From Phenylobacterium hankyongense (lineage in GTDB: Bacteria > Pseudomonadota > Alphaproteobacteria > Caulobacterales > Caulobacteraceae): DNA of 64,000 bases. Positions 1 through 64,000 of the stretch are shown in pieces; within the stretch, counting starts at the first letter, position 1, and every line of letters begins with the position of its first letter. A program made the translations under genes and the position numbers. Under the pieces are notes generated by a model. That model was not told the DNA's origin. It did not search any database and worked only from the letters and a program-made list of their open reading frames with translations. The stretch spans positions 1,472,001 through 1,536,000 of the forward strand of contig NZ_QFYP01000001.1 of NCBI RefSeq assembly GCF_003254505.1. Reading direction: 5' to 3'.

Positions 1-18
1 GAATCCATCGGAGGGATC

Positions 19-684
19 ATGAGAAGCGATCAGGACATCAAACAGGATGTGGAGCGCGAGCTTCGCTACGATCCTGACATCGACGCCACCGACATCGGGG
101 TGGCCGTGAAGGACGGCGTGGTGACGCTCGCCGGCTTCGTCCACAGTTATGGAGACAAGTGGGAGGCCGAGCGCGAGGCGAAAAAGGTGATCGGCGTGCG
201 CGCCGTCGCCAATGACATCGAGGTGCGGCTGCCGGCCGTCGACGTCAGGGCCGATCCCGAGATCGCCCGCGACGTGGCCCGGGAGATCAAGCTGTTCCTG
301 CCGCTCGCGGCCGACGACATCAAGGCCACCGTCCGCAGCGGCTGGGTGACCCTGGAGGGTCAGGTGGAGTGGAACTTCCAGGGCCAGCGGGCCGAGCAGG
401 CGGTGCGGCGCGTCAGGGGCGTGAAAGGGGTCAGCAACCTGGTCACGGTGAAGCCCAAGGTCGAACCCGGCGAGGTGCGCCGGCAGATCGAGGAAGCCCT
501 CAAGCGCAACGCCGAGGTGGACGCCAGGAACATCACCGTCGAAGCCAATGGCGGCGAGGTGATCCTGAAGGGCCGCGTCCGCTCGTGGGCCGAACGCACA
601 GAGGCGGAGCGGGCCGCCTGGCGCGCGCCCGGCGTGCGGCGGGTGGACAACCAGATCATCGTCGACGCCCTGGTCGCGGCCTGA
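19..684 (+). CDS. Triple BON-domain protein (OsmY/Kbp-like)
   Basis: The 221-residue protein is made of three BON domains in series, at roughly residues 3-70, 76-145 and 148-216. Each ends in a Gly-Val-x-x-Val type segment (IGVRAVANDI, RGVKGVSNLV, PGVRRVDNQI). BON domains are thought to bind membranes or small ligands, and the family is tied to osmotic and envelope stress. No signal peptide is visible, so a cytoplasmic location is inferred. A strong ribosome site (CGGAGGGA, 9-16) lies just before the ATG. The redox and stress genes that follow on the same strand suggest a shared stress role, but a 170-base gap separates them. Confidence 0.85.
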   Translation: MRSDQDIKQDVERELRYDPDIDATDIGVAVKDGVVTLAGFVHSYGDKWEAEREAKKVIGVRAVANDIEVRLPAVDVRADPEIARDVAREIKLFLPLAADDIKATVRSGWVTLEGQVEWNFQGQRAEQAVRRVRGVKGVSNLVTVKPKVEPGEVRRQIEEALKRNAEVDARNITVEANGGEVILKGRVRSWAERTEAERAAWRAPGVRRVDNQIIVDALVAA

Positions 685-855
685 GCCGGCTCCGTGGGAG
701 GCGCGTGGCGCTATCGCTGCGCGCTTCTACCACCGCCGCCGCGGCCGACCGGAGCGCCGGCGGCGGCTCCAACTGATGGGCGTCAGTTCGCCGCTCGCCA
801 CCGGTTGCTAGCGTGCCGGCGATCATTTCCCGGCGATCATTCCCAGGAGCGTCCC

Positions 856-1368
856 ATGGCCGAAATCCTCCCGCCCGGACGCCCGGCCCCCGACTTTCGG
901 CTGCGCGTGACGCCGGACCAGATGTTGTCGCTTTCCGAGCTGAGCGGCCGGCGGGTGGTGCTGGCCTTCTACCCGGCCGACTGGAGCCCGGTCTGCGGCG
1001 ACCAGATGGCGCTCTACAACCAGGTCTTGGCGGAGTTCCGCGACCGAGGCGCCTCGCTGCTGGGAATCTCCGTGGACGGCGCCTGGTGCCATCAGGCCTT
1101 CGCCAAGGATCGCAACCTGCATTTTCCGCTGCTCGCCGACTTCGAGCCGAAGGGCGCGGTGGCGCGCAGCTACGGCGCCTATCGAGACGGCGACGGCGTC
1201 GCCGAGCGCGCGCTGTTCGTGATCGACGAGAACGGGACCATCGCCTGGAGCCACTGTTCGCCGATCGCCGTCAATCCGGGCGCCGACGGAATCCTCGACG
1301 CCCTCGACCGGCTCAACGCATCGGAGACCCCGAATGTCGACCCTGAGAGTTCCCGTATCGCCGGATGA
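856..1368 (+). CDS. Peroxiredoxin (AhpC/TSA family)
   Basis: The 170-residue protein has a thioredoxin fold and the peroxidatic cysteine motif PADWSPVCGDQ near residue 45, where Ser replaces the usual Thr of PxxxTxxC. The family reduces peroxides using thiol donors. A second cysteine (GAWCHQAF) about 30 residues later could be the resolving residue. Translation is placed at the ATG at 856, preceded by CCAGGAGCG; the longer reading from 694 adds low-complexity sequence with no family match. The 3' end overlaps the next gene, a DsbA-like oxidoreductase, by 35 bases, implying translational coupling and related redox work. Confidence 0.88.
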   Translation: MAEILPPGRPAPDFRLRVTPDQMLSLSELSGRRVVLAFYPADWSPVCGDQMALYNQVLAEFRDRGASLLGISVDGAWCHQAFAKDRNLHFPLLADFEPKGAVARSYGAYRDGDGVAERALFVIDENGTIAWSHCSPIAVNPGADGILDALDRLNASETPNVDPESSRIAG

Positions 1369-1912
1369 CCATATCCTGGGCCCCGCCGACGCCCCCGTCA
1401 CCCTGGTGGAGTACGGCGACTATGAGTGCCCCTATTGCGGCATGGCCCAGCCCATTGTGCGGCAGTTGCTGCAGGGGTTCGGCAGGGACCTGCGGCTGGT
1501 GTTCCGCCATTTCCCGCTGACCGAGGTCCATCCCAACGCCGCCACCGCGGCCGAGACGGCCGAGTTCGCGGGCGACCACGGCCGGTTCTGGGAGATGCAC
1601 GACGCGCTCTACGCCAACCAGGCGAGGCTTGGGTATCACCTCTACTACGCCCTGGCGGGCCGGCTCGGCCTGTCGCCGGACGGCCTGCGCGAATGCCTGT
1701 CGCACGGGCTGCACGCCGCAAAGATCCGCTCCGACTTCCTGGGCGGCGTGCGAAGCGGCGTGAACGGGACGCCCAGCTTCTTCGTCAACGGCGTCCGCCA
1801 TGACCGCAGCTACGCCTACGACGAGCTGGCGCAGTCGATCGAACTGGCCCGCCGCGCCGCCGTCCTCACCTCGCGGCGGTTCCCGATCGGCGACGACCCA
1901 GCCCATCCGTGA
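1334..1912 (+). CDS. DsbA-family thiol-disulfide oxidoreductase (thioredoxin_4 type)
   Basis: The protein has 192 residues. Its redox-active CPYC motif sits in YECPYCGMAQP near residue 35, and the cis-proline loop appears as GVNGTPSFFVNG near residue 150. This is the DSBA-like thioredoxin_4 layout with a helical insert between. No signal peptide is visible, unlike periplasmic DsbA, so the protein probably acts in the cytoplasm, perhaps as a reductant for the overlapping peroxiredoxin. The substrate cannot be deduced. Confidence 0.85.
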   Translation: MSTLRVPVSPDDHILGPADAPVTLVEYGDYECPYCGMAQPIVRQLLQGFGRDLRLVFRHFPLTEVHPNAATAAETAEFAGDHGRFWEMHDALYANQARLGYHLYYALAGRLGLSPDGLRECLSHGLHAAKIRSDFLGGVRSGVNGTPSFFVNGVRHDRSYAYDELAQSIELARRAAVLTSRRFPIGDDPAHP

Positions 1913-1934
1913 CGTTCAGAAGAAGGATTTCACC

Positions 1935-2345
1935 ATGACCTCGCCCCTCGCCCGCGTCCCCCGCGGGATCCTGGCCCTGGCGGCCGCCTCGACGCTGACC
2001 CTCGGACTGGCGCCCGGCACGGCTTCGGCCGCCGGCGGGCCGCCGCCGGTGGCCCTGGTGGTGGTGAATGTCCAGGCTGTCGCCCTGGGCTTCCGGGCGT
2101 CGCAGATGATCGGTCGCACGGTGACCAACGATCGCAACGAGGACATCGGCAAGATCGACGACCTGGTCGTGGGCCGGGACAAGGTGCTGTTCGCAGTTCT
2201 CAGCGTCGGCGGTTTCCTGGGACTCGGCGCCCACCTGGTGGTCGCGCCTTACAACAGCCTGAGGGTGTCGCCGCAGCGCATCATCCTGCCCGGCGCCACC
2301 AAAGCCGCGCTGCTGCGCCTGCCGGAATTCAAGTACGCGCCCTGA
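1935..2345 (+). CDS. Exported PRC-barrel domain protein
   Basis: The protein has 136 residues. An N-terminal signal peptide ends near TASAAGG (about residue 32). A PRC-barrel fold follows, beginning at ASQMIGRTVTNDRNEDIGKI and including LVVGRDKVLFAVLSVGGFLG. PRC-barrels occur in many small alphaproteobacterial periplasmic proteins as well as in RimM and photosynthetic reaction centres; their ligands are mostly unknown. The ATG at 1935 is preceded by AGAAGGATTT and starts the signal peptide; the longer frame from 1800 overlaps the upstream gene and is rejected. It lies 22 bases after the DsbA-like gene and is probably in the same transcript. Confidence 0.8.
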   Translation: MTSPLARVPRGILALAAASTLTLGLAPGTASAAGGPPPVALVVVNVQAVALGFRASQMIGRTVTNDRNEDIGKIDDLVVGRDKVLFAVLSVGGFLGLGAHLVVAPYNSLRVSPQRIILPGATKAALLRLPEFKYAP

Positions 2346-2370
2346 GGCGCTTCGACCCGCGCGGGCGGCC

Positions 2371-4797
2371 TCAGCCCGGATCGGCCTTGGACGACCCGCG
2401 CCGCGTCGGCTTCACTCCGGCGGATGCGGCGGCCAGCACCGCCTCGGGAAGGGTGTGGGCTCCCAACCGTTCCATCACCCGCGCCCGGTGGTTTTCCACC
2501 GTGCGCGGGCTGATCCCCAGGTTGCGGGCGATGGTCTTGTTGGTGCCGCCCGAGAGCAGGCCTTCCAGCACCTCGCGTTCCCTGGACGACATCAGGGCGA
2601 CCTGGGTCTGCGCCAGCCGGGTGGCCTCCTCGTCCTCCAGCACCTCGCTGAGGCCGGCGAGCGCCGAGCCCACGGCGTCAAGCAAGGCTTCCGGCCGGCA
2701 CGGCCATTCCAGCAGGTCCGTGGCGCCGGCCTTCATTGCGCTGATGGCCAGCGCCACGTCGCCGCCGAGCGAGGTCTCCAGGATGACCGGCAGGGAGATG
2801 CGCCGCGCCTTCAGCGCGCCGACGAGTTCGAACCTCGCCGCGCCCAGGTCCTGCGTCCGCGCCACCACACAGCCCGGCGTCAGGGCGCCCGCCACCTCCA
2901 GGAAAGCCTGCTCGGAGGCGAAGGGCGTGACGCGCTGGCCGGCGCCCCGCAGCAGGTCGGCCTTCGCCGCGCGCCTCTCGGGATCGGGGTCGACCAGATA
3001 GACGGTCGGCGGCGTGTCGCGGGTGATGTCCTGGGCGATGCCGCCGGCCTGGACGATGTGACCCGCCGTATCGCGGATCGGAAAGCCGGTGTCGCGGATC
3101 CGCCGCACGGCGCCGTCGGGGCGTACGATGCGATATTCGTGGCTCACCGTTTCGCCCTCGGACAGCACCCGCTGCAGGGCGGCGAGGACGCCATCGCGAT
3201 CCTCCGGGTGCAGCGCGGCGATCCAGACGCCCCGGTCGGCGATCACCTGCTCCGGCGGGATCCCCCACGCCCGCTGAAAGCCGGGGCTGACGTATTCGAG
3301 CCGCTCGCCGGCCATGTCGTAAATCCACATCACGTCGGCGGAGTTTTCGGCGAAGCGGCGGAACCGCTCCTCGCTGTAGCGCAACCGGTCCTCGTACCGG
3401 CGTTGCTGATCGATGTCCTCGTAGATGGCGACGACGCCGTAGACGCCGCCGGCCGCGTCCCGCAGCGGCGCCGCGCCGACCCGGGTCCAGACCTCGGCGC
3501 CGTTCTCGCGGCGATGCAGGAAATCGACGCCCGGCATGGTGACCTCTCCGCGCAGGGCCCGGGCCGCGGGGTACTGATCGGGCGCCAACGGCGAGCCGTC
3601 GGTGCGGAACGCCCGCCATCGCGCCCCCTGCGGGTCCGCCGAAGACGTCTCGCCGATCTCGAACCGGTCGAGGGCGGCGTTGCCCATCATCAGCCGGCTG
3701 TCCGCGCCGAACACGGCCACGCCCACCGGCGCCTGGCGCAGGATCGCCGCCAGATAGCTCTCGCTCCGACGCAGCTGCGCCTCGACGCGCTTCTGCTGCG
3801 TCACCTCCAGCACCGCGCCGGTGAACGACACCGGCTGGCGGTCCTCGAACACCATGCGGCCATAGGTCGAGATCCACCGTTCGGAGCCGCCGGAATGACC
3901 TGTCACCCGATACTCGATCGCATAGAGCCCGTCGCCGTCCGGATCGAGCGCGCGTTCGGCGGCCCGCTGTACCCGGCCGCGATCCTCCGGATGGATGCCT
4001 TCGAGCCACATCCGCTCGTCCACCTCGGCGTCTGGTGGAAGCCCCCACAGGGCCTTCAGCCGCGGCGGCCAGTGCAGCCTGCCCGTCGTCGGATCCCAGC
4101 GATAGGACATCAGGCCGACCAGATCGCCGGCCGCCTGCAGGCCGGCCTGGCTCTCCCGAAGGGCGGCCTCGCTCGCGCGCCGATCCGCCCCTCCGCGAAC
4201 CCCCGGGGTGGTCTTCACGGCGGTGACCAGGAAGCCCGCGACGCCCTCGACCCCGTCCGTCAGCGGGATGAAGTAGTTGGTGAAGGTGAAATCCTCCGGC
4301 GCTCCCGCGTGGCGCACGTAGGTCCGGCATTGGTCGGTGAGAACCACCGCCTTCCCGGCCATCACCCGACGGTGGATCGGCCCGACGACCTCCACCAGTT
4401 CCGGCCAGCATTCCTCAAACGTCTGGCCCAGCGCCTGGGGATGGCGCCGGTCGAACACCTCGCGCGCCGCGTCGTTGTAGATCTGCACCCGCCGATCGCC
4501 CCAATGCAACGTCATCGGCAGCGGCGCCGCCAGCACGAGGTCGACGACGGCTTTCAACCTGTCGGACCAGTCGGCGATCGGGCCCAGCGGCGTCCGTTCC
4601 CAGGCCAGCGTCCGCACGCGCTGGGCCATCTCCCCGGTCGCCCAGGGCCAAGCGATCTCCCGCCCAGCCATGGCCGGGCGGCTCGCATCGTGACGATCGG
4701 TGGACAGAGGCCGCTCCGGCGGAGGTGTGCTTCCGCCGGACATTGGGCCCCGATCGGCGCCGGCGACATTCACATGGGATAGTCTGGTGACCGACAT
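2371..4797 (-). CDS. Multi-PAS signalling protein with degenerate receiver and LuxR/FixJ-type DNA-binding domain
   Basis: The 808-residue protein reads from the N-terminus as about four PAS/PAC modules (PAC tails such as HPEDRGRV and HPEDRDGV), a FixJ-like receiver at about 597-716, and a LuxR helix-turn-helix at about 738-795 (LMSSREREVLEGLLSGGTNK). It has no kinase domain, so PAS sensing probably acts directly on a transcription factor. The receiver lacks the phospho-acceptor Asp (Arg at about 647) and the conserved Lys (Trp at about 698), while keeping the fold motif AMKAGATDLLEWP. An ATG at 4797 is used; ATGs at 4743 or 4671 are also possible because the first 40 residues are disordered and lack family features. 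Confidence 0.82.
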   Translation of the reverse strand: MSVTRLSHVNVAGADRGPMSGGSTPPPERPLSTDRHDASRPAMAGREIAWPWATGEMAQRVRTLAWERTPLGPIADWSDRLKAVVDLVLAAPLPMTLHWGDRRVQIYNDAAREVFDRRHPQALGQTFEECWPELVEVVGPIHRRVMAGKAVVLTDQCRTYVRHAGAPEDFTFTNYFIPLTDGVEGVAGFLVTAVKTTPGVRGGADRRASEAALRESQAGLQAAGDLVGLMSYRWDPTTGRLHWPPRLKALWGLPPDAEVDERMWLEGIHPEDRGRVQRAAERALDPDGDGLYAIEYRVTGHSGGSERWISTYGRMVFEDRQPVSFTGAVLEVTQQKRVEAQLRRSESYLAAILRQAPVGVAVFGADSRLMMGNAALDRFEIGETSSADPQGARWRAFRTDGSPLAPDQYPAARALRGEVTMPGVDFLHRRENGAEVWTRVGAAPLRDAAGGVYGVVAIYEDIDQQRRYEDRLRYSEERFRRFAENSADVMWIYDMAGERLEYVSPGFQRAWGIPPEQVIADRGVWIAALHPEDRDGVLAALQRVLSEGETVSHEYRIVRPDGAVRRIRDTGFPIRDTAGHIVQAGGIAQDITRDTPPTVYLVDPDPERRAAKADLLRGAGQRVTPFASEQAFLEVAGALTPGCVVARTQDLGAARFELVGALKARRISLPVILETSLGGDVALAISAMKAGATDLLEWPCRPEALLDAVGSALAGLSEVLEDEEATRLAQTQVALMSSREREVLEGLLSGGTNKTIARNLGISPRTVENHRARVMERLGAHTLPEAVLAAASAGVKPTRRGSSKADPG

Positions 4798-4952
4798 AGG
4801 CGGATCGCAATTGAACCCGCAGTCGTTGGCCTGGCGCTGTGGGCGGATCCGCAGACTCCACTCGCGCGATCGCGTCGACCCCCGCCGCCTGCGCGGCCGG
4901 GGCCGGGCCGACGGCGGGTTCGGCTGATCGGGACTCCGGGCCCGACCGCCGG

Positions 4953-5138
4953 TCAGGCGGCGCCCGGGACCCCGCCGCCCAGCAGCAACGGCGACCAGAG
5001 CGCGACGGGCGGCAGGGCCGCCAGCAGCAGCAGGATGGCCATCTCGGCCGCGGCGATGGCGCGCTGCGAGACGCTGCGGTGGGCGATGACCGGCCGCTCG
5101 GCGGCGGCGCGGGGATTGTCTTGCTCCGGGTGGTTCAT
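4953..5138 (-). CDS. Small single-pass membrane protein
   Basis: The protein has 61 residues and no recognised family. A polar N-terminal half (MNHPEQDNPRAAAERP) precedes one hydrophobic segment (AAEMAILLLLAALPPVALW). The ATG at 5138 has a good ribosome site, GGAGG, five bases upstream; a GTG at 5168 is the alternative. It lies downstream of, and reads the same way as, the hybrid kinase and OmpR-type regulator, 105 bases from the regulator's end. It could be a membrane cofactor or target of that system, but this is inference from position only. Confidence 0.55.
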   Translation of the reverse strand: MNHPEQDNPRAAAERPVIAHRSVSQRAIAAAEMAILLLLAALPPVALWSPLLLGGGVPGAA

Positions 5139-5243
5139 CTCAGCCTCCGACTTCGATTTGACGGACACTGGTTTACGCCGGCGACGTCACAGGCCGCCGT
5201 CGCGGGGGCGGGAGATTGGTATCGATTGTCAACGGCGGCGCGG

Positions 5244-5966
5244 TCAGCCGTGCAAGCCGGCGGGCACGAACACATACCCCGCGCCGCGCACCGTCTTGAG
5301 GGTCTGCGGCAGCTTGGGATCGGTTTCGATCTTCCGCCGCAGCCGGCCGATGCGCATGTCGATGGACCGGTCGAACGGCGTCATCTCCATGTTGTGCGCG
5401 AGGTCGAGCAGCCGGTCGCGGGTCAGCACGCGATCCGGGTTTTCGGCGAACACCCGCAGCAGATCGAACTCCATGGCCGTGATCGGCACCTCCCGCCCCC
5501 GCAGGTCGTAGAGCCGGCGGCGATCGAGATTGAGCACGCAGCGGCCGAAGCGGACCTCGCGCCCCATGGTGGCCGGCGGCCTCTCGGCCCGCGCCGCGCG
5601 CCGCAGCACCGCGCGCACGCGGGCCAGCAACTCCCGCAGGTCGAACGGCTTGGCGACATAGTCGTCGGCCCCGACCTCCAGGCCCACCACCCGGTCCACC
5701 GCCTCGCGCCGGGCGGTGAGCATGATGATGCCGAGCCCGCCGAGGCTGCGCAGCTGCCGGGCGATGGCCAGGCCGTCCTCGCCCGGCATGTTGACGTCGA
5801 GCAGCACCAGGTCGACCGGCCGCTCGGCCATGGTCGCGCGCAGGGCCGCGCCGCCGTTGGCGACGCTCACGGCATAGCCATGGTCGACCAGGTATTCCCG
5901 CACCGCCTCGCAGAGGTCCGCCTCGTCGTCGACGACGACGATGTGCGGCGCGCTGGCGCTAGACAT
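5244..5966 (-). CDS. OmpR/PhoB-family response regulator
   Basis: The protein has 240 residues. The receiver covers about 8-122, with the acidic pair in VVVDDEAD, the phospho-acceptor in LVLLDVNMPG and the Lys in YVAKPF. A winged-helix output domain covers about 140-235 and ends with the typical GAGYVF motif. Its start overlaps the 3' end of the upstream hybrid histidine kinase by 8 bases, so the two are almost certainly a cognate pair made from one message. Confidence 0.93.
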   Translation of the reverse strand: MSSASAPHIVVVDDEADLCEAVREYLVDHGYAVSVANGGAALRATMAERPVDLVLLDVNMPGEDGLAIARQLRSLGGLGIIMLTARREAVDRVVGLEVGADDYVAKPFDLRELLARVRAVLRRAARAERPPATMGREVRFGRCVLNLDRRRLYDLRGREVPITAMEFDLLRVFAENPDRVLTRDRLLDLAHNMEMTPFDRSIDMRIGRLRRKIETDPKLPQTLKTVRGAGYVFVPAGLHG

Positions 5967-8766
5967 CGACGAACCTGGGGGACCGGCCGAGCTCGGCCAG
6001 CACGCTGCGCAGGCCGGCCTGGTCGAACGGCTTCTCCAGCACCGGCCGGCCGGCGCAGGCGAGGAAGCGGCGGGCGGCGGGCCCCAGCGTATCGCCGGTG
6101 ACGAAGGCCACCCGCGGCGCCAGCGCCGGCCGCTCCCGCTCGATCCACTCGAACAGGGTCTGGCCGTCGGCGTCGGGCATCCGCAGGTCGCTGAGGATGA
6201 CGTCGTAGGACCGCGCCTCGATCAGGCGGCGGCCCTCCCGCCCGGAGCGCGCCAGGTCCGCCCGGTAGTGCTCCAGCTGCAGCATCTCCGCCAGCGCCTC
6301 CGCGAGGTCGGCCTCGTCGTCGATCACCAGGGCCGTGCGGTCTTGCGGCGGCCGGCCGACGGCCTCGCCGGCGGGCTCGCGGGGCGCCTCGAAATCGACC
6401 ACCGTGGGCAGCTCGACCGTGAAGCACGCGCCGCCGTCCGCCCGGTCGGCCAGGGTCAAGGCCCCGCCGTGCGCCTGCACCATGGCCAGGCTGAAGGTCA
6501 GGCCGATTCCGGTGCCGACGCCCTGCGGCTTGCTGGTGAAGAACGGCTCGAAGATGCGCCGCCGGTGCTCGGGCGGGACGCCCGGGCCATTGTCGGCGAC
6601 CTCCAGCCGCACGCTCCGACGCCGCTCGTCGGTGGAGGTCCGCAGCTCCAGGATCCGCGGCTTCGGCCTGTCCTCCAGCGCGTGCTGGGCGTTGACGATC
6701 AGGTTGACCAGAACCTGGTTGAGCTGGTCGGCGTCGGCGTTGAGGGGCGGCAGGTCCGGGGCGAGGTCCGTCACCACCTCGATCCCCGCCGTGCGCAGGG
6801 CGTAGCCGGTCAGCTCCAGGGCGGAACCCAGCACCTCGTTGGCGTCCACCCGGGTGCGCACGGGCGCCTTCTGTCGCGCCATGGCCAGGAAGGTCTGCAC
6901 GATCTTGGCGCAGCGCTCGGCCGCCAGCCGGATCTTCGCCGCGCGCTCGCCGTAGGCCGTGCCGGCGGCCTTGATCTCCAGCAGCTGCGACAGGCTGAGC
7001 ACCACCGACAGCGGGTTATTGAGCTCGTGGCTGACCCCGGCGAGCAGGGACCCCAGGGCGTTCAGCTTCTCCGACTGATAGAGCGCCTCGCGCGAGCGCT
7101 GCAGCTCGGCTTCGGCCTGCTTGCGCTCGGTCAGGTCGCTGAACATGCCGACGGCGCCGACCACGTGGCCCGCGCCGTCCCACAGCGGGCTGGAGGCGGC
7201 CAGCACCGGCAAGGCGGAGCCGTCCGAGCGCCGGAAGCGGAACTCGAACTGCTCCGGCCGGCCGGCCAGGTTGTTGGCGATCCGCTCGCGGGCGGCGGCG
7301 AAATCCTCGGGGAAGCAGAACTCGGGCACCGGGCGGCCGCTGATCTCCTCCGGGGCATAGCCCAGCAGGCCCGCCATGCGGTGGTTGATGAACAGGGTCC
7401 GCCCCCTGCGGTCCACCAGCCACACGCCCTCGTGGGCGGTCTCGAACAGGCCGCGGAAGCGCGCCTCGCTCTCGCGCAGCCGCTCCTCGGCGAGCTTGCG
7501 ATCGGTGATGTCGGCGACGACACCGGCGGCGCGCACCGCCTTTCCGTCCGCCTCCCGCTCGACGCGGGCGCGCGACACCACCCAATGGACGCTGCCGTCG
7601 GGGTGGACGACCCGGTATTCGTCGGCGTAGCGGGCGCCGCCCTTCAGCGCCTTGCGCACCTCGCGCAGCACGCGCTCGCGGTCCTCGGGGTGCACCGCGC
7701 CGGTCAACTGCTCGAGCGGGACCTCGTCGCCGGCTTCCACGCCGAAGATGGCGCCGGCCTGCTTCGACCAGCTGCCGCGCATGGTCGTCAGGTCCCATTG
7801 CACTGTTCCCAGCATGCCGCCTTCCAGCGCCAGCCGCAGCCGCTCCTCGCTGTCGCGCCGGCCGGCCTCGGCCCGCGCCCGCTCCAGCGTCGCCCAGGTG
7901 CGCTCCGCCACGTCGCGGATGAGCTGCACCTCGACATCGCGCCAGCGGCGCACCACGGGGCTGTGCACATAGAAGATGGCGGCCAGCCCGCCCCGCTTCA
8001 CCAACGGGACCGTGACTCCGGCGCGGATGCCGACCCCCAGGTGGGCGTCGGAGTTCGGGCCGACCGCGGGGTCGGCCAGCACGTCGGCGACGACGAAGAT
8101 CTCGCCGCGGCGGACCATGGCGGCGGCCTCCCGCCCGAAGTCGTCGAGGCGGTAGACGCCCGGCCCGCCGGGCATGTCTCCGGCGACCCAGCCGCGTGAG
8201 GCGACGCTCACCTCCTGGCCGTCGGGCGAGACCTCGCCGTAGCCGACCCGGGCGACGTTCAGGTGGGCGGCCAGGCGCTCACCGATGGCGTACAGGATGG
8301 CCGCGGGGTCCACCTCGTCGCGCAGGGCGTCCCCCAGCTCCAGCAGGAAACGCTGGTTGTGCTCCGTCTCCCGCCGGTTGGGGATCTCCGTCATGGTGCC
8401 GAGCCAGCAGCTCAGGCGATCCTCGTCGTCGCGCACCGGCTCCACGCGCGCGAGGAACGGCCGGTAGTGGCCGTCCCCGCCCAGCAGCGGCAGCGCCATC
8501 TCCGCCGGCCGGCCGGTCTCCAGTGCGCCTTGCCAGCGGCGCGCGACTTCCTTGCGCCTGTTGGGGTGGTGCAAGGTCGGCCACACGTCGTCCAGCGCCG
8601 CATCGGAAGCCGCGCCCGTGTAGTCGTACCAGCGCCGATTGCACCACAGCACCCGGCCGGCGGGGTCGGCGATGAAGCACAGGGCGGGCAGGTGGTCGGC
8701 CAGGAGCCGGAACGGAGCGTCGCCGCAGGCGGCCGACGGACCGGGCTGAGGAAGCTGTTGCGTCAT
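5959..8766 (-). CDS. Hybrid sensor histidine kinase (PAS-GAF-PAS-PAS-HisKA-HATPase-REC)
   Basis: The 935-residue protein contains, in order, a PAS domain (about 20-140), a GAF domain (about 150-310), two more PAS/PAC modules (to about 570), HisKA with the phospho-His in GVSHELNNPL, an HATPase domain (GVGTGIGLTFSL) and a C-terminal receiver with intact Asp (VILSDLRMPD, about 860) and Lys (VLEKPF). No transmembrane segment is evident, so it probably senses a cytoplasmic signal. The extra C-terminal receiver suggests a branched relay or feedback. The ATG at 8766 begins MTQQLPQPG; the upstream extension to 8943 is Arg/Gly-rich and unlikely. Confidence 0.9.
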   Translation of the reverse strand: MTQQLPQPGPSAACGDAPFRLLADHLPALCFIADPAGRVLWCNRRWYDYTGAASDAALDDVWPTLHHPNRRKEVARRWQGALETGRPAEMALPLLGGDGHYRPFLARVEPVRDDEDRLSCWLGTMTEIPNRRETEHNQRFLLELGDALRDEVDPAAILYAIGERLAAHLNVARVGYGEVSPDGQEVSVASRGWVAGDMPGGPGVYRLDDFGREAAAMVRRGEIFVVADVLADPAVGPNSDAHLGVGIRAGVTVPLVKRGGLAAIFYVHSPVVRRWRDVEVQLIRDVAERTWATLERARAEAGRRDSEERLRLALEGGMLGTVQWDLTTMRGSWSKQAGAIFGVEAGDEVPLEQLTGAVHPEDRERVLREVRKALKGGARYADEYRVVHPDGSVHWVVSRARVEREADGKAVRAAGVVADITDRKLAEERLRESEARFRGLFETAHEGVWLVDRRGRTLFINHRMAGLLGYAPEEISGRPVPEFCFPEDFAAARERIANNLAGRPEQFEFRFRRSDGSALPVLAASSPLWDGAGHVVGAVGMFSDLTERKQAEAELQRSREALYQSEKLNALGSLLAGVSHELNNPLSVVLSLSQLLEIKAAGTAYGERAAKIRLAAERCAKIVQTFLAMARQKAPVRTRVDANEVLGSALELTGYALRTAGIEVVTDLAPDLPPLNADADQLNQVLVNLIVNAQHALEDRPKPRILELRTSTDERRRSVRLEVADNGPGVPPEHRRRIFEPFFTSKPQGVGTGIGLTFSLAMVQAHGGALTLADRADGGACFTVELPTVVDFEAPREPAGEAVGRPPQDRTALVIDDEADLAEALAEMLQLEHYRADLARSGREGRRLIEARSYDVILSDLRMPDADGQTLFEWIERERPALAPRVAFVTGDTLGPAARRFLACAGRPVLEKPFDQAGLRSVLAELGRSPRFVDV

Positions 8767-8960
8767 GGGGACGCCCTTCGCCAGGAGGTGCGCCCATCCT
8801 ATCGCGCCCCGCCCCCGCCGACCACCCGCCGAGACGCCGCCGCCGGACAATGCTCCGGCTCGAACCCGGCGGCTCGCGACGGACCGCTGTTGTTTGCGGC
8901 TTCCGGGGGCGATAGTCCCCTGCGGCGACGACGCGGTGTTCACGAAACGGAGGCGTAGCG

Positions 8961-9209
8961 GTGAAGGCAGGCGATCTGTCCGGCGACCTGGAGCGGTGGC
9001 GCGCCGACCGGGGCTCGCTCCCTACGGACCGCGAGGCCCGGCGTGAGCTGCTGGAGCGGCTCAGGGCGTGGAAGGCCCAGCACGATCAGGACCGCGCGCG
9101 CCAGCCCGGGCCGTTCCTGCAGATGGCGTGGGACGCCGTCTTCAGCGACGAAGACGATCAGGTCGCAGAGGCTATCCGGCAGCTGGAAGATGCTCTGGCC
9201 CAGTCCTGA
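8961..9209 (+). CDS. Conserved-looking small hypothetical protein
   Basis: The protein has 82 residues, is charged and predicted helical (DREARRELLERLRAWKAQ), and ends in an acidic helix (DEDDQVAEAIRQLEDALAQ). No domain was recognised. The GTG start has a well placed ribosome site, ACGGAGGCG, eight bases upstream. It is divergent from the hybrid kinase, so the roughly 190 bases between them probably hold both promoters. Function unknown. Confidence 0.55.
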   Translation: MKAGDLSGDLERWRADRGSLPTDREARRELLERLRAWKAQHDQDRARQPGPFLQMAWDAVFSDEDDQVAEAIRQLEDALAQS

Positions 9210-9235
9210 AGGTCGGCGTCGGCCGCCGCCGGCGC

Positions 9236-10567
9236 TCAGGACCTCGCGGCGGACAAGGCGATGGCGAGCGCCTCGCCTGCGGCGTCCACCGAGTGGCGCC
9301 GTTCAATCGTCGAGCGCCCGGCGGCCCCGATGCGCCGGCGCCGCTCCAGATCGGCCGCCAGGCTGAGCAGGGCCCCGGCGGCGGCCTCGGCGTCGTCGCG
9401 CGGCACGACGATCCCGCCGGAGCGCTCGCCGTCGCCGAAGAGGTCGGTCAGGCCGGGGGCGTCGCTGGCCACCACCGGCAGACCGCAGGCCATGGCTTCC
9501 AGCGGCGCGACCGGCGCTCCCTCGGCCCGCGGCAGCGTCACATAGGCGTCGGCGGCCGACAGCCAGCGCCGGATCGTCGCGGGGTCGCTGACGTAGCGGC
9601 CCGCCCAGGTGACCTGCGGGACCTGCGAGACCAGGGCGCCGAACGCCGCGTCCTGCTCCTCGTCGGAGCCGAGGATCACCAGCCGCGCGGCCGCCTGGGC
9701 GCCCGCGATCTTCGCCCAGGCGGCGAGCAGGACGTCCAGGCCCTTGCGGTGGATGTCCACCCGGCCGTGGTTGATCACCAGGAAGTCCGCCGGCGACAGG
9801 CCCAGCGCCTGTCGCGCCTCGGCCTGGGGCTCCGCGCGCCAGGCGTCCCCGTCCACCGGGTTGGGGATGTCGCGCAGCCGTTCGGGCGACAGGCGGTAGC
9901 GGGTGGCGAGCCGGGCGCGCTCATGGCCGGAGGGCACGACCAGGGCGTCACAGGCCCCGATCGAAAGCCGCCGCACCGTCCGTTCGAGCGGCGAGCGCGT
10001 GGCGTCCCCGCCCTGGTAGGTTGCGAACACCCGCAGCCCCATCGTCTTGGCGAGCAGCACCAGCGCATCGGCGCGGGCGTGCTCATAATCCTGGACCAGC
10101 ATGGCGGCGCAGCCCTCCTGGCGCAGCACCCGGCCAAAGGCGGCAAACGGCGTGCGGCTCCACTGGACGCCGGCGCGCAGCGATGGACGCCCTCGGGTCA
10201 CCCCGCCGCCGGCGCCGCGGCCGGGCACGAGCCAGATCGGCGCGCCGCTCGCCTCGTGGACCAGGCGGGTCGGCTCGCTGACATTCTCCGAGGCGTGGAC
10301 GATCACGACCCGCAGCCCCTGCCGCTGGAGGGCGGCGACGTAGCCGGACAGCCACCCGCCCATCAGGTGGCGCGCATAGTCCTCCAGGCTCACCCCCAGC
10401 GGATCGAGGAAGTCCTCGATGACGTCGCGCCATGGGAAGATGGCCACCGTCTCCCGGCCCGGCGCCGCTATGCGCCCGCGATCCCGGCCCTGGCCCTCGT
10501 CCGCGCGACCGTCCAACCGATGCGGGTCGACGAACCCAAGTCCGCCGGCGGCCATCTTCTGCGTCAC
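9236..10567 (-). CDS. Glycosyltransferase, GT-B fold, family 4-like
   Basis: The 443-residue protein has the C-terminal GT4 signature PRAEGAPVAPLEAMACGLPV, which contains the Glu-x7-Glu motif that binds the nucleotide-sugar, and a nucleotide-binding segment INHGRVDIHRKGLDVLLAAW. The N-terminal half resembles an acceptor domain. It transfers a sugar from an activated donor, probably to a surface glycan; donor and acceptor cannot be told. The GTG start at 10567 is chosen because GGAGGGG lies seven bases before it; an ATG four codons later is the alternative. It appears monocistronic, without other glycan genes nearby. Confidence 0.82.
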   Translation of the reverse strand: MTQKMAAGGLGFVDPHRLDGRADEGQGRDRGRIAAPGRETVAIFPWRDVIEDFLDPLGVSLEDYARHLMGGWLSGYVAALQRQGLRVVIVHASENVSEPTRLVHEASGAPIWLVPGRGAGGGVTRGRPSLRAGVQWSRTPFAAFGRVLRQEGCAAMLVQDYEHARADALVLLAKTMGLRVFATYQGGDATRSPLERTVRRLSIGACDALVVPSGHERARLATRYRLSPERLRDIPNPVDGDAWRAEPQAEARQALGLSPADFLVINHGRVDIHRKGLDVLLAAWAKIAGAQAAARLVILGSDEEQDAAFGALVSQVPQVTWAGRYVSDPATIRRWLSAADAYVTLPRAEGAPVAPLEAMACGLPVVASDAPGLTDLFGDGERSGGIVVPRDDAEAAAGALLSLAADLERRRRIGAAGRSTIERRHSVDAAGEALAIALSAARS

Positions 10568-10736
10568 GATGCAGCCCCTCCTGCGCTCCGGTGGCGACGA
10601 GGCGGCCGCTGAAGCGCAGCTCCGTCGAAGGTGCGGCAAACCTGGGTTGCAGCGCGACCGTTCCGCCCGCGGGGGAATTTTCGCCGATCCGGCCGCGGGC
10701 GCTGGTCGCGCGAGGCCAGGGCTGTGGCGTCGCCGC

Positions 10737-11603
10737 TCAGCCCTGGGCGGCGGCCAGGCGGAAGTCCCTGATCCTGCGGTAGTCGGCCGGCGTCCGGCCG
10801 AACGCCTGCTTGAAGGCGGTGGTCATGTGCGCGTGGCTGGAGAAGCCGGTGCGGGCCGCGACCACAGAGAGATCCTGCGCGCCCTCGTCCAGCAGCCGCA
10901 GCACCGCCTCCAGCCGCTGGGTGAGGATGAAGCGATGCGGCGTCTGGCCGGTGGCGCTCTGGAAGGAGCGGGTGAAATGGGTGCGGCTCATGCCGCTCAG
11001 CTCGGCCAGCTCGGCGACGCTGACCGACACGTCCAGGCGCGCCGCCACGTGCTCGGCGACCCGGCGCAGCTTCAGCGGCGTCATCGCGGCGGGACGCCGG
11101 CGCGCAGGCGTTGAGCCGATCACCTGCAGCGCCCGCACCAGCATGCTGCGGGCCAGGCCCTCGACGTACTCCAGGCTGGGCCGGCGCTCGCGCAGCAGCA
11201 CACGGCGCATCTCGTGGGCCAGGGTCCGGACGCCGGGGTCGACCAGGTCGCGCCGCGACTCGGCGCCGAGCGTCCGCGGCGCGCCGAAGCCGGGTCCGTC
11301 GTAGGCCACGGCCAGGACCTCCAGGGCGTCGGGGATGTGGAGCTCCAGGCTTGCGCCCGGGCTGAGGACCGCGAAGGACCCGCTCCGGCAGACCGCACTC
11401 CGCTCGATGGTGTCGCCGCGCGCGGGCCCGAACAGGAACAGGAGTACGGGCTGTTCGCCGCGATAGGAGAGATGGAAGGGGCCGGCCTCCTGGTGGCGCA
11501 CCCGGACCGAGCCGGCCTGCAGCGCCACCGCGGGGGCTTCCGATATCAGGGCCGGCGCCGCCGGCTGGCCGTCCCGGGTCGATCGCGCCGTCGCGGCTGA
11601 CAT
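10737..11603 (-). CDS. AraC-family transcriptional regulator
   Basis: The C-terminal 100 residues form the AraC double helix-turn-helix, with recognition elements SVAELAELSGMSRTHFTRSF and GFSSHAHMTTAFKQAFGRTPADYR. The N-terminal half looks like a cupin-type sensing domain (GPFHLSYRGEQPVLLFLF). The ATG at 11603 is used; no strong ribosome site is visible, and the frame stays open to a TTG at 11669. The ligand and regulon are unknown. The gene is divergent from the outer-membrane protein gene at 11820, which could be its target. Confidence 0.87.
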   Translation of the reverse strand: MSAATARSTRDGQPAAPALISEAPAVALQAGSVRVRHQEAGPFHLSYRGEQPVLLFLFGPARGDTIERSAVCRSGSFAVLSPGASLELHIPDALEVLAVAYDGPGFGAPRTLGAESRRDLVDPGVRTLAHEMRRVLLRERRPSLEYVEGLARSMLVRALQVIGSTPARRRPAAMTPLKLRRVAEHVAARLDVSVSVAELAELSGMSRTHFTRSFQSATGQTPHRFILTQRLEAVLRLLDEGAQDLSVVAARTGFSSHAHMTTAFKQAFGRTPADYRRIRDFRLAAAQG

Positions 11604-11819
11604 GGACCTGGACACTGGCGAACCCCTGGATGCGTGGCGATCACTTAGGGAGTCCGCGGCGGATCGCAATGCGGTGACGCTTTATCCGGCCCCGTCATCC
11701 GGCGCGTCGCATTCCCGCACTTTCCTGCAAGTGCGGCCCGTTCGATGGAAGCGCCACCGCGGCGGGCCCCGCATCTGACCCTGCACAAGACCCGATTTGA
11801 CCGGGCCAGGAGATCAGAG

Positions 11820-12401
11820 ATGAAGTTCGTAACCCTTGCCGCCGCGGCCGTCGCCGCCACGGCGCTTTCCGCTTCCGCCGCCGCCGCTCAGGACGCCAAC
11901 TGGTACGTGCGCGGCGACATCGGCGGCAATTTCAACAGCAGGATCGACGGCTCGCCGTCCGTGAAGGGCGACAACGGCTGGGCGCTGAGCGGCGCCGTCG
12001 GACGCGAAGTCATGGACGGCGTCCGCGTCGAGGAGGAGATCACCTACCTCCAGAGCGACGGCAAGAACGGCTCGTCGGGCAAGCTGGAGACCACCGCCGG
12101 CCTGGTGAACGCCTATTACGATTTCAACCGCCAGGGCGCGTGGCGCCCGTTCGTCGGCGCCGGCCTCGGCGTCGGCCAGGTGAAGATCGACGGCGGCCCG
12201 AACAGCGGCGACGACACCGGCTTCGCCTACCAGTTCAAGGTCGGCCTCGCCCATCCGATCAACGACCGCCTGACCGCCGAGGTCGCCTACCGCTACCTCG
12301 GCGTCACCGGCGTCCGGCTCGGCGCTGCGCCGGGCGGGATTCACGGCGACTACACCGACCAGGCCGCCACCGTGGGCCTCCGCTACAAGTTCGGCCTCTA
12401 G
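11820..12401 (+). CDS. Outer-membrane beta-barrel protein (OmpW/opacity-like)
   Basis: The 193-residue precursor has a signal peptide ending at SAAAAQDAN (about residue 23). Alternating strands typical of an eight-stranded barrel follow, for example GDIGGNFNSRIDG, FVGAGLGVGQVKI and the end motif AATVGLRYKFGL, which finishes in the aromatic-rich strand used for outer-membrane insertion. The ATG at 11820 follows CCAGGAGATC. A 13-base-pair hairpin follows 18 bases after the stop, so transcription probably ends there. Proteins of this type are often stress-responsive structural barrels; no specific function is implied. Confidence 0.85.
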   Translation: MKFVTLAAAAVAATALSASAAAAQDANWYVRGDIGGNFNSRIDGSPSVKGDNGWALSGAVGREVMDGVRVEEEITYLQSDGKNGSSGKLETTAGLVNAYYDFNRQGAWRPFVGAGLGVGQVKIDGGPNSGDDTGFAYQFKVGLAHPINDRLTAEVAYRYLGVTGVRLGAAPGGIHGDYTDQAATVGLRYKFGL

Positions 12402-12419
12402 ACCCCCCCCTAGAGGTCG

Positions 12420-12454
12420 CCCGACGCCTCGTGCCCCCAAGACGAGGCGTCGGG
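12420..12454 (+). terminator. Perfect 13-bp hairpin after the outer-membrane protein gene
   Basis: Arms 12420-12432 and 12442-12454 are perfect inverted repeats around a nine-base loop. There is no clear T run after it, so it is either a weak intrinsic terminator or an RNA 3'-end stabiliser. Position between two co-directional genes fits a transcript boundary. Confidence 0.6.
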
Positions 12455-12476
12455 ACTCCTCGAGCCCCGCATCATC

Positions 12477-12962
12477 ATGCATCTCACCGCCAATCCAGGC
12501 CCGATCGCCGCCGCGCTGATTACGCTGACGCTGATGGCCTGCGCCCCGCGCCCGCCGCTCTATGCGGAAGCGCCGCCGCCGCCGGTCGACCAGGTGGAGG
12601 TGGTGAACGCCGACGCCCTGGTGGTGAACGGCCAGCACGTCCGGCTGTCGGACGCCGCGGCGCCGCAGCCGGTCCCCGAGGCCCGCTGCTGGGCCGAAGC
12701 GCTGGCGGCGCGGCAGGCGCGCCGCGCCACCCAGCAGCTGACCGCCACCGCCCGTCACGTCTCGGTGACGGTCACCGGCGGTCGCGACCAGTACGACCGG
12801 GTGCTTGGCCGCGTCGCCGTGGACGGCGTGGATCTCGCCCAGACGCTGATCGCCCAGGGCATGGCGATGCCGTCGCAGCCGTCCTTCGACTGGTGCGGCT
12901 CGGTCAGCGCGAGCCTCTCGCAGGGCGCGCGGCTGGCCACCCTCGCCACGCCGGACCCCTAG
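12477..12962 (+). CDS. Lipoprotein with degenerate thermonuclease-like (SNase) domain
   Basis: The 161-residue precursor has a lipobox (LTLMACAP, Cys about 22). The rest resembles a staphylococcal-nuclease fold: a ligand strand and turn at VVNGQHVRLSDAAAPQ, and YDRVLGRVAVDG followed by LIAQGMA, matching the family's Y-x-R...DG...L-x-x-x-G-x-A pattern. The two arginines align with the catalytic pair, but the Asp and Glu of the usual GxDxPE motif are Ala and Gln, so metal-dependent cleavage is probably lost. Structural or binding role inferred. Convergent with the next regulator gene. Confidence 0.6.
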   Translation: MHLTANPGPIAAALITLTLMACAPRPPLYAEAPPPPVDQVEVVNADALVVNGQHVRLSDAAAPQPVPEARCWAEALAARQARRATQQLTATARHVSVTVTGGRDQYDRVLGRVAVDGVDLAQTLIAQGMAMPSQPSFDWCGSVSASLSQGARLATLATPDP

Positions 12963-12968
12963 CGCCGT

Positions 12969-13949
12969 TCAGGCGGCGCCCGGCGCGCACCGTCGGGCGG
13001 GGCGTTCGACCTCGAGATCGGCGAGCACCCCCAGTTGGGCCAGGCTGCCGAACATGTGGCGCATGTGGCCCCTGTTCTGCCGGACCACCGTCGCGAGCTC
13101 CGGTTGGGCCAGGGTGCGGGCCGGGACAATCACGCCCGCGCCTTTCCGCTCGCAGCGGCCTTCGTCCACAAGCGCGCTCACCCGCCTGCGCACCGACTCG
13201 TAGGGCATGTTCAGCGCCGCGGCGAGGTCGGACAGCCGCGCGGGCACGCGGACCTCGTCCGGCAGCAGGGGGCTCGAGCCGAGCGGCCCCGTCGCCTCCT
13301 CGTGGACGGAAATGCTGTCGGTGTTGGCGCGCACGATCCCCATCATCAACAGCCCGACGCTGAGGTCGCCGAAGTGCTCGGTCATCGGGTCGACGAGCCT
13401 GAGGAAATACTCGGCCGACGCGCGGGCCACCGTGCGCACGGCGACAGGGTCGCATCCGCTCAGCGGGCCGGGCCGGGGTTCCACGCTCTGCAGGGGATCG
13501 TGGGCCGGGCCGAGGTCGCGCAGGGTGAAATAGAGGGACCTGACCAGGTCGTAGTTGGCCCGCAGCGCGGCCTCGTATTGCGGCGTCGTCAGCACCGCAC
13601 GGGGCGCATAGACCCCCTGGGAGGTGATCTCGAACAGCCCCGCGGCGGCCAGTTTCGCCACCCGGCGGCGCACGGTCTCGTAGGGCAGGCGCAGGGAGCT
13701 GGCCACCGCGTGGACGCTGACCGGCCGGCGCAGCTCGTCGGGCGGCGGGTTTTCGAACGCCGCATAGGCGTCCTCGCCGTCGCTCCAGGTCACCGGCGGG
13801 AGGTTGGCCTGGATCACCGCCACGCCGATGATGCTGTCGAGCAGGTCGGCGTCCGGCGCGGCGGCGCTCAGCCGCGCGAAATCGAGCGCGAAGGCGTTGG
13901 CCACCCGCATGGCGAGCCGGGCGTTGGCGATCGTCGATTCAACCGGCAT
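12969..13949 (-). CDS. Transcriptional regulator with two winged-helix repeats
   Basis: The 326-residue protein contains two related DNA-binding blocks. The first has SSLRLPYETVRRRVAKLAAA followed by GVYAPRAVL; the second has AALNMPYESVRRRVSALVDE followed by GVIVPARTL. Each block is followed by a similar helical stretch (YEAALRANYDLVRSLYFTL and LATVVRQNRGHMRHMFGSL). The repeat suggests an internal duplication that binds a bipartite operator as a pseudo-dimer. The ATG at 13949 follows GAAGGGG. It is divergent from the paired small genes at 14086, with 136 bases between. Confidence 0.7.
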   Translation of the reverse strand: MPVESTIANARLAMRVANAFALDFARLSAAAPDADLLDSIIGVAVIQANLPPVTWSDGEDAYAAFENPPPDELRRPVSVHAVASSLRLPYETVRRRVAKLAAAGLFEITSQGVYAPRAVLTTPQYEAALRANYDLVRSLYFTLRDLGPAHDPLQSVEPRPGPLSGCDPVAVRTVARASAEYFLRLVDPMTEHFGDLSVGLLMMGIVRANTDSISVHEEATGPLGSSPLLPDEVRVPARLSDLAAALNMPYESVRRRVSALVDEGRCERKGAGVIVPARTLAQPELATVVRQNRGHMRHMFGSLAQLGVLADLEVERPARRCAPGAA

Positions 13950-14085
13950 GTCGCAACCCCTTCCCGCGTGCGCGATTGCAGGCTTAGCACGCCGTTGTGG
14001 CGCTTAGGCGCCCGTAGAATCCCGCAGCGACCGCCCCGTCTGCGTCGCCCGCCCGTTGAATGACTATCGGCAGAAGGGATTTGCG

Positions 14086-14400
14086 ATGGCACCGGGACGG
14101 CAGGATCGAGCACGCAGGCGGCCGGCGTCCGGCCTGAGGGCGAGGGCGGCGGCCGACCCCGACTTCGGAGCCCGGTGGGCGGAGCTGAGCCTGCTGATCT
14201 CCCTGCTGACCGAGGATCCGGAGCTCCGCGACAGTGCGGTGCTGATCCGCCTTTCGCGCCAGCTGCGCCTGTGCGCCGACATCCCCGAGCTGGCCGCGCC
14301 GCTGCTCGGCTGCGATCCGACGCAGCTCAACCCCGACCTGCTGCACGCGGCCGCCGGCCTGCTGTTGAATCGCTCCCCGGCCTGGCGGACGGCGTCGTGA
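14086..14400 (+). CDS. Small protein of unknown function, first of a paralogous pair
   Basis: The protein has 104 residues with a basic N-terminus and a helical, Leu-rich remainder ending in a block with LLGCDPTQLNPDLLHAAAGL. The same pattern occurs in the next gene (LAGCEPEAIDPAMLRSAAAL). No known family was recognised. The ATG at 14086 has GAAGGGA seven bases upstream. Its stop overlaps the next start by four bases (GTGA), so the two are translationally coupled. It lies between a divergent regulator gene and the flagellar cluster; any link to either is inference. Confidence 0.65.
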   Translation: MAPGRQDRARRRPASGLRARAAADPDFGARWAELSLLISLLTEDPELRDSAVLIRLSRQLRLCADIPELAAPLLGCDPTQLNPDLLHAAAGLLLNRSPAWRTAS

Positions 14401-14759
14401 GCGAGCAGCTCGACCCGGAATTCATCGACCAGCTGATGGCGACCGTGCGGATCGTCGAGACCAATTCGCAGCTGCTGCTGACCGAGCTGCGCGCCGCCCG
14501 GCAGATGGCCGAACAGGTCGCCGCCACCCTGTCGCTGGTGGTCAACCTGGTGGGGAACGCGCCGGACCGGGCGCAGGCCAGCCTCGTCTGCCGCGTGGCC
14601 AATGACCTGATGACCTGCGCCGAGCAGCCGGACCTCGCGATCCGGCTCGCCGGCTGCGAGCCGGAGGCGATCGATCCGGCCATGCTGCGTTCGGCGGCCG
14701 CCCTGCTGGCCGGGGAGGAGTCGGTGGTGTTGCGCGGCCCCCAGGGCGCGATCCACTGA
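14397..14759 (+). CDS. Small protein of unknown function, second of a paralogous pair
   Basis: The protein has 120 residues, starting at the GTG inside the GTGA overlap with the previous gene. The N-terminal half is a predicted amphipathic or coiled helix (DQLMATVRIVETNSQLLLTE) absent from its partner. The C-terminal half aligns over about 60 residues with the first protein, sharing a Cys-Ala or Cys-Glu-Pro pattern and the L-x-x-A-A-x-L-L ending. Function unknown; physical pairing of the two products is a reasonable guess. Convergent with flgL, 39 bases away. Confidence 0.65.
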   Translation: MSEQLDPEFIDQLMATVRIVETNSQLLLTELRAARQMAEQVAATLSLVVNLVGNAPDRAQASLVCRVANDLMTCAEQPDLAIRLAGCEPEAIDPAMLRSAAALLAGEESVVLRGPQGAIH

Positions 14760-14798
14760 CGCCATTCCCCTGACGCTATTTACCGGGGTCGGGGGACC

Positions 14799-15713
14799 TC
14801 AGATATATTTGAGGATGTTGTCGGCCGACAGCTTGCCGATCGCCGAATAGAGCGCGTCCAGCTGGGTCTGGTACTGGGTGACCAGCACCGTGGCGGTCGC
14901 CAGGTCCGCCCCGTCCACCGTCGAGGCGAGGTTGTCCAGGGTGGTGATCTTGGCCTGGTTGTTGGTCACCAGCATGTCGAGCGACGAGGCCTGGTTGGAG
15001 ATCATCGCCTGCGTCGAGGCCAGCCCCGAGGTGGCGGTTCCCACCGAGTCGTAGGCGGCCTGCAGGGTGGCGGGGTCGCTCGGGTTGGCGGCGATCAGCG
15101 ACAGCGCCCGCGCCAGTTGCTCGAACCCCGACGCGCTGGCCGGCGCGGAGAGGCTCACGGAGACCCCCTGCGAGGTGGTCAGGGTGCGGGTGGTGTCCGA
15201 CCCGAGGTAGTAGCTGGTGTCGGGACTGGCCGGCGCCCCGGCCGGATTGTAGGCGGGCGTGGTGAAGTCCACCGGCGCGGCGTTGGACGCCTGGCCGCCG
15301 AACACATAGACCCCGCCGACCTCGGTGTTCAGCTCGCTTTGCAGGGTGCTCAGCCAGTTGGCGGCGCTCTGGCCGGTGATGGCGCTGGCGCCCGTGCCGT
15401 TGTTGGCGCCGCTGATGGCGGCGGCCAGCTGGCTGCGGATGGTGGTGGCCAGGTCGGTGATGTTGGTGACCGCCGAATAGGCCGCCTGCACCATGGAGGC
15501 GGCGGCGTTGGCGGAGGCGTTGTCGGCTGTCAGCCGGGCGCTCTGGCCGGTGAGGTCCAGGAGCTTGGCCGCGTCGCCGGACAGGCCGCTGAAGGTGGTG
15601 GACTTGTAGCCCGAGGCCTGCTGCGCCTGCTGGTCCGCCACCTTGGCCTGGACCTTCAGGCTGGCGGCGATCAGCGCGGTGGCGTTGGCGAAGGTGCCGA
15701 TGCGACTGATCAT
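14799..15713 (-). CDS. flgL: Flagellar hook-filament junction protein FlgL
   Basis: The protein has 304 residues with the flagellin-like N-terminal helix (LKVQAKVADQQAQQASGYKS) and a C-terminal helix (VLVTQYQTQLDALYSAIGKL) that pair in the D0 domain; the middle holds low-complexity strands. The size and lack of the flagellin N-terminal signature argue for FlgL (HAP3), which links the hook to the filament. Its ATG shares one base with the flgK stop (TGATG), so it is translated by re-initiation. Last gene of the leftward hook operon. Confidence 0.87.
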   Translation of the reverse strand: MISRIGTFANATALIAASLKVQAKVADQQAQQASGYKSTTFSGLSGDAAKLLDLTGQSARLTADNASANAAASMVQAAYSAVTNITDLATTIRSQLAAAISGANNGTGASAITGQSAANWLSTLQSELNTEVGGVYVFGGQASNAAPVDFTTPAYNPAGAPASPDTSYYLGSDTTRTLTTSQGVSVSLSAPASASGFEQLARALSLIAANPSDPATLQAAYDSVGTATSGLASTQAMISNQASSLDMLVTNNQAKITTLDNLASTVDGADLATATVLVTQYQTQLDALYSAIGKLSADNILKYI

Positions 15714-17440
15714 CAGGCCATCATCGTCATGAGGGCGGTGAACATCGTGCGGACCATGGACACCATCTGGGCATTGGCCTGGTACTGCTGTTCGTAGGTG
15801 GTGAGCAGGGCCAGTTCCTCGTCGGTGTTGACGTTGGTCAGGTTGTCCAGCCGGCTCTGCGCCGCCGTGAAGGTGGCCTGGGACTGGTCGGCTGCGGCCG
15901 AGGCGCCGGACACCAGGCCTGCCGCGCTGGAGACGAAGCTCGACGCATAGCTCTGCAGGCTGGTCGACTGGGCCGGGAAGCCGCCCGCCGTCGGAAAGGT
16001 GGTGGCCGCGGAGATCGCCGCGTTGAGCCGGTCGGCGACCGCCGAATCGCCCGACGTCAGCGCCACGGCGCCGACACTCAGGGTCGCGGTGGAGGGGAGC
16101 GCCGCGGTGGGCAGGCTGGCCGGGTTGGCCTGCAGCCCGGCGCTGACCGCGATGTCGGTGGCGTTCTGGCCCGAGAACACGTCGTTCAGTCCGAAATAGG
16201 CCGACACGCCGACGCCGGCCGGGCCGACCGAGGCGCCGATGTCCGCCAGCGCCACGCCCTGGGTCGGGTCGGTGGCGGCCAGCACCAGCTTGCCGCTCGG
16301 CGAGATCGAGGCGGAGACGCCGCCCAGGCCGTTCAGGGCGGTGACCAGGCTGCCGACCGTCGGGTAGGCGGCGCGGTTGAAGTCCTGGGTGGCCGCCACC
16401 GTCCCGCTGGCGGTGGTCACCGCCACCCGCAAGGTCCCGCTGGCGCCCAGGCTGTCGGCGGCCGTCACGGTGACCGAGCCGGTCAGCGTCGCCGGCGCGG
16501 GGTAGGCGCTGCCGGCGTTGCTCACGGCGTTGGTGGTGGCGATCAGCGTTGTGGCCAGCTGGTCGAGCTTGGCCTGCTCGCCGACCAGGGTGGTGTCGCG
16601 CAGGGTGATCAGCCCGCCGATCGTGCCGGTGGTGATGCTGGAGGTGATGTCCTGGCCGCCCAGCATGATGCCGGAGATCTGGCCGGGGTAGGTCACTCCG
16701 GCCGAGAGCGTGCTGGAGGCGGTGTAGGAGAGGTGGTTCGCCTGGTCGCCGACCAGGGCGGCGCCGCCGGCGGTGTAGACCTGAACCCGGTTGTCGGGCG
16801 TCGTGTAGTAGGAGATCCCCAGGGCGCCCGACAGCGTCTGCAGGGCCGCGTCGCGCTGGTCCTCCAGGTTGGTGACGTCGCCGCCGCTGGCGCCGGTCGA
16901 GACGATCTGGTCGTTCAGCGAGGCGATGGTGTCGGCGGCCGTGTTCACCGTGGCGACGGTCGAGGCGATGTCGGTGCTGGCCTGGCCGCGCAGGGTCTGG
17001 ATGGTCCCGGACAGGCCGCGGATGGCCGTGGCGAGCTGGCCGGCGGCCGACACCACGCCGGCCTGGGCGGCCGACGTCGCCCCGGTCGAGGCCAGGCCGG
17101 TCACCGCGGTCTGGAAGGCGGTGAGCAGGCTGCTGACGTCGTCGCCGGTCGCCACCGTGCCCAGCTGGGCGTCGTAGGATTGCAGCGCCGAGGAGATTGC
17201 CGCGTCGCGCCCGGCGCTGGAGGCCGCCGTGGCCGTGGCCAGCGTCAGGTAGTCGTCCGCCACCCGGGTGGTGGCGGCGGTGGACAGCGACACCGTCGAG
17301 GTGATGGCGCCGAAGTCCGCGGTCTTGCGCGAGTAGCTGGTGTCGCTCGCGTTGGCCACGTTCGCGTTGGCCAGGGCGATCTGATAATCCGTGTTGGCGA
17401 GTCCCGCCGCCGTGGTCGTCAGGATCGAGCTGAGCGACAT
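15713..17440 (-). CDS. flgK: Flagellar hook-associated protein FlgK
   Basis: The protein has 575 residues. The N-terminus shows the rod/hook family pattern TTAAGLANTDYQIALANANV and NASDTSYSRK, a helical D1 region includes TNLEDQRDAALQTLS, and the C-terminus ends with TNVDTDEELALLTTYEQQYQ-like sequence (observed NVNTDEELALLTTYEQQYQ) and AQMVSMVRTMFTALM. FlgK (HAP1) sits at the hook tip and is exported by the flagellar secretion apparatus. The following flgL overlaps by one base. The central insert is Ala/Thr/Ser-rich and of normal family length. Confidence 0.92.
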   Translation of the reverse strand: MSLSSILTTTAAGLANTDYQIALANANVANASDTSYSRKTADFGAITSTVSLSTAATTRVADDYLTLATATAASSAGRDAAISSALQSYDAQLGTVATGDDVSSLLTAFQTAVTGLASTGATSAAQAGVVSAAGQLATAIRGLSGTIQTLRGQASTDIASTVATVNTAADTIASLNDQIVSTGASGGDVTNLEDQRDAALQTLSGALGISYYTTPDNRVQVYTAGGAALVGDQANHLSYTASSTLSAGVTYPGQISGIMLGGQDITSSITTGTIGGLITLRDTTLVGEQAKLDQLATTLIATTNAVSNAGSAYPAPATLTGSVTVTAADSLGASGTLRVAVTTASGTVAATQDFNRAAYPTVGSLVTALNGLGGVSASISPSGKLVLAATDPTQGVALADIGASVGPAGVGVSAYFGLNDVFSGQNATDIAVSAGLQANPASLPTAALPSTATLSVGAVALTSGDSAVADRLNAAISAATTFPTAGGFPAQSTSLQSYASSFVSSAAGLVSGASAAADQSQATFTAAQSRLDNLTNVNTDEELALLTTYEQQYQANAQMVSMVRTMFTALMTMMA

Positions 17441-17449
17441 GACGCGGAC

Positions 17450-17767
17450 CTATCCGCGCCGCCGACCGGCCGCCGCGTACTGGACGCAGGCGTTGCTGCC
17501 GGCCCTGGCCGCCGCGAAGGTGCGGCGGGTCTCGGCGATCTCGCTCTCCAGGGCGCCGAGGCGCGACTGCACCACCGTGCAGACATCCTCCAGGTCGGCC
17601 AGGAACAGCACGCGCTGGGGCGGCGCCAGGGCCGCGAGCTGGTCGGCGACCATGCGGGCGAGTTCGTGGGCCTCTTCCACGCTGGCGACCACCGGCGTGG
17701 TGTAGTTCGACCGGCGGGCCCGTTCGGCGCGCAGGCGCAGGTGCTGGAGCGCATCCATCGCTGTCAC
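17450..17767 (-). CDS. Small protein between flgE and flgK, possible export chaperone
   Basis: The protein has 105 residues and is mostly helical, with three predicted helices (SVEEAHELARMVADQLAALA, VLFLADLEDVCTVVQSRL, LESEIAETRRTFAAAR). Its ATG overlaps the flgE stop by four bases and its end is nine bases from the flgK start, so it belongs to the hook operon. Size, helicity and place suggest a FlgN-type chaperone for FlgK/FlgL, but I could not recognise a FlgN sequence signature. Confidence is for the gene being real; the role is inference. Confidence 0.6.
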   Translation of the reverse strand: MTAMDALQHLRLRAERARRSNYTTPVVASVEEAHELARMVADQLAALAPPQRVLFLADLEDVCTVVQSRLGALESEIAETRRTFAAARAGSNACVQYAAAGRRRG

Positions 17768-19041
17768 CGGACCGCTTGGGTGAGGGTGTCGAACATGCTC
17801 TTGACGGTGGTGACCACCTGCGAGGCCGCGGAATAGGCCTGCTGCGCCACGATCATCCGGTTGAATTCGCCGGCGATGTCGGTGGTCGAGCCTTCCAGGG
17901 CCGAGGCCTGCAGGGTCCCGGCGCTGCTGTCGCCCGGCAGCCGCAGGCTGACGTTCCCGGCCGCCTGGTTCTGGCTGTAGACCGAACCGGTGACCGCGGT
18001 CAGGCCGTTGGGGTTGGCGAAGGTGGCGAGCGGGATCTGGTAGACCGGCAGCTTCACCCCGTTGTCGAACGAGGCGGTCACCAGGCCCTTGGTGTCGATG
18101 GTGACGCCGGTGAGCTGGCCGTAGAGGGCGCCGTCCTGGGTGAAGGTCGGGTTCTCGATCCCCGTGGCGCTGGAGGTCGAGGAGAACTGGGTGATGCCGT
18201 CGGTCTTGCCGGCGCTGCCCAGGTTCAGGGTGATGGCGCTGGCCGCCGCCCCGGTGCTCAGGCCGGTGATCGCCAGGGCGACCGGCGTCGGGTTGGTGGA
18301 GGCGAGCACGCCGCTGGTGTCGAAGGTCACCGACACGGTGTTCGGGCTCAGCGTGCCGCTGGTGACCGCCGGGTTCGAGGTCAGGGTGGGGTCGGCCAGG
18401 GTCAGCGTCCAGGCGTTGGCCGCGGTCTTGTTCCAGCTCTGGCCGATGGTGTGGCTGACCCCCAGGGAATCGATGATCGTCGTGCTGGTGGTGAAGGTGT
18501 CGCCGATCGCGGCGTTGGCCGGCAGGTTGGCGCTCATGTTGATCTGGGTGGTGGCCTTGGCCGTGCCGCCGATGTTGCTGAGGTTGATCGGCGTCAGGTT
18601 GCTGAGGTCACTGCTGTTGGAGGTGATGATCGCCCCGCTGGGGTCGGTGGGGAACCCTTCCAGGTAGTAGCCCGCGTCGTTGACGAGGTTGCCGTTGCTG
18701 TCCTTCGCGAAGCTGCCGTCGCGTGTGTAGACGAAGTCGGAGGCCGAGGCGGTCGCGCTGCCGGCCACCACGAAGAAGCCGGACCCGTCGATCGCCACGT
18801 TGGTGTCGGTGGCGCTGGTGGCGATCTGGCCCTGCTGGCCCATGCTCTGGATCGAGCTGGCGGTGACCCCGCCGCCCGACGCGCCGCCGGTGGAGTCGGT
18901 GAGCAGGGTCTGGAAGTCGGTGACCGAGGTCTTGTAGGCCGTGGTCGAGGCGTTCGCGATGTTCTTGGAGATGGTGGAGAGCGCCAGGCTCTGGGCGGTG
19001 AGCCCGGAGACGGCCGTGGACAGGGCTGAGGAGAGGGTCAT
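17764..19041 (-). CDS. flgE: Flagellar hook protein FlgE
   Basis: The protein has 425 residues. The N-terminal rod/hook motif reads LSTAVSGLTAQSLALSTISK and NIANASTTAYKTSVTDFQ. The middle has hook-domain strands (GFFVVAGSATASASDFVYTR, DGSFAKDSNGNLVND), and the C-terminus carries the conserved ALEGSTTDIAGEFNRMIVAQ and QAYSAASQVVTTVKSMFDTL helices. It polymerises into the hook after export. The gene is 12 bases downstream of flgD. Confidence 0.93.
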   Translation of the reverse strand: MTLSSALSTAVSGLTAQSLALSTISKNIANASTTAYKTSVTDFQTLLTDSTGGASGGGVTASSIQSMGQQGQIATSATDTNVAIDGSGFFVVAGSATASASDFVYTRDGSFAKDSNGNLVNDAGYYLEGFPTDPSGAIITSNSSDLSNLTPINLSNIGGTAKATTQINMSANLPANAAIGDTFTTSTTIIDSLGVSHTIGQSWNKTAANAWTLTLADPTLTSNPAVTSGTLSPNTVSVTFDTSGVLASTNPTPVALAITGLSTGAAASAITLNLGSAGKTDGITQFSSTSSATGIENPTFTQDGALYGQLTGVTIDTKGLVTASFDNGVKLPVYQIPLATFANPNGLTAVTGSVYSQNQAAGNVSLRLPGDSSAGTLQASALEGSTTDIAGEFNRMIVAQQAYSAASQVVTTVKSMFDTLTQAVR

Positions 19042-19053
19042 GCGCGCGGTCCC

Positions 19054-19356
19054 CTAGGCGGCCGGGGTCGCGGCGCTGGCCGAAGCCAGCTGCGAGACCT
19101 GGGTGAGGATCGACGACATCGTGGTCGAGAGCGCGTCGAGCTTGGTGTTGGTGTCGATCTGCTGCGACAGCGAGCCGTACTGCACCATCTCGGCGGTGAA
19201 CTGGTTCGGGTCCGTGGGGTTCAGCGGGTCCTGGTTCTGCAGCTGCGTGGTCAGCAGCGAGAGGAACTGGTTGCTGGTCAGGCTGGCGCTGGCGCTGGAA
19301 CTTGTGGCGGGGGTCGTAGCCGGCGCCGTGGCGCCAGAGGTGGCGGTGACTGTCAT
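19054..19356 (-). CDS. flgD: Short FlgD-type hook-capping protein
   Basis: The protein has only 100 residues. It matches the FlgD N-terminal domain, with NQFLSLLTTQLQNQDPLNPT and QFTAEMVQYGSLSQQIDTNT. The C-terminal tudor/Ig-like part found in typical FlgD proteins of over 200 residues is missing, and flgE starts 12 bases later, so it is not a disrupted longer gene. FlgD caps and guides hook polymerisation. Start ATG at 19356 follows GGAGCCTCCG. First gene of the leftward operon, divergent from the flagellin gene. Confidence 0.8.
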   Translation of the reverse strand: MTVTATSGATAPATTPATSSSASASLTSNQFLSLLTTQLQNQDPLNPTDPNQFTAEMVQYGSLSQQIDTNTKLDALSTTMSSILTQVSQLASASAATPAA

Positions 19357-19588
19357 CGGAGGCTCCGATCCCTGGTGGTCCGCCCGTCGTCGGGCTGGTC
19401 ACAGGGTTCAACGGCAGGCGGCCTCGCGATGGGGCGGAGTTTTTTCCGCCGCCCCCCAAATAAACACCGCCCCATTCCGCCCCGAGCCCCCGTTCAAGGG
19501 TCGATGCCCGGACTGCGCAAAACGGCGGCCGGGCCTCCCGCCGGGCCCGTCCCCGCGGCCCAGCATCTGGAGAAAGCGGAGTTAGAAG
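19357..19588 (+). promoter_or_regulatory. Divergent flgD/fliC intergenic region
   Basis: These 232 bases separate the divergent flgD and fliC starts and must hold both promoters. I found no convincing sigma-54 -24/-12 pair in either direction. An imperfect hairpin (19431-19457) with GGCGGA and TCCGCC arms around a T-rich loop is followed by a short A-rich stretch. The fliC ribosome site is the GGAG at 19569-19572 or GCGGAG at 19577-19582. Confidence 0.4.
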
Positions 19589-20413
19589 ATGACGGTTATC
19601 TCGACCAACACGACGGCCAACACGGCCCTGCTCTACCTGAACAAGAACTCGGCCGCCGAGAGCACCGCCCTGGCCCAGCTGTCGAGCGGTTCGCGCATCA
19701 CCAGCGCCAAGGACGACGCGTCCGGCCTGGCCATCGCCACCGGCATGAAGTCGGACATGGCGGTGCTGCAGCAGGCCGCCACCAACGTGCAGAACGGCAC
19801 CGCCGTGCTCAACACCGCCGACGGCGCCCTGTCGAACATCAGCGACATCCTCACGCGGATGAAGACCCTGACCGCCCAGGCGCAGTCAGGCTCCAGCAGC
19901 GCCAACGACCTCAGCTACATCAACGCCGAGTACACGCAGCTGCAGAGCGAAATCGACGACATCGCCACCAAGACCACCTTCAACGGCACCTCGCTGCTTG
20001 ACGGCGCCAGCTCCTACTCGACCGGCGTCGACTTCATGGTCGGCACCTCCAGCACCGACACCATCAACGTGCAGCTGAGCGGGGCCGACTCGACGGCGCT
20101 GGGCATCAACACCACCAGCATCACCAGCGCCGCCTCGGCGGGCTCGGCGATGAGCGCGCTGGACACGGCGATCAGCACCATCTCCTCGGCGCGCGCCAAC
20201 GTCGGCGCCACCCTGTCGCGGTTCTCCTTCCGCGGCGCGGTGATCAACACCTCGCTGCAGAACCTCACGGCCGCGAAATCGGCGATCACCGACACCGACA
20301 TCGCCGCCACCCAGAGCGCCTACAGCACCGCTCAGACGATGACGACGGCGGCGGTCTCGGCGCTCTACGACGCCAACCAGATGAACCAGTCGCTCCTCAA
20401 GCTGATCCAGTAG
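19589..20413 (+). CDS. fliC: Flagellin
   Basis: The protein has 274 residues, the size of Caulobacter flagellins. The conserved N-terminal D0/D1 helix reads NTTANTALLYLNKNS, LAQLSSGSRITSAKDDASGL and AIATGMKSDMAVLQQAATNV; the C-terminal helix contains ARANVGATLSRFSFRG and ALYDANQMNQSLLKLI. The variable D2/D3 part is almost absent. It forms the filament. It is followed by a 10-base-pair hairpin, so much of its transcription may end before fliD. Neither FlaF nor FlbT, regulators often beside alphaproteobacterial flagellin genes, is present here. Confidence 0.95.
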   Translation: MTVISTNTTANTALLYLNKNSAAESTALAQLSSGSRITSAKDDASGLAIATGMKSDMAVLQQAATNVQNGTAVLNTADGALSNISDILTRMKTLTAQAQSGSSSANDLSYINAEYTQLQSEIDDIATKTTFNGTSLLDGASSYSTGVDFMVGTSSTDTINVQLSGADSTALGINTTSITSAASAGSAMSALDTAISTISSARANVGATLSRFSFRGAVINTSLQNLTAAKSAITDTDIAATQSAYSTAQTMTTAAVSALYDANQMNQSLLKLIQ

Positions 20414-20421
20414 GCCCGCAA

Positions 20422-20445
20422 GGCCGGCGCCCCCCGGCGCCGGCC
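20422..20445 (+). terminator. GC-rich hairpin after the flagellin gene
   Basis: A perfect 10-base-pair inverted repeat (20422-20431 with 20436-20445) encloses a CCCC loop, nine bases past the flagellin stop. There is no T run, so it may act as an attenuator or 3' stabiliser that keeps flagellin message above that of fliD. Confidence 0.6.
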
Positions 20446-20491
20446 GTCCCTCCCCAGACGGGCATCCCGTCGCAACGTCCTGGCGGTCCAG

Positions 20492-22198
20492 ATGACCACG
20501 ACAACGACAATCCCGCCCGCGACCGTCAACACCTCCGGCTCGACCACCTACCTGACCGGCACCGCGTCGGGCCTGGACACGGCTTCGCTGATCTCGGCCG
20601 CGGTGGCGCAGAAGACGGCGCCGGCCGACACCCTGGACGCCAAGGTCACCGCCAACACCACCAAGATCACCGCCTACCAGTCGCTGCAGTCGCTGATCAC
20701 CGGCCTGTCGACCTCGATGTCGCAGCTCGCCTCGACCACCTACAGCAGCGTTTCGACGACCACGAACGCCTTCCAGGCCAAGGCGGTCAGCGTGACGGCC
20801 TCCAACAGCGCCGCCGGTCCCGACATCGCGGTGAGCGCCGACAGCACGGCTGCGGCCTCCACCTATACGGTCACCGTCGACCAGCTCGCCGCCGCGCAGA
20901 AGGTGGCCTCCTCGGCGATGGCCTCGACCACGGCGCTGGGACTGGCCGGCGCCTTCACCCTCAACGACGCCCTGGGCTCGGCCCAGACCGTCAACGTCAC
21001 GGCGGACATGACGCTGAGCGATGTCGCCTCGGCCATCAACGCGGTCTCCGCCCAGTCGGGGGTCAGCGCCTCCCTGATCCAGGTGGGAACCGGCAGCTAC
21101 AACCTCGTGCTCTCCGGCAACGACACCAACCAGGCGATCGCCACCAGCGCGGCGTCGGGCGCCGACGTGTTGGCCAGCCTCGGGGTGACCGACGCCAGCG
21201 GCGGCTTCGTCAACACGTTGCAGGCGGCGCAGCCCGCTCTGGTCACCATCGACGGGACCCAGATCGCCGGGGACAGCAACAACCTCACCGACGCGGTGTC
21301 GGGGCTCAGCTTCTCGCTGCTGAAGACCACGGCCGCCGGCCAGTCGAACACCATGACCGTCTCGCCGGACTACAGCTCCGTGAAGACGGCGATCACCGAT
21401 TTCATCACCGCCTATAATGCGCTGCGGACCTTCGTGACCTCGAACCAGGCGGTGGGCGCGGACGGGACGCCGGCCAGCGGCGCGGTGCTGTTCGCCGATC
21501 CGCTGCTGCGTGACGCCTCGCAGTCGTTGAACGCCATCATCGCCGGAAACAGCGCCGCCGCGACCGGCGCTTTCGGCAACCTCGCCGACCTCGGGATCAC
21601 CCTGGACAGCGCCAACCAGATGTCGCTGTCCAACCAGACGACGCTGGACAATGCGCTGCTCGGAAACCTGTCGCAGGTCTCCAGCCTCTTCCAGACCAGC
21701 TTCACCGCGTCCGACAGCTCCCTGAAGCTGTTGCAGAACACCAGCACCAGCGGCTTCAACTTCACCCTCGACGTGACCACGGACGCCAGTGGCGCGCTCA
21801 CCAGCGCCAGCGTCAACGGCGACTCCAGCCTGTTCACGGTGTCGGGGAACCTGATCGTCGGCGCGCCGGGCGGCGCCTACGCGGGCCTGAGCTTTGCCCT
21901 GGTGGCGACGGGCGACACCTCGATCAACGTGGCCATCGCCCCCGGCTTCGCCAACCAGATCACCGCCTTCGCCAGCCAGTACGGCGACGTGAACACCGGC
22001 CTCGTCCAGCAGCAGATCACCAGCCTCGGGACCCAGGACGCCGCCTGGACCACCAGTTCGCAGAAGATCCGCTCCGACGCCGCCGCCTACCAGACCACGC
22101 TCGTCAACAAGTACGCGGCCATGGAGCAGGAGGTCTCGGCCGCCAAGATGCTGCAAACCCAGATCAACGCCCTGCTCGGGGGCTCCACCGGTGGCTGA
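20492..22198 (+). CDS. fliD: Flagellar filament cap protein FliD
   Basis: The protein has 568 residues. The N-terminal FliD segment includes GTASGLDTASLISAAVAQKT and a helix KITAYQSLQSLITGLSTSMS. The middle has the two hook-associated domain copies, and the C-terminal FliD domain includes LADLGITLDSANQMSL and DAAWTTSSQKIRSDAAAYQT. FliD (HAP2) caps the growing filament and folds exported flagellin. The C-terminus overlaps the next gene by eight bases, the normal fliD-fliS arrangement. Confidence 0.9.
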   Translation: MTTTTTIPPATVNTSGSTTYLTGTASGLDTASLISAAVAQKTAPADTLDAKVTANTTKITAYQSLQSLITGLSTSMSQLASTTYSSVSTTTNAFQAKAVSVTASNSAAGPDIAVSADSTAAASTYTVTVDQLAAAQKVASSAMASTTALGLAGAFTLNDALGSAQTVNVTADMTLSDVASAINAVSAQSGVSASLIQVGTGSYNLVLSGNDTNQAIATSAASGADVLASLGVTDASGGFVNTLQAAQPALVTIDGTQIAGDSNNLTDAVSGLSFSLLKTTAAGQSNTMTVSPDYSSVKTAITDFITAYNALRTFVTSNQAVGADGTPASGAVLFADPLLRDASQSLNAIIAGNSAAATGAFGNLADLGITLDSANQMSLSNQTTLDNALLGNLSQVSSLFQTSFTASDSSLKLLQNTSTSGFNFTLDVTTDASGALTSASVNGDSSLFTVSGNLIVGAPGGAYAGLSFALVATGDTSINVAIAPGFANQITAFASQYGDVNTGLVQQQITSLGTQDAAWTTSSQKIRSDAAAYQTTLVNKYAAMEQEVSAAKMLQTQINALLGGSTGG

Positions 22199-22580
22199 GT
22201 CCCTGTCGCGCCGGGTGGAAGGCCTGGCCGCCTACCGCGCCTCCCAGTTCCTCGACCAGCGGCCGGCGGCGGTGCTGGCCGCGGTGCATGCCGAGCTCTA
22301 CCGCGCCCTGGCGTCGGCAATGTCTGCCTACGAGCGGCGGGCGCTGGACGAAATGTGCCGGCACAACGCCCGCGCGACGCAGATCCTGAGCGGCCTGTCC
22401 GCCGCCTTCGAAGCCGCCGGCGCAGGGGTGGCGATGCTGCACGCCTTCTACGGACGCATCCAAAGCGCGGTGAATGGGCTGCTGGTGGACCAGTCTGCAA
22501 CAGAAACGCTGCAGGAAAGCCTTATTCAGCTCCGGTTGATGTCGACAGCATTTCACGAAGAAATAGTTCGGACCAAATAG
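22191..22580 (+). CDS. fliS: Probable flagellin export chaperone, FliS-like
   Basis: The protein has 129 residues and is all-helical in prediction. It overlaps the fliD 3' end by eight bases, which is where fliS lies in many bacteria, and its length matches the family. An early AAYRASQFLDQRPAAVLAAV stretch corresponds to the FliS opening, but the sequence is divergent and the call depends largely on context. FliS binds the flagellin C-terminus in the cytoplasm to prevent early polymerisation. Confidence 0.6.
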   Translation: MAESLSRRVEGLAAYRASQFLDQRPAAVLAAVHAELYRALASAMSAYERRALDEMCRHNARATQILSGLSAAFEAAGAGVAMLHAFYGRIQSAVNGLLVDQSATETLQESLIQLRLMSTAFHEEIVRTK

Positions 22581-22679
22581 CGCAGATTCAGCCATGAGCG
22601 ATCTTCAATTGTCGAAGTATCGTGGCGGTTACGTATCGATCCGTTAACCATACTAATCGCATTTGCATCGTGCGTTACA

Positions 22680-22695
22680 TGGCACGCACATTGCT
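22680..22695 (+). promoter_or_regulatory. Consensus sigma-54 promoter
   Basis: The sequence TGGCACGCACATTGCT matches the -24/-12 consensus TGGCACG-N4-TTGCW at every defined base. It sits 36 bases before the ECF sigma gene start, leaving a short leader of about 25 bases. The surrounding 22581-22730 stretch is clearly lower in GC than the genes around it. A GTTAACCAT element (22643-22651), like a half-site for CtrA, lies 28 bases upstream of the -24 element; an enhancer-binding protein would be needed to activate. Confidence 0.85.
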
Positions 22696-22730
22696 CCGAC
22701 TTTGTCCAAGACCACTTGGGACAAATCGCC

Positions 22731-23399
22731 ATGTTGCCAATTCGCGAAGAATTCATCCTTGGGCCACGCGATCTGGATGAGCTCCGGGCCGCCAGCGACG
22801 AAGTGCTGTTCACCGCCAGCCGCGACGGCGACGAGCTGGCGTTCCGCACGCTGGTCGAGCGGCATGCGACGCTGGTCCAGCGCCTGGCGTTGAACATCGT
22901 GCGGGATGAGCAGGAGGCCGAGGACGTGGCCCAGGAGGTCTTCGTCTCGGCGTGGCGCAAGCGGCTCGACTGGAAGCCGGAGGCCAAGTTCACCACCTGG
23001 CTCTACCGGATCGCGGTGAACAAGGCGATCGACCGCTATAGGATGCGGCGCGCCGTCCCGGAAAGCCAGGAGGTGATCACCCGGATCGCCGACGCCGCGG
23101 TGTGCGCCGTCGAGGCGCCGCAGCAGCACCAGGCCCTGGAGCGCACCGAGGTGGCCAAGAGCCTGCATGCGGCGCTGGACACCCTGCCGGCCAGCCAGGC
23201 GACCGCCCTGCGTCTGTTCTATTTCGAAGATCTCGACGTGGCGAAGATCGCGACGGCCATGGTAACCTCCGAGCAATCCGTCCGTTCGCTCCTCAAGCGC
23301 GGGCGGCAGACGCTCCGGACCAGGCTGCAACGACAGAAGAACCTCTGTGCCGATGGATCTTCCGCAATTCCGGCGACGGCTCGCCGCGCTGGGCGCTGA
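22731..23399 (+). CDS. ECF-type RNA polymerase sigma factor
   Basis: The 222-residue protein has region 2 (AFRTLVERHATLVQRLALNI, DEQEAEDVAQEVFVSAWRKR, FTTWLYRIAVNKAIDRYR) and region 4 (LDTLPASQATALRLFYFEDL, SVRSLLKRGRQTLRTRL). It would direct RNA polymerase to a stress or structural regulon. The ATG at 22731 is preferred over a TTG at 22716. Its last 47 bases overlap the next gene, whose product is the likely anti-sigma or modulator. The upstream promoter is sigma-54 type. Confidence 0.92.
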   Translation: MLPIREEFILGPRDLDELRAASDEVLFTASRDGDELAFRTLVERHATLVQRLALNIVRDEQEAEDVAQEVFVSAWRKRLDWKPEAKFTTWLYRIAVNKAIDRYRMRRAVPESQEVITRIADAAVCAVEAPQQHQALERTEVAKSLHAALDTLPASQATALRLFYFEDLDVAKIATAMVTSEQSVRSLLKRGRQTLRTRLQRQKNLCADGSSAIPATARRAGR

Positions 23400-23580
23400 C
23401 CTGGCGGCGTGGCCCGCCGACGAGGCGGACGCGGCGATGGCGCTGATGTCGGCCTCGACGGCCGCGCAGGACCTGTTCGCGACGCGGGTCGGCGAGGACC
23501 TGAGGTCCGCCGGCGCCCCCGAACAGGATACGACCCCGCTGGTGGAGAAGATCCTGGCGGCGACCCGCGCCAGGTCCTGA
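23353..23580 (+). CDS. Small partner protein of the ECF sigma factor
   Basis: The protein has 75 residues, starting at the ATG at 23353 (a GTG at 23347 is possible). The opening LPQFRRRLAALGADLAAWPA resembles small proteins often encoded directly after ECF sigma genes in alphaproteobacteria; the pattern of a Gly-Ala-Asp then Ala-x-Trp-Pro is recalled from that group. No transmembrane segment is visible, so if it is an anti-sigma factor it would be soluble. The 47-base overlap supports tight coupling. Role inferred. Confidence 0.65.
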   Translation: MDLPQFRRRLAALGADLAAWPADEADAAMALMSASTAAQDLFATRVGEDLRSAGAPEQDTTPLVEKILAATRARS

Positions 23581-23603
23581 GCGGGAGGCTCCGGGCCGGC
23601 GCC

Positions 23604-23819
23604 TTACCGGACCGCGCCGAAGGCGTCCTGCGCGGGACGATCCTCCTGGCGGCCGGTCACGGCCACGAAGCGGCCGCCCTGCCAGAGTTCGGCGCGCACG
23701 GCCGGCCCTCGCGGCGGCGGCAGGCGCCGCAGCGCCTCCTCGTCGGCTGCGCAGTAGAAGGCCTCGCCGGCCTCCAGCTGACCCCCGTCGTCAACGAAAT
23801 AGACCCGGTAGACACCCAT
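23604..23819 (-). CDS. Small conserved alphaproteobacterial-type protein
   Basis: The protein has 71 residues, beginning MGVYRVYFVDDGGQLEAGEA and containing AELWQGGRFVAVTG. This strand pattern, YRVYF near the start and AELWQG near the end, is common in short alphaproteobacterial proteins of unknown function. Translation is placed at the ATG at 23819; a longer frame from 23891 is judged unlikely. Convergent with the ECF partner gene. Confidence 0.65.
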   Translation of the reverse strand: MGVYRVYFVDDGGQLEAGEAFYCAADEEALRRLPPPRGPAVRAELWQGGRFVAVTGRQEDRPAQDAFGAVR

Positions 23820-23934
23820 GGCCTTGCTCCTCACCGTGGGGAGACCCTGGCCGGCGAAGCGGGCCTGGTTGAGGCCCGATCCCGACGGCATTGTTGCGCG
23901 GTTTCGCGTCGGCGAAATCCCCGCAAGGCGCGTC

Positions 23935-24354
23935 TCAGAAGTCGGCGCAGGTCGCCAGGTTCACCGGCTTGGCGTCGGAGCGCGTCCAGGCGCCGTTGGC
24001 CTTCTGGAAGCCGGCGAACGCCGAGGCCGGCTTGTAGTCGGCGGTCTTCGGATCCCAGCCGTTGAAGGTGATCGCCGTCACCAGCTTGGCGGTGACCCCC
24101 TTGGCCTGGTCGGCCGGGGTGATCGTCCGCTCGGCCTTGCAGGCGACCTCGAAGTCCTGGCAGCCGGTCTTGCCGGGGGCCTTGTTGTGGCAGGCGGTGT
24201 TGGTCTGCTCCAGGTCGCCGCGCCACTTCAGGATCTGGTCGTCGAGGCCGGCGAACCGGGGATCCTCGCCGGGCTTCGCGCCGCCGGCGCCGGGCGACTG
24301 GCCGCAGGCGGCGAGTGAGAGGGCGGACAGCAGGACAAGGGCGTAGCGGCGCAA
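23935..24354 (-). CDS. Lipoprotein of unknown function
   Basis: The 139-residue precursor has a clear lipobox (LSLAACGQ, Cys at about 17). The mature part holds four cysteines (TACHNKAPG, TGCQDFEVAC and the terminal LATCADF), which suggests one or two disulphides and a periplasmic, membrane-anchored location. No domain was recognised. It lies downstream of, and on the same strand as, the sirtuin gene with a 130-base gap. Confidence 0.75.
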   Translation of the reverse strand: MRRYALVLLSALSLAACGQSPGAGGAKPGEDPRFAGLDDQILKWRGDLEQTNTACHNKAPGKTGCQDFEVACKAERTITPADQAKGVTAKLVTAITFNGWDPKTADYKPASAFAGFQKANGAWTRSDAKPVNLATCADF

Positions 24355-24484
24355 GGTTCCGGACTCCGTTCAAGGCGACGGCTGCCTTAACCCGCCGATC
24401 AAGGCGCCCGCATGACGAACGCCGCCCGCGGCGAGTCGCCGCCGATCCTGCCGTGTTAACGGGCTGGGCCGCCGGAAGGCTGCG

Positions 24485-25228
24485 TCAGAGCGCGGCGACC
24501 GCGGCCTGCATCACCGGGCCGATCTCGTCGTGCAGCACCAGGTCGGCGTAGCCGTCCAGGTCGGTGGGCTCGCGGTTGACGATCGCCAGCGCCGCGCCGT
24601 TGCGCTTGGCGAGCAGCGGGAAGCCGGCCGCCGGGTAGACCACCAGCGACGAGCCCAGCACCAGGAACAGGTCGCAGGCCAGCGCCTCGGCCTGGGCCCG
24701 CGCCATCGGCCCGGCCGGCATCGACTGGCCGAAGGAGATGGTGGCGGTCTTCACCAGGCCGCCGCAGCGCCGGCAGTAGGGGATCTCGCCGGCCTTCAGG
24801 AAGCTGTCCTTCAGCTCCGCCAGCTCGTGGCGCTCGCCGCAGTCCAGGCACTTGGCGTAGCTGGCGTTGCCGTGCAGCTCGATGATCCTGTCCTCCGGCA
24901 CGCCGGAATCCTGGTGCAGGTTGTCGACGTTCTGGGTGATGACTGAGCTGGCCTTGCCCTCCGCCACCAGCCGCGCCACCGCGAAGTGGCCGGCGTTGGG
25001 CGCCCGGCCGGTCCAGCCGGCGGCGCCGGAGAAGGCGCGGCTCCAGGCCTCGCGGCGCTTGGCCGGGTCGCTGACGAAGTCCTGGAAGTAGATCGGCTTC
25101 ATCCGGCTCCAGACGCCGCCGGGGCTGCGGAAGTCGGGCACGCCGGACTCGGTGGAGATCCCCGCGCCGGTGAACACCGCCACCCGGCGGGCGTCGTCGA
25201 TCAGCCGGGCGAGGTCGGAGCGCGACAT
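24485..25228 (-). CDS. cobB: NAD-dependent protein deacylase (sirtuin, CobB-like)
   Basis: The protein has 247 residues. The NAD-binding motif FTGAGISTESGVPDFR spans about 19-34, TQNVDNLH covers 98-105, the catalytic His is 119 in ELHGNASY, and a complete zinc site is formed by Cys127, Cys130, Cys152 and Cys155. The enzyme removes acyl groups from protein lysines using NAD. The substrate-specific Tyr/Arg pair of desuccinylases is not seen where expected, which favours a deacetylase, with modest certainty. Confidence 0.92.
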   Translation of the reverse strand: MSRSDLARLIDDARRVAVFTGAGISTESGVPDFRSPGGVWSRMKPIYFQDFVSDPAKRREAWSRAFSGAAGWTGRAPNAGHFAVARLVAEGKASSVITQNVDNLHQDSGVPEDRIIELHGNASYAKCLDCGERHELAELKDSFLKAGEIPYCRRCGGLVKTATISFGQSMPAGPMARAQAEALACDLFLVLGSSLVVYPAAGFPLLAKRNGAALAIVNREPTDLDGYADLVLHDEIGPVMQAAVAAL

Positions 25229-25305
25229 GCGCCCAGTCTGGCCCCAGGCGGCGCCGCGCGCCAGTCGGCAGGCGGCGAAAAGGCTTCAGCCGGATGGGAA
25301 GGGGG

Positions 25306-25360
25306 AGATCGGCCCGGCCGCGGTCGGGGGGGATGCCAGGGGTGTGGGCCGGGCCGATCT
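25306..25360. repeat. 14-bp perfect inverted repeat in a 260-base gap
   Basis: Arms 25306-25319 and 25347-25360 are exact inverted copies separated by 27 bases. They lie upstream of the sirtuin gene and downstream of the DUF167 gene in a stretch (25229-25488) without a convincing gene. It could be a transcript-end hairpin for DUF167 or an operator for the sirtuin gene. Confidence 0.55.
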
Positions 25361-25488
25361 GTAACCGCTCTGGACTGACAGGTGTCGCAGAGCAGTCGCT
25401 CCTGAAACACTCCATCAAAAAGCAAGTTCCGCGAGGGGCGGAAAAAAGTCGCGGGCGGGCGTCGGTGGCCGGGCGTCCGTGGACGGTG

Positions 25489-25773
25489 TCAGGCGGCGGG
25501 CGGGTGGCCGAAGGCGCGGGCCGCCTCGGCCTCGTCGAGGCCGTCGATTTCAACCTGCTTCACCCGCGCCGTGTCGCCGCGGACGATCCGCACCTGCGAC
25601 TTCGGGCGGCCGAGCGCCTTGGCGAGCAGGGCGACGACCGCGGCGTTGGCCGCGCCTTCGGCGGCGGCGGCGGAAACCCGGACCTTCAGCACCGGACGGC
25701 CGGCCTCGTCGCGGCTCCAGCCGTCGACGGCGTCGCGCCCGCCGCGCGGCGTGACCCGCACGGCCAGCCGCAC
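25489..25773 (-). CDS. DUF167 (YggU-type) protein
   Basis: The protein has 94 residues and matches the DUF167 family by RVTPRGGRDAVDGW, KVRVSAAAAEGAANAAVVAL and LAKALGRPKSQVRIVRGDTA. It is a small cytoplasmic fold of unknown biochemical role. The GTG at 25773 begins five bases past the yggT stop and gives the expected N-terminus. Coupling of yggT with a DUF167 gene is a common arrangement. Confidence 0.85.
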   Translation of the reverse strand: MRLAVRVTPRGGRDAVDGWSRDEAGRPVLKVRVSAAAAEGAANAAVVALLAKALGRPKSQVRIVRGDTARVKQVEIDGLDEAEAARAFGHPPAA

Positions 25774-25778
25774 CGGCC

Positions 25779-26084
25779 TCAGCCCATCAGGCCGATGAGC
25801 GGCGTGAAGATCAGCGGCAGGAGGTAGGTGATCGTGCCCTGGATGATCAGGATGACGATGATCGGGCTGATGTCGACGCCGCCCAGGGACGGGATCATCC
25901 GCTGGAAAGGCGCCAGCACCGGCCGGGTCACCGCGTCGAGGAACCGCGACACGTTGTAGACGAAGCGGTTGCGCAGGTTGATCACGTCGAAGGCCACCAG
26001 CCACGACAGGATGGCGCTGATGATGATCGCCCACACCAGAAGCTCGAGAAGCGAGCGGACGATGAAGTAGAGGAAGCTGCCCAT
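25779..26084 (-). CDS. yggT: YggT-family membrane protein
   Basis: The 101-residue protein has two hydrophobic segments (LLELLVWAIIISAILSWLVA and ISPIIVILIIQGTITYLLPL) flanking the family motif RFLDAVTRPVLAPFQRMIPS. YggT proteins sit in the inner membrane and have been linked to cell division, osmotic stress or cytochrome assembly. The ATG at 26084 (MGSFLYF) is chosen over a longer frame from 26183 because family members begin there. Confidence 0.9.
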   Translation of the reverse strand: MGSFLYFIVRSLLELLVWAIIISAILSWLVAFDVINLRNRFVYNVSRFLDAVTRPVLAPFQRMIPSLGGVDISPIIVILIIQGTITYLLPLIFTPLIGLMG

Positions 26085-26205
26085 GCCTGCGCTTCTAGCG
26101 GGGTTTGCGGCCCGGGCAAAGACGCCCCCGTAGCGTATGCGGCGTCGCCACGCGCTCTGCACGCTTGACAGAGGCGGGCGCAAAAGGGTTATTCCGCGCC
26201 TTCCT

Positions 26206-26281
26206 GGGGCCGTAGCTCAGTTGGTAGAGCGCCTCGTTCGCAATGAGGAGGTCAGCGGTTCGATTCCGCTCGGCTCCACCA
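26206..26281 (+). tRNA. tRNA-Ala (anticodon CGC)
   Basis: The 76-base gene folds into a full cloverleaf: acceptor stem GGGGCCG/CGGCTCC, D stem GCTC/GAGC, anticodon stem CCTCG/TGAGG around the loop TTCGCAA, and T stem AGCGG/CCGCT. CCA is encoded at 26279-26281. The anticodon is CGC (26239-26241), so it reads the alanine codon GCG, heavily used here. No integrase or att repeat was seen next to it. Confidence 0.96.
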
Positions 26282-26314
26282 GGAACCTTCCAAGCCCCGC
26301 GTCGCCCTGCCCGC

Positions 26315-27370
26315 CTAATGATGGTGAGGCGGCGGCTCCAGGCAGGTGATGGTGATCCGGGCGCCCGGACCGGCGTCGAGCACCGCGACCTCTGCGCCCA
26401 GCTGGCGGGCCAGCGCCTCCACGACGCTGGTGCCGAGGCCCACCCGGGCGGTGGCCGACGCCGGCGGCCGGCCCACGCCATCGTCGGTCACCGAAAGCGT
26501 CCAGCCCGGCGGGTGCAGTTCGTAGGCGACGACGATGTGGCCGTCGCGGGTTTCCGGAAAGGCGTGCTTCAGGGCGTTGATCACCAGTTCGGTGACGATG
26601 AGGCCGAGGCTGACCGCCTCGCGCGAAGTCACGGTGGCGGCTTCGGCGCGGACGTCCAGCCGGATCGGCCGGGAGTCGCGAATCATCGATGAGCCGAGGC
26701 TGCCGCACAGCTTGGTCAGGTACGGCCCCACGTCGACCTCGCCCAGGCTGGCTTGCAGGTGTTGCTGGACCGCGGCCACCGACATCACCCGGTCGTGGGC
26801 GTCACGCAGGTGGAGCCGGCTTTCCTCCGACTTCACGGTCCTGGCCTTGAGCAACAGGACGCTGGCGATGATCTGCAGGCTGTTGGCGACCCGGTGCTGC
26901 ATCTCCTGCAGCAGGACGGCGCGCTCGCGCAGCAGGTCGTCCTTCTCCAGCAGCAGGGAGGCGATCTGGCCGTCGGCCCGCCGGCTATCGGTGACGTCCT
27001 CGATCGACAGCATGACCAGGGGCCCGCGGTCGCGGTCGTCGTCCAGCCGCTGGACGTTCAGCATCAGGCGGCGCGGCGCCGCCGACCCCGCGGAGAGGTC
27101 GGTCTCATAGGGTGAGATGTCGAGACTGCCGGCCAGCGCGCTCTCGAGCAGTTCGCGCAGCTGGGGGAAGGCCCACTCTCCGGCGCCCAGGTCGTCCAGG
27201 GTCCGTCCGTCCGTCAGGTGGGGGGCGATGTCGAACGCGCTGGAGAAGGAGCGGCTGGCGCAGACCACGCGCAGGTCGCGGTCGAACAGCAGCAGCGGCA
27301 GGTGCGAGGTGTTGATCAGCGCGCGGGCGAGGCTCAGCCCGAGCTCGCCGCGGGATTCGATGGTCACCAT
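26315..27370 (-). CDS. PAS-containing sensor histidine kinase, HisKA_2 type
   Basis: The 351-residue protein has a PAS domain (LLLFDRDLRVVCASRSFSSA to about residue 150), then a HisKA_2 dimerisation domain with the phospho-His in LLQEMQHRVANSLQIIASVL, and an HATPase domain (VTELVINALKHAF, DDGVGRPP). This class often works with response regulators and anti-sigma systems of the general stress response in alphaproteobacteria. No regulator gene is adjacent, so the partner is elsewhere. The ATG at 27370 is chosen; the frame upstream is Arg/Pro-rich. Confidence 0.87.
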   Translation of the reverse strand: MVTIESRGELGLSLARALINTSHLPLLLFDRDLRVVCASRSFSSAFDIAPHLTDGRTLDDLGAGEWAFPQLRELLESALAGSLDISPYETDLSAGSAAPRRLMLNVQRLDDDRDRGPLVMLSIEDVTDSRRADGQIASLLLEKDDLLRERAVLLQEMQHRVANSLQIIASVLLLKARTVKSEESRLHLRDAHDRVMSVAAVQQHLQASLGEVDVGPYLTKLCGSLGSSMIRDSRPIRLDVRAEAATVTSREAVSLGLIVTELVINALKHAFPETRDGHIVVAYELHPPGWTLSVTDDGVGRPPASATARVGLGTSVVEALARQLGAEVAVLDAGPGARITITCLEPPPHHH

Positions 27371-27521
27371 TGTCGGCGAATTCCCCGACGAACGCGGCCG
27401 GAGCCGCGAAAGCCTTGCTCGGGTCAGGCGCCGCAGCGACTGACCGCAGTTCGTCTGGGGGCAGCCTACCACACGAGGTTGCGGCGCTGCAGGAATTCGG
27501 CGACGGCGGCCAAACGCCAAA

Positions 27522-27547
27522 CGCCCGCCGGATTGCTCCGGCGGGCG
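27522..27547 (-). terminator. Intrinsic-type terminator of the GYYD-repeat gene
   Basis: A perfect 10-base-pair stem (27522-27531 with 27538-27547) encloses a six-base loop, 25 bases past the stop of the leftward gene ending at 27572. On the minus strand it is followed by GTTTGGCGTTTGG, a T-rich tail that suits termination. Confidence 0.65.
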
Positions 27548-27571
27548 CTGGCTTAAGCGGCGGACAGATGA

Positions 27572-28615
27572 TCAGTAGTTGCGGCGGTTGTCCCGCTTGG
27601 TCCAGCGGATGCTGCTCCGCAGGGTTTCCAGCTTGGCCTGGATGCGCGCCTCGTCGCGTTGGGCGAGCTGGCCGCGGTAGTGGCGCATCCCCGATTCTTC
27701 GCGACGGATGGCGTCCAGCGACCGCAGGGCGCGGTTGGCGTCGCCGCGGCTCAGCGAGCCGTCGTCCATGCCGCGGCGGATGCTCTGGTCCAGCCACGCT
27801 TCGCGCGAGGCGATGTCGGGGCGGGTGTTGGCCCAGCTTCCGCGGGTGTCGTAGGAGGCGTTCGACGTATAGCCGGCGGCCGCTGCGGCCGTGGGGATCC
27901 AGCGACCGCGGGTGTCATAATAGCCCGAGGTCTGGCCGGCTCTCCAGCGGCCGTTGGCGTCGTAGTAGCCCGGCTCCGCATCGGCGATCCAGGCGCCGTT
28001 GGCGCCCTGGTGGCCGGCGGCCTGGCCGGACATCCAGCGACCGTTGGAGTCGTAGTGGCCGGTGGTGGGGCCCGCGACCCAACGGCCCTGGCCGTCGTAG
28101 TAGCCGCTGGCGGTGGCCGCAACCCACTGGCCGTCGGCCTCGTAATAGCCCTCGGCCGAGGCCGGGATCCAGTGGCCGTGGGAGTCGTAGTAGCCGCTGG
28201 TCGAGGCGGTCGTGCTGGCGGTGACCCAGCGGCCCTGGCCGTCGTAGTAGCCGTTCGGCGCGCCGTCGACCCACTGGCCGTTGCGATCATAATAGCCGGC
28301 GGCGTTCGCCTGCTCGACCGCGTTGGCGTGCCAGGCGCCGTTGGTGTCGTAGTAGCCATAGGCGTGGGCGCAGTCGGCGCGGGACTTGCTGACCTGGTTG
28401 CCGATCACCGCGCCGCCGACTCCGCCGATCACCGCGCCGGTGGTCTTGTCGCCATGGCCCGCGACCGCACTGCCCAACAGGGCGCCGAGGCCGGCGCCGA
28501 CGACGGTGCCGGCGACGCGGTTGTTGTGTTGCTGTTCGCAGCTCGTCTGAGCGAACGCGAACGAAGGAAGGAGGGCCGCCGCGGCGATGCCGGCGACGAG
28601 CAGATGTTTTCGCAT
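27572..28615 (-). CDS. Secreted glycine-zipper protein with tandem GYYDxxGxW repeats
   Basis: The 347-residue precursor has a signal peptide ending at AFAQTS (about 22), a glycine-zipper segment at about 33-75 (GTVVGAGLGALLGSAVAGHG and GAVIGGVGGAVIGN) and about eleven copies of a 15-residue repeat of the type GYYDxxGxW at about 87-264. A basic, helical tail follows. Glycine zippers associate with membranes; the aromatic repeat may bind sugar or peptidoglycan, but this is inference. The ATG at 28615 follows CAGGAG. The protein family beyond the zipper was not recognised. Confidence 0.75.
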   Translation of the reverse strand: MRKHLLVAGIAAAALLPSFAFAQTSCEQQHNNRVAGTVVGAGLGALLGSAVAGHGDKTTGAVIGGVGGAVIGNQVSKSRADCAHAYGYYDTNGAWHANAVEQANAAGYYDRNGQWVDGAPNGYYDGQGRWVTASTTASTSGYYDSHGHWIPASAEGYYEADGQWVAATASGYYDGQGRWVAGPTTGHYDSNGRWMSGQAAGHQGANGAWIADAEPGYYDANGRWRAGQTSGYYDTRGRWIPTAAAAAGYTSNASYDTRGSWANTRPDIASREAWLDQSIRRGMDDGSLSRGDANRALRSLDAIRREESGMRHYRGQLAQRDEARIQAKLETLRSSIRWTKRDNRRNY

Positions 28616-28734
28616 GGAATGGAGCTCCTGGAAAAGATGCATATCTTTCCGCTTGCAACCATAACGCTCAAGCTTGCGAACAGTTCCAGTATCGCGCGAA
28701 CAATGCGGCGCTGAACTTCGGAATTATTCGGGAG

Positions 28735-28753
28735 GCGACGAATAAATCGTCGC
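28735..28753 (-). terminator. Hairpin after the coiled-coil cistron
   Basis: A 7-base-pair stem (28735-28741 with 28747-28753) around ATAAA lies 25 bases past the stop at 28778, where the leftward two-gene unit ends. A T-rich tail is weak on the minus strand, so termination is only probable. Confidence 0.35.
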
Positions 28754-28777
28754 GCCGTTTCGACCCGGCTTCGGGAT

Positions 28778-28954
28778 TTACTGCCCGCTACCCAGCGGAT
28801 TGGGCGGGCGCATCGCCCTGCGGCCGTGCAGGCGCTCGAGTTCCTCGCGCAACCGGCCGGCCTCGGCCGAGATGTCGGTGACGTCGGACTGCAGTTGGGC
28901 CACCCGCTGGCGCAGGTAGAGGTTCTCGCGCTGCAGGTCCTCGGGCGCGGTCAC
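28778..28954 (-). CDS. Small coiled-coil protein, second cistron of a PspB-like pair
   Basis: The protein has 58 residues, starting at the GTG at 28954. Residues 5-45 form a heptad-rich coiled coil (LQRENLYLRQRVAQLQSDVT, AGRLREELERLHGRR) and the tail is proline-rich. Its start overlaps the upstream stop by four bases (GTGA). Together with the preceding membrane peptide it has the outline of PspB, a membrane helix followed by a cytoplasmic coil, but as two chains. Function is inferred from architecture only. Confidence 0.6.
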   Translation of the reverse strand: MTAPEDLQRENLYLRQRVAQLQSDVTDISAEAGRLREELERLHGRRAMRPPNPLGSGQ

Positions 28955-29052
28955 CGCGACCGGCCTTCGCGCGCGCCGACCAGGGTGTAGACCAGGGGAA
29001 AGACGATAGCGGCCAGCACGCAGAGCGCAGAGGCGGCGAAAAGCAGGGACAT
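28951..29052 (-). CDS. 33-residue membrane peptide, first cistron of a PspB-like pair
   Basis: The peptide opens with MSLLFAASALCVLAAIVFPL and a hydrophobic run of about 23 residues, then ends basic (GAREGRSR). The ATG at 29052 has only a weak ribosome site (GAGATCTCC). The TGA stop forms a GTGA overlap with the coiled-coil cistron, which strongly suggests both are translated. No database family could be checked. Confidence 0.55.
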   Translation of the reverse strand: MSLLFAASALCVLAAIVFPLVYTLVGAREGRSR

Positions 29053-29285
29053 GGAGATCTCGAAGGGCGCCGCATCGGGAGGATTGACCGCTTCGGTGGC
29101 GGCGGCCCGCCCGACGGCGCACGTCCCCTATATGGGGGTCCCGCGACGATCCGCCAGCGCGCAGGATCCACATCGCGCCCCGGAGCGTCCCGCGACGTGC
29201 TAGGCTGGGCCATTGCCGGCACGTGCTTTGGGGCCGTCGGCAGCTGAGAGAGCCTTTGCGCTCCCGCCTCCAGCGAGGCCGAACC

Positions 29286-29495
29286 ATGTCGCGACAGCAG
29301 CAATATCTCGCCAACGCCCTGACCTGCGCCAAGCGTGGGGCGGCGGCCACCGAGGCCGAGGAGCGGACCGCCTCCGAACAGGCCGAGCAGGCCTGGCTCG
29401 TCCTGGCGGGCATCGAGGCGGCCAGGGAGCTGCCGGCGGCCGCGGCGCCCGCCAGCATCCGCCAGGGCCACCGCGCGGGCTGGTACGCCGGCTGA
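29286..29495 (+). CDS. Small hypothetical protein
   Basis: The protein has 69 residues and is Ala/Glu-rich and helical (AAATEAEERTASEQAEQAWL). It starts at the ATG at 29286; a TTG upstream at 29223 is possible. No domain or strong ribosome site was seen. It may be real because it starts a rightward unit before the phosphatase gene, but the evidence is thin. Confidence 0.4.
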   Translation: MSRQQQYLANALTCAKRGAAATEAEERTASEQAEQAWLVLAGIEAARELPAAAAPASIRQGHRAGWYAG

Positions 29496-29584
29496 GCCGC
29501 CAGCGGCGCCGGAAAGCGTCGCCGTTCGTTGTGGGGTAAGGATCGCGGACCTATGTTCGCGGTCCGTCAGTCTGGACGCCTTCC

Positions 29585-30361
29585 TTGTTCGCTCGCCTGT
29601 TCGGCCGCAATCGTACGCCCGACGTTCCGCCCACCACCGGCGGCCGGCTGGTCTATGCCGTCGGTGACGTGCATGGGCGGCTGGACGCGCTGGAGCCGCT
29701 GTTGCGCGACATCGGCCAGGACGTGCTGACCGCCCCGCCGGCCGAGCGGCCGATGCTGATCTTCCTCGGCGACTATGTGGACCGCGGGCCCGAGAGCCGG
29801 CAGGTCGTCGACCTGATCCTGCGGATGCAGGCGGACGAGGCCTTCGAGACCGTGGCGCTGAAGGGCAACCACGAGGAGGCCCTGCTGCAGTTCCTCGACG
29901 ATCCGAGCTTCGGGGCGACCTGGATGGAGCACGGCGGCGGCCCGACCCTGGTCTCCTACGGCGTGCAGCCCCCCGCGACCCGCACCGACGCGGAAGCCTG
30001 GCAGCGGGTGCGCGACGCCTTCGACAAGGCCCTGCCGGCCGACCACCGGAGCTTCTTCGGAAACCTGCGGCTGATGGAGACGGTGGGCGACTACGCCTTC
30101 GTCCACGCCGGCGTGCGGCCCGGGGTGCCGCTGGAGCAACAGGCCGAGCGCGACCTCCTGTGGATCCGTCATGAGTTCCTGCAGGACCGTGGCCCGTTCG
30201 GGAAGGTGATCGTCCACGGCCACACCCCGGCCGAGGAGCCGCAACTGATGAAGCACCGGCTGGGCGTCGACACCGGCGCCTACGCCACCGGCCTGCTCAC
30301 CGCCGTGCGCCTGCGCGACGAAGGCCAGACCCTGATCCAGGCCCGCGCGCGGCGGGGGTAG
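29585..30361 (+). CDS. Serine/threonine-type protein phosphatase (calcineurin-like metallophosphoesterase)
   Basis: The 258-residue protein has the full metal-binding series: GDVHGR (about residue 28), FLGDYVDRGPES, LKGNHEE, then YAFVHAGVRPG and IVHGHTP. These are PPP-family signatures also seen in bacterial diadenosine tetraphosphatases and bis-phosphatases. The start is a TTG at 29585, giving MFARLFGR, a normal opening for this family in the group; no ATG in frame lies nearby. Convergent with polA, 10 bases apart. Confidence 0.88.
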   Translation: MFARLFGRNRTPDVPPTTGGRLVYAVGDVHGRLDALEPLLRDIGQDVLTAPPAERPMLIFLGDYVDRGPESRQVVDLILRMQADEAFETVALKGNHEEALLQFLDDPSFGATWMEHGGGPTLVSYGVQPPATRTDAEAWQRVRDAFDKALPADHRSFFGNLRLMETVGDYAFVHAGVRPGVPLEQQAERDLLWIRHEFLQDRGPFGKVIVHGHTPAEEPQLMKHRLGVDTGAYATGLLTAVRLRDEGQTLIQARARRG

Positions 30362-30371
30362 CGGCCCGCGG

Positions 30372-33242
30372 CTAGTGGGCGTCGTCCCAGTTGGCGGCGG
30401 CGCGGGCCTCGACCACCAGCGGCACGGACAGGGCCACCGCCGGCTCCGGCGCCGATTCCATCACCCGCTTGGCCACCGCGATCACCGCCTCGGCCTCGGC
30501 TTCCGGGGCCTCGAACACCAGTTCGTCGTGCACCTGCAGCAGCATGCGCGCCGTCAGGCCCTCGGCTCTGAGGGCGTCGGGCATGCGCACCATGGCCCGG
30601 CGGATCACGTCGGCGGCGGCGCCCTGGATCGGGGCGTTGATCGCCGCGCGGTCGGCGAAGGACCGCTCCGCCTGGCTCTTGCCGCGCGCCGCCGGGATGT
30701 GGACCTTGCGGCCGAAGATGGTGGTCACGAAGGCTTGGCTGCGGACCTGCTGGATCATGCGGTCCATGTAGGTGCGGATCCCCGGGAAGCGGTCGAAGTA
30801 GGTCTTGATGTAGGCGCCGGCCTCCTCGCGGGGGATCGACAGCTGGTTGGCCAGGCCGAAGGCCGAGATGCCGTAGACGATGCCGAAGTTGATCGCCTTG
30901 GCGCGCCGGCGGGTCTCGGCCGGCATGCCTTCCACCGGCACCCCGAACATCTCCGAGGCGGTCATGGCGTGGATGTCGAGGCCGTCCTTGAACGCCTGCT
31001 TCAGCTGCGGGATGTCGCCGATGTGGGCCAACAGGCGCAGCTCGATCTGGCTGTAGTCGGCGCTGATCAGCACGTGGCCGGGCTCGGCGATGAAGGCCTT
31101 GCGGATCTTGCGGCCCTCCTCGGTGCGGACCGGGATGTTCTGCAGGTTGGGGTCGGACGAGGCGAGGCGCCCGGTGGTGGCGGCCGCCAGGCTGAAGGAG
31201 GTGTGCACCCGGCCGGTGCGGGGCGAGATCGCCGCCACCAGGTTGTCGGTGTAGGTGCCCTTCAGCTTCGACAGCTGGCGCCAGTCCAGGAGGGTGCGCG
31301 GCAGCTCGTGGCCCTGGGCGGCCAGATCCTCCAGCACCGAGGCGTCGGTGGAGGTCGCGCCGGTGCCGGTGGTCTTGCCGGTGGCCAAGCCCATCTCCTG
31401 GTACAGCACCTCGCCGATCTGCTTCGGCGAGCCGAGGTTGAACGGCCGGCCGGCCAGCCGGTGGGCCTCGATCTCCAGCTCGCCCATCCGCACCGCGAAG
31501 TCGTTGGACAACTGGCGCAGCCGCTCGGGGTCGACCTTGACGCCGGCCAGCTCCATCTCGACCAGCACCTTCGGCAGCGGCCGCTCCAGGGTCTCGTAGA
31601 CGGTCAGCAGGTGCTCGTGCGCCAGCCGCGGCCGCAGGTGCTCGTAGAGCCGCAGGGTGACGTCGGAGTCCTCGGCCGCGTAGCAGGTCGCCTCGCTCAG
31701 CGGCACGTGCTTGAAGCTCTTCTGCGCCTTGCCGGCCCCGGCCACGGTCTTGAAGCTGATCGGCTCGTGGTCCAGCCAGCGCTTGGCGAGCTCGTCCATG
31801 CCGTGGCTCTTGTGCAGCCCCGCTTCCAGCACGAAGCTGATCAGCATGGTGTCGTCGATCGGCCCGACCTCGATCCCGTAGCGGGAGAGGACGGCCATGT
31901 CGTACTTGGCGTTCTGCGCCACCTTCAGGACCGCGGGGTCCTCCAGCAGCGGCTTGAGCCGGGCGATCACCTCTTCGCAAGGGATCTGCGCCAGGTCGGC
32001 GGGCTCCTCGAAGTCGAGGCCGCCGGCGGCCTCGTCCTGGTGGCCGACCGGGATGTAGCAGGCCTCGCCCGGCGCCACGGCCAGGGACACGCCGCACAGC
32101 TCGGCGCTGGCCGAGGACAGCGCGTCGGTCTCGGTGTCGAAGGCGACGATCCCCGCCGCCCGCGCCCGGGCGATCCAGGCGTCCAGGGTCTCGACGTCGC
32201 GGACGCACTGGTAGGTGGTGACGTCGATGGCGGCGTGCTGCGGGACCTGCGGTCCCTTGGTCTCGGCGGGAGCCGGGGTCGCCGTCGGGGCCGCGCCGCC
32301 GCGCGCCTCCACCACCCGCCGCGCCAGGGTGCGGAACTCCATCAGCTCCAGGAAGTCGGCGAGCACCTGCGGGTCGGGGTCCTCCACCGCCAGCTCGTCG
32401 ATCGGGCTCGGCAGCGGGGTGTCGCAGTCCAGCCGCACCAGTTCCCGCGACAGCCGCACCTGGTCGGCGAAGTCGATCAGCGTCTGGCGGCGCTTGTCCT
32501 GCTTGATCTCGTGGGCGCGCGACAACAGCGTATCGAGATCGCCGTATTCGAGGATCAGGGCCGAGGCGGTCTTGATGCCGATGCCCGGGGCGCCGGGGAC
32601 GTTGTCCACCGAGTCGCCGCACAGGGCCTGCACATCGACGACCTTGTCCGGCGGAACGCCGAACTTCTCGACGACCTGCTCGGGCCCGATGCGGACGTTC
32701 TTCATGGTGTCCAGCATGGTGACCTGCGGGCCCACCAGCTGCATCAGGTCCTTGTCGGAGGAGACGATGACCACCTCGCCGCCGAAGTCGCGGACCTTGC
32801 AGGCGTAGGCGGCGATCAGGTCGTCGGCCTCGTAGCCGGGCAGCTCCAGGCAGGGCACACCGAACGCCCGGGTGGCGTCGCGCACCAGCGGGAACTGCGG
32901 CCGCAGATCCTCCGGCGGCGGCGGGCGGTGGGCCTTGTACTTGTCGTAGAGCTTGTTGCGGAAGGTCTGCTCGGAATGGTCGAACACCACCGCCAGGTGG
33001 GTCGGCGCGTCGTCCGAGGCCTTCATGTCGACCAGCAGCTTCCACAGCATGTTGCAGAAGCCCTGCACCGCGCCCACCGGCAGGCCGTCCGACTTGCGGG
33101 TCAGCGGCGGCAGGGCGTGGAAGGCGCGGAAGATGAACCCCGACCCGTCCACCAGGTAGAGCCGGACCTTGGGTCCGTCCTGCGTCGGTTCGCGCGGGAT
33201 CTCGTCCAGGGTCTGCGGGGCGGCGTCGAGCGTGTCGGTCAT
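30372..33242 (-). CDS. polA: DNA polymerase I
   Basis: The 956-residue protein has a 5'-3' exonuclease domain (about 25-290; FDHSEQTFRNKLYDKYKAHR), a 3'-5' exonuclease domain whose motifs are intact (FDTETD, NAKYDM, YAAEDSD), and the polymerase domain (VLISADYSQIELRLLAHIGD, AKAINFGIVYGISAFGLANQ, LLQVHDELVFE). All three activities therefore appear functional. It fills gaps in repair and Okazaki-fragment processing. The ATG at 33242 is used; a longer open frame to 33386 runs through an intergenic repeat and is rejected. Confidence 0.97.
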   Translation of the reverse strand: MTDTLDAAPQTLDEIPREPTQDGPKVRLYLVDGSGFIFRAFHALPPLTRKSDGLPVGAVQGFCNMLWKLLVDMKASDDAPTHLAVVFDHSEQTFRNKLYDKYKAHRPPPPEDLRPQFPLVRDATRAFGVPCLELPGYEADDLIAAYACKVRDFGGEVVIVSSDKDLMQLVGPQVTMLDTMKNVRIGPEQVVEKFGVPPDKVVDVQALCGDSVDNVPGAPGIGIKTASALILEYGDLDTLLSRAHEIKQDKRRQTLIDFADQVRLSRELVRLDCDTPLPSPIDELAVEDPDPQVLADFLELMEFRTLARRVVEARGGAAPTATPAPAETKGPQVPQHAAIDVTTYQCVRDVETLDAWIARARAAGIVAFDTETDALSSASAELCGVSLAVAPGEACYIPVGHQDEAAGGLDFEEPADLAQIPCEEVIARLKPLLEDPAVLKVAQNAKYDMAVLSRYGIEVGPIDDTMLISFVLEAGLHKSHGMDELAKRWLDHEPISFKTVAGAGKAQKSFKHVPLSEATCYAAEDSDVTLRLYEHLRPRLAHEHLLTVYETLERPLPKVLVEMELAGVKVDPERLRQLSNDFAVRMGELEIEAHRLAGRPFNLGSPKQIGEVLYQEMGLATGKTTGTGATSTDASVLEDLAAQGHELPRTLLDWRQLSKLKGTYTDNLVAAISPRTGRVHTSFSLAAATTGRLASSDPNLQNIPVRTEEGRKIRKAFIAEPGHVLISADYSQIELRLLAHIGDIPQLKQAFKDGLDIHAMTASEMFGVPVEGMPAETRRRAKAINFGIVYGISAFGLANQLSIPREEAGAYIKTYFDRFPGIRTYMDRMIQQVRSQAFVTTIFGRKVHIPAARGKSQAERSFADRAAINAPIQGAAADVIRRAMVRMPDALRAEGLTARMLLQVHDELVFEAPEAEAEAVIAVAKRVMESAPEPAVALSVPLVVEARAAANWDDAH

Positions 33243-33305
33243 GAGGGCAAGATAGGGCGGCCGGGCGCGAAGGTCATCTGCGACGAAGCGGCGAGCCCAT
33301 CCTCG

Positions 33306-33410
33306 TTCGTCATGGCCCGGCTCGTCCGGGCCACCCAGCCCAAAGCCGTTCCGCGGTTGACGACGTTCGGCCTTGGGATGGATCACCCGGACGAGCCGGG
33401 TGATGACGAG
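33306..33410. repeat. Two-hairpin intergenic repeat, copy 1
   Basis: About 105 bases. The left arm forms a hairpin GGCCCGG-CTCGT-CCGGGCC and the right arm TCACCCGG-ACGAG-CCGGGTGA, and the two loops are reverse complements. A second copy lies at 49624-49729 with nearly identical arms and different middle sequence. It begins one base beyond the stop of the leftward gene at 33412, matching the placement of the other copy. The layout is like REP doublets (BIMEs). Confidence 0.85.
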
Positions 33411-33411
33411 T

Positions 33412-34221
33412 TCAGACGGAGAACCGCGTGTTGAGGTTGGGCAGGCCCTCGGCCCCCGCGGAGAAGGCGGCCGCCTCGCCGCTTTCCAGGTAGCCGGCGA
33501 CCGCCTTGCCGAGGGTGGCGTAGGCGGCGCGGAACGGCGAGGTCGCCGAGCTCAGCCGCCGCACGCCCAGCGCCTGCAGCCGCGCGGCCGGCGACAGGCC
33601 CGGCAGCAGCATGATGTTCAGCGGCAGGTGGATGGCGTCCGCCAGTCGGCCGATCAGGTCGTCGTCCTTCGGCCCGGGCACGAAGATGCCGTCCGCGCCC
33701 GCGGTCCGGTAGCGCTCCGCCCGCTGCACGGTCTCGGCATAGGCGGCGGAGCCCTCGGCCAGCCCCTTCAGATAGACGTCGATGCGGGCGTTGATGAACA
33801 GCGGGACCCCGGCCCGGTCGGCGGCCTGGCGCACCGCCTCGACCTTGCGGGCATGCAGCTCGGGGTCGCGCGTTCCGTCCTCGAAGTTGATCCCCACCGC
33901 GCCGGCCTGGATCAGCCGCGCGATGAACTCGCCCAGTTGGCCGAGGTCGTCGGTGTAGCCGCCCTCCACGTCGGCGGTCACCGGGACCGAGACCACCCGC
34001 GCCACCTCGGCGACGGTGGTCAGCACCTTGTCGGTCGGCACGGCGTCGCCGTCCGGATAGCCGTGCGCCCAGGCCACCGCCGCCGAGGAAGTCGCCACCG
34101 CCTTGGCGCCGGCGTCCTCCATGATCGCCGCGCTCGCCGCATCCCAGGCGTTCGGCAGCACCAGGATCTCGGCGCCATGGTGCAGGGTCTTGAACTGCTC
34201 GGCCTTGCTGGTCTGGTCCAT
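33412..34221 (-). CDS. Isocitrate lyase/PEP mutase-superfamily enzyme
   Basis: The 269-residue protein matches the phosphoenolpyruvate mutase-like branch: [38 protein letters not shown] and [11 protein letters not shown]. It lacks the KKCGH loop of isocitrate lyases, so it is more like an oxaloacetate decarboxylase, carboxyvinyl-phosphonate mutase or 2-methylisocitrate lyase relative. Substrate unknown. Monocistronic, divergent from recF. Confidence 0.87.
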
Positions 34222-34361
34222 CCGGATCTCCTCCGCTCAAGCTCGTTGCCCCAATATGGGGAGGATTGCGATGCGCCGCTCGCGGAAAACGGACCTCGAC
34301 GCAGCGTCGCACGCGCGCGCGAAACCCTGCCCGCGCCCGAGAAACCCTGTATGACCGCGGC

Positions 34362-37942
<3,581 letters not shown>

Positions 37943-38104
37943 GCCAAGCGCCACCGGTGCAGAAATGTCCCACCGGCGTCCGAAAATGAGCCCCGAAGGC
38001 TTCCGATCGGCCCGCCTGCGTGACACTAGAGTGACGTCAGTGTGTCGGTTTCGCTAAACGCTCCTCCAGGGTAGCGCCGGTTCGGCGCGACAGGGGATGT
38101 GGCG

Positions 38105-40351
38105 ATGATCCGGATGAGCTCGCGGCGGTCGGCGCTGACGATGGGCGCGGCGGCGGCCGCAATGGCGCTGGGCGCCGGTTTCGCCGGCCAGGCGATGGCC
38201 CAGGAGGCGGGGCCGACCGTCCTCGGCGAGGTGGTGGTGACCGCCCAGAAGAGGCTGGAGAACATCAACGACGTCCCGGTCTCGGTGACCGCGATGGGCG
38301 GCGAGAAGCTGGACGTCATCCGCTCCTCGGGCGGCGACATCCGGGTGCTGTCCTCGCGGGCGCCCAGCCTGACGCTGGAATCCAGCTTCGGCCGCACCTT
38401 CCCGCGGCCCTATATCCGCGGGCTCGGCAACACCGACTTCGACCTCAACGCCTCGCAGCCGGTGTCCTTCGTCTATGACGACGTGGTGCTGGAGAGTCCG
38501 ATCCTGAAGGGCTTCCCGCTCTTCGACATCGACCAGGTGGAAGTGCTGCGCGGGCCGCAAGGCACCCTGTTCGGCCGCAACACCCCGGCCGGGGTGCTGA
38601 AGTTCGACTCCGCCAAGCCCGGCCAGACCTTCGGCGGCTACGCCCAGGCCTCCTACGCGACCTACGGGACCACCAACCTCGAGGGCGCGGTCTCCGGCCC
38701 GATCGTCCCGGACGTCCTGGCCGGCCGCATCTCGGCGCTCTACCAGCACCGCGACGACTGGATCGACAACACCTTCACCCATCAGGACAACGCCACCGGC
38801 GGCTACGACGAGTACGCCCTGCGCGGCCAGCTGCTCTACACCCCGAACAGCCAGTTCAGCGCGCTGGCCAACGTCCACTACATGCACCTGGACGGCACGC
38901 CGCAGATCTTCCGCGCCAACATCATCCAGAAGGGGACCAACGACTTCGTCCCCGGCTTCGACCCGGAGAAGATCGCCCAGGACGCCCAGACGCGGTCGTT
39001 CCAGAAGGTCGAGGCCAAGGGCGCCAACCTGAAGCTGACCTATGACCTGGGCGGCCCGGTGCTGACCTCGATCACCGGCTACGAGGCGGTCACCGCCCTG
39101 TCGCACGGCGACATCGACGGCGGCTTCGGCGCGGTCTTCGCCCCGCCCTCCGGCCCCGGCCTCATCCCCTTCCCGTCGGAAAGCGCCGACGGCATGCCCT
39201 ATCATGCGCAATGGAGCGAGGAGCTGCGGCTGGCCGGCCAGCGCGACGCCCTGAGCTACACCGTGGGCGCCTTCTACTTCTTCGAAGACGTCAAGATCGA
39301 CAGCTTCGACTACAACACCCTCGCCGGCGGGGCGCAGGACGGCTACGCCTACCAGCACCAGAAGACCACCTCCTGGGCGCTGTTCGGCAACGCAGACTAC
39401 AAGCTCACCCCGCAATGGACGGTGGGCGGCGGCCTTCGCTATTCCAACGACAAGAAGGACTTCCTGGCCCAGCGGCTGGTCTCGCCGTTCGGCGCGCCGC
39501 CGACGCCGGTGCTGCGCGCCAACCCCAACAGCGACGACGTCAGCTTCAACCTCAACACCACCTATGCGCTGAGCGACACCGCCAACCTCTACGCCCGGAT
39601 CGCCAAGGGCTACCGCGCGCCCTCGATCCAGGGCCGGCTGCTGTTCGGCGACACCATCTCCGTCGCCACCAAGGAGACGCTGATGTCCTACGAGGCCGGC
39701 TACAAGGCCGACCTGTTCGACCGCCGCGTGCGCCTGGACGCCGACGTCTTCTACTACCGCGTGAACGACCTGCAGCTCACCGCGGTGGGCGGCGGGGCCA
39801 ACTTCAACCGGCTGATCAACGCCAGGCACGCCACCGGCTACGGCTTCGAGTTCAACGGCGAGGCGCAGCCGGTCGAGCACCTGCTGCTGACCGCGGGCCT
39901 GTCCTACAACCACACCGAGATCGACGACCCGAACCTGGTCACCCAGCCCTGCGGCGGCGGCTGCACCGTGCTGGATCCGGCCGGCGCCGTGCCCGGGACG
40001 GTCAATATCGACGGCAACAGCCTGCCCAATGCGCCGCGCTGGATCGCCAACCTGACGGCGCGCTACGCCATTCCGTACGGCGAGGGCGAGTTCTTCGTGT
40101 TCACCGACTGGGCCTACCGCTCGAAGATCAACTTCTTCCTCTACAACTCGGTGGAGTTCACCGACGACCACCTGCTGGAAGGCGGCCTGCGGCTCGGCTA
40201 CCGGGCGGCGGGCGGCAAGTGGGAAGCCGCGCTCTTCGGGCGCAACATCACCGACGACCGCTCGCTGGAAGGCGGCATCGACTTCAACAACCTGACCGGC
40301 TTCATCAACGACCCCCGCACCATCGGCGTCGAGGTGAAGACGACGTTCTGA
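38105..40351 (+). CDS. TonB-dependent outer-membrane receptor
   Basis: The 748-residue precursor has a signal peptide ending near QAMAQEAG, a probable TonB-box region (TVLGEVVVTAQKR), a plug domain (VEVLRGPQGTLFGRNTPAGV) and a 22-strand-type barrel ending in TIGVEVKTTF with the final aromatic. The long extracellular loops and the Cys pair QPCGGGCTV suggest a specific ligand, unknown. Start: ATG at 38105 lies eight bases after AGGGG, with GTG 38099 and ATG 38114 as alternatives. Monocistronic. Confidence 0.92.
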   Translation: MIRMSSRRSALTMGAAAAAMALGAGFAGQAMAQEAGPTVLGEVVVTAQKRLENINDVPVSVTAMGGEKLDVIRSSGGDIRVLSSRAPSLTLESSFGRTFPRPYIRGLGNTDFDLNASQPVSFVYDDVVLESPILKGFPLFDIDQVEVLRGPQGTLFGRNTPAGVLKFDSAKPGQTFGGYAQASYATYGTTNLEGAVSGPIVPDVLAGRISALYQHRDDWIDNTFTHQDNATGGYDEYALRGQLLYTPNSQFSALANVHYMHLDGTPQIFRANIIQKGTNDFVPGFDPEKIAQDAQTRSFQKVEAKGANLKLTYDLGGPVLTSITGYEAVTALSHGDIDGGFGAVFAPPSGPGLIPFPSESADGMPYHAQWSEELRLAGQRDALSYTVGAFYFFEDVKIDSFDYNTLAGGAQDGYAYQHQKTTSWALFGNADYKLTPQWTVGGGLRYSNDKKDFLAQRLVSPFGAPPTPVLRANPNSDDVSFNLNTTYALSDTANLYARIAKGYRAPSIQGRLLFGDTISVATKETLMSYEAGYKADLFDRRVRLDADVFYYRVNDLQLTAVGGGANFNRLINARHATGYGFEFNGEAQPVEHLLLTAGLSYNHTEIDDPNLVTQPCGGGCTVLDPAGAVPGTVNIDGNSLPNAPRWIANLTARYAIPYGEGEFFVFTDWAYRSKINFFLYNSVEFTDDHLLEGGLRLGYRAAGGKWEAALFGRNITDDRSLEGGIDFNNLTGFINDPRTIGVEVKTTF

Positions 40352-40360
40352 CGATCGCGC

Positions 40361-42223
<1,863 letters not shown>

Positions 42224-42300
42224 CGCGCCGGTTATGGGGCCGACTCAGCCCGAACGCCATGCGTCGCAAAGGCAATCCTTCTTCCGCAAGGGGAGGAGGA

Positions 42301-43293
42301 TCACGGATGCGCGGCGGCGGCCTCGGTCTTGATCTGGGTCAGGGCGGCCTGCGCTTTGGCGATCGCCGCGGCGTCGTGCTTGCCCTTCGCCGCCACCAGC
42401 TGGCCGGTGGCCTCCATCTCGCGCACCGGCAGCAGGTGGGAGTTGTCCGCGTGCTTGAAGGGGCCGGTCTGGATGCGCTCCAGGATCGCCCGCTGGCGTT
42501 TGGCTTCCGGGGTGTCGCCGACGCCGTAGCTGAAGATGAACTTCGCCACCTTGGCCTTGGTGGCCGGGTCGAGGTCGGCGCGCCAGATCATCGGGTCCTC
42601 CGGAATGGTCGGCGAGCGCCAGATCACCTCGAGGCTGGCCAGCGTCTTGCGGGCCAGGGGCGTGTCGATCGCGCCCAGCCGGTCAATGGAGCGGGTGTTG
42701 TTGGTCGCCGCCGGCAGCACGCCGGAGCCCACCGCATAGAGGTTCGCCTCGGCGTTGGCGGAGCGCACGGTCTTGAAGCAGGTGGCGGGGTCGAGGCCGC
42801 GCGGCCCGAACAGGTAGGTCATCGGCGCCAGGGTGCCGGACGTGGACTTGGCGTCGCCCATGCCGAAGTCGAGGGTGCGGTCGCACTTCAGGATGCGGTC
42901 GAGGGTGATCCCGGAGCCCTTCCGGACGATGATCACCCCCTGGTAGCCGTCCGGCCCGGTGGGATGGGTGGTGCGGGCGAACACCTCGCCCCCGGCCCGG
43001 CGCACCGCCTCCAGGCCCGACTGGTTGGTGAACCAGCCGAGGTCCGCCTGCTTGAAGCGCAGCGCCTCGATCAGCGCCGAATAGTTGCTGCCGAAGAACG
43101 GCTTCACCTTCATGCCGGTGGCGGCCTCCATGTCCTTCAGGAACGGGCCCCACTCCTGCAGCTGGGTCTGGGCGCCCTCGGTGGAGACGATGGAGAAGGT
43201 CAGCGTCTGCGGCGCGGCGGTCTTCGGCGCGGGCTTCGAGCAGCCGGCGAGGGCCGCGAGCGCGACGGCCAAGGCGAGGCGACGTGTGATCAT
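42301..43293 (-). CDS. PhnD-type periplasmic binding lipoprotein
   Basis: The 330-residue precursor has a lipobox ([10 protein letters not shown], Cys about 18). The mature part matches phosphonate/phosphite/phosphate binding proteins: [54 protein letters not shown] and [16 protein letters not shown]. The expected transporter permease and ATPase (phnE, phnC) are not nearby, so it may serve a distant transporter or sense a ligand. Ligand unknown; phosphate, phosphonate or a related oxyanion is a guess from the family. Divergent from the lysyl-tRNA synthetase gene. Confidence 0.85.
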
Positions 43294-43387
43294 CTGCGGT
43301 TCCCCCTGGCGCGAGCATAGGCAGGTTCACGACCGCACGGCAAAACTCCGCTTGAGCCGCCCGCCGCCGCAGCGTAGTGGCGCCCCC

Positions 43388-45067
43388 ATGTTGCAAGGTC
43401 TTTCCCATCCGGCCCGCGAGGCGAAGAGCTGGCCCTTCGAACAGGCCCGCGGGCTGCTGGAGCGGGTGCTGCGCCTGCGGCTCAGCGACGCCGAGCGCGA
43501 CCTGGCCGCGACGCTGTTCGCCCAGGGCAAGTTCGCCGAGGCGGTCCGCACCCTGCCGGCCCTGCTTGAGCCGGTGGTGTTCCAGTGCGGTTACGGGGCG
43601 TCGGGCCTGCCGCACATGGGCACGTTCGGGGAGGCCGCGCGGCCGACCATGGTGCGCACGGCCTTCCGGGCGCTGACCGAGGACGCCATTCCGACGCAGC
43701 TGATCGTCTTCTCCGACGACATGGACGGGTTCCGGAAGATCCCCGACAACGTGCCCAACCGCGAACTGCTGGAGCTGGACCGCGACAAGCCGGTGACCAG
43801 CGTCCGCGATCCGTTCGGCGAGCACGAGAGCTTCGGGGCGCACAACAACGCCCGGCTGCGCGCCTTCCTCGACGGCTTCGGCTTCGACTACACCTTCATG
43901 TCGTCCACCGAGACCTACAAGTCCGGCCGCTTCGACGCGGTGCTGCTGCGCATCCTGGAGCGGTTCGACGCCGTGCAGGCGATCATGCTGCCGACGCTGG
44001 GCGAAGAGCGCCGGGCCACCTATTCGCCGTTCCTGCCGATCAGCCCGACCAGCGGCCGGGTGCTGCAGGCCCCGACGATCGCGCGCAACGTCGAGAAGGG
44101 CACCATCACCTTCCCCGACGAGGACGGCACGCTGACCGAGGTCCCGGTGACCGGCGGCCACGTGAAGCTGCAATGGCGGCCCGACTGGGCGGCGCGCTGG
44201 GTGGCGCTGTCGGTCGACTACGAGATGTCCGGCAAGGACCTGGTGGACTCGGTGCGGATCTCCAACCGCATCGCCAAGGCGCTGGGCGGCGAGCCGCCGG
44301 AGGCCTTCCACTTCGAGCTGTTCATGGACGAGAACAACCAGAAGATCTCCAAGTCCAAGGGCAACGGCCTGACCATGGAGGAGTGGCTGCGCTACGGCAC
44401 GCCGGAGAGCCTGGCCTACTACATGTACCAGTCGCCGAAGTCGGCCAAGCGGCTCTATTTCGACGTCATCCCCAAGGCCACCGACGAGTACCTGCAGCAG
44501 CTCGACGCCTACAACCGCGCCCGCGCCGAGAGCGGCGCGCCGGCCATCGACAACCCCGCCTGGCACGTGCACCGCGGCGCGCCGCCGGAGCGTGGCTCGC
44601 CGGTGAGCTTCTCGCTGCTGCTGAACCTGGTGTCGGCGGCCGACGCCTCGACCAAGGACATCCTGTGGGGCTTCCTGGAGCGCTACATCCCCGGCGCGAC
44701 GCCGGCCACCGAGCCGCTGCTCGACCAGCTCGCCGGCTACGCGATCAACTACTACGAGGACTTCGTGAAGCCGGCGAAGACCTTCCGCGCCCCGGACGCG
44801 CGGGAGCGGACGGCGATGGAGGACCTGGTGGCGCGGTTGCGGGCCCTGCCGCCGGGCGCCGACGCCGAGGCGATCCAGAACGAGGTGTTCGAGGTCGGCA
44901 AGGCGGCCGGCTTCGAGCCGCTGCGCGCCTGGTTCGGGGCCCTCTACGAGGTGCTGCTGGGCCAGAGCCAGGGCCCCCGCTTCGGCTCCTTCGTGGCGAT
45001 CTTCGGGATCGAGCGCACCATCGCCCTGATCGAGCGGGCGCTGGCCGGCGAGCTCGCCGCCGCCTAG
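43388..45067 (+). CDS. lysK: Lysyl-tRNA synthetase, class I
   Basis: The 559-residue protein has class I Rossmann motifs: HMGT at 76-79 in place of HIGH, and KISKSKGNG at about 319 in place of KMSKS. This is the archaeal-type class I lysyl-tRNA synthetase also found in many alphaproteobacteria, replacing the class II enzyme. It charges tRNA-Lys with lysine. The ATG at 43388 is chosen; the frame remains open 303 bases further upstream into the divergent gene, which is not plausible. Confidence 0.95.
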   Translation: MLQGLSHPAREAKSWPFEQARGLLERVLRLRLSDAERDLAATLFAQGKFAEAVRTLPALLEPVVFQCGYGASGLPHMGTFGEAARPTMVRTAFRALTEDAIPTQLIVFSDDMDGFRKIPDNVPNRELLELDRDKPVTSVRDPFGEHESFGAHNNARLRAFLDGFGFDYTFMSSTETYKSGRFDAVLLRILERFDAVQAIMLPTLGEERRATYSPFLPISPTSGRVLQAPTIARNVEKGTITFPDEDGTLTEVPVTGGHVKLQWRPDWAARWVALSVDYEMSGKDLVDSVRISNRIAKALGGEPPEAFHFELFMDENNQKISKSKGNGLTMEEWLRYGTPESLAYYMYQSPKSAKRLYFDVIPKATDEYLQQLDAYNRARAESGAPAIDNPAWHVHRGAPPERGSPVSFSLLLNLVSAADASTKDILWGFLERYIPGATPATEPLLDQLAGYAINYYEDFVKPAKTFRAPDARERTAMEDLVARLRALPPGADAEAIQNEVFEVGKAAGFEPLRAWFGALYEVLLGQSQGPRFGSFVAIFGIERTIALIERALAGELAAA

Positions 45068-45105
45068 GGCGAACGAGGTTCAGGCATCGGCGATACCGGC
45101 TGACC

Positions 45106-45121
45106 TTGACGTAAACGGAAA
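45106..45121. promoter_or_regulatory. Candidate operator upstream of the MerR-family gene
   Basis: The 16-base element TTGACGTAAACGGAAA is an imperfect palindrome (TT..CGT..ACG..AA). It resembles the operators of LiuR-type MerR regulators of branched-chain amino-acid and fatty-acid catabolism. It lies 49 bases before the MerR gene, where autoregulation would be expected. Confidence 0.5.
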
Positions 45122-45170
45122 GACGGCTTTACGCTGTCAGGCATAATCAACAGCGTCCAGGGAGGACGCC

Positions 45171-45650
45171 ATGCCGAACGACCTGCGGCGGCCCAGCCGC
45201 ACCTTCACCATCCGCCAGCTCTGCCTGGAATTCAAATGCACGCCGCGCGCCCTGCGCTTCTACGAGGACAAGGGGCTGCTGGCTCCGGCGCGCGACGGCA
45301 TGAACCGGGTCTATTCTTACAAGGACCGCGCCCGGCTGCAGCTGATCCTGCGCGGCAAGCGCGTCGGCCTGGCCCTGGCCGAGATCGGCGAGATCCTCGA
45401 CCTCTATGAGGTCGACGATGGCGGCGCCCAGCAGGCGGCCAAGTCGCTGCGCAAGTTCCGCGAGCGGATCCTGGCGCTGGAGAACCAGAAGCTCGACATC
45501 GACAAGGCCATCAAGGAACTGAAGCTCGGCGTCGAGGCCATGGAGAAGCGGCTGACCGAAACCCGGCCGGACCTGCTTCCCCGCGCCGCCGATTACGATC
45601 AGATGTTGCGCCATCGCCTCGACGGCGTGGAACATAGCGAAGCCAAGTAG
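45171..45650 (+). CDS. MerR-family transcriptional regulator
   Basis: The 159-residue protein has a MerR winged helix (FTIRQLCLEFKCTPRALRFY, EDKGLLAPARDG) and a long dimer coiled coil (RILALENQKLDIDKAIKEL). No metal-binding cysteines occur at the C-terminus, consistent with the branch that senses acyl-CoA or other metabolites (LiuR-like). It is followed at 40 bases by an acyl-CoA dehydrogenase gene, its likely target. Start ATG at 45171 after GGGAGGACGCC. Confidence 0.88.
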   Translation: MPNDLRRPSRTFTIRQLCLEFKCTPRALRFYEDKGLLAPARDGMNRVYSYKDRARLQLILRGKRVGLALAEIGEILDLYEVDDGGAQQAAKSLRKFRERILALENQKLDIDKAIKELKLGVEAMEKRLTETRPDLLPRAADYDQMLRHRLDGVEHSEAK

Positions 45651-45689
45651 CCGCGGGCCCCGCGCCCGGAGGCGAGATCCGGAGCGTCC

Positions 45690-47477
45690 ATGACCTACCA
45701 GCCTCCCGTTCGGGACTACGCCTTCCTGTTGCGCGACGTGCTCGAGCTGGAGCGCTACGCCAACCTGCCGGCCTTCGCCGACGCCAGCATCGACACCGTC
45801 GACCAGATCCTCGAGGAGGCCGGCCGCTTCACCGCCGAGGTGCTGGCGCCGCTGAACCGCGTCGGGGACAAGGAAGGCTGCCGCTGGAGCCCCGACTTCA
45901 CGGTCAAGACGCCGACCGGCTTCCAGGCCGCCTACCGCCAGCTGGTCGAGGGCGGCTGGCCGGCGCTGGGGGCCGATCCCAACTACGGCGGCCAGGGCCT
46001 GCCGGCGGTGGTCAACCTGGCGTTCTCGGAGATGTCGTCGGGCGCCAACATGGCGTTTTCCATGTATCCGGGCCTGACCCACGGGGCCTATTCGGCGATC
46101 CTCAACGGCGGCTCCCCGGCGCAGAAGGACCTCTACCTGCCGAAGCTGGCCTCGGGCCAGTGGGGCGGGACCATGAACCTCACCGAGCCGCACTGCGGCA
46201 CGGACCTTGGCCTGCTGCGCACCAAGGCGGTCCCGCAGGCCGACGGCAGCTACCGAATTTCGGGCCAGAAAATCTGGATTTCCGGCGGCGAGCACGACCT
46301 GACCGAGAACATCATCCACCTGGTGCTGGCCAGGATCGAAGGCGCGCCGCAGGGGACGCGCGGCATCAGCCTGTTCATCGTGCCGAAGTTCATCCCGGAC
46401 GCCCAGGGCAATCCCGGCGCGCGCAACGCGGTGAAGTGCCTGGGCCTGGAAGAGAAGATGGGCATCCACGGCAACGCCACCTGCGTGATCGGCCACGAGG
46501 AGGCCACCGGCTGGCTGGTGGGCGAGGAGAACCGCGGCCTGTCGCTGATGTTCGTGATGATGAACGAGGCCCGCATCGGCGTCGGCCTGCAGGGCGTCGC
46601 CCAGGCGGAAGCCGCCTACCAGGCGGCGGCGGCGTTCGCGAAGGAGCGGCTGCAGGGCCGTTCGCTGACCGGGCCGAAGAACCCCGACGGCCCGGCCGAC
46701 CCGATCATCGTCCATCCCGACGTGCGGCGGATGCTGATGGACTCCCGCGCCGTGGTGGAGGGCGGCCGCGCCTTCCTGCTGTGGACCGCGCTGCAGGGCG
46801 ACCTGGCGCACGCCAGTCCCGACGAGGCCGTGCGCCAGAAGGGCCACGACTACATGGCGCTCCTGACCCCGGTGCTGAAGGCCTTCCTGACCGACCGCGG
46901 CTTCCGGGTCTGTTCGGACGCCATGCAGGTGCACGGCGGCGCCGGCTTCACCGAGCACTTCCCGGTCAGCCAGTACCTGCGCGACGTGCGCATCGCGCTG
47001 ATCTACGAGGGAACCAACGGCGTACAGGCCCTGGACCTGGTGGGCCGCAAGCTCGCCGCCGACGGCGGCCGCGCGGTGATGAGCTTCTTCGCCGAGCTCG
47101 ACGCCTTCGTGGAGGCCAACGAGGCCGATCCGGCGCTGACGCCGTTCACCGCGCCGCTGGCCCAGGCCAAGGGCCAGCTGCAGGAGGCCACCATGTGGCT
47201 GATGCAGAACGGCCTCGCCAACCCCGAGAACGCCGGCGCGGCCTCCACCGATTACCTGCACCTGTTCGGCCTGACCGGGCTGGGCTTCATGTGGGCGCTG
47301 ATGGCCAAGGCCGCGCAGGCGCGGATCGCCGCCGGCGACACCGACCCGCTGTACGCCGAGAAGCTGGCGGTCGGCCGCTACTACGTCGAGCGCGTCCTGC
47401 CGGAGACCGCCTCGCACCTGGCCAAGCTGAAGACCGGGTCGGAGGCCATGATGGCGCTGCCGGCCGAGGCGTTCTGA
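45690..47477 (+). CDS. Acyl-CoA dehydrogenase family protein
   Basis: The 595-residue protein has the acyl-CoA dehydrogenase core (GGTMNLTEPHCGTDLGLLRT, KCLGLEEKMGIHGNATCVIG, LRDVRIALIYEGTNGVQALD) with FAD-binding motifs, and extra N- and C-terminal helical domains as in the long bacterial AidB/DmdC-like or medium to long-chain forms. It oxidises an acyl-CoA to the enoyl-CoA, passing electrons to ETF. The Glu in IYEGTNG is the likely catalytic base. Its last base is shared with the next gene's start (TGATG). Confidence 0.92.
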   Translation: MTYQPPVRDYAFLLRDVLELERYANLPAFADASIDTVDQILEEAGRFTAEVLAPLNRVGDKEGCRWSPDFTVKTPTGFQAAYRQLVEGGWPALGADPNYGGQGLPAVVNLAFSEMSSGANMAFSMYPGLTHGAYSAILNGGSPAQKDLYLPKLASGQWGGTMNLTEPHCGTDLGLLRTKAVPQADGSYRISGQKIWISGGEHDLTENIIHLVLARIEGAPQGTRGISLFIVPKFIPDAQGNPGARNAVKCLGLEEKMGIHGNATCVIGHEEATGWLVGEENRGLSLMFVMMNEARIGVGLQGVAQAEAAYQAAAAFAKERLQGRSLTGPKNPDGPADPIIVHPDVRRMLMDSRAVVEGGRAFLLWTALQGDLAHASPDEAVRQKGHDYMALLTPVLKAFLTDRGFRVCSDAMQVHGGAGFTEHFPVSQYLRDVRIALIYEGTNGVQALDLVGRKLAADGGRAVMSFFAELDAFVEANEADPALTPFTAPLAQAKGQLQEATMWLMQNGLANPENAGAASTDYLHLFGLTGLGFMWALMAKAAQARIAAGDTDPLYAEKLAVGRYYVERVLPETASHLAKLKTGSEAMMALPAEAF

Positions 47478-47953
47478 TGGCCGTCTATCGCGCCACCGCC
47501 GACTGGTCGCTCACCGCGCCGGGGGAGGACTTCCTGAAGGGCCGCTACGGTCGCGGCCATGCGGTGAGCTTCGAGGACGGGCCGCAGATCCCCGGCACCG
47601 CCTCCCACCACGTGGTGGGGACCAGGTGGGCGGCGCCCGGCGCGGTCGATCCGGAGCAGATGCTGGTGGCCTCGCTCGCCACCTGCCACATGCTGAGCTT
47701 CCTGCACGTGGCGCGGGAGGCTGGGTTCATCGTCACCGGCTACCGCGACGAGGCCGAGGGGGTGATGGAGAAGAACCCCGAGGGGCGGCTGGCCGTCACC
47801 CGCATCACCCTGCGCCCGGCGATCGCCTACGAAGGCCGCCAGCCCACGCCGGCCGAGCGCGACCACCTGCACCACCTCGCCCACGAGGTCTGCTTCATCG
47901 CCAATTCGATCAAGACCGAGGTGGTGGTGCAGGAACGCCAAGCCGTCGAGTAG
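47477..47953 (+). CDS. OsmC-family peroxidase-like protein
   Basis: The 158-residue protein has the two conserved cysteines of OsmC/Ohr proteins: Cys70 in SLATCHMLSF and Cys139 in AHEVCFIANSIK. OsmC proteins reduce organic hydroperoxides through this pair. The ATG overlaps the acyl-CoA dehydrogenase stop by one base, so it is co-translated; removing lipid peroxides alongside fatty-acid oxidation is a plausible link. It is easily missed because a long frame through the upstream gene also reads into it. Confidence 0.9.
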   Translation: MAVYRATADWSLTAPGEDFLKGRYGRGHAVSFEDGPQIPGTASHHVVGTRWAAPGAVDPEQMLVASLATCHMLSFLHVAREAGFIVTGYRDEAEGVMEKNPEGRLAVTRITLRPAIAYEGRQPTPAERDHLHHLAHEVCFIANSIKTEVVVQERQAVE

Positions 47954-47963
47954 GGGGCTCCGG

Positions 47964-48080
47964 TCATCCCCGCGAAAGCGGGGACCCATGTGTTTTGGCG
48001 TTTGGGCGTATCGCGCGCACGCGGTGGCCAGACAGGGTCAGCTACAGAAAAAGCCTGGGTCCCCGCTTTCGCGGGGATGA
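47964..48080. repeat. Inverted repeat with two GC-rich hairpins
   Basis: The ends 47964-47988 and 48056-48080 are perfect 25-base inverted copies. Each arm folds by itself into CCCCGC-loop-GCGGGG, with loop GAAA on the left and TTTC on the right, so the loops are complementary. It lies 11 bases past the OsmC stop, between two genes facing each other, so a bidirectional terminator is possible. Similar ends are common in Caulobacterales intergenic repeats, as recalled. Confidence 0.85.
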
Positions 48081-48106
48081 CTGGTGTGGGATGGCCGAGC
48101 GACCCG

Positions 48107-48550
48107 TCATCCGTCATCGCCCACACGGGGAGAAGGCGCGAGGAGCTCCGCCAGCCGCGCCCGCAGCGCGACCGCGTCCTTCAGGTCGCATTCCCACAGC
48201 GTCTCGACCCGCCAGCCGGCCGCCGCCAGCGCCTCGCGGGCGGCGAGGTCGCGGGCGCGGTTGCGGGCGACCTTGGCGGTCCAGTACTCGCGGTTGGCCT
48301 TCGGCACGCGCGACCCGCGGGCGCAGTCGTGGCCGTGCCAGAAGCAGCCGTGGACGAACAGCGCCAGGCGGCGGCCCGGCATGACGATGTCCGGCCGGCC
48401 GGGCAGGTCCTTGCGATGGAGGCGATAGCGGGCGCCGAGCCCGGTCAGCGCCCGGCGCACCGTCATCTCCGGCGTCGTGTCGCGACCCTTGACCCGCCGC
48501 ATGACGGCGGAGCGCTTGGCCGCGTCGTAGACGTCGGTGCGTTCCGTCAC
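48107..48550 (-). CDS. vsr: Very short patch repair endonuclease Vsr
   Basis: The 147-residue protein matches Vsr throughout: [38 protein letters not shown] with the catalytic Asp, [15 protein letters not shown] and [16 protein letters not shown]. Vsr nicks T:G mismatches left by deamination of 5-methylcytosine. A C5-cytosine methyltransferase is encoded about 1.2 kb away, as expected. The GTG start at 48550 overlaps the cysK stop by four bases (GTGA). Confidence 0.95.
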
Positions 48551-49536
48551 AGCCCGTCGAACAGCGCCGTCGACAGGTAGCGCTCGGCGAAGCTCGGGAT
48601 GATCGCCACCACCAGCTTGCCGGCCATGTCGTCGCGGCTGGCTACGTCGAAGGCCGCCACCAGCGCCGCGCCGGAGGAGATGCCCACCGGGATGCCCTCC
48701 TCGTGGGCGACGCGCCTGGCCATCGCGAAGCTGTCGTCGTTGGACACCTGGACCACCTCGTCGATGATCCCGCGGTCGAGGATGGAGGGCACGAAGCCCG
48801 CGCCGATGCCCTGGATCTTGTGCGGCCCGGGCTGGCCGCCGGACAGCACCGGCGAGGCCTCGGGCTCCACCGCGATCATCCGCACCGAGGGCTTGCGGGC
48901 CTTCAGCACCTGGCCGACGCCGGTGATGGTGCCGCCGGTGCCGACGCCGGAGACCACCGCGTCGACGCGGCCCTGGGTGTCGTTCCAGATCTCCTGCGCC
49001 GTGGAGACCCGGTGGATCAGCGGATTGGCGACGTTGTCGAACTGCTGCGGCATCACCGCGCCGGGGGTGGCCTCGACCAGCTCCTTGGCCCGCGCCACCG
49101 CGCCGGCCATGCCGCGCTCGGCCGGCGTGAGCTCGAGCTTGGCGCCCAGCAGCAGCAGCATCTTGCGCCGCTCGATGGACATGCTCTCCGGCATCACCAG
49201 GGTCAGCTTGTAGCCCTTGGAGGCCGCCACGAAGGCCAGCGCGATGCCGGTGTTGCCGCTGGTGGGCTCGATGATCGCCCCGCCGGGCTTCAGCACGCCC
49301 TTGGCTTCCAGGTACTCGATCATCGCCACGCCGATGCGGTCCTTCACCGAGCCGATCGGGTTGAAGAACTCCAGCTTGGCGACCACCTCGCCCTTCGGCT
49401 TCAGCGCCGCGGTGAGGTTGGGCAGGCGCACCAGCGGCGTGTCGCCGATGGTGTCGATGATGGAGTCGTAGATCCTGCCGCGGCCGGCCCGCTCATAGCG
49501 GGCGGCGTCGTAGACCTTGTCGGGAGTGGCGTCCAT
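48547..49536 (-). CDS. cysK: Cysteine synthase A
   Basis: The 329-residue PLP enzyme binds cofactor through Lys65 in [13 protein letters not shown], with the phosphate-binding [12 protein letters not shown] and the [14 protein letters not shown] loop. It makes cysteine from O-acetylserine and sulphide. An N-terminal extension of about 20 residues precedes the usual start region [13 protein letters not shown]. It is translationally coupled to vsr, an unusual neighbour with no known functional link. Confidence 0.94.
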
Positions 49537-49623
49537 GGATGGACCTTTCGTCGCGGGCTGCCCTTCGGAGCGCGAACCTAAGACTTCCAGCGGCTTTTGG
49601 AAGCACCCTCGCGTCGATCGCCC

Positions 49624-49729
49624 TTCGTCATGGCCCGGCTTGTCCGGGCCACCCAGCCCGATGCGGGGGCCTCATGTGCTGAAGATCGGCTTTGGGATGG
49701 GTCACCCGGACAAGCCGGGTGATGACGAG
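49624..49729. repeat. Two-hairpin intergenic repeat, copy 2
   Basis: This is the second copy of the repeat at 33306-33410, in the same orientation. Its arms are GGCCCGG-CTTGT-CCGGGCC and TCACCCGG-ACAAG-CCGGGTGA. Compared with copy 1 the left loop changes C to T and the right loop changes G to A, keeping the two loops complementary. It ends 13 bases beyond the stop of the leftward methyltransferase gene at 49743. Confidence 0.85.
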
Positions 49730-49742
49730 CGCGGGGTGATCG

Positions 49743-50879
49743 TTACTCCGCCGCCATGGCGGCAGGCCCGTCCAGCAGCGGCTCCAGCAGCTCGCGGGCC
49801 AGCCAGCGGACCACCGGCACGGCGACGCCGTCGCCGGCCACGTGCAGGGCGTTGGTCGCCGCCTTCGGCAGGGCGTAGCTGTCCGGCAGGCCCATCAGGC
49901 GGGCGGCTTCGCGGGGGGTGAGCAGGCGGGTGCGCACCCGCTGGCCCTCGACGCTGACGATGACCTGGCGCGAGGAGCCGCCGCGCGGCGTGCGCAGGCA
50001 GCCGGCGACGCCGTCAAATCGGACTTCGGCGCGCTGCACCCGCTGGCCGTCCTCGATCCGCATGCGCCGGAAGACCGCGCCGACCACGGCGACGCCACGG
50101 TCCTTGAGCGTCTCCAGCCGGGTCAGGTGCAGCGGCGACATCATCGAAAGCCACGCGGCGGTGCGCTCGGCGCTGTGCCAGGCGACGTCCGCAGGGTCTT
50201 CGAGCAGGGCGGCCAGGTCGGTGTTGCGCGGCGGCGGGGCGGGCAGCCGCCAGTCGATCCAGCGGGTCGCCAGCGCCGGCGGCAGGTGGGCGGCGGCGGC
50301 GTGCACCGCCCGGGTCCGGAAGGGGCTGTCGCCGACCAGGTGGGCGGGCGCCGGCTCGCGGGTGGCGATCACGAACACCCGCGGCCGCGATTGCGGCAGG
50401 AAGGCCGCCGCGTCGATCTCCAGCGCGCCGAAGCTGTAGCCCTGGCTGGCCAGCGCCTCGCCCAGGGCGGCGAAGTCGGCCCCGCCGTGGGAGGTCAAAA
50501 GGCCGCCGACGTTCTCGATGACGATGATCCGCGGCGCCCGATGCTCGGCGCCCAGCGCCTGCATCAGCCGCCAGAAGCCGAAGAAGGCCGAGGAGCGCCC
50601 GCCCGCCAGCCCGGCCCGCGCGCCGGCCAGGCTGAAGTCCTGGCAGGGCGAGGAGGCCCAGGCGAGGTCGGCGCGGCCCGCGAGGTCGGCGGCCGACAGC
50701 TTCCAGACGTCGCCCACGTGCAGGTGGTCCGCGGCGTCGGCGAAGTTGGCCCGGTAGGTGGCGGCCTTCACCGGATCGAAGTCGTTGGCGAAAGCGCAGC
50801 GCCAATCGTCCCCGAGCCCCAGACGGGCCATGCCCCCGCCGGCGAAAAACTCGTAGAAGGTGGCGGGCGCCCGACTCAT
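49743..50879 (-). CDS. C5-cytosine DNA methyltransferase
   Basis: The 378-residue protein has motif I FYEFFAGGGMARLGL, motif IV with the catalytic Cys79 (ASSPCQDFSLAG), motif VI IENVGGLL (121-124), motif VIII LPQSRPRVFVIA, and the closing motifs LTPREAARLMGLPDSY and VAGDGVAVPVV. The region between 230 and 310 is the target-recognition domain. It methylates C5 of cytosine in an unknown site. No restriction enzyme is adjacent; the nearby vsr gene fits a Dcm-type orphan. The ATG at 50879 gives MSRAPATFYEFF. Confidence 0.93.
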   Translation of the reverse strand: MSRAPATFYEFFAGGGMARLGLGDDWRCAFANDFDPVKAATYRANFADAADHLHVGDVWKLSAADLAGRADLAWASSPCQDFSLAGARAGLAGGRSSAFFGFWRLMQALGAEHRAPRIIVIENVGGLLTSHGGADFAALGEALASQGYSFGALEIDAAAFLPQSRPRVFVIATREPAPAHLVGDSPFRTRAVHAAAAHLPPALATRWIDWRLPAPPPRNTDLAALLEDPADVAWHSAERTAAWLSMMSPLHLTRLETLKDRGVAVVGAVFRRMRIEDGQRVQRAEVRFDGVAGCLRTPRGGSSRQVIVSVEGQRVRTRLLTPREAARLMGLPDSYALPKAATNALHVAGDGVAVPVVRWLARELLEPLLDGPAAMAAE

Positions 50880-50925
50880 GGACAGCGAGTCTAGCGTGCG
50901 TCGCGCCCACCGAAAGGCCGCAGAC

Positions 50926-51381
50926 ATGCGCCGATTGATCGCCCTATCCGCCCTGGTCCTCTGCGCCTGCCAGCCCCACGGCCCGGGGGGCAAGCCGGCG
51001 GCGTCGCCGGACGACCCGCTCAAGGCCGCCCCGCCGCCGATGACCGCGGCCCAGATCGGCGGCGACATCGACGCGCGTGGGACCGAGCCGTTCTGGAGCC
51101 TGAAGATCCGGGGGACGCAGATGACCCTGTCGCGGGCCGGCGCGCCGGACCTGGTCGCCACCGTCGCCGCCCCGGTGCTGGGCGACGCGCAAGCCGCCTG
51201 GTCCGGCCAGTCCGCCGACGGCCAGACGATCAAGGCGACGGTCTACGTCAGCGATTGTACGGATGGGATGGGCGACCGGACCTATCCGCTGGCGGCCCAG
51301 GTGGAACTCACGCAGCTCACGCAGCTGAGCGGATGCGCCGCCAGGCCCGCGAGCGCGCCGAAGGGCGTCGCCGCCCGCTAG
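50926..51381 (+). CDS. Lipoprotein, COG3650-like
   Basis: The 151-residue precursor has a lipobox (LVLCACQP, Cys about 14). The mature domain begins with ARGTEPFWSLKI, which is typical of a predicted membrane-associated lipoprotein family often annotated as COG3650, and ends with a region holding YVSDCTDGMGDR and LSGCAARP. Function unknown. The ATG at 50926 is used; divergent from the methyltransferase gene with 46 bases between. Confidence 0.72.
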   Translation: MRRLIALSALVLCACQPHGPGGKPAASPDDPLKAAPPPMTAAQIGGDIDARGTEPFWSLKIRGTQMTLSRAGAPDLVATVAAPVLGDAQAAWSGQSADGQTIKATVYVSDCTDGMGDRTYPLAAQVELTQLTQLSGCAARPASAPKGVAAR

Positions 51382-51527
51382 TCCCCAGCCTGGCCACGGC
51401 CCGGCTCGAAGGAGGCGACCTGCGACTGGCGGGCCGTCGCCGCCTGGCTGTGGTGCCGCACCGGGAGCGCAAGCCCCACGGCGATAGCCGCGGCGGCGGC
51501 CGCGGCGAGAAACGCTTTCAGCGCCAT
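51378..51527 (-). CDS. Small 49-residue exported or membrane protein
   Basis: An N-terminal hydrophobic helix (MALKAFLAAAAAAAIAVGLA) is followed by a short polar tail (ATARQSQVASFEPGRG). The ATG at 51527 follows GAGGGA by about eight bases, a convincing ribosome site. It overlaps the 3' end of the convergent lipoprotein gene by four bases. A GTTAAT-N9-ATTAAC dyad lies 55 bases upstream. Function unknown. Confidence 0.5.
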   Translation of the reverse strand: MALKAFLAAAAAAAIAVGLALPVRHHSQAATARQSQVASFEPGRGQAGD

Positions 51528-51729
51528 GTCCGGGTCCCTCGAACCGTCCTTACGCGAAGGACTACGGTGTAGCTTGCTGCGGTTAATGGTCGGGGAATTA
51601 ACAGGCTGAATAAACAGTGAGTTCCTACGGCCAAGCCATCTGCGGGCTTGACCGATCCCTGCGCGCGGGCGGCTAATTACCGGCGATAACAAAACGCCCG
51701 ACGACAAAACGCCTGGGGAGGCGCGGCGC

Positions 51730-53469
51730 ATGGACAAGGCCTACGACCTGGTGATCCGGGGCGGGACGCTCGTCGACGGTTCCGGCGGCGCGCCGGTCGA
51801 CGCCGACGTCGGCGTCAGGGACGGGCGGATCGCCGCGGTGGGCCGGATCGCCGGGGCCGGCGCCGAGGAGATCGATGCCGCCGGCCTGCTGGTCACCCCG
51901 GGCTTCGTCGACATCCACACCCACTATGACGGCCAGGCCACCTGGGACAGCCGGATGCAGCCGTCCTCCTGGCACGGGGTCACCACCGTGGTGATGGGCA
52001 ACTGCGGCGTCGGCTTCGCCCCCTGCAAGGCCGAAGACCACGACCGGCTGATCCGGCTGATGGAAGGCGTCGAGGACATTCCATTCCCGGTGCTGAGCCA
52101 GGGCCTGCCGTGGACCTGGGAGAGCTATCCCGACTATCTCGACGCCCTGTCGCAGCGCCGCTTCGACGTCGACATCGGCAGCCAGCTGCCGCACGCCGCG
52201 CTGCGGGTGTTCGTTATGGGCGAGCGCGGGGCCAACCGCGAGCCGGCCACTCCGGCCGACATCCACGCCATGGCGGCGATCGCCCGGCGGGCGGTGGACG
52301 CCGGCGCGCTCGGCTTCTCCACCTCGCGCACGCTCAACCATCGCACCTCCGACGGCCAGCCGACCCCGACCCTGACGGCGGGCGAGGACGAGCTGACCGG
52401 CATCGCCATGGGCCTTGCGGCGGCCGGCAAGGGGACGCTGCAGTTCGTCTCCGACTTCGCCGACGCCGAGGCGGAGTTCGCCATGCTGCGGCGGCTGGTG
52501 GAGAAATCGGGCCGGCCGCTGTCCTTCAGCCTGGTGCAGAGCCCGCGCCAGCCGGAGGGCTATCGGTTCCTGCTGGAGAGGCTGTCGCAGGCCAGCGCCG
52601 CGGGCCTGCCCATGCGCGCCCAGGTGGCGGGGCGGCCGGTGGGCATCCTGTTCGGCTTCGAGCTGACCCTGAACCCCTTCAGCCACCATCCCGCCTATCG
52701 GGGGATCAAGGACCTGCCGCTGGAGGGCCGCGTGGCGCGGCTGCGCGATCCCGCCTTCCGCGCGCGGCTGCTGGCCGAGCAGAGCGAGGCGGACCGCGGC
52801 TTCGCCGGCGCCCAGCCGCGCAACTGGGACAAGATGTTCCTGATGGGCGACGAGCCCGACTACGAGCAGACGCCGGACCAGACGGTGGCGGCGCTGGCCG
52901 AGCGCCGCGGGGTCGATCCCGCCGAGGTGGCGCTGGATCACATGCTGCGCCAGGGCGGCCGCGGCATGCTCTACCTGCCGTTCCTCAACTACGCCGACGG
53001 CTCGCTCGACCCGGCCTACGAGATGCTGACCCATCCCGACGCGGTGCCCGGCCTGTCGGACGGCGGCGCGCACGTGGGCATGATCTGCGACGGCAGCTTC
53101 CCGACTTCGAACCTCACCCACTGGACCCGCGACCGCACGCGGGGGCCCAAGCTGCCGCTGGAGCGGATGGTCCGGGCCCAAACCCGCGACACCGCCGAAG
53201 CCGTCGGCCTCTACGACCGCGGCCTGGTCGCGCCGGGCTACCGCGCCGACCTCAACGTCATCGACTACGGCCGGCTGAAGCTGTTGAGCCCGCAGGTCGC
53301 GCACGACCTGCCGGCCGGCGGGCGGCGGCTGATCCAGCGGGCGGAAGGCTATGTGGCGACCATCGTCGCCGGCCAGGTCACCTACCGCGGCGGCGAGCCC
53401 ACCGACGCCCTGCCCGGACGCCTGCTGCGCGGCGCGCAGGGAGCACCCGCCGCCCTGGCCGCGGAATAG
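51730..53469 (+). CDS. N-acyl-D-amino-acid deacylase-like amidohydrolase
   Basis: The 579-residue protein is an amidohydrolase family 3 member. The metal-binding His pair is in [14 protein letters not shown] (63 and 65), and further conserved features include [27 protein letters not shown] and a C-terminal strand domain. D-aminoacylases and related dihydropyrimidinase-like enzymes release free amines from N-acyl amino acids; the true substrate is unknown. Eleven bases separate it from the TauD-like gene, so they form an operon. Confidence 0.88.
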
Positions 53470-53480
53470 GAGGGCCTGCC

Positions 53481-54503
53481 GTGCACGTCGACGTCCTGGA
53501 GACCGCCTGCGAATGGAGCGCCGAGGACGTCCGCGACCCGGCGCGGTGGACCGAGCAGCTCTCCGCCGCGGAAATCGCCGAGCTGGAGGCGGCGATCGCC
53601 CGCGCCCGCGACAGGTCCTCCGACCTCCTCGACCTCGGCAAGGCCGACTTCCCGCTGCCGACCCTCGGGCCCCGGCTGCGGGCGATCGAGACCGAGCTGA
53701 TGGACGGCCGCGGCTTCGTGCTGATCCGCGGCCTGCCGCGCGAGCGCTGGACCAACGACGACATGTGCCTCGCCTACTGGGGGATCGGCGCGCACCTGGG
53801 CAAGCCGTGGCCGCAGAACGCCAAGGGCCATGTGCTGGGCGACGTCACCGACCAGGGCAAGCAGCCGGGCGACCCGACCGCGCGGGGCAACGAGCTGGGC
53901 CAGATCGGCCTCGACTACCACTGCGACGGCTCGGATCTGGTGGGCCTGCTCTGCCTGCAGACCGGGGTCGAGGGCGGGTTGTCGGCGGTGTGCAATTCCG
54001 TCGCCCTGCACAACCGGCTGGTCCGCGAGCGGCCGGAGCTGGCCGCCGAGCTCTACCAGCCGCAGCCCTACGACTACCGGGGCGAACAGCCGGCCGGAAA
54101 GCCCGCGTGGTACTCGATGCCGGTGTTCACCCGCCACGGCGACCGGCTGTTCGTGCGCCTGATCCGGCCCTACATCCTGGCCTCGCAGCGCCACGCCGAG
54201 GCGCCGCGGCTCACCGACAAGGCCCTTGAGGCGCTGACCTGGATGCAGGAGACGGCGGAGAGCGGCCGCTACGCCGTGACCATGGACTTCCGGCCCGGCG
54301 ACATGCAGTTCATCAACAATTACCACGTGCTGCACGGCCGCACGCCCTATCGGGACGACCGCGCCGCCGGCCGGGTGCGGCACCTCAAGCGCCTGTGGCT
54401 GGAGACCGACCTGCTCGCCGACCGCCCGTCGATCTTCACCAACCGCATGGGCTCGCACTGGGCGAAGAAGCTCAGCGTCAGCCGGCTGGACGCCGCCTCC
54501 TAG
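53481..54503 (+). CDS. TauD/TfdA-family non-haem iron dioxygenase
   Basis: The 340-residue protein has a TauD-type fold. The iron ligands are His147 and Asp149 in DYHCDGSD and the distal His282 or His285 in NYHVLHGRTP. This family oxidises small carboxylates or sulphonates with 2-oxoglutarate; some members, including those with this LDYHCDGSDLV pattern, act on gamma-butyrobetaine-like or other substrates. The GTG at 53481 follows AGGAGGG by six bases. Overlaps the convergent thioesterase gene by four bases at the end. Confidence 0.87.
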   Translation: MHVDVLETACEWSAEDVRDPARWTEQLSAAEIAELEAAIARARDRSSDLLDLGKADFPLPTLGPRLRAIETELMDGRGFVLIRGLPRERWTNDDMCLAYWGIGAHLGKPWPQNAKGHVLGDVTDQGKQPGDPTARGNELGQIGLDYHCDGSDLVGLLCLQTGVEGGLSAVCNSVALHNRLVRERPELAAELYQPQPYDYRGEQPAGKPAWYSMPVFTRHGDRLFVRLIRPYILASQRHAEAPRLTDKALEALTWMQETAESGRYAVTMDFRPGDMQFINNYHVLHGRTPYRDDRAAGRVRHLKRLWLETDLLADRPSIFTNRMGSHWAKKLSVSRLDAAS

Positions 54504-54919
54504 CCCTCGGCGCTGAGCAGGAAGTGGCCGCGCAGCGCCGCCACCGGATGGTCGCGCGCCTCCTGCCAGGCCTCGACGTGGACGTTGGCGATGCGCCGGC
54601 CGACCTTGCGCAGGTCGGCGCGGGCGTAGGTGGTCAGCGCCCGGCCGGGGCGCAGGTATTCGATGGTGACGTCGATGGTCTTGTGGATGCGCGCCGTGGG
54701 CTGGGTGACCGACAGCTGCGCCAGCGCGGTCATCTCCAGGAAGGCCCCCAGCACCCCGCCGTGCAGGGCCGGCAGTATCGGATTGCCCACCAGGTGCGGC
54801 GCGAACGGCAGGACGGCGGTCATCTCGTCGCCGGCCAACTCGGCGCGCATGCCCAGGAAGCGGATGTAGGGCACCCGCTGCAGGAAGGCTTCGAGCTGGC
54901 GGGCGGAGTCTTCGCTCAT
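54500..54919 (-). CDS. PaaI-family thioesterase, first of two
   Basis: The 139-residue hot-dog protein has NPILPALHGGVLGAFLEMTA, the family's catalytic helix with the HGG motif, and TIDVTIEYLRPGRALTTYAR. Such enzymes hydrolyse acyl-CoA thioesters. The ATG at 54919 overlaps the stop of the upstream thioesterase gene by four bases (ATGA), so it is the second cistron of the leftward pair. Substrate unknown. Confidence 0.88.
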   Translation of the reverse strand: MSEDSARQLEAFLQRVPYIRFLGMRAELAGDEMTAVLPFAPHLVGNPILPALHGGVLGAFLEMTALAQLSVTQPTARIHKTIDVTIEYLRPGRALTTYARADLRKVGRRIANVHVEAWQEARDHPVAALRGHFLLSAEG

Positions 54920-55359
54920 CCCGCAGCTGGCCGGTTGATCACGAAGGCGGCCTGGGCCGTGGCGATGGGATCGGCCGGGTCGGCGTCCCACGCCTGGGCG
55001 CGGACGAAGGCGATGGAGCGGGTGAGCTTGTAGCAGTGCGCCTCGCAGATCACGCCGGCGCGCGGCGCGGCGGCGCGCATGTAGTCGATCCGCAGGTCGA
55101 GGGTGGCCGTGGAGGCGAGCGCGGCGCCGGCGGCCGAAGTGATGGCCAGGCCGCAGGTGTGGTCGAGAAGGCTGGTGACCACCCCGCCGGCGATGACGCC
55201 GGTGTCGGGATCGCCGACCAGGTCCTCGCGCCAGGGAACCTCGATGGAGCCCCGGGGCCCCTCGGCGGAGCGCAGCCGGAAGCCCAGCGCCGCGGCCTGT
55301 GGCCCGCCGGTGGCCATGGTCACGAAGGCTTGCCGCAGCTGGTCGGGGTCGAAGCTCAT
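54916..55359 (-). CDS. PaaI-family thioesterase, second of two
   Basis: The 147-residue hot-dog protein has DPDTGVIAGGVVTSLLDHTC (here AGG replaces the usual HGG) and STATLDLRIDYMRAAAPRAG. It is the first cistron of the pair and overlaps the other thioesterase gene by four bases. The two may form a heteromer or act on different acyl chains. The loss of the conserved His in HGG (Ala) may alter or reduce activity. Confidence 0.87.
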   Translation of the reverse strand: MSFDPDQLRQAFVTMATGGPQAAALGFRLRSAEGPRGSIEVPWREDLVGDPDTGVIAGGVVTSLLDHTCGLAITSAAGAALASTATLDLRIDYMRAAAPRAGVICEAHCYKLTRSIAFVRAQAWDADPADPIATAQAAFVINRPAAG

Positions 55360-55429
55360 GCCCCGCGGGGTTACGGCCGCCCCGCCTCGCCGTCAACGAT
55401 GGCGCGGCAGAGGGCGGCCGGGACGGAAC

Positions 55430-55534
55430 CTAGTGGGCGAGCGTTGCGATGTAGGCGACGACGATGGCCAGCACAGGCGTCGCGGCCATGGCGAAGTTGG
55501 CGACGCCAAGCAGGGGAGAGAAGGTATTCGACAT
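55430..55534 (-). CDS. 34-residue membrane peptide
   Basis: The peptide is largely hydrophobic, for example ANFAMAATPVLAIVVAYIAT, and should span the membrane once. The ATG at 55534 is preceded by ATGAGGCATACC, a good ribosome site, and the stop is TAG at 55430-55432. The upstream 168-base gap is AT-rich for this genome and holds direct repeats, supporting a real, regulated unit. Function unknown. Confidence 0.5.
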   Translation of the reverse strand: MSNTFSPLLGVANFAMAATPVLAIVVAYIATLAH

Positions 55535-55608
55535 GGTATGCCTCATGTTGTTCAGGGTGTGGGCGCGGTGTCGCGTCCGGTGAGGCGGGGTATATGTGAC
55601 GACGTGCT

Positions 55609-55666
55609 TGAATACTCGTTAAGTCGGCGTCATGACGTCGAATTCATAAGGTGAATACTTGGTAAG
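55609..55666. promoter_or_regulatory. Direct repeats and palindrome in the AT-rich intergenic region
   Basis: Two 15-base copies, TGAATACTCGTTAAG (55609-55623) and TGAATACTTGGTAAG (55652-55666), match at 13 positions with starts 43 bases apart, about four helical turns. Between them lies the palindrome CGTCATGACG (55628-55637). They sit between the 34-residue peptide gene (leftward) and the exonuclease gene (rightward) and could control either. Confidence 0.45.
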
Positions 55667-55702
55667 GTTGCGCCGCGGCCACAGCGGCCTAGATGCGAGA
55701 TC

Positions 55703-56713
55703 ATGATCCGTCCACAGGACCTGCTCTGCCCGAAGCCCGAGGGGCTCTACTGTGCGCCCGGCGACTTCTACATCGACCCGGTGCGGCCGGTGCCGCGCGC
55801 GGTGATCACCCATGGCCACGCCGACCATGCGCGGTCGGGACACGGCGCGGTGCTGGCCACCGTCGAGACCCTGGACATCATGGGCGAGCGCTATGGGCTC
55901 GCATTCGCCGAGACCATGCAGGCGGCGGCCTATGGCGAGGCGGTGCCCCGCGACGAGGTCGAAGTCACCCTGGTGCCGGCCGGCCACGTGCTCGGCTCCG
56001 CCCAGGTGGTGGTGCGCTGGAAGGGCCTGACCATGGTGGTGTCGGGGGACTACAAGCGCCGCCGCGACCCGACCTGCCCGCCGTTCGAGCCGGTCCCCTG
56101 CGACGTCTTCATCTCCGAGGCCACCTTCGGCCTGCCGGTGTTCCGCCACCCCGACGACAGGGACGAGATCGCCCGCCTGCTGCGCTCGGTGGCGCAGTTC
56201 CCGGAGCGCTCGCACCTGGTGGGCGCCTACGCGCTCGGCAAGGCCCAGCGGATCATCCGCCTGCTGCGCGAGGCCGGCTGGGAGCGGACGATCTATGTCC
56301 ACGGGGCGCTGGAGCGGCTGAACGCCCTCTACGAGAAGCACGGCGTCGACCTCGGGCCGCTGGCGCCCGCCACCACCACCGAGAAGCGAGCGTTCGCCGG
56401 CGAGATCATCGTCGCGCCGCCCTCCACCCTGCAGGACCGCTGGAGCCGGCGGTTCCCCGATCCGGTGGCGGCCTTCGCCTCGGGGTGGATGCAGGTCCGC
56501 GCCCGCGCCCGCCAACGCGGCGTCGAGCTGCCGCTGGTGATCTCCGACCACGCCGACTGGGACGAGCTGACCGCCACCGTGGACGAGCTGCGGCCCGGCG
56601 AGCTGTGGATCACCCACGGCCGGGAGGAAGCCCTGGCCCGCTGGGCCGAGCTGCACGGCGTCCCGGCCCGGGCGCTGGCCCTGGTCGGCTACGAGGAGGA
56701 GGGCGATGACTAG
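55703..56713 (+). CDS. Ligase-associated DNA exonuclease, metallo-beta-lactamase fold
   Basis: The 336-residue protein has the metal-binding motif THGHADHARSGH (His37, His39, Asp41, His42), a beta-CASP segment (SEATFGLPVFRHPD) and HASDHADWDEL-like ending (seen as VISDHADWDEL). It matches the exonuclease of the bacterial ligase-associated repair cassette, and an ATP-dependent ligase gene follows 55 bases later. It probably trims DNA ends in repair. The Lhr-type helicase and phosphoesterase that often complete the cassette are not adjacent. Confidence 0.9.
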   Translation: MIRPQDLLCPKPEGLYCAPGDFYIDPVRPVPRAVITHGHADHARSGHGAVLATVETLDIMGERYGLAFAETMQAAAYGEAVPRDEVEVTLVPAGHVLGSAQVVVRWKGLTMVVSGDYKRRRDPTCPPFEPVPCDVFISEATFGLPVFRHPDDRDEIARLLRSVAQFPERSHLVGAYALGKAQRIIRLLREAGWERTIYVHGALERLNALYEKHGVDLGPLAPATTTEKRAFAGEIIVAPPSTLQDRWSRRFPDPVAAFASGWMQVRARARQRGVELPLVISDHADWDELTATVDELRPGELWITHGREEALARWAELHGVPARALALVGYEEEGDD

Positions 56714-56768
56714 CCTCTGCCGCGGCGCCCCCTTCCGAACATCATCCCCGGGAGGGCCGCGGTAGCCG

Positions 56769-58391
56769 ATGCGCGCCTTCGCCGAGCTGCTGGACCGGCT
56801 GTCGCTGACCGGGTCGCGGAACGCCAAGCTGACGCTGGTGCGCGACTATCTGCGCGATACGCCGGACCCCGACCGCGGGTGGGCGCTGGCGGCGCTGACC
56901 GGCGACCTGACCTTCACCGCCGCCAAGCCGACCTTCATCCGCAAGGCGGTGGAGGAGCGGATGGACCCGCAGCTGTTCTGGTGGTCCTACGACTATGTGG
57001 GCGACCTGGCCGAGACCGTGGCCCTGGTCTGGCCCGCGCGGCCGGGCGCCAACCGCGAGCCGGAGCTGTCGGAGGTGGTGGACGCGCTGCGCGGCGCCAC
57101 CCGCGCCGAGGTGCAGCGGCTGATCGAAGGCTGGCTCGACGCCATGCGCGAGCCGCGCGAGCGCTGGGCCCTGCTCAAGCTGATGACCCGGGAGCTGCGG
57201 GTCGGCCTCTCCGCCCGGCTGGCCAAGCAGGCGGCCGCCGACCTGGCCGGCGTCCCGGTGGCCGAGGTGGAGGAGCTCTGGCACGCCCTGCATCCGCCCT
57301 ACGAGGACCTGTTCGCCTGGCTGGAGGGGCGGTCGGAGAAGCCCTCGTCGGAGAACCCCGGCCGCTTCCGCCCGGCCATGCTGGCCCAGGCCATCGACGA
57401 GGCGGCGGACTTCGCCAAGCTGGACCCGGCCGACTACGCCGCGGAGTGGAAGTGGGACGGCATCCGGGTGCAGGCGGTGCACGAGGGCGGCGTCCGCCGG
57501 CTCTACACCCGCACCGGCGACGACATCTCCAAGACCTTCCCCGACGTCCTCGACGCGCTGACCGACGAAGGCGTGATCGACGGCGAGCTGCTGGTGATGC
57601 GCGAGGGGCGGGTGGCGAGCTTCGCAGACCTGCAGCAGCGGCTGAACCGCAAGTCGGTGGACGCCAGGCTGATGGCCGCCTACCCGGCCGGCGTGCGCGC
57701 CTACGACCTGCTGGCCGAGGGGCCGGAGGAGACCCGCACCCTGAGCTTCGCCGAGCGCCGCCAGCGGCTGGAGGCCTTCGTGGCGCGCCAGGCCAGCCCG
57801 CGCCTCGACCTCTCGCCGATGCAGCCGTTCGCCAGCTGGGCGGAGCTCGCGGCCCTGCGCGCCGAGCCGCCGCCCGGCGACCCGCAGGTGGCCGAGGGCC
57901 TGATGCTCAAGCGCTGGGACTCGATCTACGAGGCCGGACGGCCGAAGGGGCCGTGGTTCAAGTGGAAGCGCGACCCGTTCCTGATCGACGCGGTGCTGAT
58001 GTACGCCCAGCGCGGGCACGGCAAGCGCTCGAGCTTCTATTCCGACTACACCTTCGGGGTGTGGACCGACGGGACGGACGGCCAGCGGGCGCTGACCCCG
58101 GTGGGCAAGGCCTATTTCGGTTTCACCGACGAGGAGCTGAAGCAGATCGACAAGTTCGTCCGCGACAACACCATCGAGCGGTTCGGGCCGGTCCGCTCGG
58201 TGCGCGCCGAGCCGCACGCCGGCCTGGTGTTCGAGGTGGCCTTCGAGGGCCTGCAACGCTCCGGCCGCCACAAGTCCGGCGTCGCCATGCGCTTCCCGCG
58301 CATCAGCCGCATCCGCTGGGACAAGCCGCCCGGCGAGGCCGACGAGCTGCCCACGCTAGAGCGGATGCTGGAGCAGATGGAGGCGCGCTGA
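56769..58391 (+). CDS. ATP-dependent DNA ligase
   Basis: The 540-residue protein has an N-terminal DNA-binding domain, adenylation motif I EWKWDGIRVQ (Lys228 takes the AMP), motif III and IV regions (YTRTGDDISKTFPDV, DGELLVMREG), EGLMLKRWDSIYEAGRPKGP and motif V/VI (WFKWKRDPF, RFPRISRIRWD). It seals nicks using ATP. Its gene follows the exonuclease gene in a repair pair. It convergently meets gmhB four bases after its stop. Confidence 0.94.
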   Translation: MRAFAELLDRLSLTGSRNAKLTLVRDYLRDTPDPDRGWALAALTGDLTFTAAKPTFIRKAVEERMDPQLFWWSYDYVGDLAETVALVWPARPGANREPELSEVVDALRGATRAEVQRLIEGWLDAMREPRERWALLKLMTRELRVGLSARLAKQAAADLAGVPVAEVEELWHALHPPYEDLFAWLEGRSEKPSSENPGRFRPAMLAQAIDEAADFAKLDPADYAAEWKWDGIRVQAVHEGGVRRLYTRTGDDISKTFPDVLDALTDEGVIDGELLVMREGRVASFADLQQRLNRKSVDARLMAAYPAGVRAYDLLAEGPEETRTLSFAERRQRLEAFVARQASPRLDLSPMQPFASWAELAALRAEPPPGDPQVAEGLMLKRWDSIYEAGRPKGPWFKWKRDPFLIDAVLMYAQRGHGKRSSFYSDYTFGVWTDGTDGQRALTPVGKAYFGFTDEELKQIDKFVRDNTIERFGPVRSVRAEPHAGLVFEVAFEGLQRSGRHKSGVAMRFPRISRIRWDKPPGEADELPTLERMLEQMEAR

Positions 58392-58394
58392 GCC

Positions 58395-58937
58395 TCAGCC
58401 GAACTGGACTTCCGGCAGCTCGTTCTCGAGGAAGGTCTTCAGGTCGCCGCCCGGGAACAGCACGCCGCGGATGCCGGCGCGGGTGGCGGCGTCGATGTCG
58501 GAGACCTTGTCGCCGACCAGGATCGAGCGCTCGCGGTCGATCGGCCAGTCGGCCAGGGCGCGCAGGATCATGCCCGGGTTCGGCTTGCGGTCCGGCGGGT
58601 CGGGGTGGCGGTACTGGTCGAGCTCGGCCTTGGGGTGCTGCGGGGCGAAGTAGAAGGCGTCGATCCGCCCGCCGGCCTGGGCGAGCTCCTCGGACATCCG
58701 CGCATGCAGGGCGTGCATGTCGTCCTCGGTGTAGTAGCCGCGGCCGACCCCGGACTGGTTGGTCACCACGATCACCAGCCAACCGGCGCGGTTGAAGGCG
58801 ACTACCGCCTCCCGGGCCCCCGGGATCCAGCGGAAGTCCTCCCAGCGGTGGACGTAGCCCTGGTCCTCGTTCAGCACCCCGTCGCGGTCGAGGAACAGCG
58901 CGGGACGCGGCGGGAGGGCGGAGGGACTGTCGGACAC
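58395..58937 (-). CDS. gmhB: D-glycero-D-manno-heptose 1,7-bisphosphate phosphatase
   Basis: The 180-residue HAD phosphatase has motif I LFLDRDGVLNEDQGYVH, motif II VVTNQSGVGRGY, the zinc-binding region (YFAPQHPKAELDQYRHPDPP, lacking the usual Cys ligands where inspected) and motif III/IV LVGDKVSDIDAATRAG. It acts in heptose synthesis for lipopolysaccharide. The true start is uncertain: GTG at 58937 is used; an upstream TTG at 58964 gives nine more residues. Confidence 0.88.
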   Translation of the reverse strand: MSDSPSALPPRPALFLDRDGVLNEDQGYVHRWEDFRWIPGAREAVVAFNRAGWLVIVVTNQSGVGRGYYTEDDMHALHARMSEELAQAGGRIDAFYFAPQHPKAELDQYRHPDPPDRKPNPGMILRALADWPIDRERSILVGDKVSDIDAATRAGIRGVLFPGGDLKTFLENELPEVQFG

Positions 58938-59056
58938 GCGCCGGACTATAGCCAAAGCCGCCAAACGTGCGATTTCAAAAAGCCGGAAGGGGCGGCTAAG
59001 GTCGTCGATCTCGCCGTCCTGCCGAAGGGTTGAGCTTGTCCGCCACCGCGCCGCCC

Positions 59057-60892
59057 ATGCTCGACCCGGTGGTCGCCCCCGAAAACGTACTCGCCCTCGA
59101 AAACCTGGCCGTCGACTTCGCCACCCATGACGCCGTGGTGCAGGCGGTGCGCGGCGTCTCGCTGTCGATCGCCCGCGGCGAGACCCTGGGCGTGGTCGGC
59201 GAGAGCGGGTCGGGCAAGAGCCAGACCTTCATGGCCGTGATGGGCCTGCTGGCGCAGAACGGCCGCGCCACCGGCTCGGCGAGATTTCGCGGCCAGGAGC
59301 TGCTGGGGCTGAAGCCCCGGGCGCTGAACCGCATCCGCGGCTCGAAGATGACCATGATCTTCCAGGACCCGCTGACCGCCCTGACCCCCCACGTGCGGAT
59401 CGGCGAGCAGATCGCCGAGCCGCTGCGGCTGCATCTGGGGCTCAGCGACCGCGACGCCCGGGCGCAGGCGAAGCTGTGGCTGGAGAAGGTGCGCATCCCC
59501 GACGCCGCGCAGCGGCTTCGCCAGTATCCGCACGAGCTCTCCGGCGGCATGCGCCAGCGGGTGATGATCGCCGCGGCGATGGCCGGCGGCCCGGAGCTCT
59601 TGATCGCCGACGAGCCGACCACGGCGCTCGACGTCACCGTGCAGGCCGAGATCCTCGACCTGATGAGCGACCTGCAGCGCGAGACCGGCGCGGCCATGGT
59701 GCTGATCACCCACGACATGGGCGTGATCGCCCGGCTCGCCGACCGGGTCTGCGTGATGAAGGACGGCGCCTACGTCGAGGCGGGCTCCGCCGAGGCGATC
59801 TTCGCCCGTCCGCAGACCGACTACACCCGCGCCCTGCTGGCCGCGATTCCGCGGCTCGACCGCGAAGGCCGCGGCGGCCGGCCGATGCTGGCGCCGGTCG
59901 CCGCGGACGCGCCGGTGGTGGTCGAGGGCCGCGACGTGAAGGTCTGGTTTCCGGTCGCGGGCGGCCTGTTCGGACCTCGACAACAACTGCGCGCCGTCGA
60001 CGGCGTCTCCTTCCAGGTTCGTCAGGGCGAGACCCTCGGCGTGGTCGGCGAGAGCGGCTCGGGCAAGTCGACGCTGGCGCGGGCGGTGCTGAACCTGATC
60101 CCGCCCACCGCCGGCGCGGTGACCCTGATGGGCCGCGACATCACCCACGCCGAGCGCGCGGCGATGCGGGCGGCGCGGAAGGACCTGCAGATCGTCTTCC
60201 AGGACCCGCTCGCCAGCCTCGATCCGCGGATGACCATCGGCGATTCCATCGCCGAGCCGCTGCAGGTCTTCCGGCCCGACCTGGACCGCGCCGGCCGCGA
60301 CCGGGAGGTGGCGGCGATGATGGCCCGCACCGAGCTCGATCCCGGCCTGATCAACCGCTACCCGCACGAGCTCTCCGGCGGCCAGAACCAGCGGGTGGGC
60401 ATCGCCCGGGCGATGGTCCTGAAGCCGAAGCTGGTGATCTGCGACGAGGCGGTGTCGGCGCTGGACGTCTCGATCCGCGCCCAGATCATCGACCTGCTGA
60501 TCGACCTGCAGAAGGAGATGGGCCTGGCCATGGTGTTCATCAGCCATGATCTGGCGGTGGTGCGCGAGATCAGCCACCGGGTGCTGGTGCTCTATCTCGG
60601 CCGGGTGGTGGAGCAGGCGGACGGCGCCCGGCTCTACAGCGCGGCGCAACACCCCTACACAAAAGCCCTGTTGTCCGCCGCGCCGATCCCCGATCCGAAG
60701 CTGGAGCGCAACCGCAAGCGGCTGAAGCTGGCGGGCGAGCCGCCCAGCCCGATGGACCCGCGCTCGGCCTTCCGGTTCGCCCCGTCGCGGCTGCCGGTCG
60801 ATCCCAATGCGCCGATCCTCGCGCCGGCGCTGCGCGAGGTGGCGCCCGGCCACTGGGTGGCGGAATTCGACCCACCGGCGGAAGTGGCTTAG
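59057..60892 (+). CDS. Peptide-type ABC transporter ATPase with two nucleotide-binding domains (YejF/DppDF-like)
   Basis: The 611-residue protein fuses two ATPase domains. Each has a Walker A (GESGSGKSQ and [10 protein letters not shown]), a signature ([11 protein letters not shown] and [11 protein letters not shown]) and Walker B ([12 protein letters not shown] and [12 protein letters not shown]), and both end in the oligopeptide-binding extension. It energises import of peptides or similar compounds, but no permease or binding-protein gene is nearby. The ATG at 59057 is chosen; TTG codons at 59030 and 59036 (after GAAGGG) are alternatives. Confidence 0.9.
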
Positions 60893-60903
60893 GAAGCTTC
60901 GCC

Positions 60904-61968
60904 ATGGCCAAGATCACCCCAGTCATCATGTCCGGCGGCTCCGGCACGCGCCTGTGGCCGGTGTCGCGGCGCGCGTCGCCCAAGCAGTTCCACGCGCTGG
61001 GCGGGGCCCACACCCTGATCCAGGAGACGGCGCTGCGCTCACAGGGGCCGCTGTTCGACGCCCCGGTGGTGGTCTGCAATGCGGCGCACGCGGAGATCGC
61101 GCGGACCCAGCTCACCGCGGCCGGGGTCGCCCCGCAGCTGATCATGCTGGAGCCGATGGCCCGCAACACCGCCCCCTGCGCGGTGGCGGCGGCCGCCGCC
61201 CTGGCGGCGCGCGATCCCGACGCCCTGCTGCTGCTCTTGCCCGCCGACCACGACATCACCGACGTGCCCGCCTACCAGGCGGTGATGGCGGCGGGCCGGC
61301 AGGCGGCCATCGACGGCGCCCTGGTGGTGTTCGGCCTCAAGCCCAGCCGGCCCGAGACCGGCTACGGCTATATCCGCGCCGGCGCCGGCGACGGCCCGGT
61401 GCGGCCGGTCGAGGCCTTCGTGGAGAAGCCCGACGCCGCCACCGCCGCGCGCTTCCTGGCCGACCCGGCCTACAGCTGGAACGCCGGCATGTTCCTGTTC
61501 TCCGCCCGCGCCTTCCTGGAGGAGGCCCGGCGCCTGGCCCCCGAGGTGGCTGAAGCCGCCGAGGCCGCCGTGCGCGAAGCCCGGGTGGTCGACGGGATCA
61601 TGCCGCTGGGCCCAAGCTTCGAGACCGCGCCCTCGATCTCCATCGACTATGCGGTGATGGAGAAGACCAGCCTCGCGGTGGTGGCGCCCTGCGACCTCGG
61701 CTGGAGCGACGTGGGCGCCTGGCAGGCGATCTGGGAGCTGGCCGACAAGACCGCGTCGGGCGACGTTTTCCAAGGCGACGTGACGGCGGTGCAGACCGCC
61801 GGCTGCCTGGTGCGCAGCGACGGCCCGCCGGTGGTGGTGGCCGGGGTCGAGGGGCTGGCGGTGATCGTCCAGGACGGCGTGGTGCTGGTCACCCGCCGCG
61901 ACGCCTCCGAGCCGCTGAAGGCCGCCGTCGAGGCGATGAAGGCGGCCGGCCGCGGCGACCTCCTCTAG
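60904..61968 (+). CDS. Mannose-1-phosphate guanylyltransferase
   Basis: The 354-residue protein has the nucleotidyltransferase signature VIMSGGSGTRLWPVSRRASP-KQF, LEPMARNTAPCAVAAAAALA and FVEKPD. It makes GDP-mannose from GTP and mannose-1-phosphate for glycans. It lacks the C-terminal isomerase domain of the two-domain forms, so phosphomannose isomerase must be separate. Starts 11 bases after the ABC gene with AGGAAG as ribosome site, so it may be co-transcribed. Confidence 0.9.
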   Translation: MAKITPVIMSGGSGTRLWPVSRRASPKQFHALGGAHTLIQETALRSQGPLFDAPVVVCNAAHAEIARTQLTAAGVAPQLIMLEPMARNTAPCAVAAAAALAARDPDALLLLLPADHDITDVPAYQAVMAAGRQAAIDGALVVFGLKPSRPETGYGYIRAGAGDGPVRPVEAFVEKPDAATAARFLADPAYSWNAGMFLFSARAFLEEARRLAPEVAEAAEAAVREARVVDGIMPLGPSFETAPSISIDYAVMEKTSLAVVAPCDLGWSDVGAWQAIWELADKTASGDVFQGDVTAVQTAGCLVRSDGPPVVVAGVEGLAVIVQDGVVLVTRRDASEPLKAAVEAMKAAGRGDLL

Positions 61969-62035
61969 ACGCTGCATTGCAGCAGCGGCGTCACGTCGTT
62001 AGGTTGCCGGCCTTTCTCGCCCCGGCTTCCCGCAC

Positions 62036-63244
62036 ATGACACTTTCCTTCGACGATATCCTCGCCGCTCAAGAGCGGTTGAAGGGTCATATCGAGCGCAC
62101 CCCTTGCCGCCCGTCGAGGACGCTGTCGGAGATTACCGGCGCCCAGGTGTGGGTGAAGTTCGAGAACCTGCAGTTCACCGCCGCCTACAAGGAGCGCGGC
62201 GCGCTCAACAAGCTCCTGCAGCTCACCGAGGCCGAGAAGAAGCGCGGCGTGATCGCGGCCTCGGCCGGCAACCACAGCCAGGGGCTGGCCTACCACGCCG
62301 CGCGCCTGGGCATCCCGGTGACCATCGTCATGCCGCGCGGCACGCCGTTCGTGAAGGTGCAGCAGACCCGCGCCCACGGCGCCGACGTGGTCATCGACGG
62401 CGAGGGCTACGACGAGGCCTCGGCCTTCGCCATGAAGCTGCGCGACGACCGCGACATGGTGTTCGTCCACCCCTTCAACGACCTCGACGTCATGGCCGGC
62501 CAGGGCACGGTGGCGCTGGAGATGCTGGAGGACGCGCCGGACCTCGAGGTGCTGCCGATCCCGATCGGCGGCGGCGGGCTGATCGCCGGCATGGCCACGG
62601 CCGCCAGGCACGTGAAGCCGGACATCCGGATCGTCGGCCTGGAGCCGGCCATGTATCCGTCGTTCACCGCCAAGATGCGCGGCGTCAACGCCGGCGCGGC
62701 CACCGGCGGGGCGACCATCGCCGAGGGCATCGCCGTCAAGCAGGTGGGCGAGCTCAGCTACGCCGTCGCTCGGCCGATGATCGACGAGGTGCTGCTGATC
62801 GAGGAGCCGTTCTTCGAGCGCGCGGTGGCCCTCTACTGCAACGTCGAGAAGACCGTCACCGAAGGCGCCGGCGCGGCCTCGCTGGCCGCCCTGCTCGCCT
62901 ATCCGGAGCGGTTCCGGGGCAAGAAGTGCGGCCTGGTGATCACCGGCGGCAACATCGACACCCGCCTGTTGGCCTCGGTGCTCACCCGCGAGCTGGTCCG
63001 CGAGCAGCGGATCGTCAGCCTGCGGATCATCGGCGACGACCGGCCGGGCCTGCTGGCCAACGTCTCCACCATCATCGGCCAGCTGGGCGCCAACATCATC
63101 GAGGTGGCGCACAACCGCCTCGCCCTGGACGTGCCGGCCAAGGGCGCGGAATTCGACCTGATGATCGAGACCCGCGACGCCCAGCACACCCAAGAGATCA
63201 TGGACGCGCTGCGCGAGCGCGGCTATCCGCCGAGGGCTGTCTGA
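62036..63244 (+). CDS. ilvA: Threonine ammonia-lyase
   Basis: The 402-residue PLP enzyme binds cofactor through Lys52 in FTAAYKERGALNKL, with the phosphate loop PIGGGGLIAGM and ASAGNHSQGLAYHA substrate motif. A C-terminal ACT domain (RIIGDDRPGLLANVSTIIGQ) suggests feedback control, with the single ACT being the short form. It turns threonine into 2-oxobutanoate, the first step to isoleucine. Three bases separate it from the next gene, so they may be translated together. Confidence 0.93.
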   Translation: MTLSFDDILAAQERLKGHIERTPCRPSRTLSEITGAQVWVKFENLQFTAAYKERGALNKLLQLTEAEKKRGVIAASAGNHSQGLAYHAARLGIPVTIVMPRGTPFVKVQQTRAHGADVVIDGEGYDEASAFAMKLRDDRDMVFVHPFNDLDVMAGQGTVALEMLEDAPDLEVLPIPIGGGGLIAGMATAARHVKPDIRIVGLEPAMYPSFTAKMRGVNAGAATGGATIAEGIAVKQVGELSYAVARPMIDEVLLIEEPFFERAVALYCNVEKTVTEGAGAASLAALLAYPERFRGKKCGLVITGGNIDTRLLASVLTRELVREQRIVSLRIIGDDRPGLLANVSTIIGQLGANIIEVAHNRLALDVPAKGAEFDLMIETRDAQHTQEIMDALRERGYPPRAV

Positions 63245-63247
63245 CCC

Positions 63248-63733
63248 ATGTTCCGTACCCTGACGATATTGGCCTGCGCCCTGGCGCTGGGCGCCTGCCA
63301 CAAGACCCTTCCCGACCAGAGCGCGGCGGCGAAGACCTTCCTGGCGCAGAACGCCACCCAACCGGGCGTCCACGTGCTGCCGGACGGCCTGCAGTACAAG
63401 GTGGTCCGGTCCGGGCCCGCCGACGGCCTGCGGCCGCAGCGGATGGACGAGGTCAAGGTCCACTACGAAGGCAAGCTGATCAACGGCAAGGTGTTCGACT
63501 CGTCCTACGAGCGCGGCCAGCCGGCCTCCATGCCGCTGAAGGGCCTGATCCCCGGCTGGCAGGAGGCGCTGCAACTGATGCGGCCGGGTGACGAATGGGT
63601 CCTCTATGTCCCGCCGGCGCTGGGCTATGGCGACCAGGGCGCGGGCGGCGAGATCCCGCCCGGCGCGGCGCTGATCTTCCGCATCGAGCTGATCGACGTA
63701 TTGCCCGGCGTCGGCCACATCCAGCAGGGCTGA
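63248..63733 (+). CDS. FKBP-type peptidyl-prolyl isomerase lipoprotein
   Basis: The 161-residue precursor has a lipobox (ALGACHKT, Cys about 15). It matches FKBP-type isomerases: VHYEGKLINGKVFDSSYERG, GLIPGWQEALQLMRPGDEW and YVPPALGYGDQGAGGEIPPG, with the drug-binding residues largely kept. It speeds proline isomerisation in the periplasm. Starts three bases after ilvA, a curious pairing of a metabolic and a folding gene. Confidence 0.9.
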   Translation: MFRTLTILACALALGACHKTLPDQSAAAKTFLAQNATQPGVHVLPDGLQYKVVRSGPADGLRPQRMDEVKVHYEGKLINGKVFDSSYERGQPASMPLKGLIPGWQEALQLMRPGDEWVLYVPPALGYGDQGAGGEIPPGAALIFRIELIDVLPGVGHIQQG

Positions 63734-63756
63734 TTGGCAGCAGGGCTGATCCGCCG

Positions 63757-64000
63757 CTATTGGGTTTGCAGGGCGGCCGGGAACAGGTGGCGGATGTCCT
63801 TGGGCAACTGCATCATCAGCTTGCGGATCGAGTCCTTGCCCATCTGGTGCGACAGCGCCGTCAGCACGCCGCGAGTCGTCTCCGCCACGTCCAGCGGGTA
63901 GCTGGCGGGCAGCTTCTCCTCGACATGCAGCAGGAATTCCGAGGCCAGCCGCTCGCCGCTGGGACTTGCCGAGACCTTCCAGCCCTCGGTCATGAAGCCG
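63757..64000 (-). CDS. DUF2267-type protein, probably truncated by the window end
   Basis: The visible C-terminal part (78 residues from the ATG at 63993, and open to the window edge) shows LLHVEEKLPASYPLDVAETT and MGKDSIRKLMMQLPKDIRHL. This resembles DUF2267 proteins of unknown function, which are normally about 130 residues. The frame continues beyond base 64000, so the ATG at 63993 may not be the true start. Confidence 0.55.
   Translation of the reverse strand, partial: GFMTEGWKVSASPSGERLASEFLLHVEEKLPASYPLDVAETTRGVLTALSHQMGKDSIRKLMMQLPKDIRHLFPAALQTQ

Follow-up and report, generated by a model that had tools for sequence, protein, structure and literature searches.

A putative sigma-54 to ECF sigma factor cascade for an accessory flagellar module in Phenylobacterium hankyongense and other Caulobacteraceae

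An accessory flagellar hook-filament module of Phenylobacterium hankyongense is very probably run by its own two-sigma cascade, a conclusion reached from sequence without transcript, mutant or binding data. The module lies in a 64,000-nucleotide stretch of the genome (GCF_003254505.1, contig NZ_QFYP01000001.1, positions 1,472,001 to 1,536,000), referred to here as the window (Table 1). Comparison of genomes shows a predicted sigma-54 site, a kept gene order, a pair of promoter motifs and homology of a small partner protein to Asf6; transcription by sigma-54 and by the ECF sigma factor, FlbD as activator and inhibition of the ECF factor by its partner are inferred. The layout is shared by all 30 related genomes carrying the module, so a real regulatory cascade looks likely.

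In the proposed scheme the -24/-12 promoter at 22680 would be where sigma-54 RNA polymerase starts the transcript of the ECF gene; FlbD, acting after the early flagellar structure has been assembled, is the most likely activator. The ECF factor would then read two divergent promoters (CGCCCCA-N15/16-CGTT) between flgD and fliC and thereby switch on flgD-flgE-hp-flgK-flgL and fliC-fliD-fliS, and a 75-aa anti-sigma partner of the Asf6 type would restrain it. A weaker inference is that a stem-loop silences translation of the ECF factor from read-through mRNA and not from the sigma-54 mRNA. As translation would be blocked on read-through mRNA only, entry into the cascade would stay under sigma-54 control.

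Table 1. Features of the module and its predicted control elements, numbered from the first letter of the window.
Feature	Position	Strand	Support
flgL	14799-15713	-	NF006489, 253 bits (cut-off 217); adjoins flgK
flgK	15713-17440	-	TIGR02492, 227 bits (cut-off 171)
hp, Hp2-like small module protein	17450-17767	-	position kept in most orthologous modules; no Pfam match
flgE, hook	17764-19041	-	NCBIfam NF004242, 486 bits (cut-off 365)
flgD, hook cap	19054-19356	-	Pfam FlgD 6e-20
Candidate ECF-dependent promoter of flgD-flgE-hp-flgK-flgL	19407-19436	-	-35 CGCCCCAT, -10 CGTTGAA
Candidate ECF-dependent promoter of fliC-fliD-fliS	19468-19497	+	-35 CGCCCCAT, -10 CGTTCAA
fliC, short flagellin, 274 aa	19589-20413	+	Pfam Flagellin_N 9e-33
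fliD, filament cap	20492-22198	+	Pfam FliD_C 5.5e-34, FliD_N 8.8e-15
fliS, flagellin export chaperone	22191-22580	+	Pfam FliS 2.2e-06
Predicted sigma-54 (-24/-12) promoter of the ECF gene, TGGCACG-CACA-TTGC	22680-22694	+	11/11 consensus, conserved 30/30
Conserved inverted repeat (predicted stem-loop)	22696-22730	+	RNA fold z -2.8 in the window
ECF sigma factor gene, RpoE6-like, 222 aa	22731-23399	+	Pfam Sigma70_r2 3e-19, r4_2 1.8e-11; TIGR02937
Small soluble partner, probable anti-sigma factor (Asf6 family), 75 aa	23353-23580	+	Asf6 homology

The three genes upstream of the ECF gene were all identified with Pfam, which bears out an earlier sequence-only reading that this gene abuts fliC-fliD-fliS. 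The divergent flgD-flgE-hp-flgK-flgL genes (14799-19356) also belong to the module and were absent from that reading. The primary flagellar set, with three flagellins and hook and rod genes, is located elsewhere in the genome, and the module in the window is therefore an accessory hook-filament set. The ECF protein scores 99.8 bits against TIGR02937 (cut-off 42.9) and has regions 2 and 4 of Sigma70 only, as expected of an ECF factor. The preferred start codon of its reading frame is the ATG at 22731. This frame ends at 23399 and that of the partner runs from 23353 to 23580, so the two overlap by 47 bases, as had been read from the DNA alone.

The ECF orthologue is found in four of 101 Phenylobacterium genomes and the FliD of the module in exactly those four, all of which share one gene order and have a -24/-12 site ahead of the ECF gene. 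In a survey of 390 Caulobacteraceae genomes the ECF orthologue lies within the module in 30, belonging to five genera; a 31st match (G066) is a different ECF factor and was left out. The order flgL-flgK-(hp)-flgE-flgD, divergent from fliC-fliD-fliS-ECF-partner, is kept in 30/30 as far as the contigs extend, with hp and the partner under the search threshold in some genomes. The flagellar link, previously drawn from position only, now has the support of this co-occurrence and synteny and of ECF-type promoters before fliC and flgD. The spread of the module (14799-23580) is patchy at both levels, which suggests transfer or repeated loss.

The site TGGCACGCACATTGC at 22680-22694 fits TGGCACG-N4-TTGC at 11 of 11 positions. 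A sigma-54 consensus matched at all defined positions before the ECF gene had already been proposed, and this stands apart from its extent, which is 15 bp and not 22680-22695. The 3.84-Mb genome contains three copies of the pattern TGGCACGN4TTGC and one of the reversed control pattern. As this count is near the chance level, a single exact match proves little alone, and the claim had to rest on conservation. In 30/30 Caulobacteraceae orthologues the fliS-ECF gap carries a sigma-54 site that fits the consensus at 9-11 of 11 positions, so the check proposed with the first reading, that the -24/-12 bases be kept among orthologues, was passed. When these gaps are stacked with the site as anchor, the columns for GGC and TGC reach 2.0 bits and most flanking columns stay below 0.8, and the site is the best-conserved block of the intergenic region. 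Anchoring on the best match biases the columns towards the consensus; a shuffle test is free of that bias. For the 153-bp gap in the window an equally good site arises in about 0.03% of dinucleotide shuffles. In the test of 12 genomes the figure is 0-0.4% for ten, and the two weakest sites give 2.7% and 7.6%. The weaker sites, with 9/11 matches, come from G001, an orthologue in Phenylobacterium, and from an orthologue in genus g295 (shuffle P 0.03 and 0.08).

The low genome-wide count would be compatible with a chance -24/-12 match, the ECF gene then having an ordinary ECF-type or sigma-70 promoter. We regard this as extremely improbable, given that the site is kept in 30/30, that no sigma-70-like promoter was found for the ECF gene, and that the ECF-type pattern has no matches in this genome outside the flgD-fliC gap. 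The site has the GG at -24, the GC at -12 and the conserved spacing of a sigma-54 promoter. That sigma-54 controls the ECF gene is something we hardly doubt, with its dependence on rpoN inferred in the absence of expression data. Seven orthologous loci outside the family have only 7-8 of 11 matches, the same as their own shuffles; these loci lack the site, so the module can do without sigma-54 control.

Two further elements were noted. A sequence resembling a CtrA half-site, TTAACCAT at 22644-22651, precedes the -24 element by 36 bp. It was rejected as a core element of the system: 0.02 occurrences are expected in the window, yet it is present in just three of the 30 genomes, the source genome and two close Phenylobacterium relatives. 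A second perfect sigma-54 site in the genome (L001 1501-1515, G000:C1:968766) precedes a 172-aa gene of unknown function (MNNANTVLPWRAGVIQDFARSELF...).

The genome has one copy of rpoN, and a FlbD equivalog (806 bits) is encoded directly before flhA. In Caulobacter, FlbD and sigma-54 drive hook and flagellin genes (PMC3930126). The predicted control of the ECF gene resembles this class III/IV control in its identical promoter type and probably identical activator; it differs in that Caulobacter crescentus sigma-54 reads flagellin genes directly, whereas here the ECF factor would be an extra tier (PMC3930126). Weaker sites of the -24/-12 type also occur in the rod-gene locus and ahead of one flagellin gene in the primary cluster. 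FlbD is on balance the activator that we favour for the ECF promoter, by inference, as no FlbD site has been identified for want of a dependable consensus. Four sigma-54 activator genes have strong domain scores, three of them NtrC-type genes besides FlbD. With no demonstrated FlbD site the activator might be another of these, for example of the NtrC or NtrX type, which would tie the module to nitrogen or another signal and not to flagellar assembly. The Caulobacter precedent and the presence of the FlbD gene in this genome both speak against such an activator, and we consider it unlikely.

The pattern CGCCCCAT-N15-CGTTSAA has two matches genome-wide, one per strand, which lie divergently in the flgD-fliC gap; scans of the genome for a regulon were by pattern matching only. 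The divergent pair follows CGCCCCA-N15/16-CGTT, and across the family the copy before fliC is present in 30/30 and that before flgD in 29/30. The RpoE6-driven fliC2 promoter of Azospirillum brasilense, established by 5' RACE and deletion, has the -35 element CGCCAG and the -10 element CGTGAG, 16 nt apart (PMC12826043). Equivalent promoter layouts are found before fliC in the loci of Azospirillum, UR115 and g41, and before flgD in most of them. The aligned layout, CGCC-N-CGTK, agrees with an RpoE6-type promoter before fliC. The divergent orientation of the motif rests on comparison with the mapped A. brasilense promoter, which makes it an ordinary divergent pair and disposes of a reading as facing promoters (TTSAACGG...ATGGGGC). 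A candidate third ECF target near 14060 is directed away from any correctly oriented gene and was put down to chance.

We are highly confident that the ECF factor controls the flagellar module, although transcription by it is inferred from these motifs. The original proposal was that sigma-54 activity turns on an ECF regulon. Its cascade is supported by the comparison, and its regulon is probably the neighbouring module itself and not a distant one. In the G001 genome an ECF-type match, CGCCCCATCC-N-CCGTTCAA (L064 1500-1560, G001:C22:148074-148103), lies some 30 nt upstream of a small gene with no known function, which is possibly an extra regulon member in that genome.

The closest known system is RpoE6/Asf6 of A. 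brasilense, before which no flagellum-specific sigma factor was known in the Alphaproteobacteria (late 2025; PMC12826043). RpoE6 is required for FliC2 and also affects fructose and glycerol genes, and Asf6 binds and opposes RpoE6 (PMC12826043). The Caulobacteraceae system shares with it a partner homologous to Asf6, a fliC promoter layout of CGCC and CGTT/CGTG separated by 16-17 nt, and an ECF gene placed with a small partner gene inside a flgDEKL-fliCDS cluster, as a system of this type would have. The best plasmid-borne relatives of the ECF factor come from the rpoE6 loci in Azospirillum and in strain UR115, which adjoin fliD. Identity to RpoE6 is only about 40%. In a tree the sampled Caulobacteraceae module ECF factors are grouped (100/100) and non-module ECF factors stand apart at 89/90; seven other module ECF factors require two changes, so a single clade with those of Caulobacteraceae is not certain. 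The two systems differ in that flgD and fliC are divergent in Caulobacteraceae, that the strict promoter pattern in this genome is confined to the gap between them, and that the Caulobacteraceae ECF gene is preceded by a predicted sigma-54 promoter and hairpin. The same kind of module as that of RpoE6 is now seen across a second family, with a predicted sigma-54 input absent in Azospirillum.

In A. brasilense no separate promoter serves rpoE6, which shares with fliC2-fliD-fliS a transcript that begins at the promoter RpoE6 itself activates (PMC12826043). A promoterless ECF gene, which may not be a defining property, is not what is found in Caulobacteraceae, where the sigma-54 site is present in 30/30; we have therefore classed the present system as a variant working like RpoE6/Asf6, of which the putative sigma-54 input is the Caulobacteraceae feature, with transcription from it inferred. 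The A. brasilense arrangement nevertheless raises the possibility that most of the ECF factor comes from transcripts reading through from the fliC promoter that it activates, in positive autoregulation, with the sigma-54 site a minor or conditional entry. In favour of this, no terminator-like site was found between fliS and the ECF gene. We consider this main role for read-through rather improbable: the sigma-54 site is kept in 30/30 although its flanks drift, and a conserved hairpin would occlude the Shine-Dalgarno sequence in read-through RNA.

This predicted hairpin straddles the sigma-54 start at about 22706, itself predicted from sigma-54 geometry only, and covers the Shine-Dalgarno sequence TGGGAC (22717-22722). 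An inverted repeat between the -12 element and the start codon is present in nearly every lineage, with differing sequence, and its 3' arm usually contains the Shine-Dalgarno sequence. The 32-nt segment 18-50 after the first T of the site has a mean fold z of -2.40 in 18 lineages (15/18 below -1), and four control segments average about 0. Sliding the segment gives a single sharp peak at 16-48 (mean z -2.14), compared with -0.43 at 24-56; the stem depends on bases that precede position 26, the predicted sigma-54 start. Because the lineages are related, combined fold scores overstate significance. Native hairpin halves fold at -10.5 kcal/mol and cross-lineage chimeras at -5.0 kcal/mol, with a median identity of 35%. 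Such a loss of half the stability on joining arms from different lineages is the mark of compensatory change.

The predicted mean unpaired probability of the Shine-Dalgarno sequence is 0.24 in read-through RNA and 0.47 in sigma-54 RNA. This gain is partly by construction, the 5' arm being removed, and is lacking in a few lineages. A comparable arrangement is known for genes e, soc and 49 of phage T4: in longer transcripts a hairpin hides the ribosome-binding site, and the 5' arm of this hairpin contains an internal promoter (PMC3014915). The predicted geometry and compensatory change fit the gene e type, with the reservation that the start site and the effect on translation are both predictions. 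The likeness is of an internal promoter in the 5' arm of a hairpin over the ribosome-binding site; the present case differs in being a bacterial regulator gene with a sigma-54 promoter, known from prediction only. We therefore hypothesise, at somewhat less than even odds, that the hairpin silences read-through ECF mRNA and that only sigma-54 mRNA would be translated. If true, such a gate would put the ECF loop, which otherwise amplifies itself, strictly under sigma-54 as one tier of the flagellar hierarchy, and a bacterial regulator gene would have a translation gate like that of T4. The effect in the source genome may be modest, because a 5-bp stem persists in the short sigma-54 RNA. The same persisting stem would suit a role without any translational switch, either in stabilising the 5' end of the mRNA or as an element recognised by an RNA-binding regulator, for example FlbT. 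This is a serious possibility which we nonetheless think doubtful, as the fold signal requires bases upstream of the predicted start and the hairpin sequence is not conserved, unlike that of a protein-recognised element.

FliA (sigma-28) and FlgM are a dedicated sigma factor and a small soluble antagonist for late hook and filament genes, and in several polar flagellates fliA is placed after sigma-54. The module would work alike, with its own sigma factor and small soluble antagonist. It differs in having a factor of the ECF rather than the sigma-28 family, a different promoter and a partner for which no relationship to FlgM has been shown. Neither component of a FliA/FlgM pair was identified in the module: the best-matching families of the sigma factor are ECF, and the partner has no family match. 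The idea that an ECF factor can take the position of FliA below sigma-54 becomes testable with this module. An ECF factor driven by a sigma-54 promoter is also found in the HrpRS-sigma-54-HrpL cascade of Pseudomonas syringae, which leads to type III secretion genes (PMC8228185); Hrp controls an injectisome and not a flagellum, and its activators HrpR and HrpS are dedicated. In a literature search the step from sigma-54 to ECF was not found reported for any flagellar ECF factor.

The partner has no match in Pfam or NCBIfam. A profile of the Caulobacteraceae partners matches A. brasilense Asf6 at E 2e-10 (hmmsearch), with shuffled decoys above 0.2. We conclude that this 75-aa protein is probably an anti-sigma factor restraining the ECF factor, inhibition itself being inferred from the homology. 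An AlphaFold model is all-helical with a pLDDT of 69 and was built from three sequences, which is too weak for a fold search. The soluble form of the partner prompted the idea of FlgM-like export, for which no supporting evidence was found. Within Phenylobacterium the partner has weaker relatives that form the N-terminal portion of membrane proteins whose genes immediately follow another ECF gene; the partner in the flagellar module is soluble. Loci of this kind (L023-L027) are present in several Phenylobacterium genomes, most of those inspected have a gene for a second small membrane-anchored protein downstream, and they apparently represent a separate ECF/anti-sigma system.
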